From Micromonospora halotolerans (GTDB taxonomy: Bacteria > Actinomycetota > Actinomycetes > Mycobacteriales > Micromonosporaceae): DNA of 64,000 nt. Below the pieces are notes generated by a model. That model was not told the DNA's origin. It saw only the letters and a list, made by a program, of their open reading frames with translations, and made no database searches. This document shows positions 1 through 64,000 of the stretch, in pieces (the stretch's first letter is position 1; every line of letters starts with the position of its first letter). Where the stretch lies: NCBI RefSeq assembly GCF_032108445.1, contig NZ_CP134876.1:6696001-6760000 (forward strand), written 5' to 3'. Position numbers and translations under genes: made by a program.

Positions 1-656
1 CCCGCACCCTGCGCGCCACGGCCATCAGCCTCGCCGCGATCCTGGCCGCCACCCTCGGCCTCACCCCGCCCGCCCCGGCCGCCGGCTACTCCGCCTCCCT
101 GACCACCGCCGTCGCCGGCCTCCCCGTGGCCACCGAGGTCCGCACCGGCTACAGCCGCGACCTCTTCCCACACTGGATCGACGCCGACGGCGACGGCTGC
201 ACCACCCGCAACGAGGTCCTCCTGGCCGAGGCCACCACCAAGCCCACGATCAGCGGCACCTGCACCCTGTCCGGCGGCCGCTGGTACTCCTACTACGACA
301 ACGCCTACTGGACGCTCACCGGCGACCTCGACATCGACCACATGGTGCCGCTCGCCGAGGCCTGGGACTCCGGCGCCCGCGCCTGGACCACCAGCCGCCG
401 CCAGGCGTACGCGAACGACCTGGGCGACTCCCGCGCGCTGGCCGCGGTCACCGACAACGTCAACCAGGCCAAGGGCGACCAGGACCCGGCCACCTGGCTG
501 CCGTCGTACGCCTCCGCCCGCTGCCGCTACGTCGGCGAGTGGGTGGGGGTGAAGGTACGGTGGCGCCTCACCGTGGACAGCGCCGAGAAGAGCGCCCTGA
601 CCAGCTGGGCGAACAACTGCCCCGCCGCCACGATCTCGGTCACCTACGCGTACTGA
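1..656 (+). CDS. Secreted HNH endonuclease-family protein, 5'-truncated
   Basis: The reading frame is open from base 3, so the true start lies upstream of the window. The first ~28 codons encode an Ala/Leu-rich hydrophobic run ending near PAPAAG, which looks like the end of a signal peptide. The mature part has an acidic DADGDG loop, then DIDHMVPLAEAW (the D-H-x-V-P-L metal-binding core) and an N-x-A-K-G-D-x-D-P segment, the usual layout of HNH/DUF1524-type secreted nucleases of actinobacteria. It probably acts outside the cell on nucleic acid; that role is inferred from family. Four Cys residues in the mature chain suggest disulfides. Confidence 0.85.
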   Translation, partial: RTLRATAISLAAILAATLGLTPPAPAAGYSASLTTAVAGLPVATEVRTGYSRDLFPHWIDADGDGCTTRNEVLLAEATTKPTISGTCTLSGGRWYSYYDNAYWTLTGDLDIDHMVPLAEAWDSGARAWTTSRRQAYANDLGDSRALAAVTDNVNQAKGDQDPATWLPSYASARCRYVGEWVGVKVRWRLTVDSAEKSALTSWANNCPAATISVTYAY

Positions 657-738
657 CGCTCTGCTTGGATCCTGGAGGGTTGCCGTTCGGAGCGGACGTC
701 AACTCTCCAAGATCTACGCGGGGACGGGGAGGCGAAAG

Positions 739-1629
739 ATGGAGTCGCAGTCCACGGTCGGCGCGGACGCTGTCGCCCGGGCACGTGAGCTGGCACTGGC
801 CAAGCAGTACGAGCCCGCAGTCGCCATCCTGCGTGAACATCTGACGACGCATCCGGACGACGCCGTTGCCTGGCGCCGCCTCGCCGGCGCCCTGCTCGGC
901 TGCGACCGCCCCGCGGCAGCGGTCGAGGCGGCCGGTCGAGCGATGGACCTCGCCCCCGACGACGTGGTGGCGCACCGCCACCGGGCACTGGCTCTCCACA
1001 TGCTCGGGCGGCACCCTGAGTCGTACGCCGACGCGAAGCGCGCGGTGGAGCTCGCACCCGATGACGACGAGGCGCTCAGCCTGCTCGCCCTGAACGTCCT
1101 CAACGTCGATCGCGACCCGGCCCGAGCCCGGGCACTGGCCCGGCGGGCGCTCACCGCGAATCCCGACAGCCTGCCGGCCCGGGATGTGGCCAGGGTCTGC
1201 CGGAGGATCCGCCGCACCACCACGACGACCGCGCTGTTCCTCGCGGCCGCCCCGGCCGGGATGGCGCTGATGGGTCTGTGGCTCATCACATACGACACCG
1301 GCAGCGCGGGCGACCGTCGCTGGATCACCTGGCCGGCCGTCGCGGCCGGCGCCACCGTCCTTCTCAGCCTGCTGCTGGGACGGTCGCGCCGCACCGCGCC
1401 TCCGATGCTCACACCGCCCCAGATGCTCGCGACGATGAGCACCTCCGGCATCGCCGCGGCCGGTGCGGCGTACGGCGGCACCCGATCGCTGCCCGCCGCG
1501 GGCGCCGTCGGCCTCGTCGCGCTCGTCATCTCCGGCGGCTACTCGTTCCTCCTCCTCCGCGCGGCGCGGCGTGGCGCCGTGGCGGAGAAGCGGAAGAGGG
1601 CCGTCCGGTCCGCCGACCGGAACTCCTGA
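739..1629 (+). CDS. Tetratricopeptide-repeat membrane protein
   Basis: 296 residues with a purine-rich ribosome binding site before the ATG. Residues ~10-140 form three or four TPR units (AVAILREHLTTHPDDAVAWR, then AVEAAGRAMDLAPDDVVAHR, then DAKRAVELAPDDDEALSLLA). A basic linker (CRRIRR) is followed by about four hydrophobic segments in residues ~155-275 and a Lys/Arg-rich tail. TPR arrays bind partner proteins, so this is probably a membrane-tethered scaffold with a cytoplasmic TPR domain. The partner is unknown and the neighbours give no hint. Confidence 0.8.
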   Translation: MESQSTVGADAVARARELALAKQYEPAVAILREHLTTHPDDAVAWRRLAGALLGCDRPAAAVEAAGRAMDLAPDDVVAHRHRALALHMLGRHPESYADAKRAVELAPDDDEALSLLALNVLNVDRDPARARALARRALTANPDSLPARDVARVCRRIRRTTTTTALFLAAAPAGMALMGLWLITYDTGSAGDRRWITWPAVAAGATVLLSLLLGRSRRTAPPMLTPPQMLATMSTSGIAAAGAAYGGTRSLPAAGAVGLVALVISGGYSFLLLRAARRGAVAEKRKRAVRSADRNS

Positions 1630-1755
1630 CGCCCCAGCTCTCCCGGGTTCGCTGCGGTCCACACTCGCCGCCGCCGGGATCGTCACACCCGTCGGGCATG
1701 GTGGCGGTCTGGTCGAGGCCGGTGTGGCATCGACCTCACGAACGTGGAGGAAACC

Positions 1756-2418
1756 GTGGTGGTCACCGCCGATGATCTCGACGCCGCGCTGTCGAGGGTG
1801 GTCGCCGGCCTGCGACCGGCGACCGGCCTGGACTGGTCCGCGCGCGCCGGCGGTCTCGAGTGGGACTGCTGGCACACCGCCGAGCACGTCGGCGACTGTC
1901 TGATGTCGTTCGCCGCCCAACTCGTGGCCCGGCCCGAGGAACGGTATGTGCGCTTCATGGCGATCGTCGACAAGGACGCCTCTCCCGCCGAGGTGCTGGA
2001 GTTCGCCGAGACCGGCGGCCGCATCCTGGCCGCCACAGTCCGCACGTCGGGACCGGACGTTCGGGCCTACCACCCCACCGGTCACGCCGATCCGGAGGGC
2101 TTCGCCGCGATGGGGTGCGCCGAGGCGTTGCTGCACGGCGACGACATCGCGCGGGGCCTCGGCCTCGCCATCGATCCACCGCCGGGCGTGTGCGACCGGG
2201 TACTCGCCCGGCTGTTTCCCGAGGCGGCGCAGGACCTCGGCGGGGTCGACCCGTGGGCGGCACTGCGGTGGTGCACCGGCCGGACCGCGCTGCCCGGGCA
2301 TCCTCGGCGACAGGAATGGCGCTGGCGCGGCGCTCCACCGGCCAGTCAGGCCGTGATGCCTCGGCCAGGTGGCGAGGGCCGCAAGGATCGCGCAGTCTGG
2401 CTAAGCTCCCGCTCATGA
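1756..2418 (+). CDS. DinB/maleylpyruvate isomerase-like (mycothiol-dependent type) protein
   Basis: About 220 residues. GTG at 1756 is preferred over GTG at 1744 because the only good Shine-Dalgarno (GGAGGAA) ends just before it. The N-terminal half is a four-helix DinB/MDMPI-like fold with the helix motif WDCWHTAEHVGDCL and a later HGDDIARGLGL helix. Such proteins use conserved His residues to bind a divalent metal and in actinobacteria often serve as mycothiol S-transferases; the substrate is unknown. Its stop overlaps the next start as ATGA, so the two DinB-like genes are co-translated. Confidence 0.75.
   Translation: MVVTADDLDAALSRVVAGLRPATGLDWSARAGGLEWDCWHTAEHVGDCLMSFAAQLVARPEERYVRFMAIVDKDASPAEVLEFAETGGRILAATVRTSGPDVRAYHPTGHADPEGFAAMGCAEALLHGDDIARGLGLAIDPPPGVCDRVLARLFPEAAQDLGGVDPWAALRWCTGRTALPGHPRRQEWRWRGAPPASQAVMPRPGGEGRKDRAVWLSSRS
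2402..2407 (+). promoter_or_regulatory. -10 element of a likely leaderless promoter
   Basis: TAAGCT stands 7 bases before the ATG at 2415, inside the end of the upstream gene. This suggests the second DinB gene can also be transcribed on its own as a leaderless mRNA. Confidence 0.4.
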
Positions 2419-2972
2419 GTGAGACGGCGCCCGAGCCTTCCCCGTCCGTAGCGCCCACCGAGGCCGAGGCCCTGCTGTCCGTCCTGGACCGCAACCGCCG
2501 GACCTTCGCCTGGAAGACGTCGGGGCTCGACGCGGACGGTCTGCAGGCGACCACGGCGGCCAGTGCCATGACGATCGGTGGTCTCGTCAAGCACATGGCA
2601 CTGGTCGAGGCGGACTGGCTGGCGGTCAAGCTCGCCGGGCTCGACTACGGCGCACCCTGGGACGCCGTGGATTTCGACGCCGATCCCGACTGGGAATGGC
2701 GCACCGGGGCGCTGGATGCTCCGGAAGACATCCACGCGCTGTGGCGGGACGCGGTCGAGCGCTCGCGCACGGTCGTCGACGACGTCATCACGGAGCGCGG
2801 GCTCGACGGACCGGCGTCCTTCACCTGGCCCGACGGTCGCACACCCTCCGTGCGCGCCATGCTGTTGGACATGGTGGAGGAGTACGCACGGCACACCGGC
2901 CATGCCGACATCCTCCGGGAAGCGATCGATGGTCGAGTCGGCGAGAGCGCGCCTCCGGACTTCACCGTCTGA
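2415..2972 (+). CDS. DinB-family (DUF664-like) protein
   Basis: 185 residues. The sequence has the DUF664/DinB signature: TIGGLVKHMALVEADWL on helix 2 and DMVEEYARHTGHADILREAIDG near the end, which together supply the His triad that binds metal in this fold. DinB enzymes of actinobacteria are thiol S-transferases, often mycothiol-dependent, acting in stress or detoxification. It overlaps the previous DinB-like gene by four bases. The substrate cannot be deduced. Confidence 0.85.
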   Translation: MSETAPEPSPSVAPTEAEALLSVLDRNRRTFAWKTSGLDADGLQATTAASAMTIGGLVKHMALVEADWLAVKLAGLDYGAPWDAVDFDADPDWEWRTGALDAPEDIHALWRDAVERSRTVVDDVITERGLDGPASFTWPDGRTPSVRAMLLDMVEEYARHTGHADILREAIDGRVGESAPPDFTV

Positions 2973-3076
2973 CGTCCACCTGCCGCCGAGCGAAGGTCAC
3001 TGGCGTTGGTGCGCGTCGCGCGGCCCGGCGACGGCATGATCTTGGCATTGCCGATCTTGTATGCGAGGCTTCGGCG

Positions 3077-3571
3077 GTGACCCACTTCAGCGTCCGCTCC
3101 GCCACCCAGGCCGACGACGAATTCATGGTCGACATGCTCGCGGAGGCCATGAACTGGCTGCCGGAACGCAACTGGTCCCGCGACCAGATCATGGCGGACC
3201 CTCAGCTGGCTCACTATGTCGCCGGTTGGATGCGGCCGAACGACGTCGGCCTGGTCGCCGTGGACCCGGCCGACCGGCCCGTCGGCGCGGCCTGGCTCCG
3301 ATACCTGACCGCCGCCGATCAGGGCTACGGGTACGTGGGTGACGACGTGCCGGAGCTGACCATCGGCGTGGTGGAACCCTGGCGAGGCCGCGGTGTGGGC
3401 CGGGCGCTCCTGCGCGCTGTCCTGGACACCGCGCGGGAACATGGCATCCCCAGGGTGTCGCTGAGCGTGGAGCGGGCGAACTTCGCCGCGAGGCTGTACG
3501 CCGCTGAAGGGTTCCGCACGGTCGACTCGTTCGAGGACGCGGACACGATGGTCGCGGAGATCGGGGCCTGA
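3077..3571 (+). CDS. GNAT-family N-acetyltransferase
   Basis: 164 residues from GTG 3077, where the fold begins (THFSVRSATQADDEF). Motif A, the acetyl-CoA pyrophosphate loop, is seen as ELTIGVVEPWRGRGVGRALL at about residues 94-113, followed by the helix and the C-terminal N-x-x-A-x-x-L-Y-x-x-x-GF motif (NFAARLYAAEGF). It transfers an acetyl group from acetyl-CoA to an unknown amine. The gene lies alone between the DinB pair and a convergent second GNAT gene. Confidence 0.85.
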   Translation: MTHFSVRSATQADDEFMVDMLAEAMNWLPERNWSRDQIMADPQLAHYVAGWMRPNDVGLVAVDPADRPVGAAWLRYLTAADQGYGYVGDDVPELTIGVVEPWRGRGVGRALLRAVLDTAREHGIPRVSLSVERANFAARLYAAEGFRTVDSFEDADTMVAEIGA

Positions 3572-3584
3572 CGCTCGGCGCTGT

Positions 3585-4115
3585 TCAGCCGGTTGCCGAG
3601 GACGGGTTCACGACCTGGTACATGGCGTGGTCCTGCCACCGGCCGGCGATGTTGAGGTATTCCGGCGCCATGCCGTACCGCACGAACCCGTTGCGTTCCA
3701 GAACCGCCTGCGACCTGACGTTGTGCAGCAGGGTCTCTGCCTGCACCCGGTGCAGCCCCAACTCCTCGAAGGCCACCCGCACGATCTCACGCACGGCACG
3801 GCTCGCGAACCCTCGGCCATTGTGGCTCGCGCTCACCCAGTAGCCCATGGCGCAGGACTGGAACGGGCCGCGCACGATGCCGTTGAGGGTGATCCGGCCG
3901 ATCACGCGGCCGGAGTCGTCGAGGATGACGTGCGGCAGCTTCGAGCCCTGCTCGTGCTGCTGGAGATCGGCCTGGATGACGGCGTGCTGGCCGTCCGCGG
4001 TGAAGTAGTCGTCGCTCCGGACCGGGTCCCACGGCGCGAGGAACTCACGGTTGGCGCGGAGCAGCTCGGCCAGGGCCGGCGCGTCCTCCAGACTGATGAG
4101 TCGGGTGATGTTCAC
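3585..4115 (-). CDS. RimJ/RimL-type GNAT acetyltransferase
   Basis: 176 residues, complete. It has the RimJ/RimL layout: N-terminal RLISLEDAPALAELLRANREFLAPWDP, then the strand-loop GYWVSASHNGRGFASRAV (acetyl-CoA binding loop), the LGLHRVQAETL strand and the N-x-x-S-x-x-V-L-x-x-x-GF signature (NVRSQAVLERNGFVRYG). Proteins of this group acetylate N-terminal residues of ribosomal proteins or related peptides, but many act on antibiotics or small amines. It converges on the other GNAT gene with only 13 bases between stops. Confidence 0.88.
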   Translation of the reverse strand: MNITRLISLEDAPALAELLRANREFLAPWDPVRSDDYFTADGQHAVIQADLQQHEQGSKLPHVILDDSGRVIGRITLNGIVRGPFQSCAMGYWVSASHNGRGFASRAVREIVRVAFEELGLHRVQAETLLHNVRSQAVLERNGFVRYGMAPEYLNIAGRWQDHAMYQVVNPSSATG

Positions 4116-4310
4116 CGGCCCATTGTCCCGGCGCGCAGGTCCCCTCCCTCACCGGGACGGGCCGCGCGCCGGAGGCACGCCGCGCATCGCGGCGCTGTCC
4201 AGCCGGAACCACCTCGCCGACCGGATCCGCCACTGGATCAGCCGAGGTTCGCCATTCCCCGCCGCCTTCATTCCGAACTCGCCGCGGGCCGCGGTCCAGA
4301 ATGGCGGGAA

Positions 4311-4343
4311 CCCCAGCCGTGGCATGACGGCCGACGGCTGGGG
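4311..4343 (-). terminator. Hairpin terminator of the secreted-protein gene
   Basis: Perfect 10-bp arms CCCCAGCCGT and ACGGCTGGGG around a 13-base loop, 7 bases past the stop of the gene at 4351-4956. The U-tract is weak. Confidence 0.5.
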
Positions 4344-4350
4344 AACGCCG

Positions 4351-4956
4351 TCAGGCCGGAAGCTCGATCATATCCACCAAAACCGTAGTGTAATTCGCCT
4401 GGACCGTTGATCTGAAGTTCCAAATCGCCGTGTCGTCGCCGGCGACCACCTGGATTCCGGACGGACTGGCGTAGAGGTTGCCGTTCGTTGTTCTCCAAGC
4501 CGTAGTGACCGTTTGGGGTCGGAGCAGGAGGTCGCAGTTCCCGTACCGCTGTTCGAGCTCTGCGCCCCACCACTTGAAACTTGTGTTGCAGGAGTAAACG
4601 CTACCGGCGGTCTTGTACTGCGTGTACCAGTTGTTGAGGTACGTGTTTGCACAGGTTGCCGTGCTGTAATTCACGCCCTCCCACGTCCCGTCGAAGTACC
4701 AACTCACGTAATTCCCGGGGGCAACCGTCTTGCAGCTGTTGCCGTAGAAAACGATAGAGGCACTGCTGTAATAAGGAGCAACGGAAACGGTGCTTGATCC
4801 ACAGTTCTTGTAGTACTGGCGCATCGGGTTACCCTGAGGCGAGCCCGGGTTGAATGATGTCCAGCACGGAACGGCGGCATTGGCGGGACTGGCCGCTACG
4901 GTCGTCGAAAGAGCCATCAGGACGCCCGCGATGAACATCGAGAAACGTTTCTTCAT
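4351..4956 (-). CDS. Secreted protein of unknown function
   Basis: 201 residues. ATG 4956 is chosen because GGAAGGTGG lies just upstream and a textbook signal peptide follows at once: MKKRFSMFIAG, a hydrophobic core, then cleavage near ANAA-VPCW. The mature part (~170 residues) is rich in Ser, Thr, Tyr, Trp and Asn and has eight Cys, which suggests a disulfide-bonded extracellular beta-rich domain. No family was recognised. Base composition is clearly less GC-rich than the flanking housekeeping genes, and the next two genes share this trait, so recent acquisition is likely. Confidence 0.8.
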   Translation of the reverse strand: MKKRFSMFIAGVLMALSTTVAASPANAAVPCWTSFNPGSPQGNPMRQYYKNCGSSTVSVAPYYSSASIVFYGNSCKTVAPGNYVSWYFDGTWEGVNYSTATCANTYLNNWYTQYKTAGSVYSCNTSFKWWGAELEQRYGNCDLLLRPQTVTTAWRTTNGNLYASPSGIQVVAGDDTAIWNFRSTVQANYTTVLVDMIELPA

Positions 4957-5589
4957 TTTCCACCTTCCGTGATGATCATGGCATGGTGGATCATGGCACA
5001 GATCCTTGCAGGCCGATGTCCGCAGCGACATAAGATCATCAAGCGACTTCAATACTGGCATCCCCGGCATTGCCAGGTCTCCGTGTGCCGCCCGCGCCAT
5101 CGAAGGCGTACCGCATCACCAAAGAGGAACGATCGTGGCAGGGGCCTACGTCGGCACCGAAGGCGTGTCCGCTGATGCCGGCTCAACCGGAGGCCGCCCC
5201 CGCGACGTGTCGTGATGCGGGCAGCGCACATCCGCTGATCACTTGGCGTAGCAATGTGGAAAGACCCTCGGCGTATCGGCTTCAAACGGACCGAACGGCC
5301 CCTGACCTGCGCTGGGCTCTGCCGTCGATCGTCATCGTTGGTCGTCGTTGGTTCACCTCAGACGGCCTGTGCACGGCATGATCTTGCGGCTCGCTCGGTG
5401 TCGTCAGGGTGGCTGCTTGTCCCCCAGAGATCGACAGCGCGGTCTTGTTCGGCGCGCTTCGCTGATCGGCGGTCTGGACGTGCTTCCTGTGATTCCGCTA
5501 GGTGTCGTCCGTTGCTGGGCACCACTGCTGTACTGCTCACCTCTGCCTGTGGCCTCAGGTCGACGACTACTTAAAGAGACTAAAGTCGC
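4957..5589. other. Intergenic stretch without a recognisable gene
   Basis: 633 bases between two divergent orphan genes. Two direct copies of GATCATGGCA lie at about 4975-4999, just upstream of the secreted-protein gene, and GGCATGATCTTG occurs near 5378. Short open frames are present but none has a convincing start signal, composition or family. It may hold remnants of a mobile element, but nothing can be named. Confidence 0.5.
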
Positions 5590-6108
5590 ATGGTGCACCT
5601 GGAACTGATGCGAGACAAGGCGCGGGAGTTCCCGCAGATCGATGAACCGGCGGCCTACACATCTGCCCGGATCTGGCACTGCAGCTATCGGACGTTGGCT
5701 CCGCTGTCCTGGTTCACTGGTCTCCGTACGCTGGAGATCGCCACGTACCCCGACGGGACGCTTGACCACCTTGCCGGCCTGACGGCGCTCGAAGAACTTC
5801 GCGTGGTGCACCTGCCACACGTCGCAGCCCTCGCTCCGCTGGCGAGCCTGACATCGCTGCGACACCTCACCCTTGCAACGCTGCCCAGTTGGGATTCTTC
5901 GGGCAAGGTGACCGAAGTCCACTCGCTCGCACCGCTGGCCCTGCTATCAGCACTGGAAACGGTCCACCTATTCGGTGTGCGGCCACCCGACCAGCAAGTG
6001 GACGACCTGCTCGCAATCGCTTCCCTTCGTTGGGCGCGGATCAGCAAGTACCCGAAGAAGGAGATCGAGCGGCTGTCCTCGGCCCTCGCCTCGCGTGCCG
6101 ACGAGTAG
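5590..6108 (+). CDS. Leucine-rich-repeat protein
   Basis: 172 residues. From residue ~35 on the chain shows consecutive leucine-rich repeats: LAPLSWFTGLRTLEI, LDHLAGLTALEELRV, LAPLASLTSLRHLTL, LAPLALLSALETVHL. Such repeats build a curved protein-binding surface. There is no signal peptide or membrane segment, so it is probably cytoplasmic. The partner is unknown. It stands alone, with lower GC than the surrounding core genes, and TTAAAGAGACTAAAG just upstream is unusually AT-rich for this DNA. Confidence 0.75.
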   Translation: MVHLELMRDKAREFPQIDEPAAYTSARIWHCSYRTLAPLSWFTGLRTLEIATYPDGTLDHLAGLTALEELRVVHLPHVAALAPLASLTSLRHLTLATLPSWDSSGKVTEVHSLAPLALLSALETVHLFGVRPPDQQVDDLLAIASLRWARISKYPKKEIERLSSALASRADE

Positions 6109-6403
6109 GCCGCGGGCGGGACGTACACGCCGTTGCATCCGCTGCCCTGGGATTAGAACCCCTTACACCCACCCTCGGAAGCGAACATCATCAATCGGAC
6201 CGGTCGGGCCTTCAACCAGTGCGAAGTCTGCCGACGCTTGCCAACGTCTGCCACCACCCGGTTGCCCTCGGTTGTAGTGGATCTGCACCTGAAGATCTTG
6301 TGCGCCAGCCTCTGTCGTCAGCCCTGGATGGAGCCTCCGGCACGCAATTCCCACTAGCAGGAATTCTTGCTCAGCGCTTGGTGGTGCTTATTAGCATCAG
6401 CCC

Positions 6404-6916
6404 ATGGAGACAGTGTTCAATGCTGGCGCATTGGTGGCTGCCCTACTCTCCCTCGCCATCTCGGCTTGGATCGCGATCAGGCAGTACACGGTCATGGACC
6501 GCGCCAACCAACTTCCGATGATCGTTGATCTCATTCGGCAGGTCGGCTCGGCGGAACTGGTCGAAAAAGAGGAGTTCCTTCTGGCAGAGATTGGTCAGCA
6601 TAATCCAGAATGTGGCATCTCCAAGCTCCCGGACGACCTTCGAAGGGCCGCAGCCTACGTAACTTCCTACTACCTAACGCTCGCCTACCTGGCCGCATAC
6701 AAGGTGGTCGACAAGACTCTGGTGGCGCTTCCGATCCATTACAGACTAGAGCGGGTTTGGAGTGTTATTGAGCCATACGTCCAAGGCGAGCGCAAACTGC
6801 GCGGAAGCCACTTCTCTTACATGAACTTCTTGGAAGACTTCGTCACCTGGGTAAGAGATCAAGAAATTCCTAACAACCCTGACAAGTTCCGCATACACGG
6901 ATTCTTCGAAAGTTAA
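6404..6916 (+). CDS. Membrane-anchored protein of unknown function (DUF4760-like)
   Basis: 170 residues. The N-terminus is a single hydrophobic segment (AGALVAALLSLAISAWIAI, residues ~6-25) followed by a helical cytoplasmic domain with YLTLAYLAAYKVVDKTL and a C-terminal segment with FSYMNFLEDFVTWVRDQE. The topology resembles small DUF4760-type proteins with one anchor and a helical body; that assignment is weak. Codon use contains many A/T-ending codons unlike its neighbours, which points to horizontal acquisition. Confidence 0.65.
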   Translation: METVFNAGALVAALLSLAISAWIAIRQYTVMDRANQLPMIVDLIRQVGSAELVEKEEFLLAEIGQHNPECGISKLPDDLRRAAAYVTSYYLTLAYLAAYKVVDKTLVALPIHYRLERVWSVIEPYVQGERKLRGSHFSYMNFLEDFVTWVRDQEIPNNPDKFRIHGFFES

Positions 6917-7239
6917 CCTGCTGAGCCACAACATCATGCAGGACAGCCCAACTCACCCCGCGGTTGGATGACCTGCTCCCTGCCATCCTCGCCATCCCGT
7001 TGGCTTTCGTCGGCGCGCCCACACCCAGGATCTGCCAGTTCCCATGGCGGCCCAGGGCTTCGTCGTATGTCGCGCCGCCGGCGGGCTAACACCCGACGTG
7101 CTGGCGGCCGAGGGCCAGAGGCGCGGCGGCGGGCCATCGGCCCGGCCCAGGTTCGGCGGCGCGAGCGGCCCGCGACGGCATGATCATGCGAATCAGAGCC
7201 AATCCAGGTACTGCACCGCAGGTCAGAGCACCTGCGGGA
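6917..7239. other. Intergenic stretch, nothing recognised
   Basis: 323 bases between the orphan membrane protein and the 3' end of metH. A GGCATGATCATG sequence near 7170 resembles motifs near 3033 and 5378. No terminator-quality hairpin or gene was identified. Confidence 0.4.
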
Positions 7240-10755
<3,516 letters not shown>

Positions 10756-10761
10756 AGGGCC

Positions 10762-10767
10762 AGGTTA
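10762..10767 (-). promoter_or_regulatory. -10 element of leaderless metH promoter
   Basis: On the minus strand TAACCT (TANNNT) lies exactly 6 bases before the metH GTG, and no Shine-Dalgarno is present. Confidence 0.55.
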
Positions 10768-10911
10768 GTGCGGCGCGGCGTGGAGAGGTCACCGCAACAT
10801 GGGCATCCCACATACTGTCAGCGGGATCACCGCGTACCTTTCATCCGGTTCGCCCGACTGGTCGGGTCGGCGGACCGGCGCGGCCGACGGGCCGCGCCCG
10901 GCGGCGGCACG

Positions 10912-10917
10912 TAGGCT
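10912..10917 (+). promoter_or_regulatory. -10 element of leaderless promoter for mini-cistron and PAC2 gene
   Basis: TAGGCT lies 6 bases before GTG 10924. Together with the metH element it forms a compact divergent pair of leaderless promoters. Confidence 0.5.
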
Positions 10918-10923
10918 GGCGAC

Positions 10924-10974
10924 GTGAAGGACATCAGGGACGCGACCGTACGACGGCTCGAGGTGACGGCGTGA
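10924..10974 (+). CDS. Leaderless 16-residue cistron coupled to the PAC2 gene
   Basis: GTG at 10924 opens a 16-codon frame (VKDIRDATVRRLEVTA) whose TGA overlaps the GTG start of the PAC2 gene as GTGA. The start sits at the predicted 5' end of a leaderless transcript. The peptide is short and charged and need not have its own function. The simplest reading is a loading cistron: ribosomes start on the leaderless end and reinitiate at 10971. Confidence 0.4.
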   Translation: MKDIRDATVRRLEVTA

Positions 10975-11840
10975 CCGAGTTCGACGGACTGCCGGTGCTG
11001 CGGTCCCCGGTAGCCATCGCGGCCTTCGAGGGGTGGAACGACGCCGCCGACGCCTCGACCGCGGCTGTGGAGCATCTGGAGCAGGTCTGGCAGGCCCGGC
11101 AGGTGACCGAGCTGGACCCGGAGGACTTCTACGACTTCCAGGTGAGCCGGCCGACCATCACGATGGCCGACGGGGAGACCCGCCGGGTCGAGTGGCCGAC
11201 CACCCGTTTCATGGTGGCCAGCCCCGAGGGCACCGAGCGCGACGTGGTGCTGATCCGCGGCATCGAGCCGAGCATGCGCTGGCGCACCTTCTGCGAGCAG
11301 GTGCTGGAGATCTGCCACAGCCTGGAGGTCGAGCGGGTGGTGCTGCTCGGCGCCCTGCTGGCCGACGTGCCCTACACCCGGCCGCTGCCGATCAGCGGCA
11401 GCGCCTCGGACGCCGACGCCGCCAAGCGCTACCAGCTCACCCCCACCCGCTACGACGGGCCGACCGGCATCGTCGGCGTGCTGCACGACGCCTGCACCCG
11501 GGCCGAGGTGGACGCCGTGTCGTTCTGGGTGCACGTGCCGCACTACGCCAACAACCCGCCCTGCCCCAAGGCCACCCTGGCGCTGCTGCACCGGGTCGAG
11601 GAGGTGCTCGACCTGCCGGTGCCGATGGCCGACCTGGCCGAGGAGGCCGCCGAGTGGGAGCAGCGGGTACGCAGCGCCGCCGAGCAGGATGCCGAGCTGG
11701 GCGAGTACGTCCGTGAGCTGGAGGAACGGGTCGGCGACGCCGGCATCACCCCGCTGACCGGGGACGAGATCGCCCAGGAGTTCGAGAAGTACCTGCGCCG
11801 CCGGGGCGGTTCCGCCGGCCCCACGGCCGGCTCCTGGTAG
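10971..11840 (+). CDS. PAC2-family protein (proteasome assembly chaperone-like)
   Basis: 289 residues from GTG 10971. The PAC2 fold is recognisable from VAIAAFEGWNDAADASTAAVEHL, then IRGIEPSMRWRTFCEQVLEICHSL and VVLLGALLADVPYTRPLPI. These are ATP-grasp-associated PAC2 features found in archaeal and actinobacterial homologues of eukaryotic proteasome-assembly chaperones. Actinobacteria have 20S proteasomes, so a role in protein turnover is possible but unproven. The C-terminal third is Glu-rich and helical and ends with the common GDEIAQEFEKYLRRR helix. It is followed by a strong terminator. Confidence 0.9.
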   Translation: MTEFDGLPVLRSPVAIAAFEGWNDAADASTAAVEHLEQVWQARQVTELDPEDFYDFQVSRPTITMADGETRRVEWPTTRFMVASPEGTERDVVLIRGIEPSMRWRTFCEQVLEICHSLEVERVVLLGALLADVPYTRPLPISGSASDADAAKRYQLTPTRYDGPTGIVGVLHDACTRAEVDAVSFWVHVPHYANNPPCPKATLALLHRVEEVLDLPVPMADLAEEAAEWEQRVRSAAEQDAELGEYVRELEERVGDAGITPLTGDEIAQEFEKYLRRRGGSAGPTAGSW

Positions 11841-11855
11841 CCCTGTCGCACTGAG

Positions 11856-11880
11856 AACCGGGTCCCGGTGGGGCCCGGTT
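11856..11880 (+). terminator. Rho-independent terminator after the PAC2 gene
   Basis: An 11-bp stem (AACCGGG plus TCCC pairing with GGGG plus CCCGGTT, one wobble) with a 3-base loop, running into TTTT, 15 bases after the stop. Confidence 0.8.
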
Positions 11881-11912
11881 TTCGCGTGTCCGGGGTGGCG
11901 CGGTCACACCCG

Positions 11913-11934
11913 CTAGGGCATCCTAGGAACCTAG
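11913..11934 (+). promoter_or_regulatory. CTAG-rich inverted repeat, likely GntR operator
   Basis: CTAGG-AA-CCTAG at 11923-11934 is a perfect inverted repeat, with a third CTAG at 11913. CTAG is rare in high-GC genomes. The site lies 20 bases before the GntR-family start codon, where autoregulation would act. Confidence 0.5.
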
Positions 11935-11953
11935 CTGTCATGAGGAGGCGGGC

Positions 11954-12745
11954 ATGCAGATCAATCCCGGCGCGGCCGAGTTCCCGCACCGGCAGATCGC
12001 CGCGCAGCTCAAGGCCCAGGTGCGCCGCGGCGACTGGGGGCCCGGCGAGCGGCTGCCGTCCATCCCGGCCATCGCCGAGATGTTCGGCGTCGCCAAGCAG
12101 ACCGTGCAGCGCGCCGTCGACCAGCTCCGGGTCGAGGGCATCCTGATCACCAAACCCGGCTCCGGTACGTACGTCCGGGGCACCCGGCGCCGGCTCAACC
12201 GGCTCTCCCGCGGCCGGTACGGCGGCTTCCGCGGCTACCACACCGACCTGGCCGCCCGGTACCGGCAGCAGCTCGTCTCGGTCGGCCGCGCCGCCGCCCC
12301 GCCCGAGGTGGCCGACGCGTTCGGGGTGGCCGACGGCACCGAACTGCTCTGCCGGCGGCACCTGGTCCGCACCGACGACTCACCCGTCGAGGTCGGCGCC
12401 TCCTGGTTCCTGCCCGCCGACACCGCCGGCACCTCCCTGGAACGCGCGGAGGCGTTCGGCCGCCCGCTCTACCAGGAGGCCGAGGAGGCCACCGGCCGCC
12501 GGTACGTCACGGCGACCGACACGATCAGCGCCCGCCAGCCCAGCCGGGAGGAGGCGGAGATCCTCCAGATCCGCCCGGACACCCCGGTCCTGCACCTGCT
12601 GCACGTCGCCTACGACGCCCAGCGCAAGCCGATCGAGGTCGCCCACGCCACCTGGCCCGGCCCGATGACCACGCTCACCGAGGAGTACCGGATCCCCGCG
12701 CCGGCGCCCGACCAGGACCCCGACCCCGGCCTCGTCCTCGGCTAG
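11954..12745 (+). CDS. GntR-family transcriptional regulator with UTRA domain
   Basis: 263 residues; a GAGGAGGCGGG Shine-Dalgarno precedes the ATG. Residues ~10-75 form the GntR winged helix (QIAAQLKAQVRRGDWGPGERLPS, then VAKQTVQRAVDQLRVEGILITKPGSGTYV). Residues ~90-255 form the UTRA effector domain (RRHLVRTDDSPVEVGASWFLP, then PDTPVLHLLHVAYDAQRKPIEV). HutC-subfamily regulators of this type repress until a small ligand binds. The ligand is unknown. The CTAG palindrome upstream is its probable operator. It converges with mshC. Confidence 0.92.
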   Translation: MQINPGAAEFPHRQIAAQLKAQVRRGDWGPGERLPSIPAIAEMFGVAKQTVQRAVDQLRVEGILITKPGSGTYVRGTRRRLNRLSRGRYGGFRGYHTDLAARYRQQLVSVGRAAAPPEVADAFGVADGTELLCRRHLVRTDDSPVEVGASWFLPADTAGTSLERAEAFGRPLYQEAEEATGRRYVTATDTISARQPSREEAEILQIRPDTPVLHLLHVAYDAQRKPIEVAHATWPGPMTTLTEEYRIPAPAPDQDPDPGLVLG

Positions 12746-12788
12746 TCCCTCCCCCGGGCGAGGGCGGAACCATGCCGGGATGAGGCGC

Positions 12789-14027
12789 TCAGAGGCGGAT
12801 GCCGAGGAGGGCGTCGACGGTGTCGGCGAACAGCTTCGGGGCGGCCGCGTCGTCGGCGACCCCGGCGAGGGCCCGGTCGGCCCATTCGTCGGCCACCGCC
12901 AGCGCGCCGGGGCTGTCCAGGTCGTCGGCGAGACGGGCGCGTACCCCGGCCAGGAGCTCGTCGCCGGACGGGCCGGCCGGCGCGGCGGCGGCCCGGCGCC
13001 AGCGGGCCAGCCGCTCCTGCGCCTCGGTGAGCAGCTCGTCGGTCCACGAGCGGTCGCTGCGGTAGTGCCCGCTGAGCAGGGCCAGGCGGACCGCCATCGG
13101 GTCGACGTGGTCGGCGCGGAGCCGGGAGACGAAGACGAGGTTGCCACGGGACTTCGACATCTTCTCGCCGTCCAGGCCGATCATGCCGGCGTGCACGTAG
13201 TGGTCGGCGAACGGGGCCTGCCCGGTCAGCCGCTCGGCGTGCGCCGCCGAGCACTCGTGGTGCGGGAAGAGCAGGTCGTTGCCGCCGCCCTGGACGGCGA
13301 TCCGGTCGCCCAGCAGGTTCAGCGCGATCACCGCGCACTCGATGTGCCAGCCGGGGCGCCCGGCGCCCAGCTCACCGCCCGGCCAGGACGGCTCGCCCTC
13401 GCGGGCGCCGCGCCACAGCAGCGGGTCCAGCGGGTCACGCTTGCCGGCCCGGTCCGGGTCGCCGCCGCGCTCCGGGAAGATCTCCAGCATCTGCTCGCGC
13501 GACAGGTTCGACTCGTAGCCGAACGCGGGAGCGGCGGCGACGTCGAAGTAGACGTCGCCCGTGCCGTCGTCGAGCCGGTAGGCCGCGCCGTCCTTGAGCA
13601 GCACGAGGACCTTCTCGGCGATGTCCGGGATCGACTCGACCGCGCCCACGTAGTGCGCCGGCGGGATGATCCGCAGCGCCTCCATGTCCTCGCGGAACAG
13701 CGCGGTCTCCCGCATGGCCAGGACCTTCCAGTCCTCGCCGTCGCGCTCGGCCCGCTCCAGCAGCGGGTCGTCGATGTCGGTGACGTTCTGCACGTACCGC
13801 ACGGTCAGGCCGGCGTCCCGCCACATCCGCTGCACCAGGTCAAACGTGATCATGGTGGCGGCGTGGCCCAGGTGGGTCGCGTCGTACGGGGTGATGCCGC
13901 AGACGTACATGCTGGCCGCGCCGTCGGGCTGACTGGAGTGGAGGCCCTGCCGCGCCGAGTCGTACAAGTTCAGTGGCGTGCCCTTGCCCGGCAGCCGTGG
14001 CACCTCGTGTCCCGCCCAAGACTCCAT
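12789..14027 (-). CDS. mshC: Cysteine:1D-myo-inosityl 2-amino-2-deoxy-glucopyranoside ligase
   Basis: 412 residues. MshC joins cysteine to GlcN-inositol with ATP, the committing step of mycothiol synthesis. It is a cysteinyl-tRNA synthetase paralogue: zinc Cys in [17 protein letters not shown] (also the HIGH-like signature), zinc site again at [22 protein letters not shown], and the KMSKS loop [15 protein letters not shown] (~285). The short C-terminus lacking a tRNA-anticodon domain separates it from CysS. It starts leaderless at 14027. The three genes upstream on this strand are its usual actinobacterial neighbours. Confidence 0.95.
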
Positions 14028-14034
14028 GATTTCC

Positions 14035-14040
14035 AGCCTA
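14035..14040 (-). promoter_or_regulatory. -10 element of leaderless mshC promoter
   Basis: TAGGCT on the minus strand lies 7 bases before the mshC ATG. Confidence 0.5.
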
Positions 14041-14094
14041 ACGATCCGTCAGCCGCTCGGGTGGCGCGCCTCGGGTGATCAACGCGACAGCGGC

Positions 14095-14913
14095 TCACAT
14101 GGGCGGCCAGGGCATGGCCGGCCACTCCGCGGGCGGCAGCGGGAACCGCGCGGTCTCCCGCAGCCGGTCCACCCGGGCCGCCACCTCGGCGACCTCACGG
14201 AGGGTGAGGTGTTCGGCCAGCTCGTCGCCGAGCGCCCCGGTGAGCTGGCCGGCCAGGTCGTCGAGCATCGCCACCGCGTCCGGCGGGAGCTGCCGGCCGG
14301 CCCAGCCCCAGAGCACGGTGCGCAGCTTCTCCTCGACGTGGAAGCAGACCCCGTGGTCGACCCCGTAGACCCGGTCGTCGGGACCGACGAGCACGTGGCC
14401 GCCCTTGCGGTCGGCGTTGTTGATCACGGCGTCGAGGACGGCCAGCCGGGCCAGCCGGGGATCGTCGGCGTGCGCCAGCGCGTACGCGGCCCCGTCGTCG
14501 TCGCGCGCCGCGGCGACCGGGAACCAGCGCGGCGGCACCGTCTCGGCCGGCACGAAACCGACAAGCGGCTCGGCGTCCTCCGGCTCGTCGATCCAGAGCT
14601 GGCAGGAGCCGGGACCGAACGGACCGTCCCGCAGCACGGTCGGCGGCACCAGATCCCAGCCGGTGGCCTGCGAGACCAGGTAGGCCGAGACCTCCCGGCC
14701 GGCGAGCGTCCCGTCCGGGAAGTCCCAGAGCGGGCGCTCGCCGCGGACCGGCTTGTAGACGCAGCGCGCGGACGCCCCGTCGAGGGTGATGATGCCGCGC
14801 AGGGTGGTGTTGGAGGCGTCGACCAGCCGCCCCTCCAGGGTCAGTTCACCGTCGCTGAGCAGTCGCAGCGAGGCGACGCCGTCCTGTCGGGGCTGAAGTT
14901 CGGACGACGTCAC
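14095..14913 (-). CDS. SCO1664-family protein, lipid-kinase-like fold
   Basis: 272 residues from GTG 14913, overlapping the stop of the DUF3090 gene as GTGA. The sequence has the features of the SCO1664 family, which shows remote similarity to phosphatidylinositol 3/4-kinases: GELTLEGRLVDASNTTLRG, CVYKPVRGERPLWDFPDGTLAGREV (a lysine where the kinase fold binds ATP), VLDAVINNADRKGGHVLVGPDDRVYGVDHGVCFH (catalytic-loop-like N-N-A-D-R-K-G-G-H and a DFG-like D-H-G). The biochemical role is unknown. Its tight linkage to mshC across actinobacteria is established, the reason is not. Confidence 0.88.
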   Translation of the reverse strand: MTSSELQPRQDGVASLRLLSDGELTLEGRLVDASNTTLRGIITLDGASARCVYKPVRGERPLWDFPDGTLAGREVSAYLVSQATGWDLVPPTVLRDGPFGPGSCQLWIDEPEDAEPLVGFVPAETVPPRWFPVAAARDDDGAAYALAHADDPRLARLAVLDAVINNADRKGGHVLVGPDDRVYGVDHGVCFHVEEKLRTVLWGWAGRQLPPDAVAMLDDLAGQLTGALGDELAEHLTLREVAEVAARVDRLRETARFPLPPAEWPAMPWPPM

Positions 14914-15488
14914 CGGTGGTAACCGTTGTGCCGGGGACAGAGGTGACCGGCCGGGTCGAGCGGCTGGCCGCAGAGCGGGCAGGGCGGACGGCCGGCGTTG
15001 ACCACCCGCCGGGCCCGCTCGATGAACGCGCGCGTCGCGTCGGGGGTCAGCCGGACCCGGAGCCGATCGAGGTCGTCGTCCGGTTCGTCCGGGTCCTCGT
15101 CGGTGTCGTCGTCCGCGTCGCCGAGCTCGACCTCGGCCTCCGCCTCACCGGCGGCGATCGCCTCGATCACCACGGTGGCGGAGTCCACGTCGAAGGCCAG
15201 GCCCAGGGTGCCGACCCGGAACTCCTCGTCGACCGGGGTGTCGAGCGGGTCGTTGTCGCCCGTCACCGGGGCCGCCTCCGGAAGCTCGACGCCGAAACGG
15301 CGCTGCGCCTCGGAGAGCAGCTCCTCCAGCTTCTCGGCGAGCAGGGACACCTGGACCTTTTCCAGCGCGACGCTGACCAGCCGGCCTCCGCCGCGCGCCT
15401 GGAGGAAGAACGTGCGCTCCCCCGGCGGGCCGACGGTTCCGGCGACGAACCGCTCCGGCGGCTCGAAGGCGTGCACCTGGTGGGTCAT
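14910..15488 (-). CDS. DUF3090-family protein
   Basis: 192 residues. ATG 15488 is chosen because TAGGGT lies 7 bases before it, the leaderless pattern, and because family members begin HQVHAFEPPERFVAGTVG. It contains the DUF3090 core ERTFFLQARGGGRLVSVALEK and LGLAFDVDSATVVIEA, an acidic DADDDTDEDPDEPDDDLDR stretch, and a C-terminal CPLCGQPLDPAGHLCPRHNGYH that looks like a zinc ribbon. Function unknown. It overlaps the SCO1664-family gene, so the two are translated together. Confidence 0.9.
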   Translation of the reverse strand: MTHQVHAFEPPERFVAGTVGPPGERTFFLQARGGGRLVSVALEKVQVSLLAEKLEELLSEAQRRFGVELPEAAPVTGDNDPLDTPVDEEFRVGTLGLAFDVDSATVVIEAIAAGEAEAEVELGDADDDTDEDPDEPDDDLDRLRVRLTPDATRAFIERARRVVNAGRPPCPLCGQPLDPAGHLCPRHNGYHR

Positions 15489-15495
15489 ACCCACG

Positions 15496-15501
15496 ACCCT
15501 A
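15496..15501 (-). promoter_or_regulatory. -10 element of leaderless DUF3090 promoter
   Basis: TAGGGT on the minus strand lies 7 bases before ATG 15488. Confidence 0.5.
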
Positions 15502-15600
15502 TCCGGCGTGCCGAACCGTCGCGCAGCGCACCGACGCCGAATCCGCCCAGGGCGAAACGCCAGGGCCGCCGCCCGCCCTTCCCGGGCGTGGCGGGGCGGC

Positions 15601-16305
15601 TCACCGGGCCGCCCCCGCGCCGCCGCCCACCGCCGCGTCCGAGTCGGTCGCCCGGGTCGCCCGCCGGCGCCGCTTGCGCGGCGGCGGGACCAGCCCGGCG
15701 AGGTCGCCGCCGGTGTCGTTGAGCCGGACCAGGAAGGGCCGCAGCGGCGTGTAGCGGATCGCGGTCACCGACGCCGGGTCGGCCACGATCCGCTGGAACA
15801 GATCCAGGTGTACGCCCAACGCGTCGGCCACGATCGCCTTGATCACGTCGCCGTGGCTGCACGCCAGCCAGACCGCCTCGGGCCCGTGCTCGGCGCTGAT
15901 CCGGGCGTCCCAGGAGCGCACAGCGGCGACCGCCCGCGCCGACATGGCCGCCATCGACTCCCCCTCCGGGAACACGGCGGCGCTCGGGTGCTGCTGCACC
16001 ACCGGCCAGAGCGGCTCCTTCGCCAGCTTCTTCAACGGCTGCCCCTCCCAGGCGCCGTAGCCGCACTCGATGAGCCCCTCCTCGACCATCGGCGCCGCCC
16101 CGGGCAGGGCCAGCTCCAGGGTCTGCCGGCAGCGGATCAGCGGGCTGGTCACCACCGCCGCGAGGGGCAGCCCCTTGAGCCGCTCGCCCACCGCCGCGGC
16201 CTGGGCGCGCCCGGTCTCGTCGAGCTCGACCGGTTGCCGGCCGGCCAGGCCACCGTCGGCGTTCGCGGTGGTCCGGCCGTGTCGCAGAAGCAGAAGGGTC
16301 GCCAC
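15601..16305 (-). CDS. Histidine phosphatase (MSMEG_4193-type phosphomutase-like)
   Basis: 234 residues from GTG 16305. The RHG catalytic motif LLLLRHGRTTAN is at residues ~4-15, the second His is in LACSHGDVIKAIVADAL, and the acid in GYGAWEGQPLKKL; these are the catalytic residues of the histidine phosphatase superfamily. Its substrate is unknown. The start is fixed by TAGGGT 7 bases upstream and by the motif position. The basic tail PRKRRRRATRA is probably disordered. It completes the four-gene mshC neighbourhood. Confidence 0.9.
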   Translation of the reverse strand: MATLLLLRHGRTTANADGGLAGRQPVELDETGRAQAAAVGERLKGLPLAAVVTSPLIRCRQTLELALPGAAPMVEEGLIECGYGAWEGQPLKKLAKEPLWPVVQQHPSAAVFPEGESMAAMSARAVAAVRSWDARISAEHGPEAVWLACSHGDVIKAIVADALGVHLDLFQRIVADPASVTAIRYTPLRPFLVRLNDTGGDLAGLVPPPRKRRRRATRATDSDAAVGGGAGAAR

Positions 16306-16312
16306 GCAGACC

Positions 16313-16318
16313 ACCCTA
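16313..16318 (-). promoter_or_regulatory. -10 element of leaderless phosphatase promoter
   Basis: TAGGGT on the minus strand lies 7 bases before GTG 16305. Confidence 0.5.
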
Positions 16319-16561
16319 GGCGCTCCCACCCCCTTGATCGACTGCGCCACGGGATGTGGCGGTGTCGCCCGTCGGACTACCCGCACCGGGGCGAGGTGTG
16401 ACGGCGGACACGCCGACGCCCGGAACACCGGGGCCGGTCGGGCCGTTGTGCAGAGCGTCGGTGTGTCCAGTGTCCCCGGGCCTCACCTAAATTGCCTTCG
16501 CGGAATACCGTCCGGCTGGAGCCGCGTCGTGCCACTCGCCGAGAGGCGACCTGCACACCGA

Positions 16562-16608
16562 CACCCACAGCGCCGCCCGTCCCTCCGGGGCCGGGCGGCG
16601 CTGTGGTT
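16562..16608 (+). terminator. Strong hairpin, terminator-like
   Basis: Near-perfect arms CACAGCGCCGCCCG and CGGGCGGCGCTGTG around a short C/G loop, followed on the + strand by GTTTCC. No gene upstream on this strand explains it. Confidence 0.45.
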
Positions 16609-16730
16609 TCCGCCCTGGTCACTCACCGTTCCGGCGCTGGCCCCGGCGTTCTGCAACGTGCTCGCCGACGCCGGGTCGGGACGCAGCACGTCCGATCGCG
16701 GCACCCCAGGTGACAGGTGCTCAATGACCG

Positions 16731-16801
16731 CCTTTGCTCTGCACCACCCCACGCAACACCAGAGGTGCCGGAGTGTTGCTTCCGTGGCGGCAGAGCAAAG
16801 G
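16731..16801. repeat. Long imperfect palindrome
   Basis: Outer perfect 12-bp arms CCTTTGCTCTGC and GCAGAGCAAAGG enclose a second inverted repeat CCAC/GTGG and a third GCAACAC/GTGTTGC, all collinear around a 13-base loop. It would fold as one long hairpin. It could be a small transposon-like element or an RNA structure. Confidence 0.55.
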
Positions 16802-16915
16802 GGCCGAGTCGGAACATGGCGACCAGTCGGCGACGGCCTGACGGGCTGGCGATTGGCGCTCACTGCCTCACGGTCTGGGATGTATGTCCGGTTCCGGCGC
16901 TGCCGGGGGCGGTGA

Positions 16916-16966
16916 GTGGAACGCTGTGGGTGACTCCGGGGCCGGGATACACCCATAGCGTTCCAC
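16916..16966. repeat. 17-bp-arm inverted repeat
   Basis: Arms at 16916-16932 and 16950-16966 (GTGGAACGCT... and its complement) pair over 17 bases with a single G-U, around a 17-base loop. Confidence 0.55.
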
Positions 16967-17294
16967 CGACGGTGCCGGTCTGGGCGGGCTGTCCGTTTCG
17001 GGGGGTGACCGGCGGCATCCCGGCGGTGGAATGGCCGGTGGGTGGGGGTCGTTATACCCGGTGCACGACCGAGGACCGCGCCCCGCTCGACGGGGTGACC
17101 GGCCCGCCCGCCGAGGCGGAACTCCCCGAGCGGGACTGCCCGCCGAGGCGGGTGCCCCGCCCCCGGGAATGATGGTGGCTGGTCGGTCGTTGTACATGGT
17201 CCCGGCGCGACGAAGAGGCCCCCGCCCCGTCCGCTGGATGATCCCCCTTAAGACTTCTTGAGCGCCTGACGGTGCTTGCGCCCACCAGCTAAGA

Positions 17295-17312
17295 GCCGAC
17301 CCCCCCGTCGGT
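17295..17312 (+). promoter_or_regulatory. Six-C loop hairpin in the 5' leader
   Basis: CCGAC-CCCCCC-GTCGG forms a 5-bp stem with a loop of exactly six cytosines, 38 bases before ATG 17350. It resembles one stem-loop of the actinobacterial 6C RNA, but the second C6 stem-loop is missing. Confidence 0.4.
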
Positions 17313-17349
17313 GTGGTGGTGCGCCAACCCCCGAATGGAGCCATCCCCC

Positions 17350-17898
17350 ATGAACACGATGCTGCGTAAGAGCGTGCTGGGTATTGCTGGTCTGGCCTTC
17401 ACCGGTGGTGTCTTCGCCGGTCCGGTCGCCGCCCACGCCGACGCCCGCCCCGTGCAGGGCAAGCCGGCCGCCGTGGCGACCGTGCAGGGCGCCCAGTCGC
17501 ACATCGACCTGAACGACGAGCAGATCGCGAACGCTAAGGCGATCATCGCGGCGACGAAGAAGGCCGGTCTGCCCGAGCGGGCCGCGGTGATCTCGATCGC
17601 CACGAGCCTGCAGGAGTCGAAGCTGGAGAACCTCGGCCACCTCGGCGACGCCAACGACCACGACTCGCTGGGCCTGTTCCAGCAGCGCCCGAGCTCGGGT
17701 TGGGGCACGCCGGAGCAGATCACCAACCCCGAGTACGCCACCCTGGCCTTCGAGAAGGGCCTGAAGCAGGTCGACGGCTGGGACACCATGCCGCTGACCG
17801 AGGCCGCGCAGACCGTGCAGGTGTCGGCCTACCCGGACGCCTACGCCCAGTGGGAGCAGCAGGCCACCGACATCGTTCACCAGCACTGGAACAGCTGA
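17350..17898 (+). CDS. Secreted lysozyme-like (transglycosylase-fold) protein
   Basis: 182 residues. ATG 17350 gives a signal peptide (MLRKSVLGIAGLAFTGGVFAG, cleavage near AHA-DA); GAATGGAG lies upstream. The mature domain has the lysozyme-like pattern IAATKKAGLPERAAVISIATSLQESKLENLGHLGDANDHDSLGLFQQRPSSGWGTPEQI, with a Glu in SLQESKL at the position of the catalytic acid of lytic transglycosylases and the D-S-L-G-L-F-Q-Q-R-P motif. It probably works in the cell wall on peptidoglycan. Its long structured leader suggests post-transcriptional control. Confidence 0.82.
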   Translation: MNTMLRKSVLGIAGLAFTGGVFAGPVAAHADARPVQGKPAAVATVQGAQSHIDLNDEQIANAKAIIAATKKAGLPERAAVISIATSLQESKLENLGHLGDANDHDSLGLFQQRPSSGWGTPEQITNPEYATLAFEKGLKQVDGWDTMPLTEAAQTVQVSAYPDAYAQWEQQATDIVHQHWNS

Positions 17899-17910
17899 CC
17901 CACACAACGA

Positions 17911-17949
17911 CCGCTGGCCGGCACCCCAACACGGGGTGCCGGCCAGCGG
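17911..17949. terminator. Bidirectional terminator between the lysozyme-like gene and uppP
   Basis: Perfect 17-bp arms (CCGCTGGCCGGCACCCC and complement) with a 5-base loop between two converging genes. Confidence 0.8.
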
Positions 17950-17964
17950 CGTCTCGGCATCAGA

Positions 17965-18801
17965 TCAGGTGGCGGCGATCGTGCCGGTGAGGAGCAGGCA
18001 GAGGACCAAGGAGCCGAGCGCCACCCGGTAGAGGACGAACAGGTACAGGGTGTGGTGCGCGACGTAGCGCAGCAGCCAGGCGATGGCCGCGTACCCGATG
18101 CCGAAGGCGATCACCGTGGCGACGACCATCTGCGCCACGCTCGGCGCGGCGGTGCCCGGCGCGGACGGCTCGAAGACGTCCGGGATGCTGAACACGCCGG
18201 AGATCACCACAGCCGGGATGGCCAGCAGGAACGAATAGCGGGCCGCCGTCTCGCGGGTGAGGTTGAGCAGCAGGCCGGCGGTGAGCGTGCCGCCGGAGCG
18301 GGAGACACCGGGGACCAGCGCGGCGGCCTGGGCGAAGCCCATGATGACGCCGTCGCGCATCCGGAAGTTCTCCAGCGTGCGGGTCTGCCGCCCCCAGTAC
18401 TCGGCGAAGGCGAGCACGATCGCGCCGATGATCAGCGTAGTGGAGACCAGCCACAGGTTCCGGCCGGCGGTGCGGATCTGGTCCTTGAAGAGCAGCCCGA
18501 AGATGCCGATCGGGATGGTGCCGACGATGACGTACCAGCCCATGCGGTAGTCGAGGCTGGAGCGCACCGAGCGGTCGAACAGGCCGAGCACCCAGGTCCG
18601 GACGATCCGCCAGATGTCCTTGAAGAAGTAGATGAGCACCGCCGCCTCGGTGCCCAGCTGGGTCACCGCGGTGAACGACGCCCCGGCGTCCCGGTCGAAG
18701 AAGATCGCCGAGGTGATCCGCAGGTGCCCGGAGGACGAGACCGGCAGGAATTCCGTGAGCCCCTGGACGATGCCCAGGACGATGGCCTCGACCCAGGTCA
18801 C
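17965..18801 (-). CDS. uppP: Undecaprenyl-diphosphatase
   Basis: 278 residues from GTG 18801. UppP dephosphorylates undecaprenyl pyrophosphate so the carrier lipid can be reused in peptidoglycan synthesis. Signature motifs are [17 protein letters not shown] (residues ~11-27) and [19 protein letters not shown] (~160-180), with about eight membrane segments. The start overlaps the stop of the upstream LLM oxidoreductase gene as GTGA, so both come from one transcript. High UppP activity gives bacitracin tolerance in other bacteria. Confidence 0.96.
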
Positions 18802-19850
18802 TCGCCGACTCCGGAGAGGTCCAGCGCCTCGGCGACGGTCCGCAGGGTCTGGACGCCGCTGTCCCGGTCCGCCACGAACAGGGTGACCGACAGGGTGGTC
18901 ACGCCGGCGGCCGCGTACTCCCGCATCCGCTCGGCGATGCGCTCCTTCGGGCCGAGCAGCGAGGTGCGGTCGATGAACTCCATGGGCACCGCGGCGGCCG
19001 CGTCGCGCTGCCGCTTGGCCAGGTAGAGGTCCTGCACCTCGCGGGCGGCGTCGCCGTAGCCCATCCGGGTGGCGAGCTGGTTGTAGAAGTTCTGCTGCCG
19101 GCTGCCCATGCCGCCGACGTAGAGGGCCGCGTACCAGCGGACCAGCTCGGCGCAGGTGGCGATGTCGTCGCCGACCACCACGGGCACGGACGGGACGACG
19201 TCGAAGCCGGCCAGCTCCTTGCCGGCCTTGGCGCGGCCAGCGCGGACCGAGGCGAGCTGCTCCTCGGCGAACTCCGGGGCGTAGAAGACGGCCAGCCAGC
19301 CGTCGGCGATCTCGCCGGCCAGCTCCAGGTTCTTCGGCCCGACGGCGGCCAGGTAGATCGGGATGTGCTCGCGCGGCGGGTGGAAGCCCAGCCGCAGCGC
19401 CTTGCCCGGGCCGTCCGGCAGCGGCAGCGTGTAGTGCTCGCCGTCGTACGCGACCTCCTTGCGGGCCACGGCCAGCTTGACGATGTCGACGTACTCCCGG
19501 GTGCGGGCCAGGGGCTTGGCGAAGCGGACGCCGTGCCAGCCCTCGGAGACCTGCGGGCCGGAGACGCCCAGGCCGAGCCGGAACCGGCCGCCGGAGAGCG
19601 CGTCGATGGTCGCCGCGGTCATCGCGGTCATCGCCGGGGTACGCGCGGGGATCTGCATCACCGCGGCGCCCACGTCGATCCGCTCGGTCTGGCCGGCCAT
19701 CCAGGCCAGCATGCTCGGCGAGTCGGAGCCGTAGGCCTCCGCTGCCCACACCACCGAGTAGCCGAGCCGATCCGCCTCCTGGGCCAGCGCCAGGTGGTCG
19801 GCCGGCGTGCTCCACGCCGTCTGGTATCCGAGGCTGAGCCCGAGTCGCAC
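18798..19850 (-). CDS. LLM-class F420-dependent oxidoreductase
   Basis: 350 residues. GTG 19850 is chosen because GGGAGG stands 6 bases upstream; family members begin with LGLSLGYQ. It has the luciferase-like (beta/alpha)8 barrel: [31 protein letters not shown], then [47 protein letters not shown] (coenzyme-binding signature) and [30 protein letters not shown]. It probably uses F420 to oxidise or reduce an unknown substrate. Co-translation with uppP is conserved in related genomes but unexplained. Confidence 0.9.
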
Positions 19851-20017
19851 TGGTCCTCCCACCATCCGCACCACAGGTCGCATCAGGTTACGCAATGGGG
19901 GCGGTGGAGCGGATCACCGGCTCACATCGAACACGTCACACCCGCCCGGCAGGTCGGGCGGGAACTTGACTCCGGGCGAGGATATCCGTGACGCCGGGTT
20001 CGAAATAAGGTTCACCC

Positions 20018-20989
20018 ATGCAACAGCGACCGCTCGGCCGAAGCGGGCTGGCGGTTTCGCGGCTCGCGCTCGGCACCATGACCTGGGGACGGGACACCGA
20101 TGCCGACGACGCGGCCGCCCAGCTGAAGAGTTACCTCGACGCGGGCGGCAACCTCGTGGACACCGCCGACGTGTACGCCGACGGCGACGCGGAGTCGGTG
20201 ATCGGCTCCCTGCTGGGCAGCCTGGTGCCCCGCGACGACCTGCTCATCGCCACGAAGGCGGGGCTGCGGCCGGGCAGCGGCCGCCGCCGGGACGGCTCGC
20301 GGGGGCACCTGCTGCGCACCCTGGAGGCCTCGCTGCGCCGGCTCGGCACCGACCACGTCGACCTCTGGCAGGTGCACGGGTACGACCCGGACACCCCGCT
20401 GGAGGAGACGCTCTCCGCGCTCGACCACGCGGTGTCCAGCGGCAAGGCCCGGTATGTCGGGGTGTCGAACTTCTCCGGCTGGCAGACCGCCCGCGCCGCC
20501 GCGTGGCAGGCCGCCTGGCCGGGACGCGCCCCGGTGGTCGCCGCCCAGGTGGAGTACTCGCTGCTGGAGCGGGGCGTGGAGCGCGAGGTGCTGCCCGCCT
20601 GCGAGGCCATGGGGCTGGGCGTGCTGCCGTGGTCGCCGCTGGGTCGCGGAGTGCTCACCGGCAAGTACCGCAACGGCCGCCCGGCGGACTCGCGGGCCGT
20701 GTCGCCGCACTTCGAGCGCTTCGTCGCCACCTACCTGGAGCCGCGCTGCTCCAGCATCGTCGAGGCGGTCGCCATCGCGGCGGGCGGCCTGGGCGTGTCG
20801 CCGCTGGAGGTGGCGCTGGCGTGGGTCCGGGACCGGCCCGGCGTGACCGCGCCGATCCTCGGCGCCCGGACCGTGGGGCAGCTCCTCGGCGCGCTGCAGG
20901 TGGAGCGGATGACCCTGCCCGAGGAGATCGTCACGGCGCTGGACGACGTCTCGGCGGTGCCGGTGGGCTACCCGGAACGGGACGGCTGA
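20018..20989 (+). CDS. Aldo/keto reductase
   Basis: 323 residues, complete (beta/alpha)8 barrel with the AKR catalytic set: Asp in GGNLVDTADVYADGDAES (also carrying the Tyr), Lys in LLIATKAG, and His in DLWQVHGYDP. The NADPH-binding C-terminal loop is VTAPILGARTVGQLLGAL. It reduces aldehydes or ketones, substrate unknown. AAGG upstream of ATG is the likely ribosome binding site. No operon partner. Confidence 0.92.
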   Translation: MQQRPLGRSGLAVSRLALGTMTWGRDTDADDAAAQLKSYLDAGGNLVDTADVYADGDAESVIGSLLGSLVPRDDLLIATKAGLRPGSGRRRDGSRGHLLRTLEASLRRLGTDHVDLWQVHGYDPDTPLEETLSALDHAVSSGKARYVGVSNFSGWQTARAAAWQAAWPGRAPVVAAQVEYSLLERGVEREVLPACEAMGLGVLPWSPLGRGVLTGKYRNGRPADSRAVSPHFERFVATYLEPRCSSIVEAVAIAAGGLGVSPLEVALAWVRDRPGVTAPILGARTVGQLLGALQVERMTLPEEIVTALDDVSAVPVGYPERDG

Positions 20990-21075
20990 ACCCGCCTCGG
21001 GGCGGGGCGCGGAGGGCGACGCGGGTCACCGGCAGGGGGTGGCGAGAGGCCGCCGAGCTGGGCAGCATAGAGGGC

Positions 21076-21267
21076 ATGGACTACGAATACGCGCCGCTCC
21101 GGTTGCCCTCGAATGTTGATCGGTTGACCGCCGCGGCGCAGCTGGCGATCCAGGCGGAGTTCTCCGGCTGGGAGCTGGCCCGGGTGCGGCTCTACCGGGA
21201 CGGCACGCGGCAGGTCATGCTGCGCCGGCGCCGGGTGAACCAGCCGCAGCCGGGCCTCTCCTACTGA
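21076..21267 (+). CDS. DUF5703-family small protein
   Basis: 63 residues, MDYEYAPLRLPSNVDRLTAAAQLAIQAEFSGWELARVRLYRDGTRQVMLRRRR in essence: it matches the DUF5703 family of small basic proteins conserved in actinobacteria. Function unknown; the strongly basic C-terminal half could bind nucleic acid. It ends at a shared bidirectional terminator. Confidence 0.8.
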   Translation: MDYEYAPLRLPSNVDRLTAAAQLAIQAEFSGWELARVRLYRDGTRQVMLRRRRVNQPQPGLSY

Positions 21268-21287
21268 CGGCTGCCGGGCAGGACCGT

Positions 21288-21317
21288 CCCCGGAGCCACC
21301 GCGCGGTGGCTCCGGGG
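21288..21317. terminator. Bidirectional terminator
   Basis: Perfect 13-bp arms CCCCGGAGCCACC and GGTGGCTCCGGGG with a 4-base loop between converging genes. Confidence 0.75.
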
Positions 21318-21327
21318 GCGTCGTTGC

Positions 21328-21981
21328 CTAGTGGGCGTGGTCGTGCTCCTCGTCGAGCTCCAGGAACGGGTGCTCGTCGAGCCGGCCGACCAGCCGGTCG
21401 TCGGCGGCCGGCTGGAACGGGCCGACCGGGTCGTCGTCGTCGAACGACTCCAGGTCGACCGGGGTGCCGACCTCGCTGACCATGACCACGCCGTCGAGCG
21501 GCTCCAGCTCGGGCACGTCGAGGGCGGAGAGCGAGCCGTCGCCGGCCTGCAGCAGCTCCAGCACCGCCTCGCCGACACCCTCGACCGGGGCCGGCTCGTC
21601 CTCCTCCGGGGTGCCCTCGCGGCGGGCCGCCTCGGCCGCCCGGATGAGGGCGGAGACGCTGGGGACGCGGTAGTCCCGCCGCTGCCGCACCGAGATCACC
21701 CGCGGGTGCGGGTCGGTCGCCTCGACGCCCTCGGCACCGCCGAAGCGCTCGTCGGCCTCGTCCGGGTCGATCGACTCGACGTCCCACGGCGTCACCTCGC
21801 CGAACGCGTCGAGCAGTTGCTCGTCGTAGGCGAACGACGCGTTGTTCAAATTGACGTACGCCTGCCAGACGGCGTCGTCGTCGATCCGGCCCTGGGCGGC
21901 GCGGACGGCGGCCAGGTGGGCGCGGGCCGCGTCGATCACCCGCTCGAGGGCGGCGTCCAGCTCACCGTGCTGGTCGGTCAT
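21328..21981 (-). CDS. Acidic hypothetical protein
   Basis: 217 residues, no recognised family. The N-terminal ~60 residues are helical (ALERVIDAARAHLAAVRAAQGRIDDDAVWQAYVNLNNASFAYDEQLLDAFGEV). The rest is highly acidic, with a central YRVPSVSALIRAAEAARREG helix and a C-terminal His-rich EEHDHAH tail that might bind metal. No signal peptide or membrane segment. It lies just downstream of the M20 peptidase gene on the same strand with a 57-base gap. Confidence 0.7.
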   Translation of the reverse strand: MTDQHGELDAALERVIDAARAHLAAVRAAQGRIDDDAVWQAYVNLNNASFAYDEQLLDAFGEVTPWDVESIDPDEADERFGGAEGVEATDPHPRVISVRQRRDYRVPSVSALIRAAEAARREGTPEEDEPAPVEGVGEAVLELLQAGDGSLSALDVPELEPLDGVVMVSEVGTPVDLESFDDDDPVGPFQPAADDRLVGRLDEHPFLELDEEHDHAH

Positions 21982-22038
21982 GTGAGGCAGTCCCTTCGCG
22001 ATGGGGGAGGTTCCGCGCCGACGGCGCGACGGGCACGG

Positions 22039-23367
22039 TCAGCAGCTGCGGAGAAAGCGGTCGAGAACCCGCACGCCGAACTGTAGTCCGTCCAGTGGAA
22101 CCCGCTCGTCGATGCCATGGAACAGGCCGGAGAAATTGAGGTCAGCGGGCAGCCGGAGCGGCGCGAACCCGAAGCAGCGGATGCCGAGCTGGGAGAACGC
22201 CTTGGCGTCGGTGCCGCCGGAGAGCATGTACGGCACCGGCAGGGCGCCCGGGTCCTCGGCGCGCAGCGCGGCGGACATGGCCTCGACCAGGTCGCCGTCG
22301 AAGGTGGTCTCCAGGGCCGGCTGGCGCTGGATGTACTCGATGGCGATGTCCGGCCCGACCAACTCGCGCAGCTGCCGCTCCAGCACCTCGCTCTGCCCGG
22401 GCAGGCTGCGGCAGTCGATGGTGGCGGTGGCCCGGCCCGGGATGACGTTGTCCTTGTAGCCGGCGGTCAGCCGGGTCGGGTTGGCGGTGTTGCGGATGGT
22501 CGCGCCGATGATGTTGGCGATCGGGCCGAGCTTGGCGATCGCGGTCTCCGGGTCGTCCGGGTCGATCTCGATGCCGAGGACGTCGGAGATCTCGGCGAGG
22601 AACGCCCGTACGGTGTCGGTCATGACCACCGGGAAGCGGTACGCCCCGATCCGGGCGACCGCCTCGGCGAGCGCGGTCACGGCGTTGTCGTCGTGCACCA
22701 TCGAGCCGTGGCCGGGGCGGCCCTTGGCGTGCAGGCGCAGCCAGTCGATGCCCTTCTCGGCGGTCTCGATGAGGTAGAGCCGCCGCGACTCGTCCACCGC
22801 GTAGGAGAAGCCGCCGACCTCGCCGATCGCCTCGGTGCAGCCGTCGAAGAGGTGGCGGTGCCGCTGGGCGAGGAAGTGCGCGCCGTAGTCGCTGCCGGCC
22901 TCCTCGTCGGCGGTGAAGGCGAGCACGATGTCGCGGGACGGGCGGACGCCGGCGCGCTGCCAGCCGCGGACCACGGCCAGGACCATCGCGTCGAAGTCCT
23001 TCATGTCGATGGCGCCGCGGCCCCACAGGTAGCCGTCGCGGATCTCGCCGGAGAACGGGTGCACCGACCACTCGTCCGGGTCGGCGGGCACCACGTCGAG
23101 GTGCCCGTGCACGAGCAGCGCGTCCCGGCCCGGGTCAGTGCCGGGGATCCGGGCGACCAGGTTGGCCCGGCCCGGCGCGGACTCGTGGAGTTCCACGTCG
23201 ACGCCGACCTCGGCGAGCTTCTCGGCGACGTACTCCGCGGCCCGGCGCTCCCCGACGCTGGTGTCGTTGTCCCCGGTGTTGGTGGTGTCGATGCGCAGCA
23301 GGTCGCGGCAGAGGTCCACGACCTCGTCGGTGGGGTCCGGTCGGGCGGAGGCGGGGTCGCTCGTCAT
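22039..23367 (-). CDS. M20-family metallopeptidase / deacylase
   Basis: 442 residues; ATG 23367 has GAAGAAG upstream. It has all zinc ligands of the M20 dinuclear site: LLVHGHLDVVPADPDEW (His, Asp), GRGAIDMKDFDAM (bridging Asp), FTADEEAGSDYGAHFL (catalytic Glu-Glu) and a C-terminal LSGGTDAKAFSQLGIRCFGFAPLRL plus FHGIDERV. Members hydrolyse dipeptides, N-acyl amino acids or related amides in the cytoplasm. Substrate not deducible. Confidence 0.93.
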   Translation of the reverse strand: MTSDPASARPDPTDEVVDLCRDLLRIDTTNTGDNDTSVGERRAAEYVAEKLAEVGVDVELHESAPGRANLVARIPGTDPGRDALLVHGHLDVVPADPDEWSVHPFSGEIRDGYLWGRGAIDMKDFDAMVLAVVRGWQRAGVRPSRDIVLAFTADEEAGSDYGAHFLAQRHRHLFDGCTEAIGEVGGFSYAVDESRRLYLIETAEKGIDWLRLHAKGRPGHGSMVHDDNAVTALAEAVARIGAYRFPVVMTDTVRAFLAEISDVLGIEIDPDDPETAIAKLGPIANIIGATIRNTANPTRLTAGYKDNVIPGRATATIDCRSLPGQSEVLERQLRELVGPDIAIEYIQRQPALETTFDGDLVEAMSAALRAEDPGALPVPYMLSGGTDAKAFSQLGIRCFGFAPLRLPADLNFSGLFHGIDERVPLDGLQFGVRVLDRFLRSC

Positions 23368-23420
23368 CGCTTCTTCATACCAGCAGGGCCGGCCGGCCGG
23401 TCGCCCCCGGTCGGGGCGCG

Positions 23421-23446
23421 GTTTCGCGGATCGCGCGGGCGGGTAC
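23421..23446 (+). promoter_or_regulatory. SigB/SigF-type promoter of the hemerythrin gene
   Basis: GTTT at 23421-23424 and GGGTAC at 23441-23446 with a 16-base spacer match the actinobacterial SigB/SigF consensus (GTTT-N15/16-GGGTAT/C). Confidence 0.6.
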
Positions 23447-23537
23447 CGCCGGACCACCACACCCGTCGATCGGCTGTTCCGCGGCGCCCGACGCGCCGAG
23501 CCCGGATGGCCGTGGCCGCCAGCTCACGGAGGGCACC

Positions 23538-24155
23538 ATGACCGTCCCCCTGCCGCCGTTGCCACCCACCGCCGACGACGCGTACCGGCCGGGCGGGCGG
23601 AGCCTGGCCGACCTCGTGGACCGGGAGCACCGGATGCTGCTCGGGCTGGCCGAGCAGGCCGGCGACGCGAGCCTGGACCCGGCGCGCCGCCGTGAGGTGC
23701 TGGACGTGCTGACGGCCGCGGTGTCCCGGCACGTCTCCGCCGAGGAGCAGTACCTCTTCCCGGCCGCCCGGGCCGCCGTCCCGGAGAGCGCCGAGCTGGT
23801 GGACCGGGAGATCGAGGCGGACGCCGCCCTGCTGACCGCGCTGAAGGGACTGTCCGGCCCGGACGACCCGGCGGTGGCCGATGTCGCCGACCGGGTGCGC
23901 CGGCACGTCGGCCGGGTCGCCGCGCTGGTGACGCCGCTGCGCGAGGTGGCCAGCGACGCCGAGTTGATCCGGCTGGGCAACCGCTGGGAGATCGCCGAGG
24001 AGGCCGCGCCGACCCGGCCGCATCCGGGCACCCCGGCCACCCCACCGTGGAACAAGATCGTCGAGCCGGCCGTGGGTGTGCTGGACAAGGTGCGCGACGT
24101 GGTCTCCGGGCGGCGGACCCGCCTCGCGGACCTGGAGCGTCCCCGCGACGTCTGA
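23538..24155 (+). CDS. Hemerythrin-like domain protein
   Basis: 205 residues. Four-helix bundle with candidate di-iron ligands in DLVDREHRMLLGL, AAVSRHVSAEEQYLFPAAR (H-x-x-x-E) and VRRHVGRVAALVTPL. Hemerythrin-like proteins bind oxygen or sense redox/oxidative state through a di-iron centre. A Pro-rich linker and a C-terminal basic segment follow. The gene has a clear SigB/SigF-type promoter 90 bases upstream, which fits a stress role. Its ATG follows GGAGGGCACC. Confidence 0.88.
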   Translation: MTVPLPPLPPTADDAYRPGGRSLADLVDREHRMLLGLAEQAGDASLDPARRREVLDVLTAAVSRHVSAEEQYLFPAARAAVPESAELVDREIEADAALLTALKGLSGPDDPAVADVADRVRRHVGRVAALVTPLREVASDAELIRLGNRWEIAEEAAPTRPHPGTPATPPWNKIVEPAVGVLDKVRDVVSGRRTRLADLERPRDV

Positions 24156-24217
24156 CGGCTGTCCCATACAGGTATACCGATGCCGTAAGACCCTTCCGCC
24201 CAGCCGTTGGGTGGTCC

Positions 24218-24223
24218 TACCGT
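24218..24223 (+). promoter_or_regulatory. -10 element of leaderless lysR promoter
   Basis: TACCGT lies 6 bases before ATG 24230. A GGTATACC palindrome at 24171-24178 just upstream could be the LysR autoregulatory site. Confidence 0.5.
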
Positions 24224-24229
24224 CACGTT

Positions 24230-25216
24230 ATGAATCTGGAGCTGCGACACCTGCGGGTGGTGTGCGCGATCGCGGAGACGGGAAGCGTCACCAAGGCGGC
24301 CTCCACGCTCGGCCTGGCCCAGCCGGCGCTGACCGCCCAGCTCCAACGCATCGAGCGGGCCCTGGGCGGGCCGCTGTTCGAGCGGGACCGCCGGGGCGCC
24401 CGGCCCACCGCGCTGGGTGAGCTGGTGCTGGACCGGGCCCGGGTGCTGCTGCCGGCCATGAAGGGCCTGCAGGACGAGGCGGCCCGGCTGGCCGGGGCGG
24501 GCGACGCGCTGAGGCGCTACCGGTTCGGCGGGGTGAACAGCCCCATCCTCGGGCGGCTGGTGCACCGGCTCGCCGCCGAGCGCCCCGACGTGCAGATCAC
24601 CATGTACGCGTCGTGGTCGGCGGACGAGCTGGCCCACCTGGTGGCCGGCGGGCGGCTCGACTTCGCGCTCACCGGGGTGTGCGGCGACGCCACCCCGTCG
24701 GCGGAGTCCGGGCTGAGCTGGCGGGAGGTGGCCGTCGACCCGGTCTTCGTGCTCCTGCCGCAGACCCACCCGATGGCCGATCGGGACGAGGTGCGCCTCG
24801 TCGACCTGCGCCGCGAGCAGTGGGTGGCCGCGCCCGGCGACGGCTGCTTCGGCGACTGTTTCGCCGCCGCCTGCGCCCGCGCCGGCTTCACCCCCCGCAA
24901 GGTCTACGAGGCGGACGTGCGGGGCTGCCTCGACCTGGTCGACGCCGGCGAGGCCGTGGCGCTGTGCCAGGCCACCTTCCGCCCGGTGGCCGGCCTGGTG
25001 ACCCGCCGGCTCGCCGGGGCGCCGCTGCGCTGGCGGCTGCTGCTCGGCTGGCACCCGGACGCCCCGGCGGCCCGGGTCGCCGAGCCGGTGCTGGAGGCGG
25101 CGGTGGCGGCGTACACCGACGCGCTGGCGAACCACCCGGACTACCTGGCCTGGTTGCTGTCCCACCCGGACTTCGGCGTGCAGTCGACCACCCCGGGCGG
25201 GGTGCGAACCGCCTGA
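24230..25216 (+). CDS. LysR-family transcriptional regulator
   Basis: 328 residues. Winged helix-turn-helix at residues 1-60 (LELRHLRVVCAIAETGSVTKAASTLGLAQPALTAQLQRIE) followed by the LysR effector-binding fold (FGGVNSPILGRLVHRLAAERPDVQITMYAS, then WVAAPGDGCFGDCFAAACARAGF). LysR proteins usually control a divergent gene, but the neighbour here runs the same way, so the target is unclear. Several Cys around residue ~205 are uncommon and could sense redox state; that is speculation. Confidence 0.92.
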   Translation: MNLELRHLRVVCAIAETGSVTKAASTLGLAQPALTAQLQRIERALGGPLFERDRRGARPTALGELVLDRARVLLPAMKGLQDEAARLAGAGDALRRYRFGGVNSPILGRLVHRLAAERPDVQITMYASWSADELAHLVAGGRLDFALTGVCGDATPSAESGLSWREVAVDPVFVLLPQTHPMADRDEVRLVDLRREQWVAAPGDGCFGDCFAAACARAGFTPRKVYEADVRGCLDLVDAGEAVALCQATFRPVAGLVTRRLAGAPLRWRLLLGWHPDAPAARVAEPVLEAAVAAYTDALANHPDYLAWLLSHPDFGVQSTTPGGVRTA

Positions 25217-25235
25217 GCGCGGGTATCTGGGCGAC

Positions 25236-25472
25236 ATGACTGATCTGTACCCCGCCGCCGACGAGCGGGAGCTGCTGCGCCAGGCGGCCGCCGCGCACAC
25301 CGCCGCCTCCGCCGACCTGGAGGCGTTCCTGCGCCGGTTGCCGGAGGTGCCGGAGCCGGCCGACATCACCGAGTTCGCCAACCTGCTCAGCCGGGAGGAG
25401 CGGGCCCGCGGCGAACGGCAGGACGCCGCGGACGCCGCCGGGCTGATGCTGCCCAGCATGGAATCGGAGTAG
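25236..25472 (+). CDS. Small acidic hypothetical protein
   Basis: 78 residues, mainly helical (ERELLRQAAAAHTAASADLEAFLRRLPEVPEP). No family recognised. It begins 19 bases after the LysR gene. GGGTAT at 25221-25226 would place its own transcript start close to the ATG, but the matching -35 is poor. Confidence 0.65.
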   Translation: MTDLYPAADERELLRQAAAAHTAASADLEAFLRRLPEVPEPADITEFANLLSREERARGERQDAADAAGLMLPSMESE

Positions 25473-25481
25473 ACCGACGGC

Positions 25482-25514
25482 GGCGGCACCCGGGACGCGT
25501 TCCCGGGTGCCGCC
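25482..25514. terminator. Strong terminator hairpin
   Basis: Perfect 14-bp arms GGCGGCACCCGGGA and complement around a 5-base loop, between converging genes. Confidence 0.75.
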
Positions 25515-25524
25515 CCTGCCGCGG

Positions 25525-25875
25525 TCAGCGTTCGATGAGGACGTCGTGGCCGAGGTCGAGCAGGGAGTGCCGCCACTCGTCGTCGGCGTTGCCCCGGCTC
25601 GGCTTCTCCGCGCTGAGCGCCCGGATCCGCTCGATGGCGTCCCGCATCACCTCGATGTCCTCCGGGGTCAGGTCCACCTTGCGCTTGGTGAGCACCTGGA
25701 GGATCCGCCGCCCCGGTTCGGGCAGGTCCAGGTCCGGGTTCGGGCCGAACGCCTCCTCCCCGGATCCGCGGGTGAGCAGCCACTGCCGGAGCTGCTCGGA
25801 GGGGACGTTCACCTCGGCGTGGAAGTCGTCCCAGATCACCTCGACCTCCGGATCGAGTCGCGCCTCGCGTACCAT
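25525..25875 (-). CDS. DUF3140-family protein
   Basis: 116 residues. It matches DUF3140: VIWDDFHAEVNVPSEQLRQWLLTRGSGEEAF, then GRRILQVLTKRKVDLTPEDIEVMRDAIERIRA and a C-terminal DDEWRHSLLDLGHD. Family members are small, cytoplasmic and of unknown function, often beside stress genes. It has a GGAGG site that lies inside the end of the previous cistron; the start shares one base with that cistron's stop (TGATG), so it is translationally coupled. Confidence 0.85.
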   Translation of the reverse strand: MVREARLDPEVEVIWDDFHAEVNVPSEQLRQWLLTRGSGEEAFGPNPDLDLPEPGRRILQVLTKRKVDLTPEDIEVMRDAIERIRALSAEKPSRGNADDEWRHSLLDLGHDVLIER

Positions 25876-26048
25876 CACGCCTCCTCTCCCGACGGCGACC
25901 CGGACGGCGTCGGGTCGCCCTCGCCCTTGTCGGTCTGCTGCTTCAAGCCCTCCGGCGGCACCTTGACCCGGGCCGGGTTGGCCGTCGGCGGCGCCACGAT
26001 GGGTTCGCTGCGTTCGGTGTCCTCCCGGCTCTCCTCCGGTTCGGTCAT
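25875..26048 (-). CDS. Short acidic, likely disordered protein
   Basis: 57 residues beginning MTEPEESREDTERSEP, rich in Glu, Pro, Ser and Gly with no predicted fold. GGAGGG just before the ATG and the coupled TGATG junction with DUF3140 make it a real cistron. It sits between the ClpC-type ATPase and DUF3140 and may be a substrate, adaptor or spacer peptide; no function is shown. Confidence 0.65.
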   Translation of the reverse strand: MTEPEESREDTERSEPIVAPPTANPARVKVPPEGLKQQTDKGEGDPTPSGSPSGEEA

Positions 26049-26086
26049 GTCCGCCCTCCGATCCGTCGGGTGTGGGGCGTCTTCCC

Positions 26087-28636
26087 TCATCGCGGATGGG
26101 ACGTCGTCGCGGCCGTGTAGTCGCGGTCGCCGGCGGCCACGTCGATGGCGAGCTGGCCGTCCCGGGCGTCGACGGTGATCTGCTGGCCGGGCGAGATCTG
26201 GTTCTCCAGCAGCATCCGGGAGAGCCGGTTGTCGACCTCGCGCTGGATGACCCGGCGCAGCGGCCGGGCGCCGAACTCGGGCTGGTAGCCGTGCTCGGCC
26301 AGCCAGTCCACGCCGGCGGTGGTGAACTCGACGCGGATGTCCTGGGCGTGCAGCCGGCGGCGGGTCTCCTCCAGCAGCAGCCCGGTGATCTGGCGGAGCT
26401 GCTCGGCCTCCAGCCGCTGGAAGATGATGACCTCGTCGATGCGGTTGATGAACTCGGGCCGGAAGTTCTCCTGGAGGCGGCGCATGAGTCGCTCGCGCAG
26501 GTCGTTGGCCTCCTGCTCGCCGGGCTCACCGGCGCCGAAGCCGACCGTGCGCTGGGTGCCGGTGATCAGCTCCGAACCGAGGTTGCTCGTCATGATCAGC
26601 ACGGTGTTCTTGAAGTTGACCGTGCGCCCCTGGCTGTCGGTGAGCCGCCCGTCGTCGAGCACCTGGAGCAGGATGTTGAACACGTCCGGGTGGGCCTTCT
26701 CGATCTCGTCGAGCAGCACCACCGCGTACGGGCGGCGCCGCACCGCCTCGGTGAGCTGGCCGGCCTCCTCGTAGCCGACGTAGCCGGGGGGCGCGCCGAC
26801 CAGCCGGCTGACCGTGTGCCGCTCCTGGAACTCGCTCATGTCGACCCGGACCATCCGGTCGGCCTCGCCGAACAGCGCCTCGGCGAGGGCCCGGCCCAGC
26901 TCGGTCTTGCCGACGCCGGTGGGGCCGAGGAAGAGGAAGCTGCCCATCGGCCGGTTCGGGTCGGCCAGGCCGGTACGCGAGCGGCGCACCGCCTCGGCCA
27001 CCGCGCTGACCGCCTCGTCCTGGCCGACCACCTTCTCGTGCAGGTGCCCCTCCAGCCGCAGCAGCCGGTCCCGTTCCTCCTCGGTGAGCTGGTTGACCGG
27101 GATGCCGGTGGCGCGGGAGACCACCTCGGCGATCTCCTTCGGCCCGACCTCGGGCACGTGGTTGGGGCCCTCGTCGCCACGGGCGCGCCGGAGCTGGTCC
27201 TCCAGCTCGGCGGTGCGGTCCCGTAGCTGGGTGGCCCGTTCGTACTGCTCGTCGGAGACGGCCTGTTCCTTGTCCCGGCGCACCTCGTCGAGCTGCTGCT
27301 CCAGGTCGCGCACGTCGGCGGCGGGGGTGCGGGTGCGCAGCCGGACGCGGGCGCCGGCCTGGTCGATGAGGTCGATGGCCTTGTCCGGCAGGTAGCGGTC
27401 GGTGACGTACCGGTCGGAGAGTTCGGCGGCGGCGACCAGCGCCTCGTCGGTGAAGCGGACCTGGTGGTGCGCCTCGTACCGGTCGCGCAGGCCGCGCAGG
27501 ATGGCGACGGTGTCCTCGACGGTCGGCTCGGGCACCAGCACCGGCTGGAACCGGCGGGCCAGCGCGGCGTCCTTCTCGATGCTGCGCCGGTACTCGTCCA
27601 GCGTGGTCGCGCCGATCACCCGCAGCTCGCCGCGGGCCAGGGCGGGCTTGAGCATGTTGGACGCGTCCATGCCGCCCTCGCTGCCGGCTCCGCCCGCGCC
27701 GACCAGGGTGTGGATCTCGTCCAGGAAGACGATCAGCTCCTCGCGGTGGGCGCGGATCTCGTCGATCACCTTCTTGAGCCGTTCCTCGAAGTCGCCCCGG
27801 TAGCGGGTGCCGGCGACCAGGCTGGCCAGGTCGAGCTGGATGACCCGCTTGCCGAGCAGCGTCTGCGGGACGTCGCCGTCGCAGATCCGTTCGGCCAGCC
27901 CCTCCACGATGGCGGTCTTGCCGACGCCGGCCTCACCGATCAGCACCGGGTTGTTCTTGGTGCGCCGGGACAGGATCTCCACGGCCTGCTCGATCTCGTC
28001 GGCCCGGCCGATCACCGGGTCGATCTGGTCCATGCGGGCCAGGTCGGTGAGGTCCTGGCCATACTGGTCGAGGGTGGGCGTGCCGCGGTCCGGCTTCGGG
28101 CCGGTCATCGGGCCGCGCTCGGCGCTGGCCGCCTGGAGCGCCTCGGGCTGGATCCGCCCGGCGGCGAGCATGCGGCCGGCCGGCGACTCCGGGTTGAGCG
28201 GGAGCGCCATGAGGATGTGCTCGGGGCCGATGTAGTTGGCGCCCATGGCCCGGGACAGCTGGTGGGCGTCGAGCAGCGCCCGCTTGGCGGCCGGGGTGAG
28301 CGACAGGTTCGGCGGGACCTCCCCGCGGGGCGCCCCGTCACCGCGCCCGCCGAGCGCGTTGACCAGCGCGTCCGGGTCGGCGCCGGCCCGGCGGACCAGG
28401 TCGCGCAGCGGCTCGCGCTGCAACGCCGCCCACAACAGGTGGTCGGTGTCCAGGTCGGTGCTGTGTTTCTGGGCCGCGCGGCGGGCCGCGTCGGCCAGCA
28501 TCTCCCGCGCGTCGGCGGTCATGAGCCGGGTGATGTCGACCCGATGCGCCGGTCGGCGTCCCCCCTCGCCCCGCCCGAAGTACCGGGCCAGGAACTCGTC
28601 CCACGGGTCGTTGCCGAAGTCACCGGGTCCCATCAT
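26087..28636 (-). CDS. ClpC-type AAA+ unfoldase
   Basis: 849 residues from ATG 28636, which follows GGAGG by 6 bases. Order: 30-residue lead-in, Clp N repeat domain (~35-175), first AAA+ domain with Walker A GEAGVGKT (~235), middle UVR-type coiled coil (QYERATQLRDRTAELEDQLRR), second AAA+ domain with Walker A GPTGVGKT (~573) and sensor/arginine elements, ClpB/C C-terminal domain. The VGF tripeptide in TQRTVGFGAG occupies the ClpP-docking loop position, so it probably feeds ClpP. It heads an operon with the next two small genes and has a SigB/SigF-type promoter. Confidence 0.93.
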   Translation of the reverse strand: MMGPGDFGNDPWDEFLARYFGRGEGGRRPAHRVDITRLMTADAREMLADAARRAAQKHSTDLDTDHLLWAALQREPLRDLVRRAGADPDALVNALGGRGDGAPRGEVPPNLSLTPAAKRALLDAHQLSRAMGANYIGPEHILMALPLNPESPAGRMLAAGRIQPEALQAASAERGPMTGPKPDRGTPTLDQYGQDLTDLARMDQIDPVIGRADEIEQAVEILSRRTKNNPVLIGEAGVGKTAIVEGLAERICDGDVPQTLLGKRVIQLDLASLVAGTRYRGDFEERLKKVIDEIRAHREELIVFLDEIHTLVGAGGAGSEGGMDASNMLKPALARGELRVIGATTLDEYRRSIEKDAALARRFQPVLVPEPTVEDTVAILRGLRDRYEAHHQVRFTDEALVAAAELSDRYVTDRYLPDKAIDLIDQAGARVRLRTRTPAADVRDLEQQLDEVRRDKEQAVSDEQYERATQLRDRTAELEDQLRRARGDEGPNHVPEVGPKEIAEVVSRATGIPVNQLTEEERDRLLRLEGHLHEKVVGQDEAVSAVAEAVRRSRTGLADPNRPMGSFLFLGPTGVGKTELGRALAEALFGEADRMVRVDMSEFQERHTVSRLVGAPPGYVGYEEAGQLTEAVRRRPYAVVLLDEIEKAHPDVFNILLQVLDDGRLTDSQGRTVNFKNTVLIMTSNLGSELITGTQRTVGFGAGEPGEQEANDLRERLMRRLQENFRPEFINRIDEVIIFQRLEAEQLRQITGLLLEETRRRLHAQDIRVEFTTAGVDWLAEHGYQPEFGARPLRRVIQREVDNRLSRMLLENQISPGQQITVDARDGQLAIDVAAGDRDYTAATTSHPR

Positions 28637-28703
28637 CTCTGTCCTCCGCAGTCGGTCGGCACGGCCGCCGGGGCGCGACATGGCGCGGCACGGTCGGCGG
28701 TGG

Positions 28704-28728
28704 CTACCCGGCGGTCGGCGCGGCAAAC
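28704..28728 (-). promoter_or_regulatory. SigB/SigF-type promoter of the clpC operon
   Basis: On the minus strand GTTT (28728-28725) and GGGTAG (28709-28704) are separated by 15 bases. The start codon is about 65 bases downstream. Confidence 0.6.
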
Positions 28729-28752
28729 GCGGGCGGGTGGCACGCTGGGGGC

Positions 28753-29130
28753 ATGGAGACCCGGCCCCTGCTCATCGTCGACGGCGCGAACGTCGTGGGC
28801 TCGCGCCCTGACGGCTGGTGGCGGGACCGGGCCGGGGCCGCCGCCCGGCTGCGCGACGCGCTGGTGCCCGTCGCCGAATCGGGCCTGCCGCCGGAGCTGC
28901 CACCGCCGGTGGAGGTGGTGCTCGTGGTGGAGGGCGCGGCCCGGGACGTCCCGGCGGTGCCCGGGTGCGCCGTGGTCTCCGCGCCCGGATCCGGCGACGA
29001 CACGATCGTCGCGCTGGTCACGGCCGCCCCGGACCGCCGGCGGGCGGTGGTCACCGCCGACCGGGAGCTGCGGTCCCGGGTGGGCGCGCTCGGCGCCGAG
29101 GTGTACGGCCCGCGCCGGGTGCCCCGCTGA
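28753..29130 (+). CDS. NYN/PIN-like nuclease-fold protein
   Basis: 125 residues. The first strand LLIVDGANVVGSRPDGWWRDR carries the D-G-A-N motif of NYN/YacP nucleases; a later acidic cluster is APGSGDDTIVALV and the end has VVTADRELRSRVGALGAEVYGPR. These Asp residues would bind the catalytic metal. Family annotation is often NTP pyrophosphohydrolase, but the motifs fit a PIN-type RNase better. Divergent from clpC. Confidence 0.8.
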   Translation: METRPLLIVDGANVVGSRPDGWWRDRAGAAARLRDALVPVAESGLPPELPPPVEVVLVVEGAARDVPAVPGCAVVSAPGSGDDTIVALVTAAPDRRRAVVTADRELRSRVGALGAEVYGPRRVPR

Positions 29131-29320
29131 CGGCCTCCGGCGCGTCCCGTCGACGGGACTCGAGGGTGCGCCCGCGGGACCCCCGGCACCCCCATGGAGC
29201 GCCTTTCCGCACGTCAGAGCGACAATCGGACAGCCGGGCAGGAACGCCGCGAGGGTGGATGTTCTCCCGCCCCTCGGGATGGGTTGTAATGGAGATCTCC
29301 CCGCCCCCAGGAGGTCCCCC

Positions 29321-29581
29321 GTGGCGAGCGTCGCCGAGCTGAAGGCAGCCATCGATGTCGCTCTCCAACAGATAGGAGACGGGCAGACAGCGGTGCAGGC
29401 GGCCGGGGAGAAGCTGGCCGAGGCGCAGCAGACCCTCGCCGGCGCGCTGGAGGGCAGCGGCCACGAGACCGTCGAGGCGGCCCAGGCCTCGCTGACCCAG
29501 GCCAGCCAGGAGCTGGAGGAGTGTCTCGCCGCCACGCTGGTGGCGGTCGAGCAGGCGCAGCTCTACGTCGCGACCCTCTGA
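29321..29581 (+). CDS. Small all-helical protein, first gene of the FtsK-type operon
   Basis: 86 residues from GTG 29321 with AGGAGG upstream. The chain is nearly all Ala, Gln, Glu and Leu in two long helices (IDVALQQIGDGQTAVQAAGEKLAEAQQTLAGALEG, then ETVEAAQASLTQASQELEECLAATLVAVEQAQLYV). Size and helical-hairpin pattern resemble WXG100 proteins, but no W-x-G turn is present. The position ahead of an FtsK/SpoIIIE ATPase is the same as for ESX-type substrates. Function is unknown; a partner or substrate of the ATPase is the working idea. Confidence 0.75.
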   Translation: MASVAELKAAIDVALQQIGDGQTAVQAAGEKLAEAQQTLAGALEGSGHETVEAAQASLTQASQELEECLAATLVAVEQAQLYVATL

Positions 29582-29590
29582 GGACCGGTC

Positions 29591-30472
29591 GTGTCCATCG
29601 TCGAGGACATCGGCGCGCAGGTCCGCGCCGCCGCCGAGGAACTGCCCCTGGCCCAGCTCGCCGCCGCGCTGGAGAAGTTCGGCCAGGCCACCGAGCGGCT
29701 GCGCTGGGTGCGCCAGGAGTCCGCCAACCCCATGGGGGTGCCGGAGCTGTCCGCCGCGACCGAGCACGCCGAGACCGCCGGCTACGCGCTGCGGGTGGCG
29801 CAGGAGCAGCTGTCGGCGTACCTGGCCGCGATCGGGCTGGCCGCCGACGGGGCGCCCGCGCCGAAGGCCACGGACCGCCGGCCGAGGCACGACGCGGCCC
29901 GCGGCGAGAGCGGGCCCCCGGCCGCGGGCGCCGCCCCGGAACCCGACGAGCAGCCGGCGGTACGCCGCTGGTGGGCGGTTCGGGTGGCGGAGCTGACCGG
30001 CGGCCGGGAGGGCGCACCCGACGAGCCGGACGAGCGGGTCGGGGACTCCCGCGAGCTGCTGCGCCGGGTGGTGACCGGGATCCGCGCCGGCGACCGGGAC
30101 CGGCTGCACCGGGAGCTGCGCCGGGCGCACGCCGACGCCGGGCTGGGGCTGGCGGCGATCGCCCCGCCGATGCTGCGCGGCCTGGCCGGCGAGCTGCTCG
30201 GCCACCCGCCGCGCGCCGACGACCTGGGCCGGCTGCGCCGGGAGCTGGACGGCCGGGTCCGCGACCTGCTGCCCGGCCTGCCCCCACCGGTGCTGGACAC
30301 CCTGCTCACCCGGGTCTGCCGGATGCCGCCACCGCGCCGCGCCGACGACCAGGAGCAGCCGCACGCCGCCGACCCGGCCGTCACGGCCGGGGTGGTCACC
30401 GGGGTGCTGCTCGACCGGCTCGGCCGCGACCTGCCGAAGGACACCGACGACCGGGAGCCGTCCCGTGGCTGA
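29591..30472 (+). CDS. Helical protein of unknown function, FtsK-type operon
   Basis: 293 residues from GTG 29591, 9 bases after the small helical protein. The N-terminal ~85 residues form a coiled-coil-like helical pair (AQVRAAAEELPLAQLAAALEKFGQATERL) of the same general design as its upstream neighbour. A disordered Pro/Ala linker (~90-130) leads to a second helical region (ELLRRVVTGIRAGDRDRLHRELRRA and LLPGLPPPVLDTLLTRVCRMPPP). No catalytic motif. Its end overlaps the ATPase start by 8 bases, so the products are probably made in balance. Confidence 0.75.
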   Translation: MSIVEDIGAQVRAAAEELPLAQLAAALEKFGQATERLRWVRQESANPMGVPELSAATEHAETAGYALRVAQEQLSAYLAAIGLAADGAPAPKATDRRPRHDAARGESGPPAAGAAPEPDEQPAVRRWWAVRVAELTGGREGAPDEPDERVGDSRELLRRVVTGIRAGDRDRLHRELRRAHADAGLGLAAIAPPMLRGLAGELLGHPPRADDLGRLRRELDGRVRDLLPGLPPPVLDTLLTRVCRMPPPRRADDQEQPHAADPAVTAGVVTGVLLDRLGRDLPKDTDDREPSRG

Positions 30473-33137
30473 CGTCCGCGCGCAACTGGTGACGCGGGTC
30501 CGGGGGATGCTCTCCGAGGCCCTGGGCGCCACCCGCAACCGGCTCGCCGCGGCCGACGCCGACCTGGCCGCCGGCCGGGACCGGCTGGCCCGGGTGCGCC
30601 GCGCCGCCGCCGCCGTACCCGAGCGGGTGGGCGCGCAGCGGGACCGCCGGCTCACCGAGATCGACGCCCGGCACGCCGCCCGGATCGCCGAGCTGGCCCG
30701 CCGGGCCGCCGCCGCGGCCGGGCGGGAGGCGCCGGGGGCGGCGTCCGCGCCCTGGGACGACTGGCGAGCCACCCCCGCCGGCCGGGCCGAGCCACCCGGC
30801 GCGGTCCGGGTCGGCACGGTCCGCATCCCCGGCGCCGAGCCGGTCCCGGCGCTGGTCCCGCTGCTCGACGCCGGGCACGTGCACCTGGCCGGCAGCGACC
30901 GGGAGGGCGTCGCCGCGGTCGTGCCCGCGCTGCTGCTGCGCTCGGTCGGCCGGGCCGACCCCGGCGCGGTCCGGCTCTTCGGGTACGACCCGGAGCACCT
31001 GGGCGGCGGGCTGGCCGGGTTCGCCCCGCTCGGCACCGCCGGGCTGCTCACCTTCGTCGGCCCCGGCGGCCTGGGCCGGCTGCTCGACGACCTGGTGGAG
31101 CAGATCCGCCGGATCAACGAGACCGTGCTGGCCGGCGAGTACGCGTCGCTGCGCGAGCTGGCCGCCGCGACCGGCCGGCGCCCGGAGCCGTGGCGGGTGG
31201 CGGTGCTGCTCGGCGGCGACGAGCTGTCCCGGCACGAGCGCGGCCAACTGGACCGGGTGGTACGCACCGGGGCGGCCTGCGGCGTGCACCTGGTCGTCCG
31301 CGGGATCGACCTGCCCGACGGGCCGACCGTCACCAAGGTGGTGGTCGACCCGGACGACGCCCGGATCGGCGGCCTGCCGGTGGCGCTCGACGCCCCGCCG
31401 CCGGCCGGGCTGGTCACCGAGACCTGCCGCGAGGTGGCCTCCCGGGTCAACGCCGGTCCGCCGCCGGCGCCCTTCACCGACCTGCTCCCCCCGCCCGGCG
31501 AGTACTGGCGGGAGGACTCGGCGCACGGGCTGACCGCGCCGATCGGCGAGGGCCCGCACGGGAGGCCGGTGCTGCTCACCCTCGGCGACTACCCGCCGCA
31601 CGCGCTGATCGGCGGCCCGTCCGGCACCGGCAAGACCAACCTGATCTTCGCGTGGATCGGCGCGCTCGCCGCCCGCTACTCCCCCGCCGAGCTGGAGTTC
31701 TACCTGCTCGACTTCAAGGAGGGGGTGTCCTTCGCCCGGTTCGCCCAGGGCCGGCGTGACCCGAGCTGGCTGCCGCACATGCGGCTGGTCGGGATCAACG
31801 TGAACACCGACCGGGAGTTCGGGCTGGCGCTGCTGCGCTTCCTCGCCGAGGAGCTGCGCCGCCGGGCCGACGCGGCGAAGAAGCACGAGGTCACCAAGCT
31901 GGCCGAGCTGCGCGCCGTGGACCCGACCGGGCACTGGCCGCGCATCGTGGCGGTGGTCGACGAGTTCCAGGCGCTGCTCGCCGGGCGGGACGTGGTCGCC
32001 CGGGAGGCCGCCGACCTGCTGGAGGACCTGGCCCGGCGGGGCCGCTCGCAGGGCATCCACCTGGTCCTCGCCTCCCAGGACGTGCGCGGCATCGAGGCGC
32101 TGTGGGGGCGGCCCGCCCTGGTCGCCCAGTTCACCCTGCGCATCGCGCTGCCCAAGGCGCTGCGGATCCTGGCCGAACGCAACGACGCCGCGCAGTCGCT
32201 GCCCCGGCACCACGCCGTGGTCAACGCCGAGTCCGGCCTGGCCGAGGGGAACGAGGTGGCCCGGATCCCGTCGGCCGGCGACTGGGAGACGTGGAGCCAG
32301 CTCCAGCACCGGCTGTGGCGGATGCGCCCGCAGGACGCCGCCCCGGCCCGCCTCTTCGACGGCGACGCGATCCCGAGGCTGACCGAGGCGCCCGACCACC
32401 GGGCGCTCACCGCCCCCGAGCAGGGGGTGCCGCGCAGCCCGGTGGCGCTGCTCGGCGAGATCATCGACGTGCAGTCCCGCTCGGCGGCACTGCGGCTGCC
32501 CCGGGCCCCCGGGCGGAACCTGGCCGTGCTCGGCACCCGGGTCGACGAGGCGTGCGCGGTGCTCGACGCCGCCGCCCGCTCCCTGGCCCGGCAGTACCGG
32601 CCCGGCACCGCCCGCTTCTCCATCGCCTGCCTCGACCCGGACGCCGACCCGGCCGCCCGCGCCCTCTACGAGGACCTGGCCGACGACGCCGCCTGGTACG
32701 ACGAGGAGACGGTGCCCGAGCTGATGGCCGAGGTGGGCGACGGGCTCGGCGCTCCGGGCACCCCGAGCACCCCGCACTTCCTGCTGCTGTACGCGGTGGA
32801 CGCGGCCGCCGGGCAGCTCGCGGGGAAGGCCGGCGCGCGGACCGGGCTGGAGCAGCTGCGCCGGATCCTGCACGACGGGCCGGAGCGGCGTACCCACGTG
32901 CTGGCCTGGTGGCGCGGCGTGGCCCGGATGCGGGTCGACCTGGGCGGGCCGGCGGCGCGCACCGACCAGATCGGCGCCTGGGTGGCGCTCGACGTGCAAG
33001 GCGCCGAGCTGGGCTCCTCGCTCTATCCGGGCACCGGCGGCCCGGACTGGTACCCCCGCCCGTGGCGGGGCCTCTACTTCGACCGGGCGGTGCACCGCAC
33101 CGGACAGGTGATCATCCCTTATGGTCCGTCCCGATGA
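30465..33137 (+). CDS. FtsK/SpoIIIE-type ATPase with degenerate flanking ATPase domains
   Basis: 890 residues. Residues ~1-90 are a basic coiled coil; ~110-340 form a nucleotide-binding-like fold without a P-loop; ~345-600 hold the active FtsK domain with Walker A GGPSGTGKTN (~383) and Walker B RIVAVVDEFQ (~495); ~670-880 form a third domain whose P-loop is lost (LAVLGTRVDEA) and whose Walker B-like strand reads HFLLLYAVD. One active plus degenerate ATPase modules recalls EccC of type VII secretion. There is no DNA-binding gamma domain and no membrane segment, so it is not a chromosome-segregation FtsK. Confidence 0.85.
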   Translation: MADVRAQLVTRVRGMLSEALGATRNRLAAADADLAAGRDRLARVRRAAAAVPERVGAQRDRRLTEIDARHAARIAELARRAAAAAGREAPGAASAPWDDWRATPAGRAEPPGAVRVGTVRIPGAEPVPALVPLLDAGHVHLAGSDREGVAAVVPALLLRSVGRADPGAVRLFGYDPEHLGGGLAGFAPLGTAGLLTFVGPGGLGRLLDDLVEQIRRINETVLAGEYASLRELAAATGRRPEPWRVAVLLGGDELSRHERGQLDRVVRTGAACGVHLVVRGIDLPDGPTVTKVVVDPDDARIGGLPVALDAPPPAGLVTETCREVASRVNAGPPPAPFTDLLPPPGEYWREDSAHGLTAPIGEGPHGRPVLLTLGDYPPHALIGGPSGTGKTNLIFAWIGALAARYSPAELEFYLLDFKEGVSFARFAQGRRDPSWLPHMRLVGINVNTDREFGLALLRFLAEELRRRADAAKKHEVTKLAELRAVDPTGHWPRIVAVVDEFQALLAGRDVVAREAADLLEDLARRGRSQGIHLVLASQDVRGIEALWGRPALVAQFTLRIALPKALRILAERNDAAQSLPRHHAVVNAESGLAEGNEVARIPSAGDWETWSQLQHRLWRMRPQDAAPARLFDGDAIPRLTEAPDHRALTAPEQGVPRSPVALLGEIIDVQSRSAALRLPRAPGRNLAVLGTRVDEACAVLDAAARSLARQYRPGTARFSIACLDPDADPAARALYEDLADDAAWYDEETVPELMAEVGDGLGAPGTPSTPHFLLLYAVDAAAGQLAGKAGARTGLEQLRRILHDGPERRTHVLAWWRGVARMRVDLGGPAARTDQIGAWVALDVQGAELGSSLYPGTGGPDWYPRPWRGLYFDRAVHRTGQVIIPYGPSR

Positions 33138-33805
33138 ACGAACCCGTTGCCAGTGAGACGTACGCCGCCCACATCCGCCGCCTCGCCGACCTGACCGCCC
33201 GGGTGGCCGCCCAGCGCGCCGAGGCGCACGACTGGTACGCGCAGCAGGTCGCCGCCGCCGACCGCGCGGTGGCCGACGCCGCCGCGCAGGTGCGGCGGGC
33301 CGAGGCGGAGGTGGCCGAGGCGCAGCGGATGGTGGAGCGGGTGGACACCGAGGCCGCCCACCTGTGGGGGCAGCTCCGGGAGCGGATCGGCGCCGGCGGC
33401 CGGCGGCTGGGTGACCCGCCCGGGCCGGCCCGGGACGCCACCGGCGACCCGGTACCGCTGCTGCGCGGCGTGCGCGAGCTGCTGGACCGCACCCGGCAGC
33501 CGGGCGAGCTGCCCGGCTCGGCGAATCCGCTGCTGGTGGGCTGCGGCATCGGCGGCGCGCTGGTGGCGTACGCCCTGGGCGAGGGCGCCCGGGCGCTGGG
33601 TGCCGGTTCCGGCGGGGACCTGGCCGTCGGCATGCCGGTGCTGGCCCTGGTGGTGACGCTGCTGGGCCCGCTGGTCGGGCTGGCGCCGGCCCGGCTGCTC
33701 GCCGACCGCCGCCACGCCGTGCTGACCCCGCGCCCGATCCTGCTGGTAGCGGCCGCCGGCCTGGCGACCACGGCCCTCCTGCTGACCCTGACCGCCACCC
33801 GCTGA
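33134..33805 (+). CDS. Coiled-coil membrane protein, last gene of the FtsK-type operon
   Basis: 223 residues; its ATG overlaps the ATPase stop as ATGA. Residues ~10-90 form a long coiled coil (AVADAAAQVRRAEAEVAEAQRMVERVDTEAAHLW). Three hydrophobic segments follow at ~133-155 (LLVGCGIGGALVAYALGEGA), ~163-187 and ~203-220. It has no recognised family. It is probably the membrane anchor of the complex, with the coiled coil facing the cytoplasmic ATPase. Confidence 0.78.
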   Translation: MNEPVASETYAAHIRRLADLTARVAAQRAEAHDWYAQQVAAADRAVADAAAQVRRAEAEVAEAQRMVERVDTEAAHLWGQLRERIGAGGRRLGDPPGPARDATGDPVPLLRGVRELLDRTRQPGELPGSANPLLVGCGIGGALVAYALGEGARALGAGSGGDLAVGMPVLALVVTLLGPLVGLAPARLLADRRHAVLTPRPILLVAAAGLATTALLLTLTATR

Positions 33806-33839
33806 CCCCCACCACCTGCCCCCACCCCGCACGCTCGGC

Positions 33840-33900
33840 GTCGATCATGAAGTTGGCGGCGCCGCCGACGGCGTGTCGCGCCGCCAACTTCATGATCGAC
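33840..33900. repeat. Perfect 22-bp palindromic repeat / bidirectional terminator
   Basis: Arms 33840-33861 and 33879-33900 (beginning GTCGATCATGAAGTTGG) are exact inverted copies around a 17-base loop, between converging operons. The arm sequence has the look of an interspersed palindromic repeat as well as a terminator. Confidence 0.75.
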
Positions 33901-33934
33901 GGGGCGGGAAGGGTGGGAGGCGGGGGGCGGGGGG

Positions 33935-35212
33935 TTAGGCGGGGGTTAGGACGGCTTCCTTCAGGAGGCGGCGGGTCAGGACCAGGCGGTCGGCGTCGTC
34001 GTCCAGGCCGGGCAGGTCGCCGACCCGGGTCACCTCGCCGGCGAGCAGCGCGCGCAGGGCCGGCTCGCAGGTGCCGGGCAGGGTGATGGTGCGGTCGACG
34101 AGGCGCAGCGCCACCTTCCCGTCCCCCGTCGGGGTGAGCTGCCAGCGCAGTCCGGCCCGGGGCGCGACCCGGCTGTCCGCGTCGAGCGCGACCAGGGCGG
34201 CGGCCTGGGCGAGGGGCCGGATCGGCGCCGGGCGGGCGGCCGGCCAGGCCCGGTCGCGCAGCCGCGCGGCCACCGCGGCCGGGTCGGCCCGCAGCAGCCA
34301 GTCGCGCAGCGCCTCGACCGTCTCGGTCAGCTCCGGCTCGATGGCGTCCGGTTCGGCCACGTCGAGGCCGAACGGCAGCCCGGCGCGCAGCCGGGCGTCC
34401 TCGGCGGCGAGCCCCAGCAGCTCCTCGACCAGGGCGTACCGGGTCAGCGCCCGGATGCCCACGGTCAGGTGCAGCGAGCTGCACTCCTGCGCCTGGGCGC
34501 TGTGCAGCCAGCCGCGCGGCAGGTAGAGCGCGTCGCCGGGTTCGAGCACCACGTCCAGCGCGGCCCGCCCCTCGGCGACCGCGGAGACCTCGTCGGCCCG
34601 GCCGCCCCACGGCTGCTTCTCCAGCGGGTCGGGCAGCACCGGCGGGTGGATCCGCCAGTGCTTGCGGCCGTCCACCTGGAGCACGAACACGTCGTGGGTG
34701 TCGTAGTGGGTGGCGAAACCCTGGTTGCCGGCCGGGGTCAGGTAGGCGTTGACCTGCAACGGCTGGGCCAGCGCGGCGCCCAGGTCGCGGGCGAAGTCGA
34801 CCACCGCCGGCCAGGTGCGGTGCAGGCCCTGGAGGACCAGGGTGGCGCCGTCGGCGTACAGACCGAGGATCTTCTCGTCGAGGACCTGGTCGCCGATCTC
34901 GGCGCCCGCGCCGCCGCCGCCGGTGAAGCGCGCCGCCGGCACCAGCTGGCCCTCCTTGGCGACCCGCAGGAACGGGGTACGCAGGCCGCGGCGGCTGAGC
35001 AGCTCGTCGGCGTCGGCGGGGCTGAGCAGGTCGGTGAAGCCGGCCGGGTTGGGCAGCTCGGCGGCCCGGGACAGCAGTGGGCTGCGCCCCCAGTGGTCGG
35101 CGGCGAACTTGGCCGGCTCGACGGCCACGCAACGCGCGAGGGCGTCGGCCGCGGAAGACAGAACCGCCGGGCGGCCACGGCCGCCCGGCGGGTCGAGGTG
35201 CGTCACGGCCAT
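33935..35212 (-). CDS. Cupin-4 (JmjC-like) Fe(II)/2-oxoglutarate oxygenase
   Basis: 425 residues. The cupin-4 core has the metal motif H-x-D in GFATHYDTHDVFVLQVDGRKHW (~171) and the distal His in YLPRGWLHSAQAQE, with the 2-oxoglutarate-binding Lys/Arg context of ribosomal oxygenases (YcfD/NO66 type). Those enzymes hydroxylate ribosomal proteins. Here the gene starts 3 bases after a Gly/Ala/Asp repeat peptide, so that peptide is an attractive alternative substrate. The C-terminal ~150 residues form the usual winged-helix/dimer module. Confidence 0.9.
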   Translation of the reverse strand: MAVTHLDPPGGRGRPAVLSSAADALARCVAVEPAKFAADHWGRSPLLSRAAELPNPAGFTDLLSPADADELLSRRGLRTPFLRVAKEGQLVPAARFTGGGGAGAEIGDQVLDEKILGLYADGATLVLQGLHRTWPAVVDFARDLGAALAQPLQVNAYLTPAGNQGFATHYDTHDVFVLQVDGRKHWRIHPPVLPDPLEKQPWGGRADEVSAVAEGRAALDVVLEPGDALYLPRGWLHSAQAQECSSLHLTVGIRALTRYALVEELLGLAAEDARLRAGLPFGLDVAEPDAIEPELTETVEALRDWLLRADPAAVAARLRDRAWPAARPAPIRPLAQAAALVALDADSRVAPRAGLRWQLTPTGDGKVALRLVDRTITLPGTCEPALRALLAGEVTRVGDLPGLDDDADRLVLTRRLLKEAVLTPA

Positions 35213-35215
35213 CCG

Positions 35216-35503
35216 TCAGGCGCTGCCGTCGGCGCCGCCGTCGCGCTGACCGGGGGTCGCGCCACCGTCGGCCGGGCCCTCGGCGCTGCCGTCCGCGCCA
35301 CCGTCATGCTGGCCCGGGGTCGCGCCGCCGTCGGCCGGACCCTCCGCGCCGGTGTCGGCACCCTGGTCCCGGCCGCGCTCCGCGCCGCGGTCCGCGCCGC
35401 CGTCGGCGCCGCCGTCCTGCTGGCCCGGGGTCGCGCCACCGTCGGCCGGGCCTTCGGCACCGCCGCCGCCGGTGGTCTGCATGTCGTCGTCGTTGAGTGC
35501 CAT
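35216..35503 (-). CDS. Gly/Ala/Asp repeat peptide upstream of the cupin-4 oxygenase
   Basis: 95 residues from ATG 35503 with GAGGGAG upstream. A short head MALNDDDMQTTGGGG is followed by three copies of AEGPADGGATPGQ-x-DGGADG, the last two in direct tandem (21 residues each) and the first separated by an Asp/Arg/Gly-rich spacer. No Cys, no hydrophobic core, no fold. Head plus repeated cores is the design of a multi-core precursor peptide. It is co-transcribed with the oxygenase with a 3-base gap. It may also be only a disordered protein. Confidence 0.75.
   Translation of the reverse strand: MALNDDDMQTTGGGGAEGPADGGATPGQQDGGADGGADRGAERGRDQGADTGAEGPADGGATPGQHDGGADGSAEGPADGGATPGQRDGGADGSA
35222..35458 (-). 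repeat. Three 60-63-bp in-frame repeats
   Basis: Copies at about 35222-35284, 35285-35347 and 35399-35458 encode near-identical 20-21-residue units that differ only at the residue after GQ (R, H, Q) and at the last position. Confidence 0.85.
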
Positions 35504-35554
35504 GGGTCTCCCTCGGTGTGCCGCCCCGTCGTCGGGGTCCGTGTGCAGCGGGTG

Positions 35555-35580
35555 GTACCCCACGCCTGATCTTCTCTAAC
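35555..35580 (-). promoter_or_regulatory. Possible SigB-type promoter of the repeat-peptide operon
   Basis: Minus strand GTTA and GGGTAC with a 16-base spacer, 52 bases before ATG 35503. The -35 matches 3 of 4 bases. Confidence 0.35.
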
Positions 35581-35701
35581 CACACCGTAGACGCCCGAAC
35601 CCCGCCGCACGGACGGTTCGCCGGGCCCCGCCGAGGTCGCCGCGCGGTGGGGCGCGTCCGGTGCCAGGATGGCGGGAAGGAAACACGGGAAGGGGGTGGC
35701 C

Positions 35702-36445
35702 GTGGGGCAGCCGGAGCCGTCGACGCCGCTGGCCGAGGACTGGCAGCGGGCGCTCGCCGTGGTGGCCCACCCGGACGACCTGGAGTTCGGCGCGGCCGCC
35801 GCGGTGGCCCGCTGGACCGGGCAGGGCAAGCAGGTCGTCTACTGCCTGCTCACCAGCGGCGAGGCGGGCATCGACGCCATGCCCCCGGAGCGCAGCCGGG
35901 TGCTGCGGGAGGAGGAGCAGCGGGCCTCCGCCGCCGTGGTCGGGGTGGACACCGTGGAGTTCCTCGGCCTCCCCGACGGGCTCCTGGAGTACGGCGTGGC
36001 GCTGCGCCGCGCCATCGCCGCCGTGGTGCGCCGGCACCGGCCGGACATCGTGCTCACCAACAACTTCCGGGACACCTGGGACGGGGCGTACGCGTTGAAC
36101 CAGGCCGACCACATCGCCTGCGGCCGGGCCACGCTGGACGCCGTCCGCGACGCCGGCAACCGCTGGATCTTCCCGGAGCAGCTCACGGACGGGGTGGAGC
36201 CGTGGTCCCGGGTCCGTGAGGTCTGGGCGGCCGGCTCCCCGCAGGCCCGGCACGGGGTCGACGTGACGGCCAGCTTCGACCGCGGCGTGGCGTCGCTGCG
36301 GGCGCACGGGGCGTACCTGAGCGGGCTGGGCGACGGCGGTTTCGACGCCGAGGAGTTCCTCGAGGGGCTGGCCCGACCGGCCGGCACCCGGCTGGGCGTC
36401 CGGTACGGGGCCGCCTTCGAGGTGTTCCGGATCGACCTCGCCTAG
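35702..36445 (+). CDS. PIG-L family deacetylase
   Basis: About 247 residues. GTG 35702 has AGGGGG 5 bases upstream; ATG 35669 is an alternative. Zinc-site motifs: VVAHPDDLEFGAAAAVARW (AHPDD) and NQADHIACGRATLD (second His). PIG-L/LmbE enzymes remove N-acetyl groups from sugar derivatives; mycothiol enzymes MshB and Mca belong here, but this protein lacks clear signs of being either. It is followed after 9 bases by a DUF72 gene. Confidence 0.88.
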   Translation: MGQPEPSTPLAEDWQRALAVVAHPDDLEFGAAAAVARWTGQGKQVVYCLLTSGEAGIDAMPPERSRVLREEEQRASAAVVGVDTVEFLGLPDGLLEYGVALRRAIAAVVRRHRPDIVLTNNFRDTWDGAYALNQADHIACGRATLDAVRDAGNRWIFPEQLTDGVEPWSRVREVWAAGSPQARHGVDVTASFDRGVASLRAHGAYLSGLGDGGFDAEEFLEGLARPAGTRLGVRYGAAFEVFRIDLA

Positions 36446-36454
36446 GCGGCCGCG

Positions 36455-37264
36455 ATGATCCTGGTCGGCACGTCGGGCTGGCAGTACCGGGACTGGCGGG
36501 AGCGCTTCTACCCGGCGAAGCTGCCGCAGCGGCTCTGGCTGGAGCACTTCGCCGACCGGTTCGCCACGGTCGAGGTCAACAACGCCTTCTACCGGCTGCC
36601 CGAGCGGGACACGTTCGTGGCCTGGCGGGACCGCACACCCGACGACTTCTGCGTGGCGGTGAAGATGAGCCGCTACCTCACCCACATCAAGCGGCTGCGG
36701 GAACCGGCCGAGCCGGTGGCCCGGTTCCTGGACCGGGCGACCGGGCTGGGCGACCGGCTGGGGCCCGTGCTGGTGCAGCTCCCGCCCACCATGCGCGCCG
36801 ACCCGGCGGCCCTGGACGCCACCCTGCGGCTGTTCCCCGGCGAGGTGCGGGTGGCCGTCGAGCCCCGGCACCCGACCTGGTGGACCGACGACACCCGGCG
36901 GGTCCTGGAGCGCCACCGGGCGGCGCTCGTCTGGGCCGATCGGCTCAGCCGCCCGATCACGCCGCTGTGGCGCACCACCGACTTCGGCTACCTGCGGTTG
37001 CACGAGGGCCGGGCCCGGCCATGGCCCCGCTACGGCCGCGCCGCGCTGGCCACCTGGGTGCGCCGGCTGGCCACCGCCTTCCCGGGCGGCGAGCCGGCGT
37101 ACGTCTACTTCAACAACGACCCGGGCGGCGCGGCCATCGTCGACGCGGTGGCGTTCGCCGGGCTGGCCCGGCGGGCCGGGCTGCCGGTCACCCGGACGCC
37201 GCCGGCCCGCCCCGCCGGTGCGGCGGAGCGGGCCGGGAACGGGCCCGGTCAGGGAATCATGTGA
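36455..37264 (+). CDS. DUF72-family protein (1)
   Basis: 269 residues. DUF72 TIM-barrel signature: ILVGTSGWQYRDWRERFYPAKLPQRLWLEHFADRFATVEVNNAFYRLPERDTF, then DFCVAVKMSRYLTHIKRL, LVQLPPTMRAD and YVYFNNDPGGAAIVDA. The family is widespread and uncharacterised, with a possible sugar or nucleic-acid role. In an operon with the PIG-L deacetylase. A second DUF72 gene lies 700 bases away on the other strand. Confidence 0.9.
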   Translation: MILVGTSGWQYRDWRERFYPAKLPQRLWLEHFADRFATVEVNNAFYRLPERDTFVAWRDRTPDDFCVAVKMSRYLTHIKRLREPAEPVARFLDRATGLGDRLGPVLVQLPPTMRADPAALDATLRLFPGEVRVAVEPRHPTWWTDDTRRVLERHRAALVWADRLSRPITPLWRTTDFGYLRLHEGRARPWPRYGRAALATWVRRLATAFPGGEPAYVYFNNDPGGAAIVDAVAFAGLARRAGLPVTRTPPARPAGAAERAGNGPGQGIM

Positions 37265-37677
37265 CCGAGGTCCTTCGGCATGGTGGCCTTCACGTCCTCC
37301 CACTCGCCCTGCGTCACGTGCCGGCGCAGGGTGTCCAGCACCACCTGCACCACCCGCTGCGGGCCGCCCTCCACGTCGTACGGGAAGCCCTGCCGGACCT
37401 CGTAGAGGAAGTCGTCGCGGTTCAGCTTGATCGGCACGTTCTCCGGCTGCCAGCCGTCGAAGTAGATGCCGCGCACCAGCACCGGCAGCTGCTGGGCGAA
37501 CTCGGCGCTCTCCTGCACCGGCATCCGGTCCCGCAGCAGGTGCAGCACCGTGCGCAGCGCCGCGTAGGACTGGTTGCGCTGTGCCTTCGGCCAGCCGTAC
37601 GCCGACTCGATCTCCTTGAGGATCACGTTCGTCTTGTCGAGCGAGGACTCGAACGCGGAAATCAACTGCTCAGCCAT
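37249..37677 (-). CDS. DUF2267-family protein
   Basis: 142 residues. DUF2267 pattern AYGWPKAQRNQSYAALRTVLHLLRDRMPVQESAEFAQQLPVLVRGIYFDGWQP, then VRQGFPYDVEGGPQRVVQVVLDTLRRHVTQGEWEDVKATMP. All-helical, cytoplasmic, unknown function, commonly linked with stress genes. Its start overlaps the preceding 64-residue cistron by 8 bases; its 3' end overlaps the end of the convergent DUF72 gene by 16 bases. Confidence 0.88.
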   Translation of the reverse strand: MAEQLISAFESSLDKTNVILKEIESAYGWPKAQRNQSYAALRTVLHLLRDRMPVQESAEFAQQLPVLVRGIYFDGWQPENVPIKLNRDDFLYEVRQGFPYDVEGGPQRVVQVVLDTLRRHVTQGEWEDVKATMPKDLGHMIP

Positions 37678-37864
37678 CTGCCCACCCCCGTGCGTCGTTC
37701 TCCCAGCGTCGGTCGTCGGTGCGTCGCGGCGGCCCGCTGGGCCCCCGCCAGAGCCGGGTCGGGCTGAACCGACCGGGCCGCCCGCCGCGCCGAGGCACGT
37801 CGGGACTCCCGACCACGTGCAGCACACCGCCGCGGCGTCGATCCGCTACGACCCGCACCGTCAT
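37670..37864 (-). CDS. Small Arg-rich protein coupled to DUF2267
   Basis: 64 residues from ATG 37864, preceded by a very strong GAGGAGGAGG site. It begins MTVRVVADRRRGGVLHVVGSPDVPRRGG and stays rich in Arg, Gly and Trp. The stop lies 5 bases inside the DUF2267 frame, so translation is coupled. No family recognised; nucleic-acid binding is possible from its charge. Confidence 0.6.
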   Translation of the reverse strand: MTVRVVADRRRGGVLHVVGSPDVPRRGGRPGRFSPTRLWRGPSGPPRRTDDRRWENDARGWADG

Positions 37865-37974
37865 GACCCCACCTCCTCCTCGGCCGCGCGATCGCGCCGG
37901 TCGACGGACCGCGCACACCGTCCATGCTGCTGGCCCGCCGGGTGAGGCGCCCTCACCCGGGCCGGGTGAACTCC

Positions 37975-38847
37975 TCAGCCGGCGTCGAGCAGGCCCGCGA
38001 GGGTGGTGGCGTTGCGCTGGGCGTAGTCGCGGTAGCAGTTGTTCATGAGCACGTGGGTGCGCTCGGCCTCGCCGGCCAGCTCGCGCAGCTTCGGCGCCCA
38101 GTCGCGCAGCTCCCGGTCGGAGTAGTCGTAGCCGAACTTCTCGTGGATGTCCTTGCTGGTCCACTTGTCGCTGTGCCCGTGGAAGCGCACCACCGCGAGC
38201 TCCGCGGTGGCCGCCAGCACCGGCGGTACGGACGACCTGTGCCCCTGCGGCATGTCCACGGAGACGAACGGCAGCCGGTGCTCGCGCAGGAAGCCGAGCG
38301 TCTCCTCGGCGTTGTCGCCGTCGAACCAGGAGGCGTGCCGGAACTCGAAGACCGGGCGCAGCGGCGCGCACCGCCGGGTCACCTCGAGCAGGTACTGCTT
38401 GTTGTCCCGCTTGATGGTGAACCAGGGCGGGAACTGGAACAGGATGGCGCCCAGCTTGCCGGCCTCGACCAGCGGGTCCAGGGCGGACAGGAACCGGGTC
38501 CACACCTCCTCGTACGCCTGCGGCGGCAGGTCGTCCGGGTAGAGGTTCTTCTTCTCCGTCTCCGGGCGCAGGTCCTTGTAGAGCGCGGAGACCCGGGTCG
38601 GGTGCCCGGTCAGCAGGCTGAACGCCTTGATGTTGAAGGTGAAGCCGGGCGGGGTGCGGTCCACCCACAGCTGCGCGGTCCGCTCGGCGGGCGGCGAGTA
38701 GTAGGTGGCGTCCACCTCGACCAGCGGGAACTGCCGCGCGTAGTAGGACAGCCGCTTCTCCGGCGTGTCGGCGTTCGCCGGGTACCAGCCGGAGTCGAGC
38801 AGGGTCCGGTCGGTCCAGGAGGCGGTGCCCACCTTGATGTCACCCAT
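37975..38847 (-). CDS. DUF72-family protein (2)
   Basis: 290 residues, paralogous in fold to the protein at 36455. IKVGTASWTDRTLLDSGWYPANADTPEKRLSYYARQFPLVEVDATYYSPP, then GFTFNIKAFSLLTGHPT, GAILFQFPPWFTIKRDNKQYL and VRFHGHSDKWTSK. Sequence divergence from the first copy is large, so this is not a recent duplication. Function unknown. Confidence 0.9.
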   Translation of the reverse strand: MGDIKVGTASWTDRTLLDSGWYPANADTPEKRLSYYARQFPLVEVDATYYSPPAERTAQLWVDRTPPGFTFNIKAFSLLTGHPTRVSALYKDLRPETEKKNLYPDDLPPQAYEEVWTRFLSALDPLVEAGKLGAILFQFPPWFTIKRDNKQYLLEVTRRCAPLRPVFEFRHASWFDGDNAEETLGFLREHRLPFVSVDMPQGHRSSVPPVLAATAELAVVRFHGHSDKWTSKDIHEKFGYDYSDRELRDWAPKLRELAGEAERTHVLMNNCYRDYAQRNATTLAGLLDAG

Positions 38848-38895
38848 CTGGTGAGTCCACCGCTACCGGGACCGACCGGCAACTCCGGGCGACGT

Positions 38896-39321
38896 TCAGG
38901 CCGCCCGCCGCTCCCGGGTCTGCTTGCAGGACACGCAGGAGGTGGCGGACGGGAAGATCTCCAGCCGCTCCACCGGGATCGGCGCCGAGCAGCCTTCGCA
39001 GAAGCCGTACGTGCCCTCGTCGAGGCGGGTGAGCGCGTGCTCGAACTGGGCGCGCCGGTCGAGGATGGTGCGCAGCAGGGACTGGGCGGTGTCCCGCTCG
39101 GCGGTCTTGGTCCCGCTGTCGGCCTGGTCGTCGCCGGCGGTGTCGCCGACCTCGACCAGCCGGAGCACCTGGCTCTGCAGCACGGCCTGCTCGTACTCCG
39201 CGGTCAGCTCGTCGTACCGCGACGTCAGGGACTGCCGGATCTGGTCGACCTCCGCCTGGGAGCGGCCCGTGGCTGTCGTGTCGTGGACGAGCATCGCTGC
39301 CTGCCTTTCCTGGGGCCTCAT
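38896..39321 (-). CDS. DksA/TraR-type zinc-finger protein
   Basis: 141 residues from ATG 39321 (GGAGG 5 bases upstream); ATG 39294 is a possible internal alternative. Central coiled coil (QIRQSLTSRYDELTAEYEQAVLQSQVLRLVEV ... LLRTILDRRAQFEHALTRLDEGTYG) and a C4 zinc finger C-E-G-C ... C-V-S-C at the end. DksA-type proteins enter the secondary channel of RNA polymerase. Actinobacterial members work in stress and ribosome tuning. It has a SigB/SigF-type promoter and a hairpin next to its ribosome binding site. Confidence 0.88.
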   Translation of the reverse strand: MRPQERQAAMLVHDTTATGRSQAEVDQIRQSLTSRYDELTAEYEQAVLQSQVLRLVEVGDTAGDDQADSGTKTAERDTAQSLLRTILDRRAQFEHALTRLDEGTYGFCEGCSAPIPVERLEIFPSATSCVSCKQTRERRAA

Positions 39322-39328
39322 AACGCCT

Positions 39329-39348
39329 CCGGGGCGCAAGCGCCCCGG
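39329..39348 (-). promoter_or_regulatory. Leader hairpin touching the ribosome binding site
   Basis: CCGGGGCG-loop-CGCCCCGG forms an 8-bp stem whose 3' GG is the first half of the GGAGG site of the DksA-like gene. Folding would partly hide the site. Confidence 0.45.
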
Positions 39349-39403
39349 AACGTGGTCCGATGGATGCACGGGCGAGATCACCCGTGCTCTGTGAGCCGGG
39401 CGA

Positions 39404-39429
39404 TTACCCGCCCGCTCCGCCGGTCAAAC
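39404..39429 (-). promoter_or_regulatory. SigB/SigF-type promoter of the dksA-like gene
   Basis: Minus strand GTTT (39429-39426) and GGGTAA (39409-39404), 16-base spacer, about 80 bases before ATG 39321. Confidence 0.55.
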
Positions 39430-39539
39430 CGGGGATTTCCGCGTTCTTCGTGGCCGTTCGTACCCGGCTGCGCCGCCCGGACCGTCCCCCTTCCCGCCGC
39501 CCCGGCCCCGGTCGTCCCGAAGCGGGCCGATCGCCCGGG

Positions 39540-40169
39540 TCAGCCGGCCTCGACGAGGGCGGGGTGCCGCGGGTCGTCGGCGCGGACCACCACGTCGGCG
39601 AAGGACGCCGGGGCGACCTCGTCGGCGTACCGGGCGAACGCCGGGAGGGTCCAGCGCAGCTCGGGGTCGGTCCGCCGGTCCAGCGCCGCCGGGGAGAGCA
39701 CCAGGTGGACGGCGACGTCGAACGGCAGGCCGCCGCCGAGCAGCAGCGCGCCGCTCACCAGGACCACCCCGCCGGGCGGCAGGTCGACGTACGGGGCGCG
39801 GCTGGCCCGGTCGGCGGCGGCGTCCCAGAGCGACGGGAGCAGCCGGCCCGACCCGTCCGGCCCGGCCGGGTCGAGGACCTCCCGACGCAGGCCGGCCTCG
39901 TCGACCCACCCCTCGTAGTAGGCGTCCGGGTTGGTCCGGCCGTGTTCCAGGCGGACCGAGGCGGGCCGGAGGAAGTCGGCGGCCCGCACGTGCAGGACCG
40001 GGCGGCCGGCGGCGCGCAGCGGGTCCACCAGGGCCGCGGCCAGGGCGTCCGGCTCGGCGGCCGGCGGCCCGTCCACGGCCACCCGCAGCCGGCCGGGCAC
40101 GGCGGCGCCGGCGAGCCGGTCGGCCAGCTCGGCGACGAGCAGCTCGGGCGTGATGGGGCGGACGCGCAT
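39540..40169 (-). CDS. Uridine kinase-like protein with a degenerate P-loop
   Basis: 209 residues from ATG 40169. The overall order matches uridine kinase/nucleoside kinase-like proteins (LRVAVDGPPAAEPDALAAALVDPLRAAGRPVLHVRAADFLRPASVRLEHGRTNPDAYYEGWVDEAGLRREVL, then VVLVSGALLLGG). The P-loop position reads DGPPAAEPD and lacks the G-K-S/T needed to bind ATP phosphates, so kinase activity is doubtful. Role unknown. Confidence 0.75.
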   Translation of the reverse strand: MRVRPITPELLVAELADRLAGAAVPGRLRVAVDGPPAAEPDALAAALVDPLRAAGRPVLHVRAADFLRPASVRLEHGRTNPDAYYEGWVDEAGLRREVLDPAGPDGSGRLLPSLWDAAADRASRAPYVDLPPGGVVLVSGALLLGGGLPFDVAVHLVLSPAALDRRTDPELRWTLPAFARYADEVAPASFADVVVRADDPRHPALVEAG

Positions 40170-40200
40170 CCGACCATCCTGCCCGGCGGGACGGGTCACC

Positions 40201-40280
40201 GTGCGATCGGCCGGGCGGTCGGGGCTCCGTCCCTGCGGAGCGGGAACGGTGCGATCGGCCGGGCGGTCGGGGCTCCGTCC
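40201..40280. repeat. 32-bp direct duplication
   Basis: Copies at 40201-40232 and 40249-40280 (starting GTGCGATCGGCCGGGCGG) are identical, period 48. They lie in the leader of the kinase-like gene. Confidence 0.85.
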
Positions 40281-40318
40281 GGAGGCGATCGGCACGTGAC
40301 GGCCGGACCGGGGCGGTG

Positions 40319-40927
40319 TCAGCCGGTGCGGTCGATGGTGACCCGGGCGTCGTCGGCGAGCCGGTAGCCGACGCCGTAGACGGTGGTGACCAGCGGGACG
40401 TCCACCCCGACCTTGCCGCGCAGGCGGCGCACGTGCACGTCGACGGTGCGGACGCCGGCGTGCTCGTAGCCCCAGACGGCGTTGAGAAGTTGCAGGCGGG
40501 TGAACACCCGGCGGGGGTGGGCGACGAGGTGCAGCAGCAGGTCGAACTCCAGCCGGGTCAGCGGCAGCGGCTCGCCGTCGCGGAGCACGGACCGGGAGGC
40601 GGCCAGGATGTGCAGGGTCGGGATGGTCGGCGCGAGCGGGCGCCCCGGGGCGCGGTTGCCCGGCACCGGGTCCGGGCGGCGTTCCGCCGGGGCGGTGCCG
40701 GTGCTGATCACCGCGTCGCCGCGTTCAAGCAGCTCACGGGCCGCGTCGAGCAGCCGGCGGGCGGCCGGGGTGAGCGACTCCTCGCAGGCCAGCGGAATGT
40801 TCAAGGTGACCGTGAGCATGGGCGCCGAGGTGTTGGCGGGCCGGCGCTGGCCGCCGGGGGGACGACCCGGGACCGCGGGTTGGGACGTATGCCATCCGGC
40901 GCGCGACGAGGCGGGGCTGACCGACAT
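40319..40927 (-). CDS. Winged-helix (OmpR-type) regulator without receiver domain (2)
   Basis: 202 residues from ATG 40927, preceded by AAGGAGG. The C-terminal ~100 residues form an OmpR/PhoB DNA-binding domain (LTRLEFDLLLHLVAHPRRVFTRLQLLNAVWGYEHAGVRTVDVHVRRLRGKVG ... VYGVGYRLA). The N-terminal half carries a short TVTLNIPLACEESLTPAARRLLDAARELLERG module and no phospho-acceptor domain. It is a close paralogue of the next upstream gene (41230-41820), which shares both modules. It probably acts as a transcription factor not controlled by a histidine kinase. Confidence 0.88.
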   Translation of the reverse strand: MSVSPASSRAGWHTSQPAVPGRPPGGQRRPANTSAPMLTVTLNIPLACEESLTPAARRLLDAARELLERGDAVISTGTAPAERRPDPVPGNRAPGRPLAPTIPTLHILAASRSVLRDGEPLPLTRLEFDLLLHLVAHPRRVFTRLQLLNAVWGYEHAGVRTVDVHVRRLRGKVGVDVPLVTTVYGVGYRLADDARVTIDRTG

Positions 40928-41229
40928 GGTCCTCCTTGGCTGGTCCGGGTATCTCCCCACGGCCCGGGACGCCGCTTCATCGATGCTTCCCGGCGCCTGC
41001 GCGAGGGTCAAGGGGCGGCTGCGTTGCATGAATGTGACAATTGACGAACACATCGGAGCCGGATGCTCGCTCTGCGTACGAGGCCCGTTGATTACAGCAG
41101 AGCGACGAGGTGACCCGGTACGGGGGGTCCCTGCCCGGTTCACAATGGCCGGTGCCGGGCCGGCCGGCGCGGAAACGTGAACGCGGCGTACCCGGATCCC
41201 GGGTACGCCGCTCAGCGGCCGGCGGTGCC
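40928..41229. other. Intergenic stretch between the two winged-helix genes
   Basis: 302 bases. It contains an AT-richer segment around 41030-41045 (TGTGACAATTGACG) that is a plausible promoter/operator for the downstream regulator. No gene seen. Confidence 0.4.
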
Positions 41230-41820
41230 TCAGCGCTCGCGGTCCACCACGATCCGGGCCTCGTCGGCCAGCCGGTAGCCGATGCCGTACACGGTGGTCA
41301 CCAGCGGTGTGTCGACGCCGAGCTTGGCGCGCAGCCGGCGCACGTGGACGTCGGCGGTGCGGGCCACCGCGTGTTCGTAGCCCCAGACGTTGGCGAGAAG
41401 TTGCCGCCGGGTGAACACCCGCCGGGGATGTTCGGCGAGGAAGAGCAGCAGGTCGTACTCGATCCGGGTGAGGGTGACCTCCACGCCGTCGTGGCGGATC
41501 CGGCGGGTGCCGGTGAGGATGCGTACCGTGCCGGGTTCCTCGGCACCGGCGGGCAGCGCGGGCGGCTCCGGCGGCGCGGTGGCGCGGCGCAGGTCGAGCA
41601 CCGCGCGGGCGGCCTGGTGCTCCTCGGGCCGGAGCAGTCCCTCGCCGGAGGCGGCGAGCTCGTCCAGCACGTCGACCAGCCGCGCCAGGCCGGGCGTCAG
41701 CGCGCCGGCGCCCAGGTCGAGGGTGATGGTCAGGGTCGGGGTGGTACGCGGCCGGTGCGGCGCGACGCGGTCGGGGCGGCCCGGTCGGGCCGGACGGGAG
41801 GAGATGGCGACGACGGACAT
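41230..41820 (-). CDS. Winged-helix (OmpR-type) regulator without receiver domain (1)
   Basis: 196 residues; AGGAGG before ATG 41820. Same design as the paralogue downstream: a TLTITLDLGAGALTPGLARLVDVLDELAASG module, a Pro/Ala linker, then LTRIEYDLLLFLAEHPRRVFTRRQLLANVWGYEHAVARTADVHVRRLRAKLG and VYGIGYRLADEARI. It follows the rhodanese gene by 54 bases on the same strand, so it may control or be controlled with cysteine/sulfur oxidation genes. Confidence 0.88.
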   Translation of the reverse strand: MSVVAISSRPARPGRPDRVAPHRPRTTPTLTITLDLGAGALTPGLARLVDVLDELAASGEGLLRPEEHQAARAVLDLRRATAPPEPPALPAGAEEPGTVRILTGTRRIRHDGVEVTLTRIEYDLLLFLAEHPRRVFTRRQLLANVWGYEHAVARTADVHVRRLRAKLGVDTPLVTTVYGIGYRLADEARIVVDRER

Positions 41821-41874
41821 GGGAGCCTCCTGTGCGGGCGGTCGCCCCGCCCCACCGGGGGTGCGGCGGGGCGG

Positions 41875-42366
41875 TCAGCGGGGCGCCCGGCCGGCGGTCA
41901 CCGGGGGCGCGGCGGGCGAGGGTCGGAGCGGCGGGGTGGGGCCGAGGGTGGGCAGGCCGGCGATGCGCCAGGCGGCGAAGCCGCCCGCCACGTCGGTGGC
42001 CTGGTGCAGGCCGAGGTCCTGGAGGGCGGCGGCGGCCAGCGAGGAGGTGCAGCCCTCCTGGCAGAGGACGATCACCGGCACGTCGTAGCCGACGGCCTGC
42101 GGCAGGCGGGCCGCGCAGCGCGGGTCGAAGCGCCATTCCAGGACGTTGCGCTCGACGGCGAGGGCGCCCGGCACGGTGCCGTGCGCGGCACGCTGGCCGG
42201 CGGGCCGGATGTCCACGAGCAGGGCCCCGCCGCGGACCGCCAGGTGGGCCTGCTCGGGGTCGAGCCGGCGCAGCCGCGCGCGGGCGGCGGCGAGGATCTC
42301 GTCGATGCTCCGGGAGCCGGGCGGTGGGACCGGACAGCTCCCGGTGCGGGTGGGGGTGTGCGCCAT
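41875..42366 (-). CDS. Rhodanese-domain protein
   Basis: 163 residues; GGAAAGGA upstream. A single rhodanese domain with the active loop IVLCQEGCTSSLAAAALQDLG, where the first Cys is the persulfide carrier position, and ALLVDIRPAGQRAAHGTVPGALAVERNVLEW before it. It would transfer sulfane sulfur, e.g. from persulfide or thiosulfate. It is placed directly after the cysteine dioxygenase-like gene (50-base gap), consistent with a joint cysteine/persulfide pathway. Confidence 0.9.
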   Translation of the reverse strand: MAHTPTRTGSCPVPPPGSRSIDEILAAARARLRRLDPEQAHLAVRGGALLVDIRPAGQRAAHGTVPGALAVERNVLEWRFDPRCAARLPQAVGYDVPVIVLCQEGCTSSLAAAALQDLGLHQATDVAGGFAAWRIAGLPTLGPTPPLRPSPAAPPVTAGRAPR

Positions 42367-42416
42367 CGTGGCGTCCTTTCCAGCGGCGACGGTCGGGGCT
42401 CGGAGTGCGGGGCGGC

Positions 42417-42869
42417 TCACCAGGCGACCCCGGCCTCGGCCACCTCGGCGACCCGGAGCCGCCCGGCGTCGAGGTGGTAGCGGGTCATCCGGCGCAGCGC
42501 GGGCCGGTAGACGTGCACGCTGACCGCCGGCTGGTCGCTCCGGTTGCCGACCACGTGGACGTGCCGGGGGCCGAAGCGGCGGCCGGCGCCGGCGGCGAGC
42601 TGGCGCGGGCGCAGCCGGCCCCCGCCGACGGTCTCCTCGGTGAGGGTGCCGGCGACGACCAGGAAGGCGCCCGAGGAACCGCCGTGGTCGTGCAGGTCGG
42701 TGCCCTGCCCGGGCAGCCAGCTCAACGCCCACACCTCGTGCTCGGCGCCGGCGGCCAGTCGCGCGTACCACCGCTCGGCGCGGTCGAAGCGCAGCGCCAC
42801 CGGCCAGCCGGTCGGGTCGGCCCAGCGGGCGGTGACGGCGAGCAGGTCGGACGGGTCGGGGCTGGTCAT
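42417..42869 (-). CDS. Cysteine dioxygenase-family protein
   Basis: 150 residues. Cupin fold with the iron-binding 3-His set: PGQGTDLHDHGGSSGAFLVV (H-x-H) and RRFGPRHVHVVGNRS. Bacterial members oxidise cysteine or another thiol to its sulfinate with O2. It is the first gene of a run with rhodanese and two winged-helix regulators. A palindrome stands between its -35 and -10. Confidence 0.88.
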   Translation of the reverse strand: MTSPDPSDLLAVTARWADPTGWPVALRFDRAERWYARLAAGAEHEVWALSWLPGQGTDLHDHGGSSGAFLVVAGTLTEETVGGGRLRPRQLAAGAGRRFGPRHVHVVGNRSDQPAVSVHVYRPALRRMTRYHLDAGRLRVAEVAEAGVAW

Positions 42870-42910
42870 CGGCGGTGCGTCCTCACGGTACGGGGGCGGC
42901 GTGCCTCCTC

Positions 42911-42916
42911 AGCATA
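42911..42916 (-). promoter_or_regulatory. -10 element upstream of the cysteine dioxygenase gene
   Basis: TATGCT on the minus strand, 42 bases before the ATG, directly after the palindrome. Confidence 0.45.
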
Positions 42917-42921
42917 GTCTT

Positions 42922-42938
42922 TAAACCCTATGGGTTTA
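42922..42938 (-). promoter_or_regulatory. Perfect palindrome, likely repressor operator
   Basis: TAAACCC-TAT-GGGTTTA is a perfect 7-bp inverted repeat with a 3-base centre, very AT-rich for this genome, lying between the -35 and -10 positions of the cysteine dioxygenase promoter. The CCC...GGG core recalls operators of CsoR/CstR-type copper or persulfide sensors. Confidence 0.6.
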
Positions 42939-42985
42939 GTAGGTAATACCGAATCCTGGGACGGTGCGGTTCGCGGCTCGGGAGG

Positions 42986-43363
42986 TCAGCGAAGGACGGG
43001 CGGGCCGACCCGGTAGCCGGCGACCGACGGCCAACGCACGGTGAGCACCACCGACTCACGCTCGGCGTACCAGGAGTGGTCCACGCCCCGGCCCCAGACC
43101 ACGTAGTCGCCGGGCGCGCGCAGCACGACGGTGCGATCCGGCAGCTCGATCCGGAACGCCCCGCTGATCAGCACCAGCAGGGCCGTGCGCCGCTCGCCGG
43201 TGGCCCACCGCGAGCGGGTCTCCCCCGCCGGGTGCACACCCCACTTCACCTCGACCTCGGTGCTGTGCCGGACGTCGCCGGGCGGCTTGAAGTGACCCAG
43301 CAGCCAGCCCGCGTCGGCCGCCCCGTCCACCGCCGCGTTGCCGACGTACACCCGCTCGTCCAT
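42986..43363 (-). CDS. Small cupin-like protein
   Basis: 125 residues. One conserved beta-barrel: SRWATGERRTALLVLISGAFRIELPDRTVVLRAPGDYVVWGRGVDHSWYAERESVVLTVRWPSVAGY. The family is found across actinobacteria and annotated as signal peptidase-like or cupin; the chain lacks the first His pair of metal-binding cupins, so a ligand-binding role is more likely than catalysis. Function unknown. Confidence 0.75.
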   Translation of the reverse strand: MDERVYVGNAAVDGAADAGWLLGHFKPPGDVRHSTEVEVKWGVHPAGETRSRWATGERRTALLVLISGAFRIELPDRTVVLRAPGDYVVWGRGVDHSWYAERESVVLTVRWPSVAGYRVGPPVLR

Positions 43364-43418
43364 CCGCGCCTCCCGTGCCGGCTCGGCAAGCTACCAGGCG
43401 CGCCCGGCGGGCTCGCAC

Positions 43419-43424
43419 TAGCCT
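43419..43424 (+). promoter_or_regulatory. -10 element of leaderless ankyrin-gene promoter
   Basis: TAGCCT lies 6 bases before ATG 43431. Confidence 0.5.
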
Positions 43425-43430
43425 GGACCG

Positions 43431-43823
43431 ATGCCCCAGGACCTCGACGCCGAGACGCTCGCCTTCGCCCACCGGATGTTCGACCTGGCCCGCGCCGGGG
43501 CGACCGACGAGCTGGCGGCGAACGTGGACGCCGGGCTGCCGGTCAACCTGACCAACGACAAGGGCGACACGCTGCTCATCCTGGCCGCGTACCACGCCCG
43601 TCCGGAGACCGTGGGCGCGCTGCTCGCCCGCGGCGCCGACCCCGCCCGGACCAACGACCGGGGGCAGACCGCGCTCGCCGCAGCGGTGTTCCGTCGCAAC
43701 GCCGAGGCGGTCCGGGCGCTGCTCGACGCCGGCGCCGACCCCGAGCACGGCGACCCGTCGGCGGTCGAGACGGCCCGCTTCTTCGACCTTCCCGAGATGC
43801 TCACCCTCCTCGGCCGGGACTGA
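43431..43823 (+). CDS. Ankyrin-repeat protein
   Basis: 130 residues. Three ankyrin units: GATDELAANVDAGLPVNLTNDKGDTLLILAAYHARPETVGALLARGADPARTNDRGQTALAAAVFRRNAEAVRALLDAGADPEHGDPSAVETARFF. A compact cytoplasmic protein-binding module with no enzymatic domain; close in layout to small ankyrin proteins often found near catalase genes. Partner unknown. Confidence 0.9.
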   Translation: MPQDLDAETLAFAHRMFDLARAGATDELAANVDAGLPVNLTNDKGDTLLILAAYHARPETVGALLARGADPARTNDRGQTALAAAVFRRNAEAVRALLDAGADPEHGDPSAVETARFFDLPEMLTLLGRD

Positions 43824-43885
43824 CCGGCCCGGCCGAGCCGCCGGCGCGCCGGACGCGACCGGCGGCGGGGCGGTATACAGGTGCG

Positions 43886-44833
43886 GTGGAGGATCCCGTA
43901 CCCGAGCAGATGCGCGCGGCGGCCGGCGCGCTGCTGGCGGCGCTCGACGAGCCGGCCCGGCAGCGGGCCCGGCACGACTTCGACGACGAGCCGGCCCGCC
44001 GGTGGCTGGAGTACCGGCCCCGGCCCCGCCCCGGCACCAGCCTCGCCGACCTGGACGTGACGGCCCGCAAGGCCGCCCACCGGCTGCTCGCCACCGCGCT
44101 CAGCCCCGCCGCGTACGCCCAGGCCATGGCCGTGGTGGCGCTCGAGGAGGTGCTCGACCGGGCGGAAGGCTGGCGGCGCGGCCGGCACAGCGGCGACTAC
44201 TGGGTGGCCGTCTTCGGCGATCCCGGGCGCGACGACCGGTGGGCCTGGCGGTTCGAGGGGCACCACCTGTCGGTCAGCATGACCGTGGTCAACGACCAGG
44301 TCTCCCCCGCCCCGATCTTCCTGGGCGCCAACCCGGCCACCGTCCGGCATGCCGGCCGGCCGGTCTCCCGGCCGCTCGGGCCGGAGGAGGACCTGGCCCG
44401 GGAGCTGCTCGACGCGCTCGGGCCGACCGGCCGGGCCGCCGCGGTCGTCACCGACGAGGCGCCGGCCGACATCATCAGCGCCACCCGGGCCACGGCGCCC
44501 GGGCGGCTCGACCCGCTCGGCGTGCCCCGCGGCCGGCTCGCCCCGTCCGGCCGGGCGCTGCTCGACCGGCTCGTCGCGCTCTACCTCGACCGGCTCCCGC
44601 CGGAGCTGGCCACCCGCGAGGTGCGCCGGCTCGCCGGCGGCGAGCTGCACTTCGCCTGGGCCGGCCCGGTCGGCCCGGGTCAGCGGCACTACTACCGGAT
44701 CCAGGGCGACGACCTGCTGATCGAGTACGACAACACCACCGAGGACGGCAACCACGCGCACACCGTGCTGCGCCGCCCGGCCAGCGACTTCGGCGCCGAC
44801 GTGCTGGCCGACCACCACTCCGCCGCGCACTGA
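43886..44833 (+). CDS. DUF3500-family protein
   Basis: 315 residues. GTG 43886 is chosen because TATACA lies 6 bases before it (leaderless-like). DUF3500 features: LSPAAYAQAMAVVALEEVLD, DYWVAVFGDPGRDDRWAWRFEGHHLSVSMTVVND and the end GQRHYYRIQGDDLLIEYDNTTEDGNHAHTVLRRPASDFGADVLADHH. The family has many conserved His and Asp residues suggesting metal binding, but no activity is known. Confidence 0.87.
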   Translation: MEDPVPEQMRAAAGALLAALDEPARQRARHDFDDEPARRWLEYRPRPRPGTSLADLDVTARKAAHRLLATALSPAAYAQAMAVVALEEVLDRAEGWRRGRHSGDYWVAVFGDPGRDDRWAWRFEGHHLSVSMTVVNDQVSPAPIFLGANPATVRHAGRPVSRPLGPEEDLARELLDALGPTGRAAAVVTDEAPADIISATRATAPGRLDPLGVPRGRLAPSGRALLDRLVALYLDRLPPELATREVRRLAGGELHFAWAGPVGPGQRHYYRIQGDDLLIEYDNTTEDGNHAHTVLRRPASDFGADVLADHHSAAH

Positions 44834-44861
44834 CGGCGGCCGACTCAGGGCGGCCGCCGGC

Positions 44862-45620
44862 TCAGGGTCGGCGGGCCTCGATGAGGAAGCGCCGGGCATG
44901 CGCCACGAACGGGCCCTCGGCCCGGATGCGCTCGTGCAGGCGGCGCAGCTCGGCGCGGTACCGGTCGACGGTGAAGCCGGGCACCGTCCAGACCACCTTG
45001 CGCAGGAACCAGACCACCGCGCCGATGTCGTGGAAGACGGTCCGCAGGGTCGCCGTGCGCAGGTCCACCACGGTCAGTCCGGCGGCCTCCGCCGCGGCGA
45101 CCGCCTGCTCGGGGTGGCGGTGCTCCGGCGGCGGCAGCGGCCCGAGGATCGCCTCGCTCAGCTCACGGACCGTGCCGGCGCCGATCTGCTGGGACAGGTA
45201 GCTGCCGCCGGGGCGCAGCACCCGGGCGACCTCGTCCCACCAGGTGTCGACCGGGTGCCGGCTCACGACGAGGTCGAACGTGGCGTCGCGGAACGGCAGT
45301 GGCGGCCGGTCGGCGACCTGGACCACGGTCGCCCCGACCCGGCGCAGGATGTGCCGGGCGACCGGCACGTTCGGCGGCCACGCCTCGGTGGCGACCAGCA
45401 GCGGCGGCGGCGCGGGGACCTCGGCCAGCACCTCTCCCCCGCCGGTGTCGATGTCCAGGGCGGCACGCGCGGTGGCCATCCGGGCCCCGACCAGGCGGGC
45501 GTACCCCCAGGGCGGGCGTTCCTCGGTGGCCCGCCCGGCCAGCCAGGAGAAGTCCCAGCCCTCGACCGGCGCGGCGGCTCCCTCGGCGATCAGGTCGTCG
45601 GCGTCCCGTTCGGTGTCCAC
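44862..45620 (-). CDS. SAM-dependent methyltransferase-like protein
   Basis: 252 residues from GTG 45620. Class I methyltransferase fold: DIDTGGGEVLAEVP takes the place of the usual glycine-rich SAM loop, followed by VGATVVQVADRPPLPFRDATFDLVVSRHPVDTWWDEVARVLRPGGSYLSQQIG, which is characteristic. Substrate unknown; the group is often annotated as rRNA methyltransferase-like without proof. Confidence 0.85.
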   Translation of the reverse strand: MDTERDADDLIAEGAAAPVEGWDFSWLAGRATEERPPWGYARLVGARMATARAALDIDTGGGEVLAEVPAPPPLLVATEAWPPNVPVARHILRRVGATVVQVADRPPLPFRDATFDLVVSRHPVDTWWDEVARVLRPGGSYLSQQIGAGTVRELSEAILGPLPPPEHRHPEQAVAAAEAAGLTVVDLRTATLRTVFHDIGAVVWFLRKVVWTVPGFTVDRYRAELRRLHERIRAEGPFVAHARRFLIEARRP

Positions 45621-45663
45621 CCGGCGAGCCTGGCGGCCGGGGGCGGCCGGCGGCAAGGCGTTT

Positions 45664-46167
45664 TCAGGCCTTCGGGCGGATGATCTCCACGGTGGCGCCG
45701 GGGATGTCCCGCAGCGCCTCGAAGCCGGCCGGCTCCGCGGCCCGGCGCCGGTCGAACTGGCGCATCAGCCGGGAGCCCAGCCACACCCCCACCGAGCCCA
45801 CGGCCAGCGCGAGCAGCTCGACGGCCACCTCGACGCCGTTCGCGCCGCGCTGCGGCGCCTGGGCCCGGATCAGGCAGGTCAGCAGGAACAGCGCCGCCAT
45901 CGCGGCGTTGACCAGGTTGAACGTGATGGCGGTCCGCCGGGTCCGGTCGGCCCGCACGTCCCACAGGTCGACCATCCCGGCGACCGTCGTGAGCGCGGCG
46001 GCCACCAGGGCGGCGACGGCCGTCCAGTAGCCCACCTCGCCGAGGAAGGCCGGGCCGCCGGCGACGTCGGCGAGGTCGAAGACCGCGGCGCTGACGAAGA
46101 GCCCGAAGGGGAACGTCACCAGCATCGGTTGGATCGGGTTGCCCTGCACCCGCAGCCGGCTCTCCAT
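45664..46167 (-). CDS. DUF2231 membrane protein
   Basis: 167 residues, GGGGAGG before ATG 46167. DUF2231 begins RVQGNPIQPMLVTFPFGLFVSAAVFDLADV and has four membrane segments, the P-I-H/Q-P-M pattern being typical. Function unknown; such proteins are often near cytochromes or stress genes. It has its own SigB/SigF-type promoter. Confidence 0.88.
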   Translation of the reverse strand: MESRLRVQGNPIQPMLVTFPFGLFVSAAVFDLADVAGGPAFLGEVGYWTAVAALVAAALTTVAGMVDLWDVRADRTRRTAITFNLVNAAMAALFLLTCLIRAQAPQRGANGVEVAVELLALAVGSVGVWLGSRLMRQFDRRRAAEPAGFEALRDIPGATVEIIRPKA

Positions 46168-46208
46168 CGGTTCCTCCCCAGGTCCGAGCAGCTCACCAGT
46201 CCAGGGTG

Positions 46209-46234
46209 CTACCCGGGGCCCGTCGGGGCGAAAC
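46209..46234 (-). promoter_or_regulatory. SigB/SigF-type promoter of the DUF2231 gene
   Basis: Minus strand GTTT (46234-46231) and GGGTAG (46214-46209), spacer 16. Confidence 0.6.
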
Positions 46235-46243
46235 GAATGTCGC

Positions 46244-46960
46244 TCAGTTGTCCTGGGGTCGGGAGACGGTGAGCAGGAGCCGCTCGGCCACCTCACGCAG
46301 CGGTATGTCCAACGAGGACGCGGCGCTGCGGAGGACGTCCAGCGCCTCCGGTGCGGCGCAGCCGCGCTGCGTCATGATCACGCCGACGGCCTGCCCGACG
46401 ACCCCGTCCGCCAGGGCCGCGGCGTCGAGCTGGTCGGCCCGGGCGGCCAGCCGCTCCCGGTCCCGGGTGGCGGCCAGCAGCAGCCCGGCGTGCTCGGCGA
46501 GGAGCATGGCGGTGAGCTGGTGCCGGGGGGTGAGCGCGCCGGCCGACTCGGCGTAGAGGTTGATCGCGCCGATCACCTGCTCGTCCACGTCCACCGGCGC
46601 GGCGATGACCCCGTGCACGCCCAGCCCGCGGGCCCGCTCCGCCCAGGCCGGCCAGCGCGACTCGCCGGCCAGGTCGGCCGCGGTGATCATCTCGCGCCGC
46701 CGGATGGCGGTCAGGGCCGGCGTGTCCGGGCCGTGCCGCAGGTCGTCCAGCTCGGCCCGCTCCGGGTCGGAGGCGGCCACCCCGGCGGGCTCACCGGCGC
46801 GCAGCGCGGTGAATCCGCAGCAGTCCACCCCGGGTACGGCGTCCCGGGCGATCCGGACCAGCCGGTCGAGCGCCTCGTCGAAGTCGGTGACCGCGATGAG
46901 GCCGGCGGTCAGCTCCCGCAGCAGCGCGGCGGTCTCCAGCACCCCGAGCGTGTCGGTCAT
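46244..46960 (-). CDS. GAF and ANTAR domain protein (RNA-binding antiterminator type)
   Basis: 238 residues. GAF sensor domain at ~25-165 (ALDRLVRIARDAVPGVDCCGFTALR ... VHGVIAAPVDVDEQVIGAINLYAESAGAL) and ANTAR at ~175-235 (DGVVGQAVGVIMTQRGCAAPEALDVLRSAASSLDIPLREVAERLL). ANTAR dimers bind paired hexaloop RNA hairpins and prevent termination. It probably acts as a one-component sensor. A 24-residue cistron precedes it, and both lie under a SigB/SigF-type promoter. Confidence 0.92.
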   Translation of the reverse strand: MTDTLGVLETAALLRELTAGLIAVTDFDEALDRLVRIARDAVPGVDCCGFTALRAGEPAGVAASDPERAELDDLRHGPDTPALTAIRRREMITAADLAGESRWPAWAERARGLGVHGVIAAPVDVDEQVIGAINLYAESAGALTPRHQLTAMLLAEHAGLLLAATRDRERLAARADQLDAAALADGVVGQAVGVIMTQRGCAAPEALDVLRSAASSLDIPLREVAERLLLTVSRPQDN

Positions 46961-46980
46961 GGGGTCCCGCGTGTCGAGGT

Positions 46981-47055
46981 TCACCGGGCCACGGCCTCCG
47001 CCACCTCCGCGCCCGTCCACGCGGTGTGCCCGTCCGGCGCCGTTGCCTGTCCCAT
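46981..47055 (-). CDS. Possible 24-residue leader peptide of the ANTAR gene
   Basis: ATG 47055 follows CAGGGAGAG; the 24-residue frame MGQATAPDGHTAWTGAEVAEAV... ends 20 bases before the GAF-ANTAR start. A strong ribosome binding site on so short a frame suggests a leader peptide. Conservation was not tested. Confidence 0.35.
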   Translation of the reverse strand: MGQATAPDGHTAWTGAEVAEAVAR

Positions 47056-47087
47056 GATTGCTCTCCCTGACTCGAAGCCCCGGCCTA

Positions 47088-47113
47088 CTACCCTCCCAAA
47101 CCAGGATCGAAAC
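47088..47113 (-). promoter_or_regulatory. SigB/SigF-type promoter of the GAF-ANTAR gene
   Basis: Minus strand GTTT (47113-47110) and GGGTAG (47093-47088), spacer 16. Confidence 0.6.
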
Positions 47114-47120
47114 CGCGCAA

Positions 47121-47162
47121 AGGGGTCCCTTCCGGCGCGGTACCAGGCCGGAAGGGACCCCT
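47121..47162 (-). terminator. secA2 terminator
   Basis: Perfect 15-bp arms AGGGGTCCCTTCCGG and complement around a 12-base loop, 10 bases after the secA2 stop, then TTTG on the minus strand. Confidence 0.75.
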
Positions 47163-47171
47163 CGCGGAGGG

Positions 47172-49466
47172 TCAGCGGGAGCCGGAGATGAGCCGCCGCC
47201 CCACCGAGGCGATCAGCCGGTCCAGCTCCGAGCCGAACGGGTTGTCGTGCACCAGGTACGTCCACGTGGCGGTCGGCCGCACCAGCTTGGCGGCGTCCGG
47301 CTCCCACCCGTCGGAGAACTCGGTCTCCTCGAAGGTGGCGATGGTCCGCGTCTCGATCTCGGGGATCAGCGCGTTGAACGCCGGCACCGCGCTGCGGTGG
47401 AACTCGTCCAGCGGGTCGAGCCGGCCCAGGGCCCGCAGGTGCACGCCCTCGCGGACCTCGGACAGCTCGGCCAGGTGCTCGGCCCAGAGCCGGTCCAGGT
47501 GGTAGAGGGCGATCTTGCGGGCCACCTCGGCGAGCAGGTCCTCGTCCATCTCGCCGGCCTTCTCCGGCACCCGCTCCAGCAGCATGAGCGCGGCGATGTC
47601 ACTGGTCAGCAGCCGCTCCCGGCGCTCGGCCAGCGCCTTGCGCTGCTGCTCGATCACCTGGCTGTACCGCCAGGTGTTGCGGTGGATCTCGTGGTTGACG
47701 CCCTCGGCGACCCGCTGGGCGTGCTCCACGGCGTAGTCGACCTGCGGGTCGGTGACCAGGCCGTCGGCGTTCATCCGGGGCGACGCCGGGACGGTGTCGC
47801 CGGCGTGCCGCACGACCAGGTCGTCCTCCAGGCTGACGAAGAAGACCGAGCCACCCGGGTCGCCCTGCCGGCCGGCCCGGCCCCGGAGCTGGTCGTCGAC
47901 GCGGCGGCTGTCGTGCCGGCCGCTGCCGATCACGTAGAGGCCGCCCAGCTCGGCGACCCGCTCCCGGTCGGCCTGGTCGCTGCCGCCGAGCCGGATGTCC
48001 ACGCCCCGGCCGGCCATCTGCGTGGAGACGGTCACCGCGCCGTACGCGCCGGCCTCGGCGATGATCCCCGCCTCCTCGTCGTCGTTCTTGGCGTTGAGCA
48101 CGACGCAGGACACCCCGGCGGCGTGCAGGCCGGCGGCGAGCCCCTCGGACTCCTTCACGTCGAGGGTGCCGACCAGCACCGGACGGCCGGCCTCGTGGCA
48201 GCGCCGGATCTCGTCGATCAGCGCCTCCTCCTTCTCGGCCCGGGTGGCGTAGATCCGGTCCGTCTCGTCCTCGCGGACGCACGGGGTGTTCGGCGGAATC
48301 ACCGCCACCTCGAGGCCGAAGAACTCGCGGAGCTGGTCGCCGACGAGGACCGCGGTCGCGGTCATGCCGCAGACGGTCGGGTAGAGCGCGATGTAGGCCT
48401 GCACCGTGATGGTGCCGAGCACCTCGCCCTCGGCCGTGGCGTCCAGGCCCTCCTTGGCCTCGACCGCCGCCTGGAGCCCGTCCGGCCACCGGCGGCGCTG
48501 GGCCACCCGGCCACGCATCTCGTCGATCAGCTCGACCGACTTGTCCCGCACGATGTAGTCCACGTCGCGGTGCAGCAGGGCGTGCGCGTGCAGCGCCACG
48601 TTGACCGCGGAGAGCTGCCCGACGTGCTCCTCGTCGTAGAGGTCGATGCCGCCCAGCTTCGCCTCGACCGTGGCCAGGCCGACCGAGGTGAAGGCGACGC
48701 TGCGGCCGTCCTCGGCGATCGTGTAGTGCCTGTCCCTGCGCAGGCCGCGCACCAACGCGGCGGCCGCGTGCACCGGGTCCTGCTCGCCGGGGACCGCGCC
48801 GGCCAGGACCATCGGCACCCGGGCCTCGTCGATGAGGATCGAGTCGGCCTCGTCGACGATGGCGGTCTTCAGGGCCGGCTGGACCCGCTCGGACAGGTCA
48901 GTGACGAGCTGGTCGCGGAGGAAGTCGAAGCCGGCCTCGCTGACCGCGATGTAGGTGACGTCGCAGGCGTAGGCGGCGCGCCGCTCCTCGGGGGTGGACG
49001 CCTCGTTGACCCAGCCGACGGTGAGCCCGAGCAGGGCGTAGACCGGGCCCATCCACTCGGCGTCGCGGCGGGCCAGGTAGTCGTTGACGGTGAGCACGTG
49101 CACCGGGCCGTTGCCCATCCGGACGTGCCCGTAGGCCGCGATGGCCGCGGTCAGCGTCTTGCCCTCACCGGTGGCCATCTCCGCGACCTTGCCGGACAGC
49201 AGCGCCATGGCGCCGAGCAGCTGGACGTCGTACGGCCGCTGGTCGAGACCGCGGCGGGCCGCCTCGCGGCCGATCGCGCACAGCTCCTCGTAGCCGGCGG
49301 CTTGCCCGGCCGCCTCGGTCAGCTCCGCGTCGGAGAGCTTCTCCAGCTCGGCCTCGCGGGCCTCGATCGCCGGCAGCAGCTTCTCCAGCGGGGCCAGGTC
49401 GACGGTCGTTCCCGGGCGCTGGAGGAACCGCCGGAACCTGGTCTTCAGACGTTGCGACACACCCAT
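47172..49466 (-). CDS. secA2: Accessory Sec translocase ATPase SecA2
   Basis: 764 residues, shorter than SecA1 and lacking its C-terminal zinc finger and linker. ATG 49466 gives the family start MGVSQRLKTRFRRFLQRPG. Walker A MATGEGKT (~99), DEAD-like VDEADSILIDEA (~204), the helicase motif QMAGRGVDI and DQLRGRAGRQGDPG. SecA2 drives export of a subset of proteins, often without a classical signal, through SecYEG. A TACCGT -10 lies 8 bases before the start. No SecY2 or glycosylation genes are nearby, so it is not the aSec locus of streptococci. Confidence 0.93.
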   Translation of the reverse strand: MGVSQRLKTRFRRFLQRPGTTVDLAPLEKLLPAIEAREAELEKLSDAELTEAAGQAAGYEELCAIGREAARRGLDQRPYDVQLLGAMALLSGKVAEMATGEGKTLTAAIAAYGHVRMGNGPVHVLTVNDYLARRDAEWMGPVYALLGLTVGWVNEASTPEERRAAYACDVTYIAVSEAGFDFLRDQLVTDLSERVQPALKTAIVDEADSILIDEARVPMVLAGAVPGEQDPVHAAAALVRGLRRDRHYTIAEDGRSVAFTSVGLATVEAKLGGIDLYDEEHVGQLSAVNVALHAHALLHRDVDYIVRDKSVELIDEMRGRVAQRRRWPDGLQAAVEAKEGLDATAEGEVLGTITVQAYIALYPTVCGMTATAVLVGDQLREFFGLEVAVIPPNTPCVREDETDRIYATRAEKEEALIDEIRRCHEAGRPVLVGTLDVKESEGLAAGLHAAGVSCVVLNAKNDDEEAGIIAEAGAYGAVTVSTQMAGRGVDIRLGGSDQADRERVAELGGLYVIGSGRHDSRRVDDQLRGRAGRQGDPGGSVFFVSLEDDLVVRHAGDTVPASPRMNADGLVTDPQVDYAVEHAQRVAEGVNHEIHRNTWRYSQVIEQQRKALAERRERLLTSDIAALMLLERVPEKAGEMDEDLLAEVARKIALYHLDRLWAEHLAELSEVREGVHLRALGRLDPLDEFHRSAVPAFNALIPEIETRTIATFEETEFSDGWEPDAAKLVRPTATWTYLVHDNPFGSELDRLIASVGRRLISGSR

Positions 49467-49575
49467 GAGCGGCAACGGTACGCGAACGGGAGCCGATTGT
49501 GACACCCGTGCGGCGCGGTTGCCGGGGAGTGTCCGAATTGCGGGCTGTTTCCGCAGGTCAGGGCGCTTCGCGCGG

Positions 49576-51324
49576 TCAGCCGACGAGGAGCTGATGGGTG
49601 GCCAGCTCGCGGTAGAGCGGGCTGGTCGAGGTCAGCTCGTCGTGGGTGCCGACGGCGACCACCCGGCCGGCGTCCAGCACCACGATCTGGTCGGCGTCCA
49701 CCACGGTGGAGAGGCGGTGCGCCACGATCAGCAGGGTACGGCGCACCGCGACGGCGTCGATGGCCCGCCGCAGCGCCGCCTCGTTGCGGGCGTCGAGGTT
49801 GCTGGTCGGCTCGTCGAGCAGCAGCACCGGCGGCCCGGCCAGCAGCGCCCGGGCGATCGCCAGCCGCTGCCGCTCGCCGCCGGAGAGCAGCACGCCGCCC
49901 TCGCCGACCTGCACTTCCAGCCCGTCGGCGGTCCGCTCGGCCAGGTGCCCGAGGTTGACCTCGTCGAGCACGGCGTGCAGCCGGTCGTCGGTGGCGTCCG
50001 GAGCGGTGATCAGCAGGTTGTCCCGGAGCGTGCCGGCGAGCACCGGGGCCTCCTGCTCGACGTAGCCGAGCCGGGCCCGCAGCGCGTCCCGGGACAGGTC
50101 GCGCACGTCGACCCCGTCCAGGCGCAGCGTGCCCCCGGTCACCTCGTAGAAGCGCTCGACCAGGGCGAGCAGGGTGGACTTGCCGGCGCCCGACGGGCCG
50201 ACCAGGGCCGTGCGGGTGCCGGCCGGCACGGTGAAGCTCGCCTCGTGCAGCACCGGCGGGCCGCCCGGGTAGCCGAAGTCGACCCGGTCGAACTCCAGCG
50301 CCGCCGGGCCGGTCGCGCCGGGCCGGGCGGTGACCGGCGCCGGCCGCTCGTCCGCCCCCTCCCCCGGCACGGCGAGGATCTCCTCGATCCGGGCCAGCGC
50401 GCCGAGCCCCGTCTGCAGCTGGGTGTACGCGTGCACCGCCTGCCCCAACGGCAGCACCAGGAAGAACAGGAACATCACGAACGCCACGAGATCGCCCACG
50501 CCGATCGCGCCGGACGCCACCCGTGCCCCGCCCACGGCCAGCACCAGCAGGAAGGCGCCCTGGACGGTGACCGTGCTGGCCGGGCCCACCACCGCCTGCG
50601 CCCGGGCCACCCGCAGCCCGGCCTCGTACGCCTCGGTCGCGCTCGACACCACGGTCGCCGTCTCCCGCCGCTCGGCGCGGCTGGCCCGGATGGTCCGCGC
50701 CGCCGAGATGGCCCGCTCGACGGCGGAGGTCATCTCGCCGACCCGCTCCTGGGCCTGACGGGCCAGCCCGCGGACCCGCCGGGCGACCGTGAGGGCGAAG
50801 CCGACGCCGACCGCGACGGCCGCCAGGGTCACCCCGAACAGCAGCGGGTCGAGCAGCAGCATGGCGGTGCCGGCGCCGAGCACCATGACCGCCCCGGTGA
50901 CGGTCTCGAAGAGGCCCGAGGTGACCACGGCCCGCAGCAGCGTGGTGTCCGCGCCGACCCGGGAGAGCAGGTCGCCCGTGCGGCGCCGGTCGTACTCGGC
51001 GATCGGCAGCCGCAGCACGTGCCCGGCGAGCCGCCGCCGGGTGCCCAGCACGAGGCCCTCGGCGGTGCGCTGGAGCAGGAAGTCGCGGAGCCCGCCGAGC
51101 AGCGCGCCGACCACCACGAGGGCCACCAGGACGGCGACCAGCCCGGTGGCCGGGCGGCCGGCGGTGATCCGGTCGAGCACGCCCCGGGTGAGCAGTGGCT
51201 GGGCCAGCGCCGCCCCGGCGCCGGTGAACGACAGCACGCCGACCGCCACGAGGGTGCCGCGGTGGGCGCGCAGGTAGGGCAGCAGGGCGGCGAGCCCCGG
51301 CGGGCGGCCGGCGTCGGTGGTCAT
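49576..51324 (-). CDS. ABC exporter, fused permease and ATPase
   Basis: 582 residues. Six membrane helices at ~20-300 (LVAVGVLSFTGAGAALAQPLL ... DLVAFVMFLFFLVLPLGQAV), then an ATPase with Walker A VGPSGAGKST, signature LSGGERQRLAIARALL and Walker B VLLLDEPTSNLD, and H-loop IVAHRLST. Half-transporter of the multidrug/lipid type, working as a homodimer. The start is leaderless-like. Substrate unknown. Confidence 0.93.
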   Translation of the reverse strand: MTTDAGRPPGLAALLPYLRAHRGTLVAVGVLSFTGAGAALAQPLLTRGVLDRITAGRPATGLVAVLVALVVVGALLGGLRDFLLQRTAEGLVLGTRRRLAGHVLRLPIAEYDRRRTGDLLSRVGADTTLLRAVVTSGLFETVTGAVMVLGAGTAMLLLDPLLFGVTLAAVAVGVGFALTVARRVRGLARQAQERVGEMTSAVERAISAARTIRASRAERRETATVVSSATEAYEAGLRVARAQAVVGPASTVTVQGAFLLVLAVGGARVASGAIGVGDLVAFVMFLFFLVLPLGQAVHAYTQLQTGLGALARIEEILAVPGEGADERPAPVTARPGATGPAALEFDRVDFGYPGGPPVLHEASFTVPAGTRTALVGPSGAGKSTLLALVERFYEVTGGTLRLDGVDVRDLSRDALRARLGYVEQEAPVLAGTLRDNLLITAPDATDDRLHAVLDEVNLGHLAERTADGLEVQVGEGGVLLSGGERQRLAIARALLAGPPVLLLDEPTSNLDARNEAALRRAIDAVAVRRTLLIVAHRLSTVVDADQIVVLDAGRVVAVGTHDELTSTSPLYRELATHQLLVG

Positions 51325-51330
51325 GGCAGC

Positions 51331-51336
51331 ACCGTA
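51331..51336 (-). promoter_or_regulatory. -10 element of leaderless ABC-exporter promoter
   Basis: TACGGT on the minus strand 6 bases before ATG 51324. Confidence 0.45.
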
Positions 51337-51353
51337 ACCGGGCCGGCCCAGGC

Positions 51354-52442
51354 TCAGCCGGTGAGCACCACCTGCAGCTCGGAGCGGCGCCGCTGCGCCA
51401 GGTCGGTGAGCAGCGCCGGCGCCTCCTCCAGCGGCACCACCGCGGACACGAGGTGCTTGCGGACCAGGTCGCCGTACTGGCGCAGCAGCTCGACGGTCTC
51501 CGCGGAGAGCCGCTCCCGGTCCCAGGTCGGGGTCAGCCCGCGCGGCACCCGGCCGATCTGGGCGCAGCGCAGCGCCAGCCCGTTGTGGTGGAACTCCTCC
51601 CCGAGCCGGACCGCGTCCGCTCCGGCCTGGTAGAACGCCAGGTCGATCACGGTGCCCTGGGGCCGCAGCAGGCGCAGCGCGAGCTGGAGCGCCCAGTCCT
51701 GCCCCCGGCACTGGAAGACCACGTCCGCGCCCCGGTCGCCGGCGGCGTGGTTCCAGCGGGTCTTGAGCACCACGGCCGGGTCGTCCGCCGCCGGGTCGAG
51801 GGTCTCCAGGCCCAGCGCCTCGGCCACGTCCCGCCGGGCCGGGGTGGGGTCGAGGACCACCACGGAGGCGGCACCGTGCCGCCGGGCGAACAGCGCGGTG
51901 AGCAGCCCGACCACGCCGCTGCCGACCACCGCCACCCGCCGCCCGCGCACCCCGTCGCCGAGCGAGCGGACGTCGGTGCCGCAGAGGTCGGCGGCGGCGT
52001 GCAGCAGGCCGTTGGCGCAGATCGGGCCCATGTGCGCGACGTAGACGCCGAGCAGCGGGTCGAGGTCGTCGGGCAGCGGCACGAACCGTTCGGCGACCGG
52101 GTCGGCGACATATCCGCTGCGGTGGCCGTAGGTCATGGCGCCGACCGTGCCCACGGCGACGGCCGGGGTGCGGCTCTCCACCACCCGCCCGACCTGCATG
52201 TAGCCGAGCCGGGTGACCGGGTACGGCGTGCTGGCCTCGCCGGGCTGGAACAGCCCGAGGCCGGCGTTCCAGGTGACGTGCAGGTAGGGGTTGGTGCCCT
52301 TGACGTAGCTCAGCTCGGTGCCGGCGGACACCCCGCTGTAGAGGGTCTCCACCCGGAAGGTGCCCTCACGCAACTCGGCCGCGTCCTGCTCGACCAGCTC
52401 GACCCGGCCCGGTCCGCTGACCACCACCACCCGGTCACGCAT
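51354..52442 (-). CDS. Zinc-type (MDR) alcohol dehydrogenase-like protein
   Basis: 362 residues. MDR fold with catalytic-domain part LYSGVSAGTELSYVKGTNPYL and LGYMQVGRVVE, Rossmann motif VAVVGSGVVGLLTALFARRHGA and TVIDLAFYQAGADAVRLGEEF. Key zinc Cys residues of classical ADH are not obvious, so it may be zinc-free. It starts inside the end of the Gfo/Idh-family gene (8-base overlap), so the two dehydrogenases are co-translated, as in sugar or cyclitol modification pathways. Confidence 0.88.
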   Translation of the reverse strand: MRDRVVVVSGPGRVELVEQDAAELREGTFRVETLYSGVSAGTELSYVKGTNPYLHVTWNAGLGLFQPGEASTPYPVTRLGYMQVGRVVESRTPAVAVGTVGAMTYGHRSGYVADPVAERFVPLPDDLDPLLGVYVAHMGPICANGLLHAAADLCGTDVRSLGDGVRGRRVAVVGSGVVGLLTALFARRHGAASVVVLDPTPARRDVAEALGLETLDPAADDPAVVLKTRWNHAAGDRGADVVFQCRGQDWALQLALRLLRPQGTVIDLAFYQAGADAVRLGEEFHHNGLALRCAQIGRVPRGLTPTWDRERLSAETVELLRQYGDLVRKHLVSAVVPLEEAPALLTDLAQRRRSELQVVLTG

Positions 52443-53475
52443 CGACGGTCACCCCCGTCGGCCCGGCCGGCGGCGCGTCGGCGACCGCGGCGGTGAGCCG
52501 CGCGGCCGGCCCGGTGGGCAGCGCCACCGCCCGCCCGGTACGCGCCGACTCGGCCACGGCCAGGGCGAGCCGCTGGGTGCGCAGCGCCTCGGCGTACGGG
52601 ACCCGGACGTCGTCGCCGATCCCCCGGACCGCGTCGACGAAGGCCCGGTCGACGGCCACCCGGGCGCCGTCCGGGTCGGCGGGCAGGGGCCGCTCGCCGT
52701 CGGCGTCGCAGACGGTCAGGCCGTCCTCGGCCAGGGACAGGGCCAGCCCGTCGGCCAGGATCTCCAGGCCGGCCCGGTGCTTCCAGCCGAGCACGCAGGC
52801 CGCCGCGAGGGTGCCCACCGCCCCGGAGGCGAAGCGCAGGGTGGCCGCCGTGACCGAGTCGATGTCCGCGCCGTCGACCGGCGGTGGGCTGCCGTCGCCG
52901 TACGCGGTCACCTCGGTCGCCTCGCCGACCAGCAGCCGGACCAGGTCCAGCACGTGCGCCGCCTGTTCGACGACCGGCCCGCCGGAGCGGTCCCGGCGGG
53001 CCCACCAGGCCACCGGCGGCACCTTGTCCAACCAGGCCCCGTTGACCATCCGCACCGGCCGGTCGGCGAGCAGTTGCCGGGCCTCCTCCACCACGTGCAG
53101 GTAGCGCCAGTGGTGGCCGACCGCGGTGAGCAGGCCGCGCCGCTCGACCAGCGCGGCGACCCGCTCCGCGGTCTCCAGGTCCACCGCCACCGGCTTCTCC
53201 ACGAACATCGGCACGCCCGCGGCGATCACCGCCTCCTCGACCGGGCCGTGCGCGAACGGCGGCACGCAGACGTAGACCGCGTCCGGGCCGGCGGCGAGCA
53301 GGTCGTCCACGTCGCGGAAGGTCCGCGCGCCGTGCGCGCCGGCGAGCGTCGCCGCCGCTTCCGGGGCGACATCGGTCACCCCGAGCAGTTCCACGTCCTC
53401 GAAGCCGGTCAGCACCCGGGCGTGGCGTTGCGCCACTCCGCCGGCTCCGACGAGTCCCACCCGGCACACTCGCAT
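52435..53475 (-). CDS. Gfo/Idh/MocA-family oxidoreductase
   Basis: 346 residues, GGGAGAGC before ATG 53475. N-terminal NAD(P) Rossmann motif VGLVGAGGVAQRHARVL and EKPVAVDLETAERV (EKP motif) with the C-terminal beta-sheet sugar domain. Members oxidise sugars or inositols. Co-translated with the zinc-type dehydrogenase and divergent from gpgS. Confidence 0.9.
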   Translation of the reverse strand: MRVCRVGLVGAGGVAQRHARVLTGFEDVELLGVTDVAPEAAATLAGAHGARTFRDVDDLLAAGPDAVYVCVPPFAHGPVEEAVIAAGVPMFVEKPVAVDLETAERVAALVERRGLLTAVGHHWRYLHVVEEARQLLADRPVRMVNGAWLDKVPPVAWWARRDRSGGPVVEQAAHVLDLVRLLVGEATEVTAYGDGSPPPVDGADIDSVTAATLRFASGAVGTLAAACVLGWKHRAGLEILADGLALSLAEDGLTVCDADGERPLPADPDGARVAVDRAFVDAVRGIGDDVRVPYAEALRTQRLALAVAESARTGRAVALPTGPAARLTAAVADAPPAGPTGVTVDA

Positions 53476-53694
53476 GCTCTCCCGACCCTTCCACCGCGAA
53501 AAACGGACCGTCGAGACCACTCCCCGCGCGACCGCGGGGCCAAACGTGTACCGGATGCGCAATCAGACGTTCACCGGCCGGGAACCGCCCGGAACCAGCT
53601 TGGTGATCAGGTGTTCGGCATGATCCGGTTAGCACGGGCGGCGGATTGGGCAAACCAGGAGCCCGTGGATCCGCCACGACCTGGGAGCGTGCCT

Positions 53695-54708
53695 GTGCCG
53701 GATACAGCGTCGACCGTCTCACCCGTGGTGGAGGCCTGGGCCACCTACCGCACCACGTCCGCCGACGACTGGCCGGCGCGCCGCCTGCTGCGCGCCAAGG
53801 GCGCGAGCCGGGTCAGCGTGGTGCTGCCGGCCCGCAACGAGGAGGCGACCGTCGGGGCGATCGTCTCGACGATCCGCCAGCACCTGATGGACCGGGTGCC
53901 GCTGGTGGACGAGCTGATCGTGGTGGACTCGCGGTCCACCGACCGGACCGCGCAGGTGGCCCGGGCGGCCGGCGCCGAGGTGGTCAGCCAGGACGCCATG
54001 ACGCGGGGGCTGCCCCGGCTCAGCGGCAAGGGGGACGCGCTCTGGGCCGGGCTGGCGGCGGCGGAGGGCGACGTGGTCGCCTTCGTCGACGCCGACCTGC
54101 GGGAGTTCCGGCCGCACTTCGTCACCGGGCTGGTCGGGCCGCTGCTCACCGACCCGTCGGTCGACTTCGTGAAGGGCTTCTACCACCGGCCCCTGGTCCG
54201 GACCACCGGGGTGGAGGCCGACGGCGGGGGCCGGGTGACCGAGCTGATGGCCCGGCCGCTGCTGAACCTGTTCTGGCCGGAGCTGGCCGGCTTCGTGCAG
54301 CCGCTCGCCGGCGAGTACGCGGGCCGCCGCGACGTGCTGGCGCAGGTGCCGTTCGTCTCCGGCTACGGCGTCGAGACGGCCATGCTCATCGACCTGCTGG
54401 AGCTGGTCGGACTGGACGCGTTGGCCCAGGTGGACCTGGGTGAGCGCAAGCACCGGCACCAGGACACCGCCGCGCTGGGCCGGATGTCGGCGCAGATCCT
54501 GCTGACCGCCTGGTCCCGGTTGCAGCGGCGCGGCTGGGCGGTGCCCGGCGTGGACCCGACCGCCCTGCTGACCCAGTTCCGGCGGGGCGGCTCGGAGGCA
54601 CTGCCCCACCTGGACCGCGAGATCGTGGTCAGCGACGTCTCGATCGAGGAGCGGCCGCCGTTGGCGCAGCTGCGACACCGAGTGCCGCGGCGACGGGTCG
54701 CGGCGTGA
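53695..54708 (+). CDS. gpgS: Glucosyl-3-phosphoglycerate synthase-type glycosyltransferase
   Basis: 337 residues from GTG 53695 (GGGAG upstream; GTG 53665 is an alternative). GT-A fold with VSVVLPARNEEATVGAIVSTIRQHL, LIVVDSRSTDRTAQVAR, the metal D-x-D in VAFVDADLREF and FVKGFYHRP. This pattern is GpgS, which makes glucosyl-3-phosphoglycerate for methylglucose lipopolysaccharides. The next gene is a second glycosyltransferase, 37 bases downstream. Confidence 0.88.
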   Translation: MPDTASTVSPVVEAWATYRTTSADDWPARRLLRAKGASRVSVVLPARNEEATVGAIVSTIRQHLMDRVPLVDELIVVDSRSTDRTAQVARAAGAEVVSQDAMTRGLPRLSGKGDALWAGLAAAEGDVVAFVDADLREFRPHFVTGLVGPLLTDPSVDFVKGFYHRPLVRTTGVEADGGGRVTELMARPLLNLFWPELAGFVQPLAGEYAGRRDVLAQVPFVSGYGVETAMLIDLLELVGLDALAQVDLGERKHRHQDTAALGRMSAQILLTAWSRLQRRGWAVPGVDPTALLTQFRRGGSEALPHLDREIVVSDVSIEERPPLAQLRHRVPRRRVAA

Positions 54709-54744
54709 ACCCGTGAGCGCCGCCCGAGGAAGGGACGCCGCACG

Positions 54745-55899
54745 ATGAGTCTCACTGTCTTGATGAACGCGGGTCCCTGGCTGTCCGTGCCGCCGCCCGG
54801 CTACGGCGGGATCGAGAACGTCGTCGCCACGCTGGTGCCGGAGCTGCGGCGGCTCGGCGTGCGGGTGGTGCTCGCCTCGGTGGAGACCAGCACGCTGCCG
54901 GTCGACGAGCGGATCTCCGTCTTCCCGGACGGGCAGTTCCACGCCCTGCAACGGCCGTACAACCAGGTCTGCGGGGTGGCCCAGGCGCACCTGCACGGAG
55001 TGGTCCGCGCGCTGCGCGCCCGCGACGACATCGACCTGGTGCACGACCACGTGGAGGCGGTCGGGCTGGCCACCATGGCGGCGATGGGCCGGGACGCCCC
55101 GCCGGCGCTGCACACCCTGCACTGGGACCTGGCCAAGCACCCGGAGCTGTACGGCAACCTCGACGGCGGCGGCCGGGTGCGGGTCAGCGGCGTCTCGGCC
55201 AGTCAGCTCGCCCGCGCGCCGCGGGCCCTCCAGGAGCACTCGGTCGGCCACGTGCACCTGTCCACCCCGCTGGCGGTGGGTGCGGACCGCCGGCCCCGGG
55301 TGGCGAAGGGTGAGCACGTGGTCATCCTGGGCCGGATCAACCCGGGCAAGGGGCAGGACCTGGGCGCCCGCCTGGCCCGGCGGGTCGGCTTCCCGCTGGT
55401 GCTGGCGGGCCCCGTGGGGCCGTACCACCGGCCCGAGGACCTGGCCGCGGCGGGCGACGAGGCCCGGCAGAACCCGGACGTCCGGTTCTTCTACGAGCAC
55501 GTGGCCCCGCACGTGGACGGCGACCTGGTGCGGTGGGTGGGCACGGTCGCCGGTGCGGAGCGCGACGACCTGGTGGCGGGAGCGCGGGCGTCGCTGTTCC
55601 CGCTGCGCTGGGAGGAGCCCGGCGGCACCGCGGTGGTCGAGTCGCTCGCGCTCGGCACGCCGGTGGTGGCCACCGCCCGGGGCTGCCTGCCGGAGCTGAT
55701 CGAGCACGGCCGCACCGGCCTGCTCACCGCCGACGAGGAGGAGCTGGGCGACCTGGTGCTGGCCGCCGGCCTGCTCGACGAGGACGAGTGCCGGCGCGAG
55801 GCGGCCACCCGGTTCACCCCGGAGGTGATGGCCCAGCGGTACGTGGAGCTGTACCAGCAGGTCCGCCGGCTGGCCGCCCGGTCGTTGCAGCTCGCCTGA
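54745..55899 (+). CDS. GT4-family glycosyltransferase
   Basis: 384 residues. GT-B fold: PPPGYGGIENVVATLVPELRRLGVRVVL at the start, IDLVHDHVEAVGLATMAAMG, VVILGRINPGKGQDLGARLARRVGFPLVLAGP and EEPGGTAVVESLALGTPVVATARGCLPELIEHGRTGLL with the nucleotide-sugar E-x7-E motif. It adds a sugar to an unknown acceptor; linkage to gpgS suggests a shared glycan product. Confidence 0.9.
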   Translation: MSLTVLMNAGPWLSVPPPGYGGIENVVATLVPELRRLGVRVVLASVETSTLPVDERISVFPDGQFHALQRPYNQVCGVAQAHLHGVVRALRARDDIDLVHDHVEAVGLATMAAMGRDAPPALHTLHWDLAKHPELYGNLDGGGRVRVSGVSASQLARAPRALQEHSVGHVHLSTPLAVGADRRPRVAKGEHVVILGRINPGKGQDLGARLARRVGFPLVLAGPVGPYHRPEDLAAAGDEARQNPDVRFFYEHVAPHVDGDLVRWVGTVAGAERDDLVAGARASLFPLRWEEPGGTAVVESLALGTPVVATARGCLPELIEHGRTGLLTADEEELGDLVLAAGLLDEDECRREAATRFTPEVMAQRYVELYQQVRRLAARSLQLA

Positions 55900-55983
55900 G
55901 CCGACGGGCCCGGTCGCCGGGGGCGTTTGCCCCCGGTGGGCCCGGGAAAGCCGCCCGGTCCCTTGTCTGGCGAGGAGGCCGGC

Positions 55984-56448
55984 ATGACGAACTCGATGGC
56001 CCACTCCCGTGCGCGGCGCAACCCGGCCGACGGCCGGGCGCCGGTACGCCGAGCCGCGGCGAGCGTCGGCGTGCTCTTCCTGGTGATCGGCGTGCTGGGC
56101 TTCATCCCCGGCATCACCACCCACTTCGGCGACCTCAAGTTCGCCGGCCACGACTCCGACGCGAAGCTGCTCGGGCTGTTCCAGGTCTCGGTGCTGCACA
56201 ACATCGTGCACCTGCTGTTCGGGGTCGCCGGCCTGCTGCTGGCCCGGACGGTTCCCGGCGCGCGGGCGTTCCTGATCGGCGGCGGCGCGATCTACCTCGT
56301 GCTCTGGCTCTACGGCGTGGTGGTCGACCACGACAGCGGCGCGAACTTCATCCCGCTCAACGGCGCCGACAACTGGCTGCACTTCCTGCTCGGGGTCGGC
56401 ATGATCGCCCTCGGGCTGCTCACCACCCGGGCCGCGAACCGGCGCTGA
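55984..56448 (+). CDS. DUF4383 membrane protein
   Basis: 154 residues with GAGGAGG before ATG. DUF4383 has four membrane segments, beginning ASVGVLFLVIGVLGFIPGITTHFGDLKFAGHDS and including LFQVSVLHNIVHLLFGVAGLLLA and NWLHFLLGVGMIALGLL. Function unknown. GTTT-N15-GGGAAA upstream (55925-55949) is a weak stress-promoter-like match. Confidence 0.9.
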   Translation: MTNSMAHSRARRNPADGRAPVRRAAASVGVLFLVIGVLGFIPGITTHFGDLKFAGHDSDAKLLGLFQVSVLHNIVHLLFGVAGLLLARTVPGARAFLIGGGAIYLVLWLYGVVVDHDSGANFIPLNGADNWLHFLLGVGMIALGLLTTRAANRR

Positions 56449-56474
56449 CCAGGCCCGCGCAGGCCGGGTGTCCG

Positions 56475-56500
56475 GTTTCGCCCGGCCCGGGCGGGGGTAT
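56475..56500 (+). promoter_or_regulatory. SigB/SigF-type promoter of the STAS-ATPase gene
   Basis: GTTT at 56475-56478 and a perfect GGGTAT at 56495-56500, 16-base spacer, 38 bases before ATG 56538. Confidence 0.7.
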
Positions 56501-56537
56501 CTCCCAGGTCCCCGACGAGATGGAAACGAGGGCCTGG

Positions 56538-57266
56538 ATGTCGACCCGGATCAGGTGCGAGGTCCGCGACGAGACGCCGGTCACCATCGTACGGCTGGCG
56601 GGCGCGCTCGACCTGGGCACGATGCGCTCGGTGCACACGGTCCTGGACCGGTGCCTCACCGCGCAGCCGGACGCTCTCGTGGTCGACCTGGAGAAGCTCG
56701 ACGTCACGGACCCGCTCGCCCTGTCCGTCTTCGCCGCCGCGGCCCGCCGGGCCGCGGACTGGCCGGCCGTGCCGATGGTGCTGTCCGCCCCACCGCGGGA
56801 GACGGCCGCCTGGCTCGCCGAGACGACCGCCTGCCGGGTGGTGCCGGTCCGTCGCGACTGTGCGCAGGCGGCGGCGCTGGCCGGGGCGGTGGCGGCCCCG
56901 CGACTGCGTGCCCGGCTGGAGCCGGTGGCCGGCGCCTGCCGGCGGGCCCGCGAGCTGGTCACCGACGCGTGCGGCCGGTGGAACATCCCGGAGCTGGCCG
57001 GTCCGGCCTCGCTGGTCCTCAGCGAGCTGGTCGGCAACGTCGTCCGGCACGCCGGAACCCCCATGCAGGTGACGCTGACCCTGCGCCGGCCGTACCTGCG
57101 GGTGGCGGTCATGGACGGCAGCCCGGCCGACCCGCGGGCGGCCGACCCCGACCTGCGGGCCGAGGGCGGACGCGGGCTCATGCTGGTCCGCGAGCTGACC
57201 CAGCGCTGGGGCAGCACCCCGGCGGGCGCGGGCAAGGTGGTCTGGGCCATGCTACCGGCGAACTGA
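56538..57266 (+). CDS. STAS-HATPase fusion (anti-sigma and antagonist in one chain)
   Basis: 242 residues. Residues ~1-90 are a STAS domain (PVTIVRLAGALDLGTMRSVHTVLDRCL ... VDLEKLDVTDPLALSVFAAAARR), though the phospho-Ser position reads as D-P, not D-S/T, so regulation by phosphorylation may be lost. Residues ~115-240 are a GHKL kinase domain of the RsbW/SpoIIAB type (N box LSELVGNVVRHAG, G box GGRGLMLVREL). Proteins of this type control SigB/SigF-family sigma factors. Its own promoter is of that type. Confidence 0.88.
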   Translation: MSTRIRCEVRDETPVTIVRLAGALDLGTMRSVHTVLDRCLTAQPDALVVDLEKLDVTDPLALSVFAAAARRAADWPAVPMVLSAPPRETAAWLAETTACRVVPVRRDCAQAAALAGAVAAPRLRARLEPVAGACRRARELVTDACGRWNIPELAGPASLVLSELVGNVVRHAGTPMQVTLTLRRPYLRVAVMDGSPADPRAADPDLRAEGGRGLMLVRELTQRWGSTPAGAGKVVWAMLPAN

Positions 57267-57354
57267 CCGAATTCTCCGCTCTCGCCTGCTTTGATGGGCT
57301 GAGGGGACGGGTACGCGTGCCCGTCCTGTCTGTCGTCACACGGGGTGAGAAGCC

Positions 57355-59355
57355 ATGCCGAATCAGGTAGTCAGGGAGCCACGAGACCGGGGACCTGCCG
57401 TCCTCGCGCCGGCCCGGTTCGGCGGCTACCCCGGCCCGGTCCAGGAGGCGATCAAGGGCAACTCCCTGTGGCGGCTGCTGCGCACCACCGACGCCAAGCT
57501 CATCGGCCTGCTCTACCTGATCACGGCCTTCGCGTGGTACATCGTCGGCGGGATCATGGCGATGCTCATGCGGGCGGAGCTGGGCCAGCCCGGGATGCAG
57601 TTCCTCTCCCCCGAGCAGTACAACCAGCTGTTCACCATGCACGGCACGATCATGCTGCTGCTGTTCGCGACGCCCATGGTGTTCGGCTTCGGCAACTACA
57701 TCGTGCCGTTGCAGATCGGCGCGCCGGACGTGGCGTTTCCCCGGCTCAACGCCTTCGCGTACTGGCTCTACTTCTTCGGGGGCCTGATCGTCCTGGGCGG
57801 GTTCATCACCCCGCAGGGCGCCGCGGACTTCGGCTGGACCGCCTACACCCCGCTGAGCACCGCGCAGCACAGCCCGGGCGTCGGCGGGAACATGTGGGTG
57901 GTCGGCCTGGCGCTCTCCGGTCTGGGCACCATCCTCGGCGCCGTCAACCTGATCACCACGATCATCACCCTGCGCGCGCCCGGCATGACGCTGTTCCGGA
58001 TGCCGATCTTCACCTGGAACCTGCTGCTCACCAGCGTCCTGGTGATCCTGGTCTTCCCGCTGCTGGCCGCCGCGCTGTTCGCGCTCGCCGCCGACCGGAT
58101 CCTGCACGCGCACGTCTACGACCCGACCACCGCCGGGCCGATGCTCTGGCAGCACCTCTTCTGGTTCTTCGGCCATCCCGAGGTCTACATCGTCGCGCTG
58201 CCGTTCTTCGGCATCATCACCGAGATCATCCCGGTCTTCTCCCGGAAGCCGATCTTCGGCTACACCGGTCTGGTGCTCGCCACCATCGCGATCACCGTGC
58301 TGTCGATGACCGTCTGGGCGCACCACATGTTCGCCACCGGCCAGGTGCTGCTGCCGTTCTTCAGCATCCTCAGCTACCTCATCGCGGTGCCGACGGGCGT
58401 GAAGTTCTTCAACTGGATCGGCACCATGTGGAAGGGCCAGATCACCTTCGAGACGCCGATGCTGTTCGCCATCGGCTTCCTGGTCACGTTCCTCCTCGGC
58501 GGCCTCACCGGGGTGCTGCTGGCCAGCCCGCCGGCCGACTTCCACGTCACCGACACCTACTTCGTGGTGGCGCATTTCCACTACGTGCTCTTCGGCACCA
58601 TCGTCTTCGCCGCGTTCGGCGGCCTCTACTTCTGGTTCCCGAAGATGACCGGGCGGCTGCTCGACGATCGCCTGGGCAAGATTCACTTCTGGACCATGTT
58701 CCTCGGCTTCCACGCCACCTTCCTGGTGCAGCACTGGCTCGGCGCCGAGGGGATGCCCCGCCGGTACGCCGACTACCTGCCCGGCGACGGCTTCACCACG
58801 CTCAACGTGATCTCCACCATCGGCTCCTTCGTGCTCGGCGCGTCCACCCTCTTCGTGATCTGGAACATCTGGAAGTCCTGGCGCTACGGCGCCATGGTGA
58901 CCGTGGACGACCCGTGGGGCTTCGGCAACTCCCTCGAGTGGGCCACCACCTGCCCGCCCCCGCTGCGCAACTTCGACCGGATGCCGCGGATCCGCTCCGA
59001 GCGGCCGGCCTTCGACCTGAAGTACGGCCCGCTCGTCTCCGATCTCGGCCGTGACCTGCCGCAACGCACCACCAAGCCGCCGCAGCATTTCGGCGAGGAG
59101 CTGCACCACGTGCGGCACGTTCCGGAGTCGCCGGCCGCCGAGGGTGCGCACGGCGCCCGCGAGGCCGTCGAGTACCAACCCGCGCCGCAGTCCGGCGCCC
59201 GCCCGGTCGAGGTGCCGGAGCCGGAGGAGGTGCGGCGGCCCAGCTTCGAGGGTTCCGACGAGCCGGAGCAGACCCAGTTGGGTCCACAGCGCAGCACGCC
59301 GTCGAACCCCCGCTGGGAGCACCCCCGCGGGAACGGGGACACCACGGAGAACTGA
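57355..59355 (+). CDS. ctaD: Cytochrome c oxidase subunit I
   Basis: 666 residues. Twelve membrane helices with the haem and copper ligands: MHGTIMLL (~94), [10 protein letters not shown] (CuB His and cross-linked Tyr, ~272), WAHHMF (~322) and [11 protein letters not shown] (~405). It is the catalytic subunit of the aa3 oxidase that reduces O2 and pumps protons. A C-terminal ~110-residue acidic, Pro-rich tail after residue ~560 is unusually long and disordered. The other oxidase subunits are not in the window. Confidence 0.96.
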
Positions 59356-59363
59356 CCGGACAC

Positions 59364-59398
59364 GGAAGGGCCGGCGCCCCTCGGGCGCCGGCCCTTCC
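59364..59398 (+). terminator. ctaD terminator
   Basis: Perfect 16-bp arms (GGAAGGGCCGGCGCCC and complement) with a 3-base loop, running into TTTGG, 8 bases after the stop. Confidence 0.8.
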
Positions 59399-59481
59399 TT
59401 TGGGGTACGCGTGGGCGGGCGACCTCCCTCGGACAGCGCCGCGCCGGCATCCCGAACGGGAGCCGGCGCGGTCCGGATCGG

Positions 59482-60615
59482 TCAGTCGGCGGCGGGCAGT
59501 CCGGCCGCGGCGAGCGAGCGGCGCACCGCGGGCTGCACCCGGGTCAGCCGCAGCGGGACCCCGGTGCGGGCGGCGGCGTCCCGGCCGGCCATCAGCGCGG
59601 CGATCCCGCCCGCGTCGAAGCCGCCCGCGCCCACGAGGTCGACCACCACCTCGCGGGGCTGCCCCGTGACCGCCTCCAGCATGGCCTTCCGGAGCCGGTC
59701 CGCGCCGTCCCGGTCGACCTCTCCCCCGACCTCGACGACCACCCGGTCGCCGTTCTGCTTCACTGAGATCCTCGCCCTGGCCGGCTCGGACTCGGCCGCG
59801 CCGTTCTGCCACGGTGGCGGGGCGTCGGCGAGCATCGCCTGGCGCAGCCAGGTCAGCGCCCGGGAGAGCAGCCGCGACACGTGCATCTGCGAGATGCCGA
59901 ACCGGGCCGCGATCTCCGCCTGGGTCTGGTTGCCGTAGAAGCGCATGGCGAGGATCCGCCGCTCGCGCCACGGCAACCGGTGCAGCAGCCCGCTGACCGT
60001 GACCCGGTCGTCGACCGACTCCAGGGCGTTGTCCGACTCGCCGACCAGGTCGCCGAACTCGGCGGAACTCTCCCCGCCGACCGGCGCGTTGAGCGAGGCC
60101 GGGCTGTATCCGGCGGCCGACTCCAGCGCGGCGAGGATCTCCTCCTCCGGCGTCTCCAGCCGCACGGCCAGCTCGGCCACCGTTGGCGCCCGGGACAGCT
60201 CGCTGGTCAGCGCCGCCGTCGCCTGCCCGACCTCGAGGATCAGGTCGCGCAGCCGGCGCGGCACGTGCACACCCCAGGTGCGGTCCCGGAAGTGCCGTTT
60301 GATCTCACCGACGATGGTGATCGCCGCGTACGCGGTGAACGAGCCGCGCTCCGGGTCGTACCGGTCGACGGCGTTCACCAGGCCGAGGCGGGCCACCTGC
60401 TCCAGGTCCTCCAGCGGTTCCCCGCGACCCCGGTAGCGGCGGGCCAGCCGCCCGGCGAAGGGCAGCGCGAAGCGCACCAGGTCGTCCCGTGCCTCCTGCC
60501 GCCGCTCGGGTGGCAGGGCGGCGATCCGTGCCGCGTACGCCAGCGCCGCCGCATCGAGGTCCTCCAGGCCCCGCTCGGTCGGTGGTGGTGTGGGTGTGGT
60601 GGTCTGTCCGAACAT
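59482..60615 (-). CDS. SigB/SigF-family sigma factor fused to a STAS domain
   Basis: 377 residues. Sigma region 2 at ~45-115 (EPLEDLEQVARLGLVNAVDRYDPERGSFTAYAAITIVGEIKRHFRDRTWGVHVPRRLRDL), region 3 ~125-180, region 4 ~205-255 (LPWRERRILAMRFYGNQTQAEIAARFGISQMHVSRLLSRAL), then a short linker and a STAS domain at ~275-370 (ARISVKQNGDRVVVEVGGEVDRDGADRLRKAMLEAV ... VDLVGAGGFDAGGIAALMAG). Such sigma factors direct general stress genes. The fused STAS could self-regulate or bind RsbW-type kinases; D-A-G replaces the usual D-S/T-S. Confidence 0.93.
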   Translation of the reverse strand: MFGQTTTPTPPPTERGLEDLDAAALAYAARIAALPPERRQEARDDLVRFALPFAGRLARRYRGRGEPLEDLEQVARLGLVNAVDRYDPERGSFTAYAAITIVGEIKRHFRDRTWGVHVPRRLRDLILEVGQATAALTSELSRAPTVAELAVRLETPEEEILAALESAAGYSPASLNAPVGGESSAEFGDLVGESDNALESVDDRVTVSGLLHRLPWRERRILAMRFYGNQTQAEIAARFGISQMHVSRLLSRALTWLRQAMLADAPPPWQNGAAESEPARARISVKQNGDRVVVEVGGEVDRDGADRLRKAMLEAVTGQPREVVVDLVGAGGFDAGGIAALMAGRDAAARTGVPLRLTRVQPAVRRSLAAAGLPAAD

Positions 60616-60857
60616 CCGCGCCTCCCTCAGGAAGGTCCCCCGCCCGGATCGGAACCGGTCGTGCGCGTGGTCGGGCCACGCACCGGGCCGGAAGTTGGGT
60701 TACGTGACGGCACGCCGGAAGCGGCGGCCGCCCGCCGCACGGCGTCGTGGGCCGTTCCGCGGCGAGCGGTGTTCCCGCTCCGTAGGTACTCAATCACGGT
60801 CCGCAGGATCGCGAGGATGTTTCGCCAGGTTGCCCGGCGACCCGCCGGCGGCCGCGC

Positions 60858-62294
60858 TCAGGAGACCAGTAACCCCTGGTGGGCGCCCGCGTCGCGCAGT
60901 GCGCTGAGGGCCTCGGCCATCCGCAGCGGCGGCGGCACGGGCAGGTCGTACGGCTGGTTGCGCAACACCTCCGTGGCACGGCGGGTGGGCACAGCGGTGA
61001 CCGGGTAGCCCCGCGCGGAGCCCCGGTCCAGGGCGCGCCGGCGGCGGCCGAACCCGGCCACCGCGAGCCACTGGGGCAGGCCCGCGAGGGCGGGCGAGCG
61101 GACCCCGGGCGGCTCGGGCAGCACGTCCACCGAGCTGAACGGCTCGCTGCCGGCGAGCCACCACTCCGCCCCCTGCACCCGGCGGCGGGTCGCGTTCTCG
61201 CACCAGTAGGGCACCAGGCCCGCCCGGAGCACCTGCCACGGGTCGAGCAGCCGGCCACACTCGACCACGAGGCGGTCGCCGGTCTTGCCGGCCCGGCGCA
61301 GCCAGCGCCGGTACAGGTCGGCGGTGGCCGCGCTCAACGCGTCCGGCTGCGGGACGACGACCCGGTGCAGCGGGTGCCCCTGCCGGCCGCCCCACTCCCG
61401 GGCGTCGTGCTCGAAACCGGACTCCACGCCGTTCTCGGCGAACGCCGCCGGGGACGTGACGTCCGGCGGGGTCCAGCGCGCCCCGTCGCCGCCCGCCGAG
61501 CGGAGCACCTGGCGCAGCGCGTGCGCGTCCGGGTGGAAGTCGACCGGGTCGAGGCCGCTGGCCGGGCAGCCGACCTGGAAGCTGTGGCCGCTCCCCTCGT
61601 CCCGCACCGGCCAGGTGCGCGCGTCGTGCAGCAGCAACACCGGCGCCCCGGGCTCCAGCCCCTCGGCCAGGAACCGGGCGTACGCCGCGGGCAGTGCCCG
61701 CCAGCGCACCGCGAACCTCACCGTGGCGGCCGCCGAGGCGCCCCGGCTGGCGGGGCAGTGCACCTGCCGGACGTGCACGCGGGCGTTGCCGGCGAGCATC
61801 CGGCCGGCCAGCGCGGCCCCGTGGTCGAGGGCGGCGTCCGGGCGGTCCACCGCGCCCCGGGCCCAGTGCGCGGCCACCTCGAACCCGGCCGGCAGCCACG
61901 GCACCCCGAGCGCCACCGCGAGGTGCGCCGCGGCGCCGTGCGGTGATCCGAGCATCGCGCCGGGCCAGCGGCGGGTCGGGTACTGGTCGACGAACCAGGC
62001 GGCCACCCGCTCGGCGTCCAGGTCGGCGACCTGGGCGGGGGTGAGCGCAGCCCGGCCGGCGGCCCGCGCCGCGGCGGCCCGCCGCACCGGCTCCGGGGCC
62101 CCGGTGAAGCGCGACAGCGGCCCGGTGTGGCCCAGGTCGCCGCAGTCGTCGCCGCGCAGCGCCCGGGCCGTCACGGCGACCAGGAGCCGGGCGGCGCTGC
62201 CCGCCGCCACCACCCGCTCGCCGGTCAGGCCGGCCCCGGACGCCGGCCCCACCGGCACCTTCCGACCCGGCCCCACCTTGCCTCGTTCGCTCAC
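60858..62294 (-). CDS. Large protein of unknown function
   Basis: About 478 residues from GTG 62294. No family recognised. It is soluble, with Arg- and Trp-rich patches: FVDQYPTRRWPGAMLGSPHGAAAHLAVALGVPWLPAGFEV, LLLHDARTWPVRDEGSGHSFQVGCPASGLDPVDFHPDAHALRQVL and LVVECGRLLDPWQVLRAGLVPYWCENATRRR. It probably has a catalytic role given several conserved-looking His/Asp/Cys, but which is unclear. A weak GTTT-N15-GGGAAG sits just upstream. Confidence 0.7.
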   Translation of the reverse strand: MSERGKVGPGRKVPVGPASGAGLTGERVVAAGSAARLLVAVTARALRGDDCGDLGHTGPLSRFTGAPEPVRRAAAARAAGRAALTPAQVADLDAERVAAWFVDQYPTRRWPGAMLGSPHGAAAHLAVALGVPWLPAGFEVAAHWARGAVDRPDAALDHGAALAGRMLAGNARVHVRQVHCPASRGASAAATVRFAVRWRALPAAYARFLAEGLEPGAPVLLLHDARTWPVRDEGSGHSFQVGCPASGLDPVDFHPDAHALRQVLRSAGGDGARWTPPDVTSPAAFAENGVESGFEHDAREWGGRQGHPLHRVVVPQPDALSAATADLYRRWLRRAGKTGDRLVVECGRLLDPWQVLRAGLVPYWCENATRRRVQGAEWWLAGSEPFSSVDVLPEPPGVRSPALAGLPQWLAVAGFGRRRRALDRGSARGYPVTAVPTRRATEVLRNQPYDLPVPPPLRMAEALSALRDAGAHQGLLVS

Positions 62295-62473
62295 CACGCG
62301 GCCCGGCTTCCCGTCCCTATGGGGTCTAAACGGGGCATCCCCCCACGGGTCGGACCAATCAGCGGGCGGGCGGCGGCACCGCGCGCAGCACGCACCGGAG
62401 CCCTTCCGCCCTGCCCCGCCGTCCGGGGCGGAACGGGGGCGAAAGCAGCGTGGCCGGGCGGCGGCACGACAAC

Positions 62474-62507
62474 GGCCGGCACCGCCCCGGTGGGGGCAGC
62501 GCCGGCC
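62474..62507 (-). terminator. Terminator of the TPP-enzyme gene
   Basis: Imperfect 15-bp stem (GGCCGGC outer arm, CCCC/GGGG inner arm) 21 bases after the stop of the gene at 62528, on the minus strand. Confidence 0.55.
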
Positions 62508-62527
62508 GGAAGGTGGTCCGGTCCCCG

Positions 62528-64000
62528 CTAGACCAGGTCCTCCGCCTCCACGGCTGTGCCGGTCTCCAGCACCCGCTCCCGCACCCGCCGAGCGGCGTCC
62601 CCGTCGGCGAACAGGCCGCGCAGGTCGGCCAGGGCCGGCTCGGGCGGGTCCAGGGCCACCGCCGGGTCGACCACGGCCTCCAGCACGCTGGGCCGGTCCG
62701 CGGCGAGCACCTCGTCCCAGGCGGGCCCGATCAGGTCGGGGCGGTCCACCCGCACCCCGTGCAGGCCGAGCAGCCGGGCCCAGCCGGCGTACGGCACGTC
62801 GGGGCGCCGGTCGGCGAACGCGCCGGGTGGTCGCCCGCCGCCCATTCCGGACTGGTCGCGGTTGTTCAGCACCAGCACCACGAGCCGGGGATCCCGCCAC
62901 TCCTGCCAGTGGTGCGCGACGGTGATCAGCTCGGCGAGCCCGTTGAGCTGCATGGCGCCGTCGCCGAGCAGCGCGATCACCGGCTCGTCGGGCCGGGCGA
63001 GCTTGGCCGCGACCGCGTACGGCAGCGCGCAGCCCATCGAGCCGAGCGTGCCGCAGAGCTGGGCCCGGACGCCCGGTGGCAGTTGCAGGTGCCGGGCGTA
63101 CCAGTAGATGACCGAACCGACGTCCACCGCGACGGAGCCGTCGCGCGGCAGCCGGGCGGAGAGTTCCTGCAGCACGAGCTGCGGGTTGATGGGCTCGGCC
63201 GGGGCGGCGGCCCGCTCGGCCGCGGCGTCCCGCCACCGGTCCACCGAACTCTCCACCACGCTCCGCCACTGCGGGTTGGGCCGGTGCGGCACCCGGGCCA
63301 GCAGCGCGCGCAGGGTCTCCGCGGCGTCGCCGACCAGCGGCACGTCCACCGGGTAGCGGGTGCCGATCCGCCGGCCGTCGATGTCGATCTGGATGGTGCG
63401 GACCTGGCCCGGCATCGGGAACCAGTCGGTCCACGGGTCGTTGGTGCCGACCATGAGCAGCGTGTCGCAGCCGCCCATGAGCTGCGCGGCGGCGGTGGTG
63501 CCGACCTCACCGAGCACCCCGGTGTGGAAGGGCAGCCGCTCGTCCAGCACCGGCTTGCCCAGCAGCGAGGTCGCCACGCCCGCGCTGAGCCGGTCGGCGA
63601 GGGCCACGATCTCGTCGGCCGCGCCGTGCGCGCCCTGGCCCACGAGGATCGCCAACCGCTGACCGGTGCCGAGCAGCGCGGCGGCCGCGTCCAGGTCGGC
63701 GTCGTGCGGCAGCACGCGGGCCAGCGGCTCCCCCGGGGTCGCCGACATGACGCCGGCGGTCTGCGGCAGCAGGTCGGGAACCGCGGCGAGCTGCAACGCG
63801 TGCGGCAGCACCACGCAGGTCGGACTGCGGGTCGCCGCCGCCGTGCGGAACGCCTGGTCCAGCAGGACCGGCACCTGGTCGGGGCTGCGGCCGTAACGGA
63901 CGAACTGGTTGCAGACGTCGCCGAAGAGCCGGCTCAGCCCGATCTCCTCGTGCGCCCCGCCGAGCGGCCCGGTGACGTCCTCGCCGACGATCGCCACCAC
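62528..64000 (-). CDS. Thiamine-pyrophosphate-dependent enzyme (acetolactate synthase/pyruvate oxidase type), 5'-truncated
   Basis: The C-terminal 490 residues; the start lies past the right edge. Central domain GQRLAILVGQGAHGAADEIVALADRLSAGVATSLLGKPVLDERLPFHTGVLG and the TPP-binding motif GDGAMQLNGLAELITVAHHWQEWRDPRLVVLVLNNRDQ (GDG ... NN) place it in the acetolactate synthase/pyruvate oxidase/POX superfamily. The annotation thiamine pyrophosphate-requiring protein fits; FAD use and substrate cannot be settled from this part. Confidence 0.92.
   Translation of the reverse strand: MVAIVGEDVTGPLGGAHEEIGLSRLFGDVCNQFVRYGRSPDQVPVLLDQAFRTAAATRSPTCVVLPHALQLAAVPDLLPQTAGVMSATPGEPLARVLPHDADLDAAAALLGTGQRLAILVGQGAHGAADEIVALADRLSAGVATSLLGKPVLDERLPFHTGVLGEVGTTAAAQLMGGCDTLLMVGTNDPWTDWFPMPGQVRTIQIDIDGRRIGTRYPVDVPLVGDAAETLRALLARVPHRPNPQWRSVVESSVDRWRDAAAERAAAPAEPINPQLVLQELSARLPRDGSVAVDVGSVIYWYARHLQLPPGVRAQLCGTLGSMGCALPYAVAAKLARPDEPVIALLGDGAMQLNGLAELITVAHHWQEWRDPRLVVLVLNNRDQSGMGGGRPPGAFADRRPDVPYAGWARLLGLHGVRVDRPDLIGPAWDEVLAADRPSVLEAVVDPAVALDPPEPALADLRGLFADGDAARRVRERVLETGTAVEAEDLV

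Follow-up and report, generated by a model that had tools for sequence, protein, structure and literature searches.

The 64,000-nucleotide stretch of Micromonospora halotolerans DNA analysed here (NZ_CP134876.1, positions 6,696,001 to 6,760,000; hereafter the window) comes from a 6.96-Mb single-contig genome. On its minus strand lies a gene for a 95-residue Asp/Gly/Ala repeat peptide, followed by a gene for a 425-residue JmjC_2 (cupin-4) oxygenase. Only 3 bases, equivalent to one codon (CGG), separate the end of the peptide gene from the cupin gene. The elements of the pair, in the order of transcription, are as follows.

35556..35581, minus strand: GGTTA-N16-GGGTA, a promoter-like element upstream of the peptide, conserved in Micromonosporaceae
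35508..35514, minus strand: GAGGGAG, probable ribosome-binding site for the peptide, identified by eye
35216..35503, minus strand: Asp/Gly/Ala repeat peptide gene, 95 residues and stop, with its ATG at 35503
35456..35503, minus strand: leader-like head, residues 1–16 (MALNDDDMQTTGGGGA); consensus in relatives L-x-D-D/E-D-I/M-x-T
35393..35455, minus strand: repeat unit 1, residues 17–37
35345..35392, minus strand: degenerate D/G/A/R stretch of 16 residues (38–53) between units 1 and 2
35282..35344, minus strand: repeat unit 2, residues 54–74
35219..35281, minus strand: repeat unit 3, residues 75–95
33935..35212, minus strand: JmjC_2 (cupin-4) Fe/2-oxoglutarate oxygenase gene, 425 residues and stop

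The peptide repeat unit, EGPADGGATPGQxDGGADGxA, is 21 residues long and occurs in three copies. A preliminary description of this DNA had proposed three units of 20–21 residues; the three copies after the head were recovered, but the array is not fully tandem, because the degenerate stretch at residues 38–53 splits copies 1 and 2. TRF assigned the peptide gene a 63-base period with 2.1 copies and 86% matches. The peptide contains 15 Asp, 4 Glu and 4 Arg residues and no Lys, and has a pI of 4.05. Its ATG start is backed by an identical head start in relatives and by the GAGGGAG immediately 5′; an alternative, longer frame of 115 residues begins at a GTG. Among the database records listed, such peptides are named only BatC or hypothetical protein.

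The repeat peptide is a real gene. At a GC content of approximately 78%, with other frames at the locus open too and with no match of the peptide to Pfam or NCBIfam models, it might be taken for a chance open frame, a reading whose probability is now negligible. The peptide is under purifying selection: across 30 relatives having the 16-residue head and four units, median pairwise dN/dS was 0.070 over 432 pairs, whereas the two out-of-register frames gave 5.5 and 13.5. Variable columns at codon positions 1, 2 and 3 numbered 15, 13 and 93 of 100 each. Furthermore, a six-frame scan by composition, covering 389,932 bases (the window and 20 loci) with fixed limits for an Asp-rich, small-residue and Lys/Arg-poor ORF tail, returned 14 ORFs, all 14 immediately upstream of a cupin gene, and found no ORF of peptide-like composition elsewhere in the DNA scanned. 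Seven loci gave no match; in six the peptide fell below the fixed limits, and in L207 the ORF is acidic and non-repetitive. The dN/dS values and the composition scan contradict the chance-frame reading, and conservation of the peptide outside the class stands against it as well.

The preliminary description placed the repeat peptide directly before a cupin-4 oxygenase, which holds for the window and, as a conserved pair, far beyond it; it also raised the question of whether related cupins usually lack such a peptide, and they do not. Among 80 loci listed from 336 cupin relatives, picked by the cupin only, a repeat ORF of two to six units lay upstream of the cupin in every case. The head was missing in five of these: four (L036, L051, L060 and L069) are truncated by a contig end, and L009 is interrupted by a run of N. 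A profile search of 296 genomes of the class detected the peptide in 36 and the cupin in 97, and in all 36 peptide-positive genomes the cupin was downstream on the same strand, with the spacing between matches ranging from a 3-base overlap to 369 bases. Near cupins, with at least 39% identity in the best stretch, were present in 60 of the 97 cupin-positive genomes. Fifty-five of the 60 were examined (G097, at a contig end, G176, G246, G295 and G202 were left out), and 53 carried an Asp-rich, nearly always repetitive, ORF upstream. In the remaining two, G273 and G081 (loci L145 and L148), an acidic ORF without repeats occupies that position; this ORF is itself conserved between them (DDPELxGADLxEDQ...GPTxEPGA). 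A phylum sample of 246 genomes yielded 25 outside the class with a cupin at E 1e-20 or better. Twenty of these loci were examined, one of which (L232) was cut and not readable, and a repeat ORF preceded the cupin in 19 of the 19 readable loci, being Asp-rich in 18 and Asp/Glu-rich in L238. Because the cores have drifted, the peptide profile gave a single match beyond the class, and a weak one.

In a tree of 79 cupins, from which the window cupin was excluded, the 58 entries whose partner is Asp-rich or acidic grouped together (partner types UNIT 38, ADGG 11, DGD 7 and ACID 2) with support of 94/95, slightly under the tool's mark. The window cupin is the sole match to itself within its own genome, and its closest counterparts among the matches listed are from Micromonospora, at 97%. 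Many actinobacteria that are only distantly related share the gene pair, a pattern that points to a so far uncharacterised system of modified peptides.

Two cupin relatives in the window's order (G159:C12:367903-369117 and G274:C1:60559-61771) contain an in-frame TGA within the match and are possibly decayed copies. Forty plasmid records, 38 of them from Streptomyces, held only partial cupins of less than 60% identity. Natural peptide–cupin fusions were sought among 8000 scored candidates, those sharing most words, and the two matches were both artefact-like: one is a chimera of isopropylmalate-dehydrogenase type, on a contig of 1403 bases, and the other an LtrA read-through. A further case, P0016, in which the peptide reads into the cupin, was judged a deletion or an assembly error.

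The cupin scored 104.3 bits against Pfam JmjC_2 (PF08007; cut-off 22), and its best PDB match was NO66 (E 2e-23). Alignment with NO66 and comparison of the peptide-paired cupins with an outgroup located the following residues.

34979..34981, minus strand: R78, Arg in 57/57 peptide-paired cupins and Glu in 13/15 outgroup cupins
34700..34708, minus strand: H169-Y-D171, two Fe ligands by the NO66 alignment, invariant in 57/57
34661..34663, minus strand: K184, the 2-oxoglutarate lysine by the NO66 alignment, invariant in 57/57
34502..34504, minus strand: H237, third Fe ligand by the NO66 alignment, invariant in 57/57

The intact H-x-D...H site noted in the preliminary description is thus present as H169, D171 and H237 throughout the clade. 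The peptide-paired clade has also gained basic residues of its own: in addition to R78, these are R352 (56/56 peptide-paired cupins; mostly Val or Thr in the outgroup), R27 (55/57) and H131 (54/57; Asp in 13/15 outgroup cupins).

That NO66 is the best structural match might suggest that the oxygenase hydroxylates ribosomal proteins, as NO66 and YcfD do, and that the adjoining peptide is incidental. In the passages available from PMC4556315, the NHxH motif is read in NO66 by Arg297, Asn376 and Ser421. NO66 residues Asn326 and Tyr328 are kept in the window cupin, as N155 and Y157, but the NHxH-reading residues are replaced by V126, E208 and G252; E208 falls where the alignment is weak, and G252, opposite Ser421, is Gly in the outgroup too. 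The sequence signature of a NO66-type ribosomal His hydroxylase is therefore lacking, and with the adjacency of peptide and cupin extending phylum-wide, a ribosomal substrate is very improbable.

The design of a head followed by repeated cores, proposed from the window alone, was borne out, with repeats that vary by lineage. When a loose form of the head motif (L-x-D-[DE]-D-[IM]-x-T or close to it) was sought in 155 loci, 127 matched (75/81 in Micromonosporaceae, 34/55 class loci and 18/19 outside the class); no fewer than two of these hits, L102 and L151, look false. The 28 loci without the pattern include cut or masked loci, head variants and streptomycete-type peptides. From the last of these the head is truly absent, and docking there must therefore differ.

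Three types of core occur: DGGADG units, (ADGG)n and TDGDATD-like runs. All cores have Asp in common, and it is frequent in each of the three types counted, while His, Gln and Arg vary. Across 84 peptides, Asp residues beyond the DDD of the head mostly adjoin Gly or Ala, and in the TDGDATD type also Thr or Ser. The residue before DGG was His in 123, Gln in 104 and Arg in 35 of 265 units. The pattern used to select these units required E, G, D, G, DGGADG and A from the outset, which makes conservation of the required residues in this count meaningless. The preliminary description had offered Asp, Pro or His/Gln/Arg as the hydroxylated residue. The His/Gln/Arg option was dropped because the position before DGG varies freely. 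Several distant peptides, L141 and L154 among them, have no Pro in their cores. Asp would be the target since it is the common core residue and since the enzyme clade has gained basic residues.

It is nevertheless conceivable that the peptide is the substrate of some other reaction, in which Thr, Pro, Ala or Gly is oxidised, or Asp is desaturated, decarboxylated or cross-linked. 2-Oxoglutarate oxygenases perform varied chemistry, and Thr is frequent in the TDGDATD type, making up 18% of residues in the four such peptides counted. Thr is rare in (ADGG)n cores, however, and the patchy occurrence of Pro, the frequency of Asp in every core type counted and the basic residues gained by the clade likewise speak against such chemistry, which is considered unlikely.

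Neighbouring genes were compared across 21 loci from 14 families, using ORFs of at least 80 residues within approximately 9 kb on each side (two contigs were short) and setting aside clusters antisense to cupin and PF06999 genes. The divergent neighbours of the pair in the window encode a PIG-L deacetylase and a DUF72 protein (35669-37261); neither was among the genes common to more than three families in this comparison. Inspection by eye also showed, after the cupin gene at 33841-33899, an inverted repeat whose 21-base arms (TCGATCATGAAGTTGGCGGCG and its complement) flank a 17-base loop. Apart from the pair itself, the only gene common to more than three families encodes a PF06999 ferredoxin-like protein, present in 14 loci of 11 families and confirmed as such in all six post-cupin genes tested, with the motif CxHGxxDxC. 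It often follows the cupin, but not in Micromonosporaceae. PF06999 occurs in 158 of the 296 class genomes and in none of three Micromonosporaceae sampled, which indicates that the peptide–cupin pair can do without it.

The Aim32/Apd1-type thioredoxin-like ferredoxins belong to the same family, and the motif of Aim32 is given in the accessible text of PMC8482512 as CX8CXnHX3H. The last His of the HX3H element is replaced in the cupin-associated proteins, by Asp in 53 and by Cys in one of 54 locus entries, several of which share a genome (example, L204:9670-10635). The resulting HxGGD suggests that one cluster ligand may be Asp.

The promoter-like element upstream of the peptide resembles stress sigma-factor (sigma-B/F-like) promoters. 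A loose form of the pattern fits 74 of 77 upstream regions in Micromonosporaceae, many through a second overlapping match ending GGGTT, but only three of 46 elsewhere, the window itself being one of the three; plain shuffles gave 0.012 and 0.022. A sigma-B/F-like promoter was accordingly rejected as a general feature of the pair.

No conserved protease or exporter was found near the pair in the 21 loci of 14 families. The preliminary description had seen no adjacent transporter or protease in the window and had taken this to weaken a secreted RiPP model; the wider comparison agrees, and a secreted RiPP is not supported, since neither kind of gene is conserved beside the pair. The pair does share other features with RiPP systems. 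A small precursor gene stands beside a modifying enzyme in 80/80 listed loci and 36/36 genomes, and a conserved leader with a variable core is seen in most lineages, the streptomycete-type peptides excepted. It would work like a RiPP precursor and its enzyme, but is not filed as a RiPP because a dedicated leader protease or exporter is not found nearby. The strict adjacency of the two genes, together with the missing protease and exporter, would also suit a small peptide that assists the oxygenase, for example by regulating it, stabilising it or feeding it metal, and is not its substrate. In a regulator it would be surprising to see nothing but Asp-rich repeats retained while their sequence changes and their number varies from two to six units, and this role appears decidedly improbable.

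A sample of the wider family comprised 20 cupin loci from 18 genomes, at 27–36% identity. Small peptides of three other kinds precede the cupin in 15 of these distant loci, and none was seen upstream in the other five; a further weak cupin relative, L152 (G144), likewise has no upstream small peptide. The first kind, EVEDLxEVTSRDxTAGGDxDGTDSSSDFI, occurs in eight loci (L161, L163, L167, L168, L170, L173, L176 and L177). In the one checked, a Peptidase_S9_N gene of prolyl-oligopeptidase type (L208:5841-9463) lies before the peptide, an arrangement of peptide, distant JmjC_2 cupin and peptidase that makes a RiPP-like context. The second kind, in four loci (L166, L171, L172 and L174), ends like GTGRSDxND, and Aldo_ket_red genes follow it in the two checked (L210:9281-11358 and L211:7829-9927). 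The third kind, in three loci, contains DPDGSDG or SDGSDG.

It is proposed that the peptide and JmjC_2 oxygenase genes form an enzyme–substrate operon. The N-terminal head of the peptide would dock on the oxygenase, which would then work along the repeats and hydroxylate Asp side chains, probably at the β-carbon. The product would be a peptide bearing several 3-hydroxyaspartates, which most plausibly binds metal and may be intracellular or exported by a general route. We put the probability of this reading at approximately 0.6; the non-repetitive acidic ORF in 2/55 class genomes, the 28/155 loci without the head pattern and the lack of a conserved protease or exporter in the 21 loci compared count against it. 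A more ambitious version is offered only as a tentative speculation, namely a widespread actinomycetotal ribosomal poly-3-hydroxyaspartate system, in which the tandem cores of a headed peptide serve as an iterative Asp-hydroxylation track. The product would be an intracellular metal-binding polymer, often handled alongside a dedicated [2Fe-2S] ferredoxin of the Asp-variant type, and not an antibiotic for secretion. If the enzyme does hydroxylate the peptide, the pair would be ready for studies of iterative Asp hydroxylation, would be a source of hydroxyaspartate-rich peptides, and would offer a lead to a role that Micromonospora has in common with actinobacteria beyond its own class.

The literature search covered titles, abstract starts and passages, with most subscription journals outside its scope, and found no description of the peptide–cupin pair, which for that reason is weak evidence of novelty. 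That JmjC_2 homologues occur in RiPP-like contexts is already known: an RRE survey, in the portions available, reports bacterial JmjC (PF08007) homologues of RRE-fused proteins in such contexts, and those portions name no Asp-repeat peptide and no peptide–cupin pair (PMC12710340).

The window cupin has in common with NO66, MINA53 and YcfD (PF08007) the fold family, as judged by sequence, the Fe triad and the 2-oxoglutarate lysine. It differs from them in lacking the NHxH-reading residues and in belonging to a clade in which every enzyme has an Asp-rich peptide partner. The usual interpretation of JmjC_2 enzymes is that they hydroxylate ribosomal proteins; here an actinobacterial clade of them is tied to Asp-repeat peptides of its own. 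Precedents exist for the separate parts of the proposed reaction. In the biosynthesis of the RiPP biphenomycin, the JmjC enzyme BipG hydroxylates a ribosomal precursor peptide (PMC12707348); its target is ornithine and its cluster multi-enzyme, whereas the present system has two or three conserved genes and Asp as its likely target. Asp β-hydroxylation of ribosomal peptides is similarly described, in the accessible passages, for PesHI of nitrilobacillin, at the single residue Asp21 (PMC13060819), and for SmaO of a graspetide cluster, at an N-terminal Asp (PMC13097080). PesHI and SmaO are different enzymes from different clusters, and those passages describe no repeated Asp cores like those of the window peptide. 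By analogy, PesHI and SmaO would serve as precedents for β-hydroxylation of Asp in a precursor peptide, and BipG for the use of a JmjC enzyme on such a substrate.
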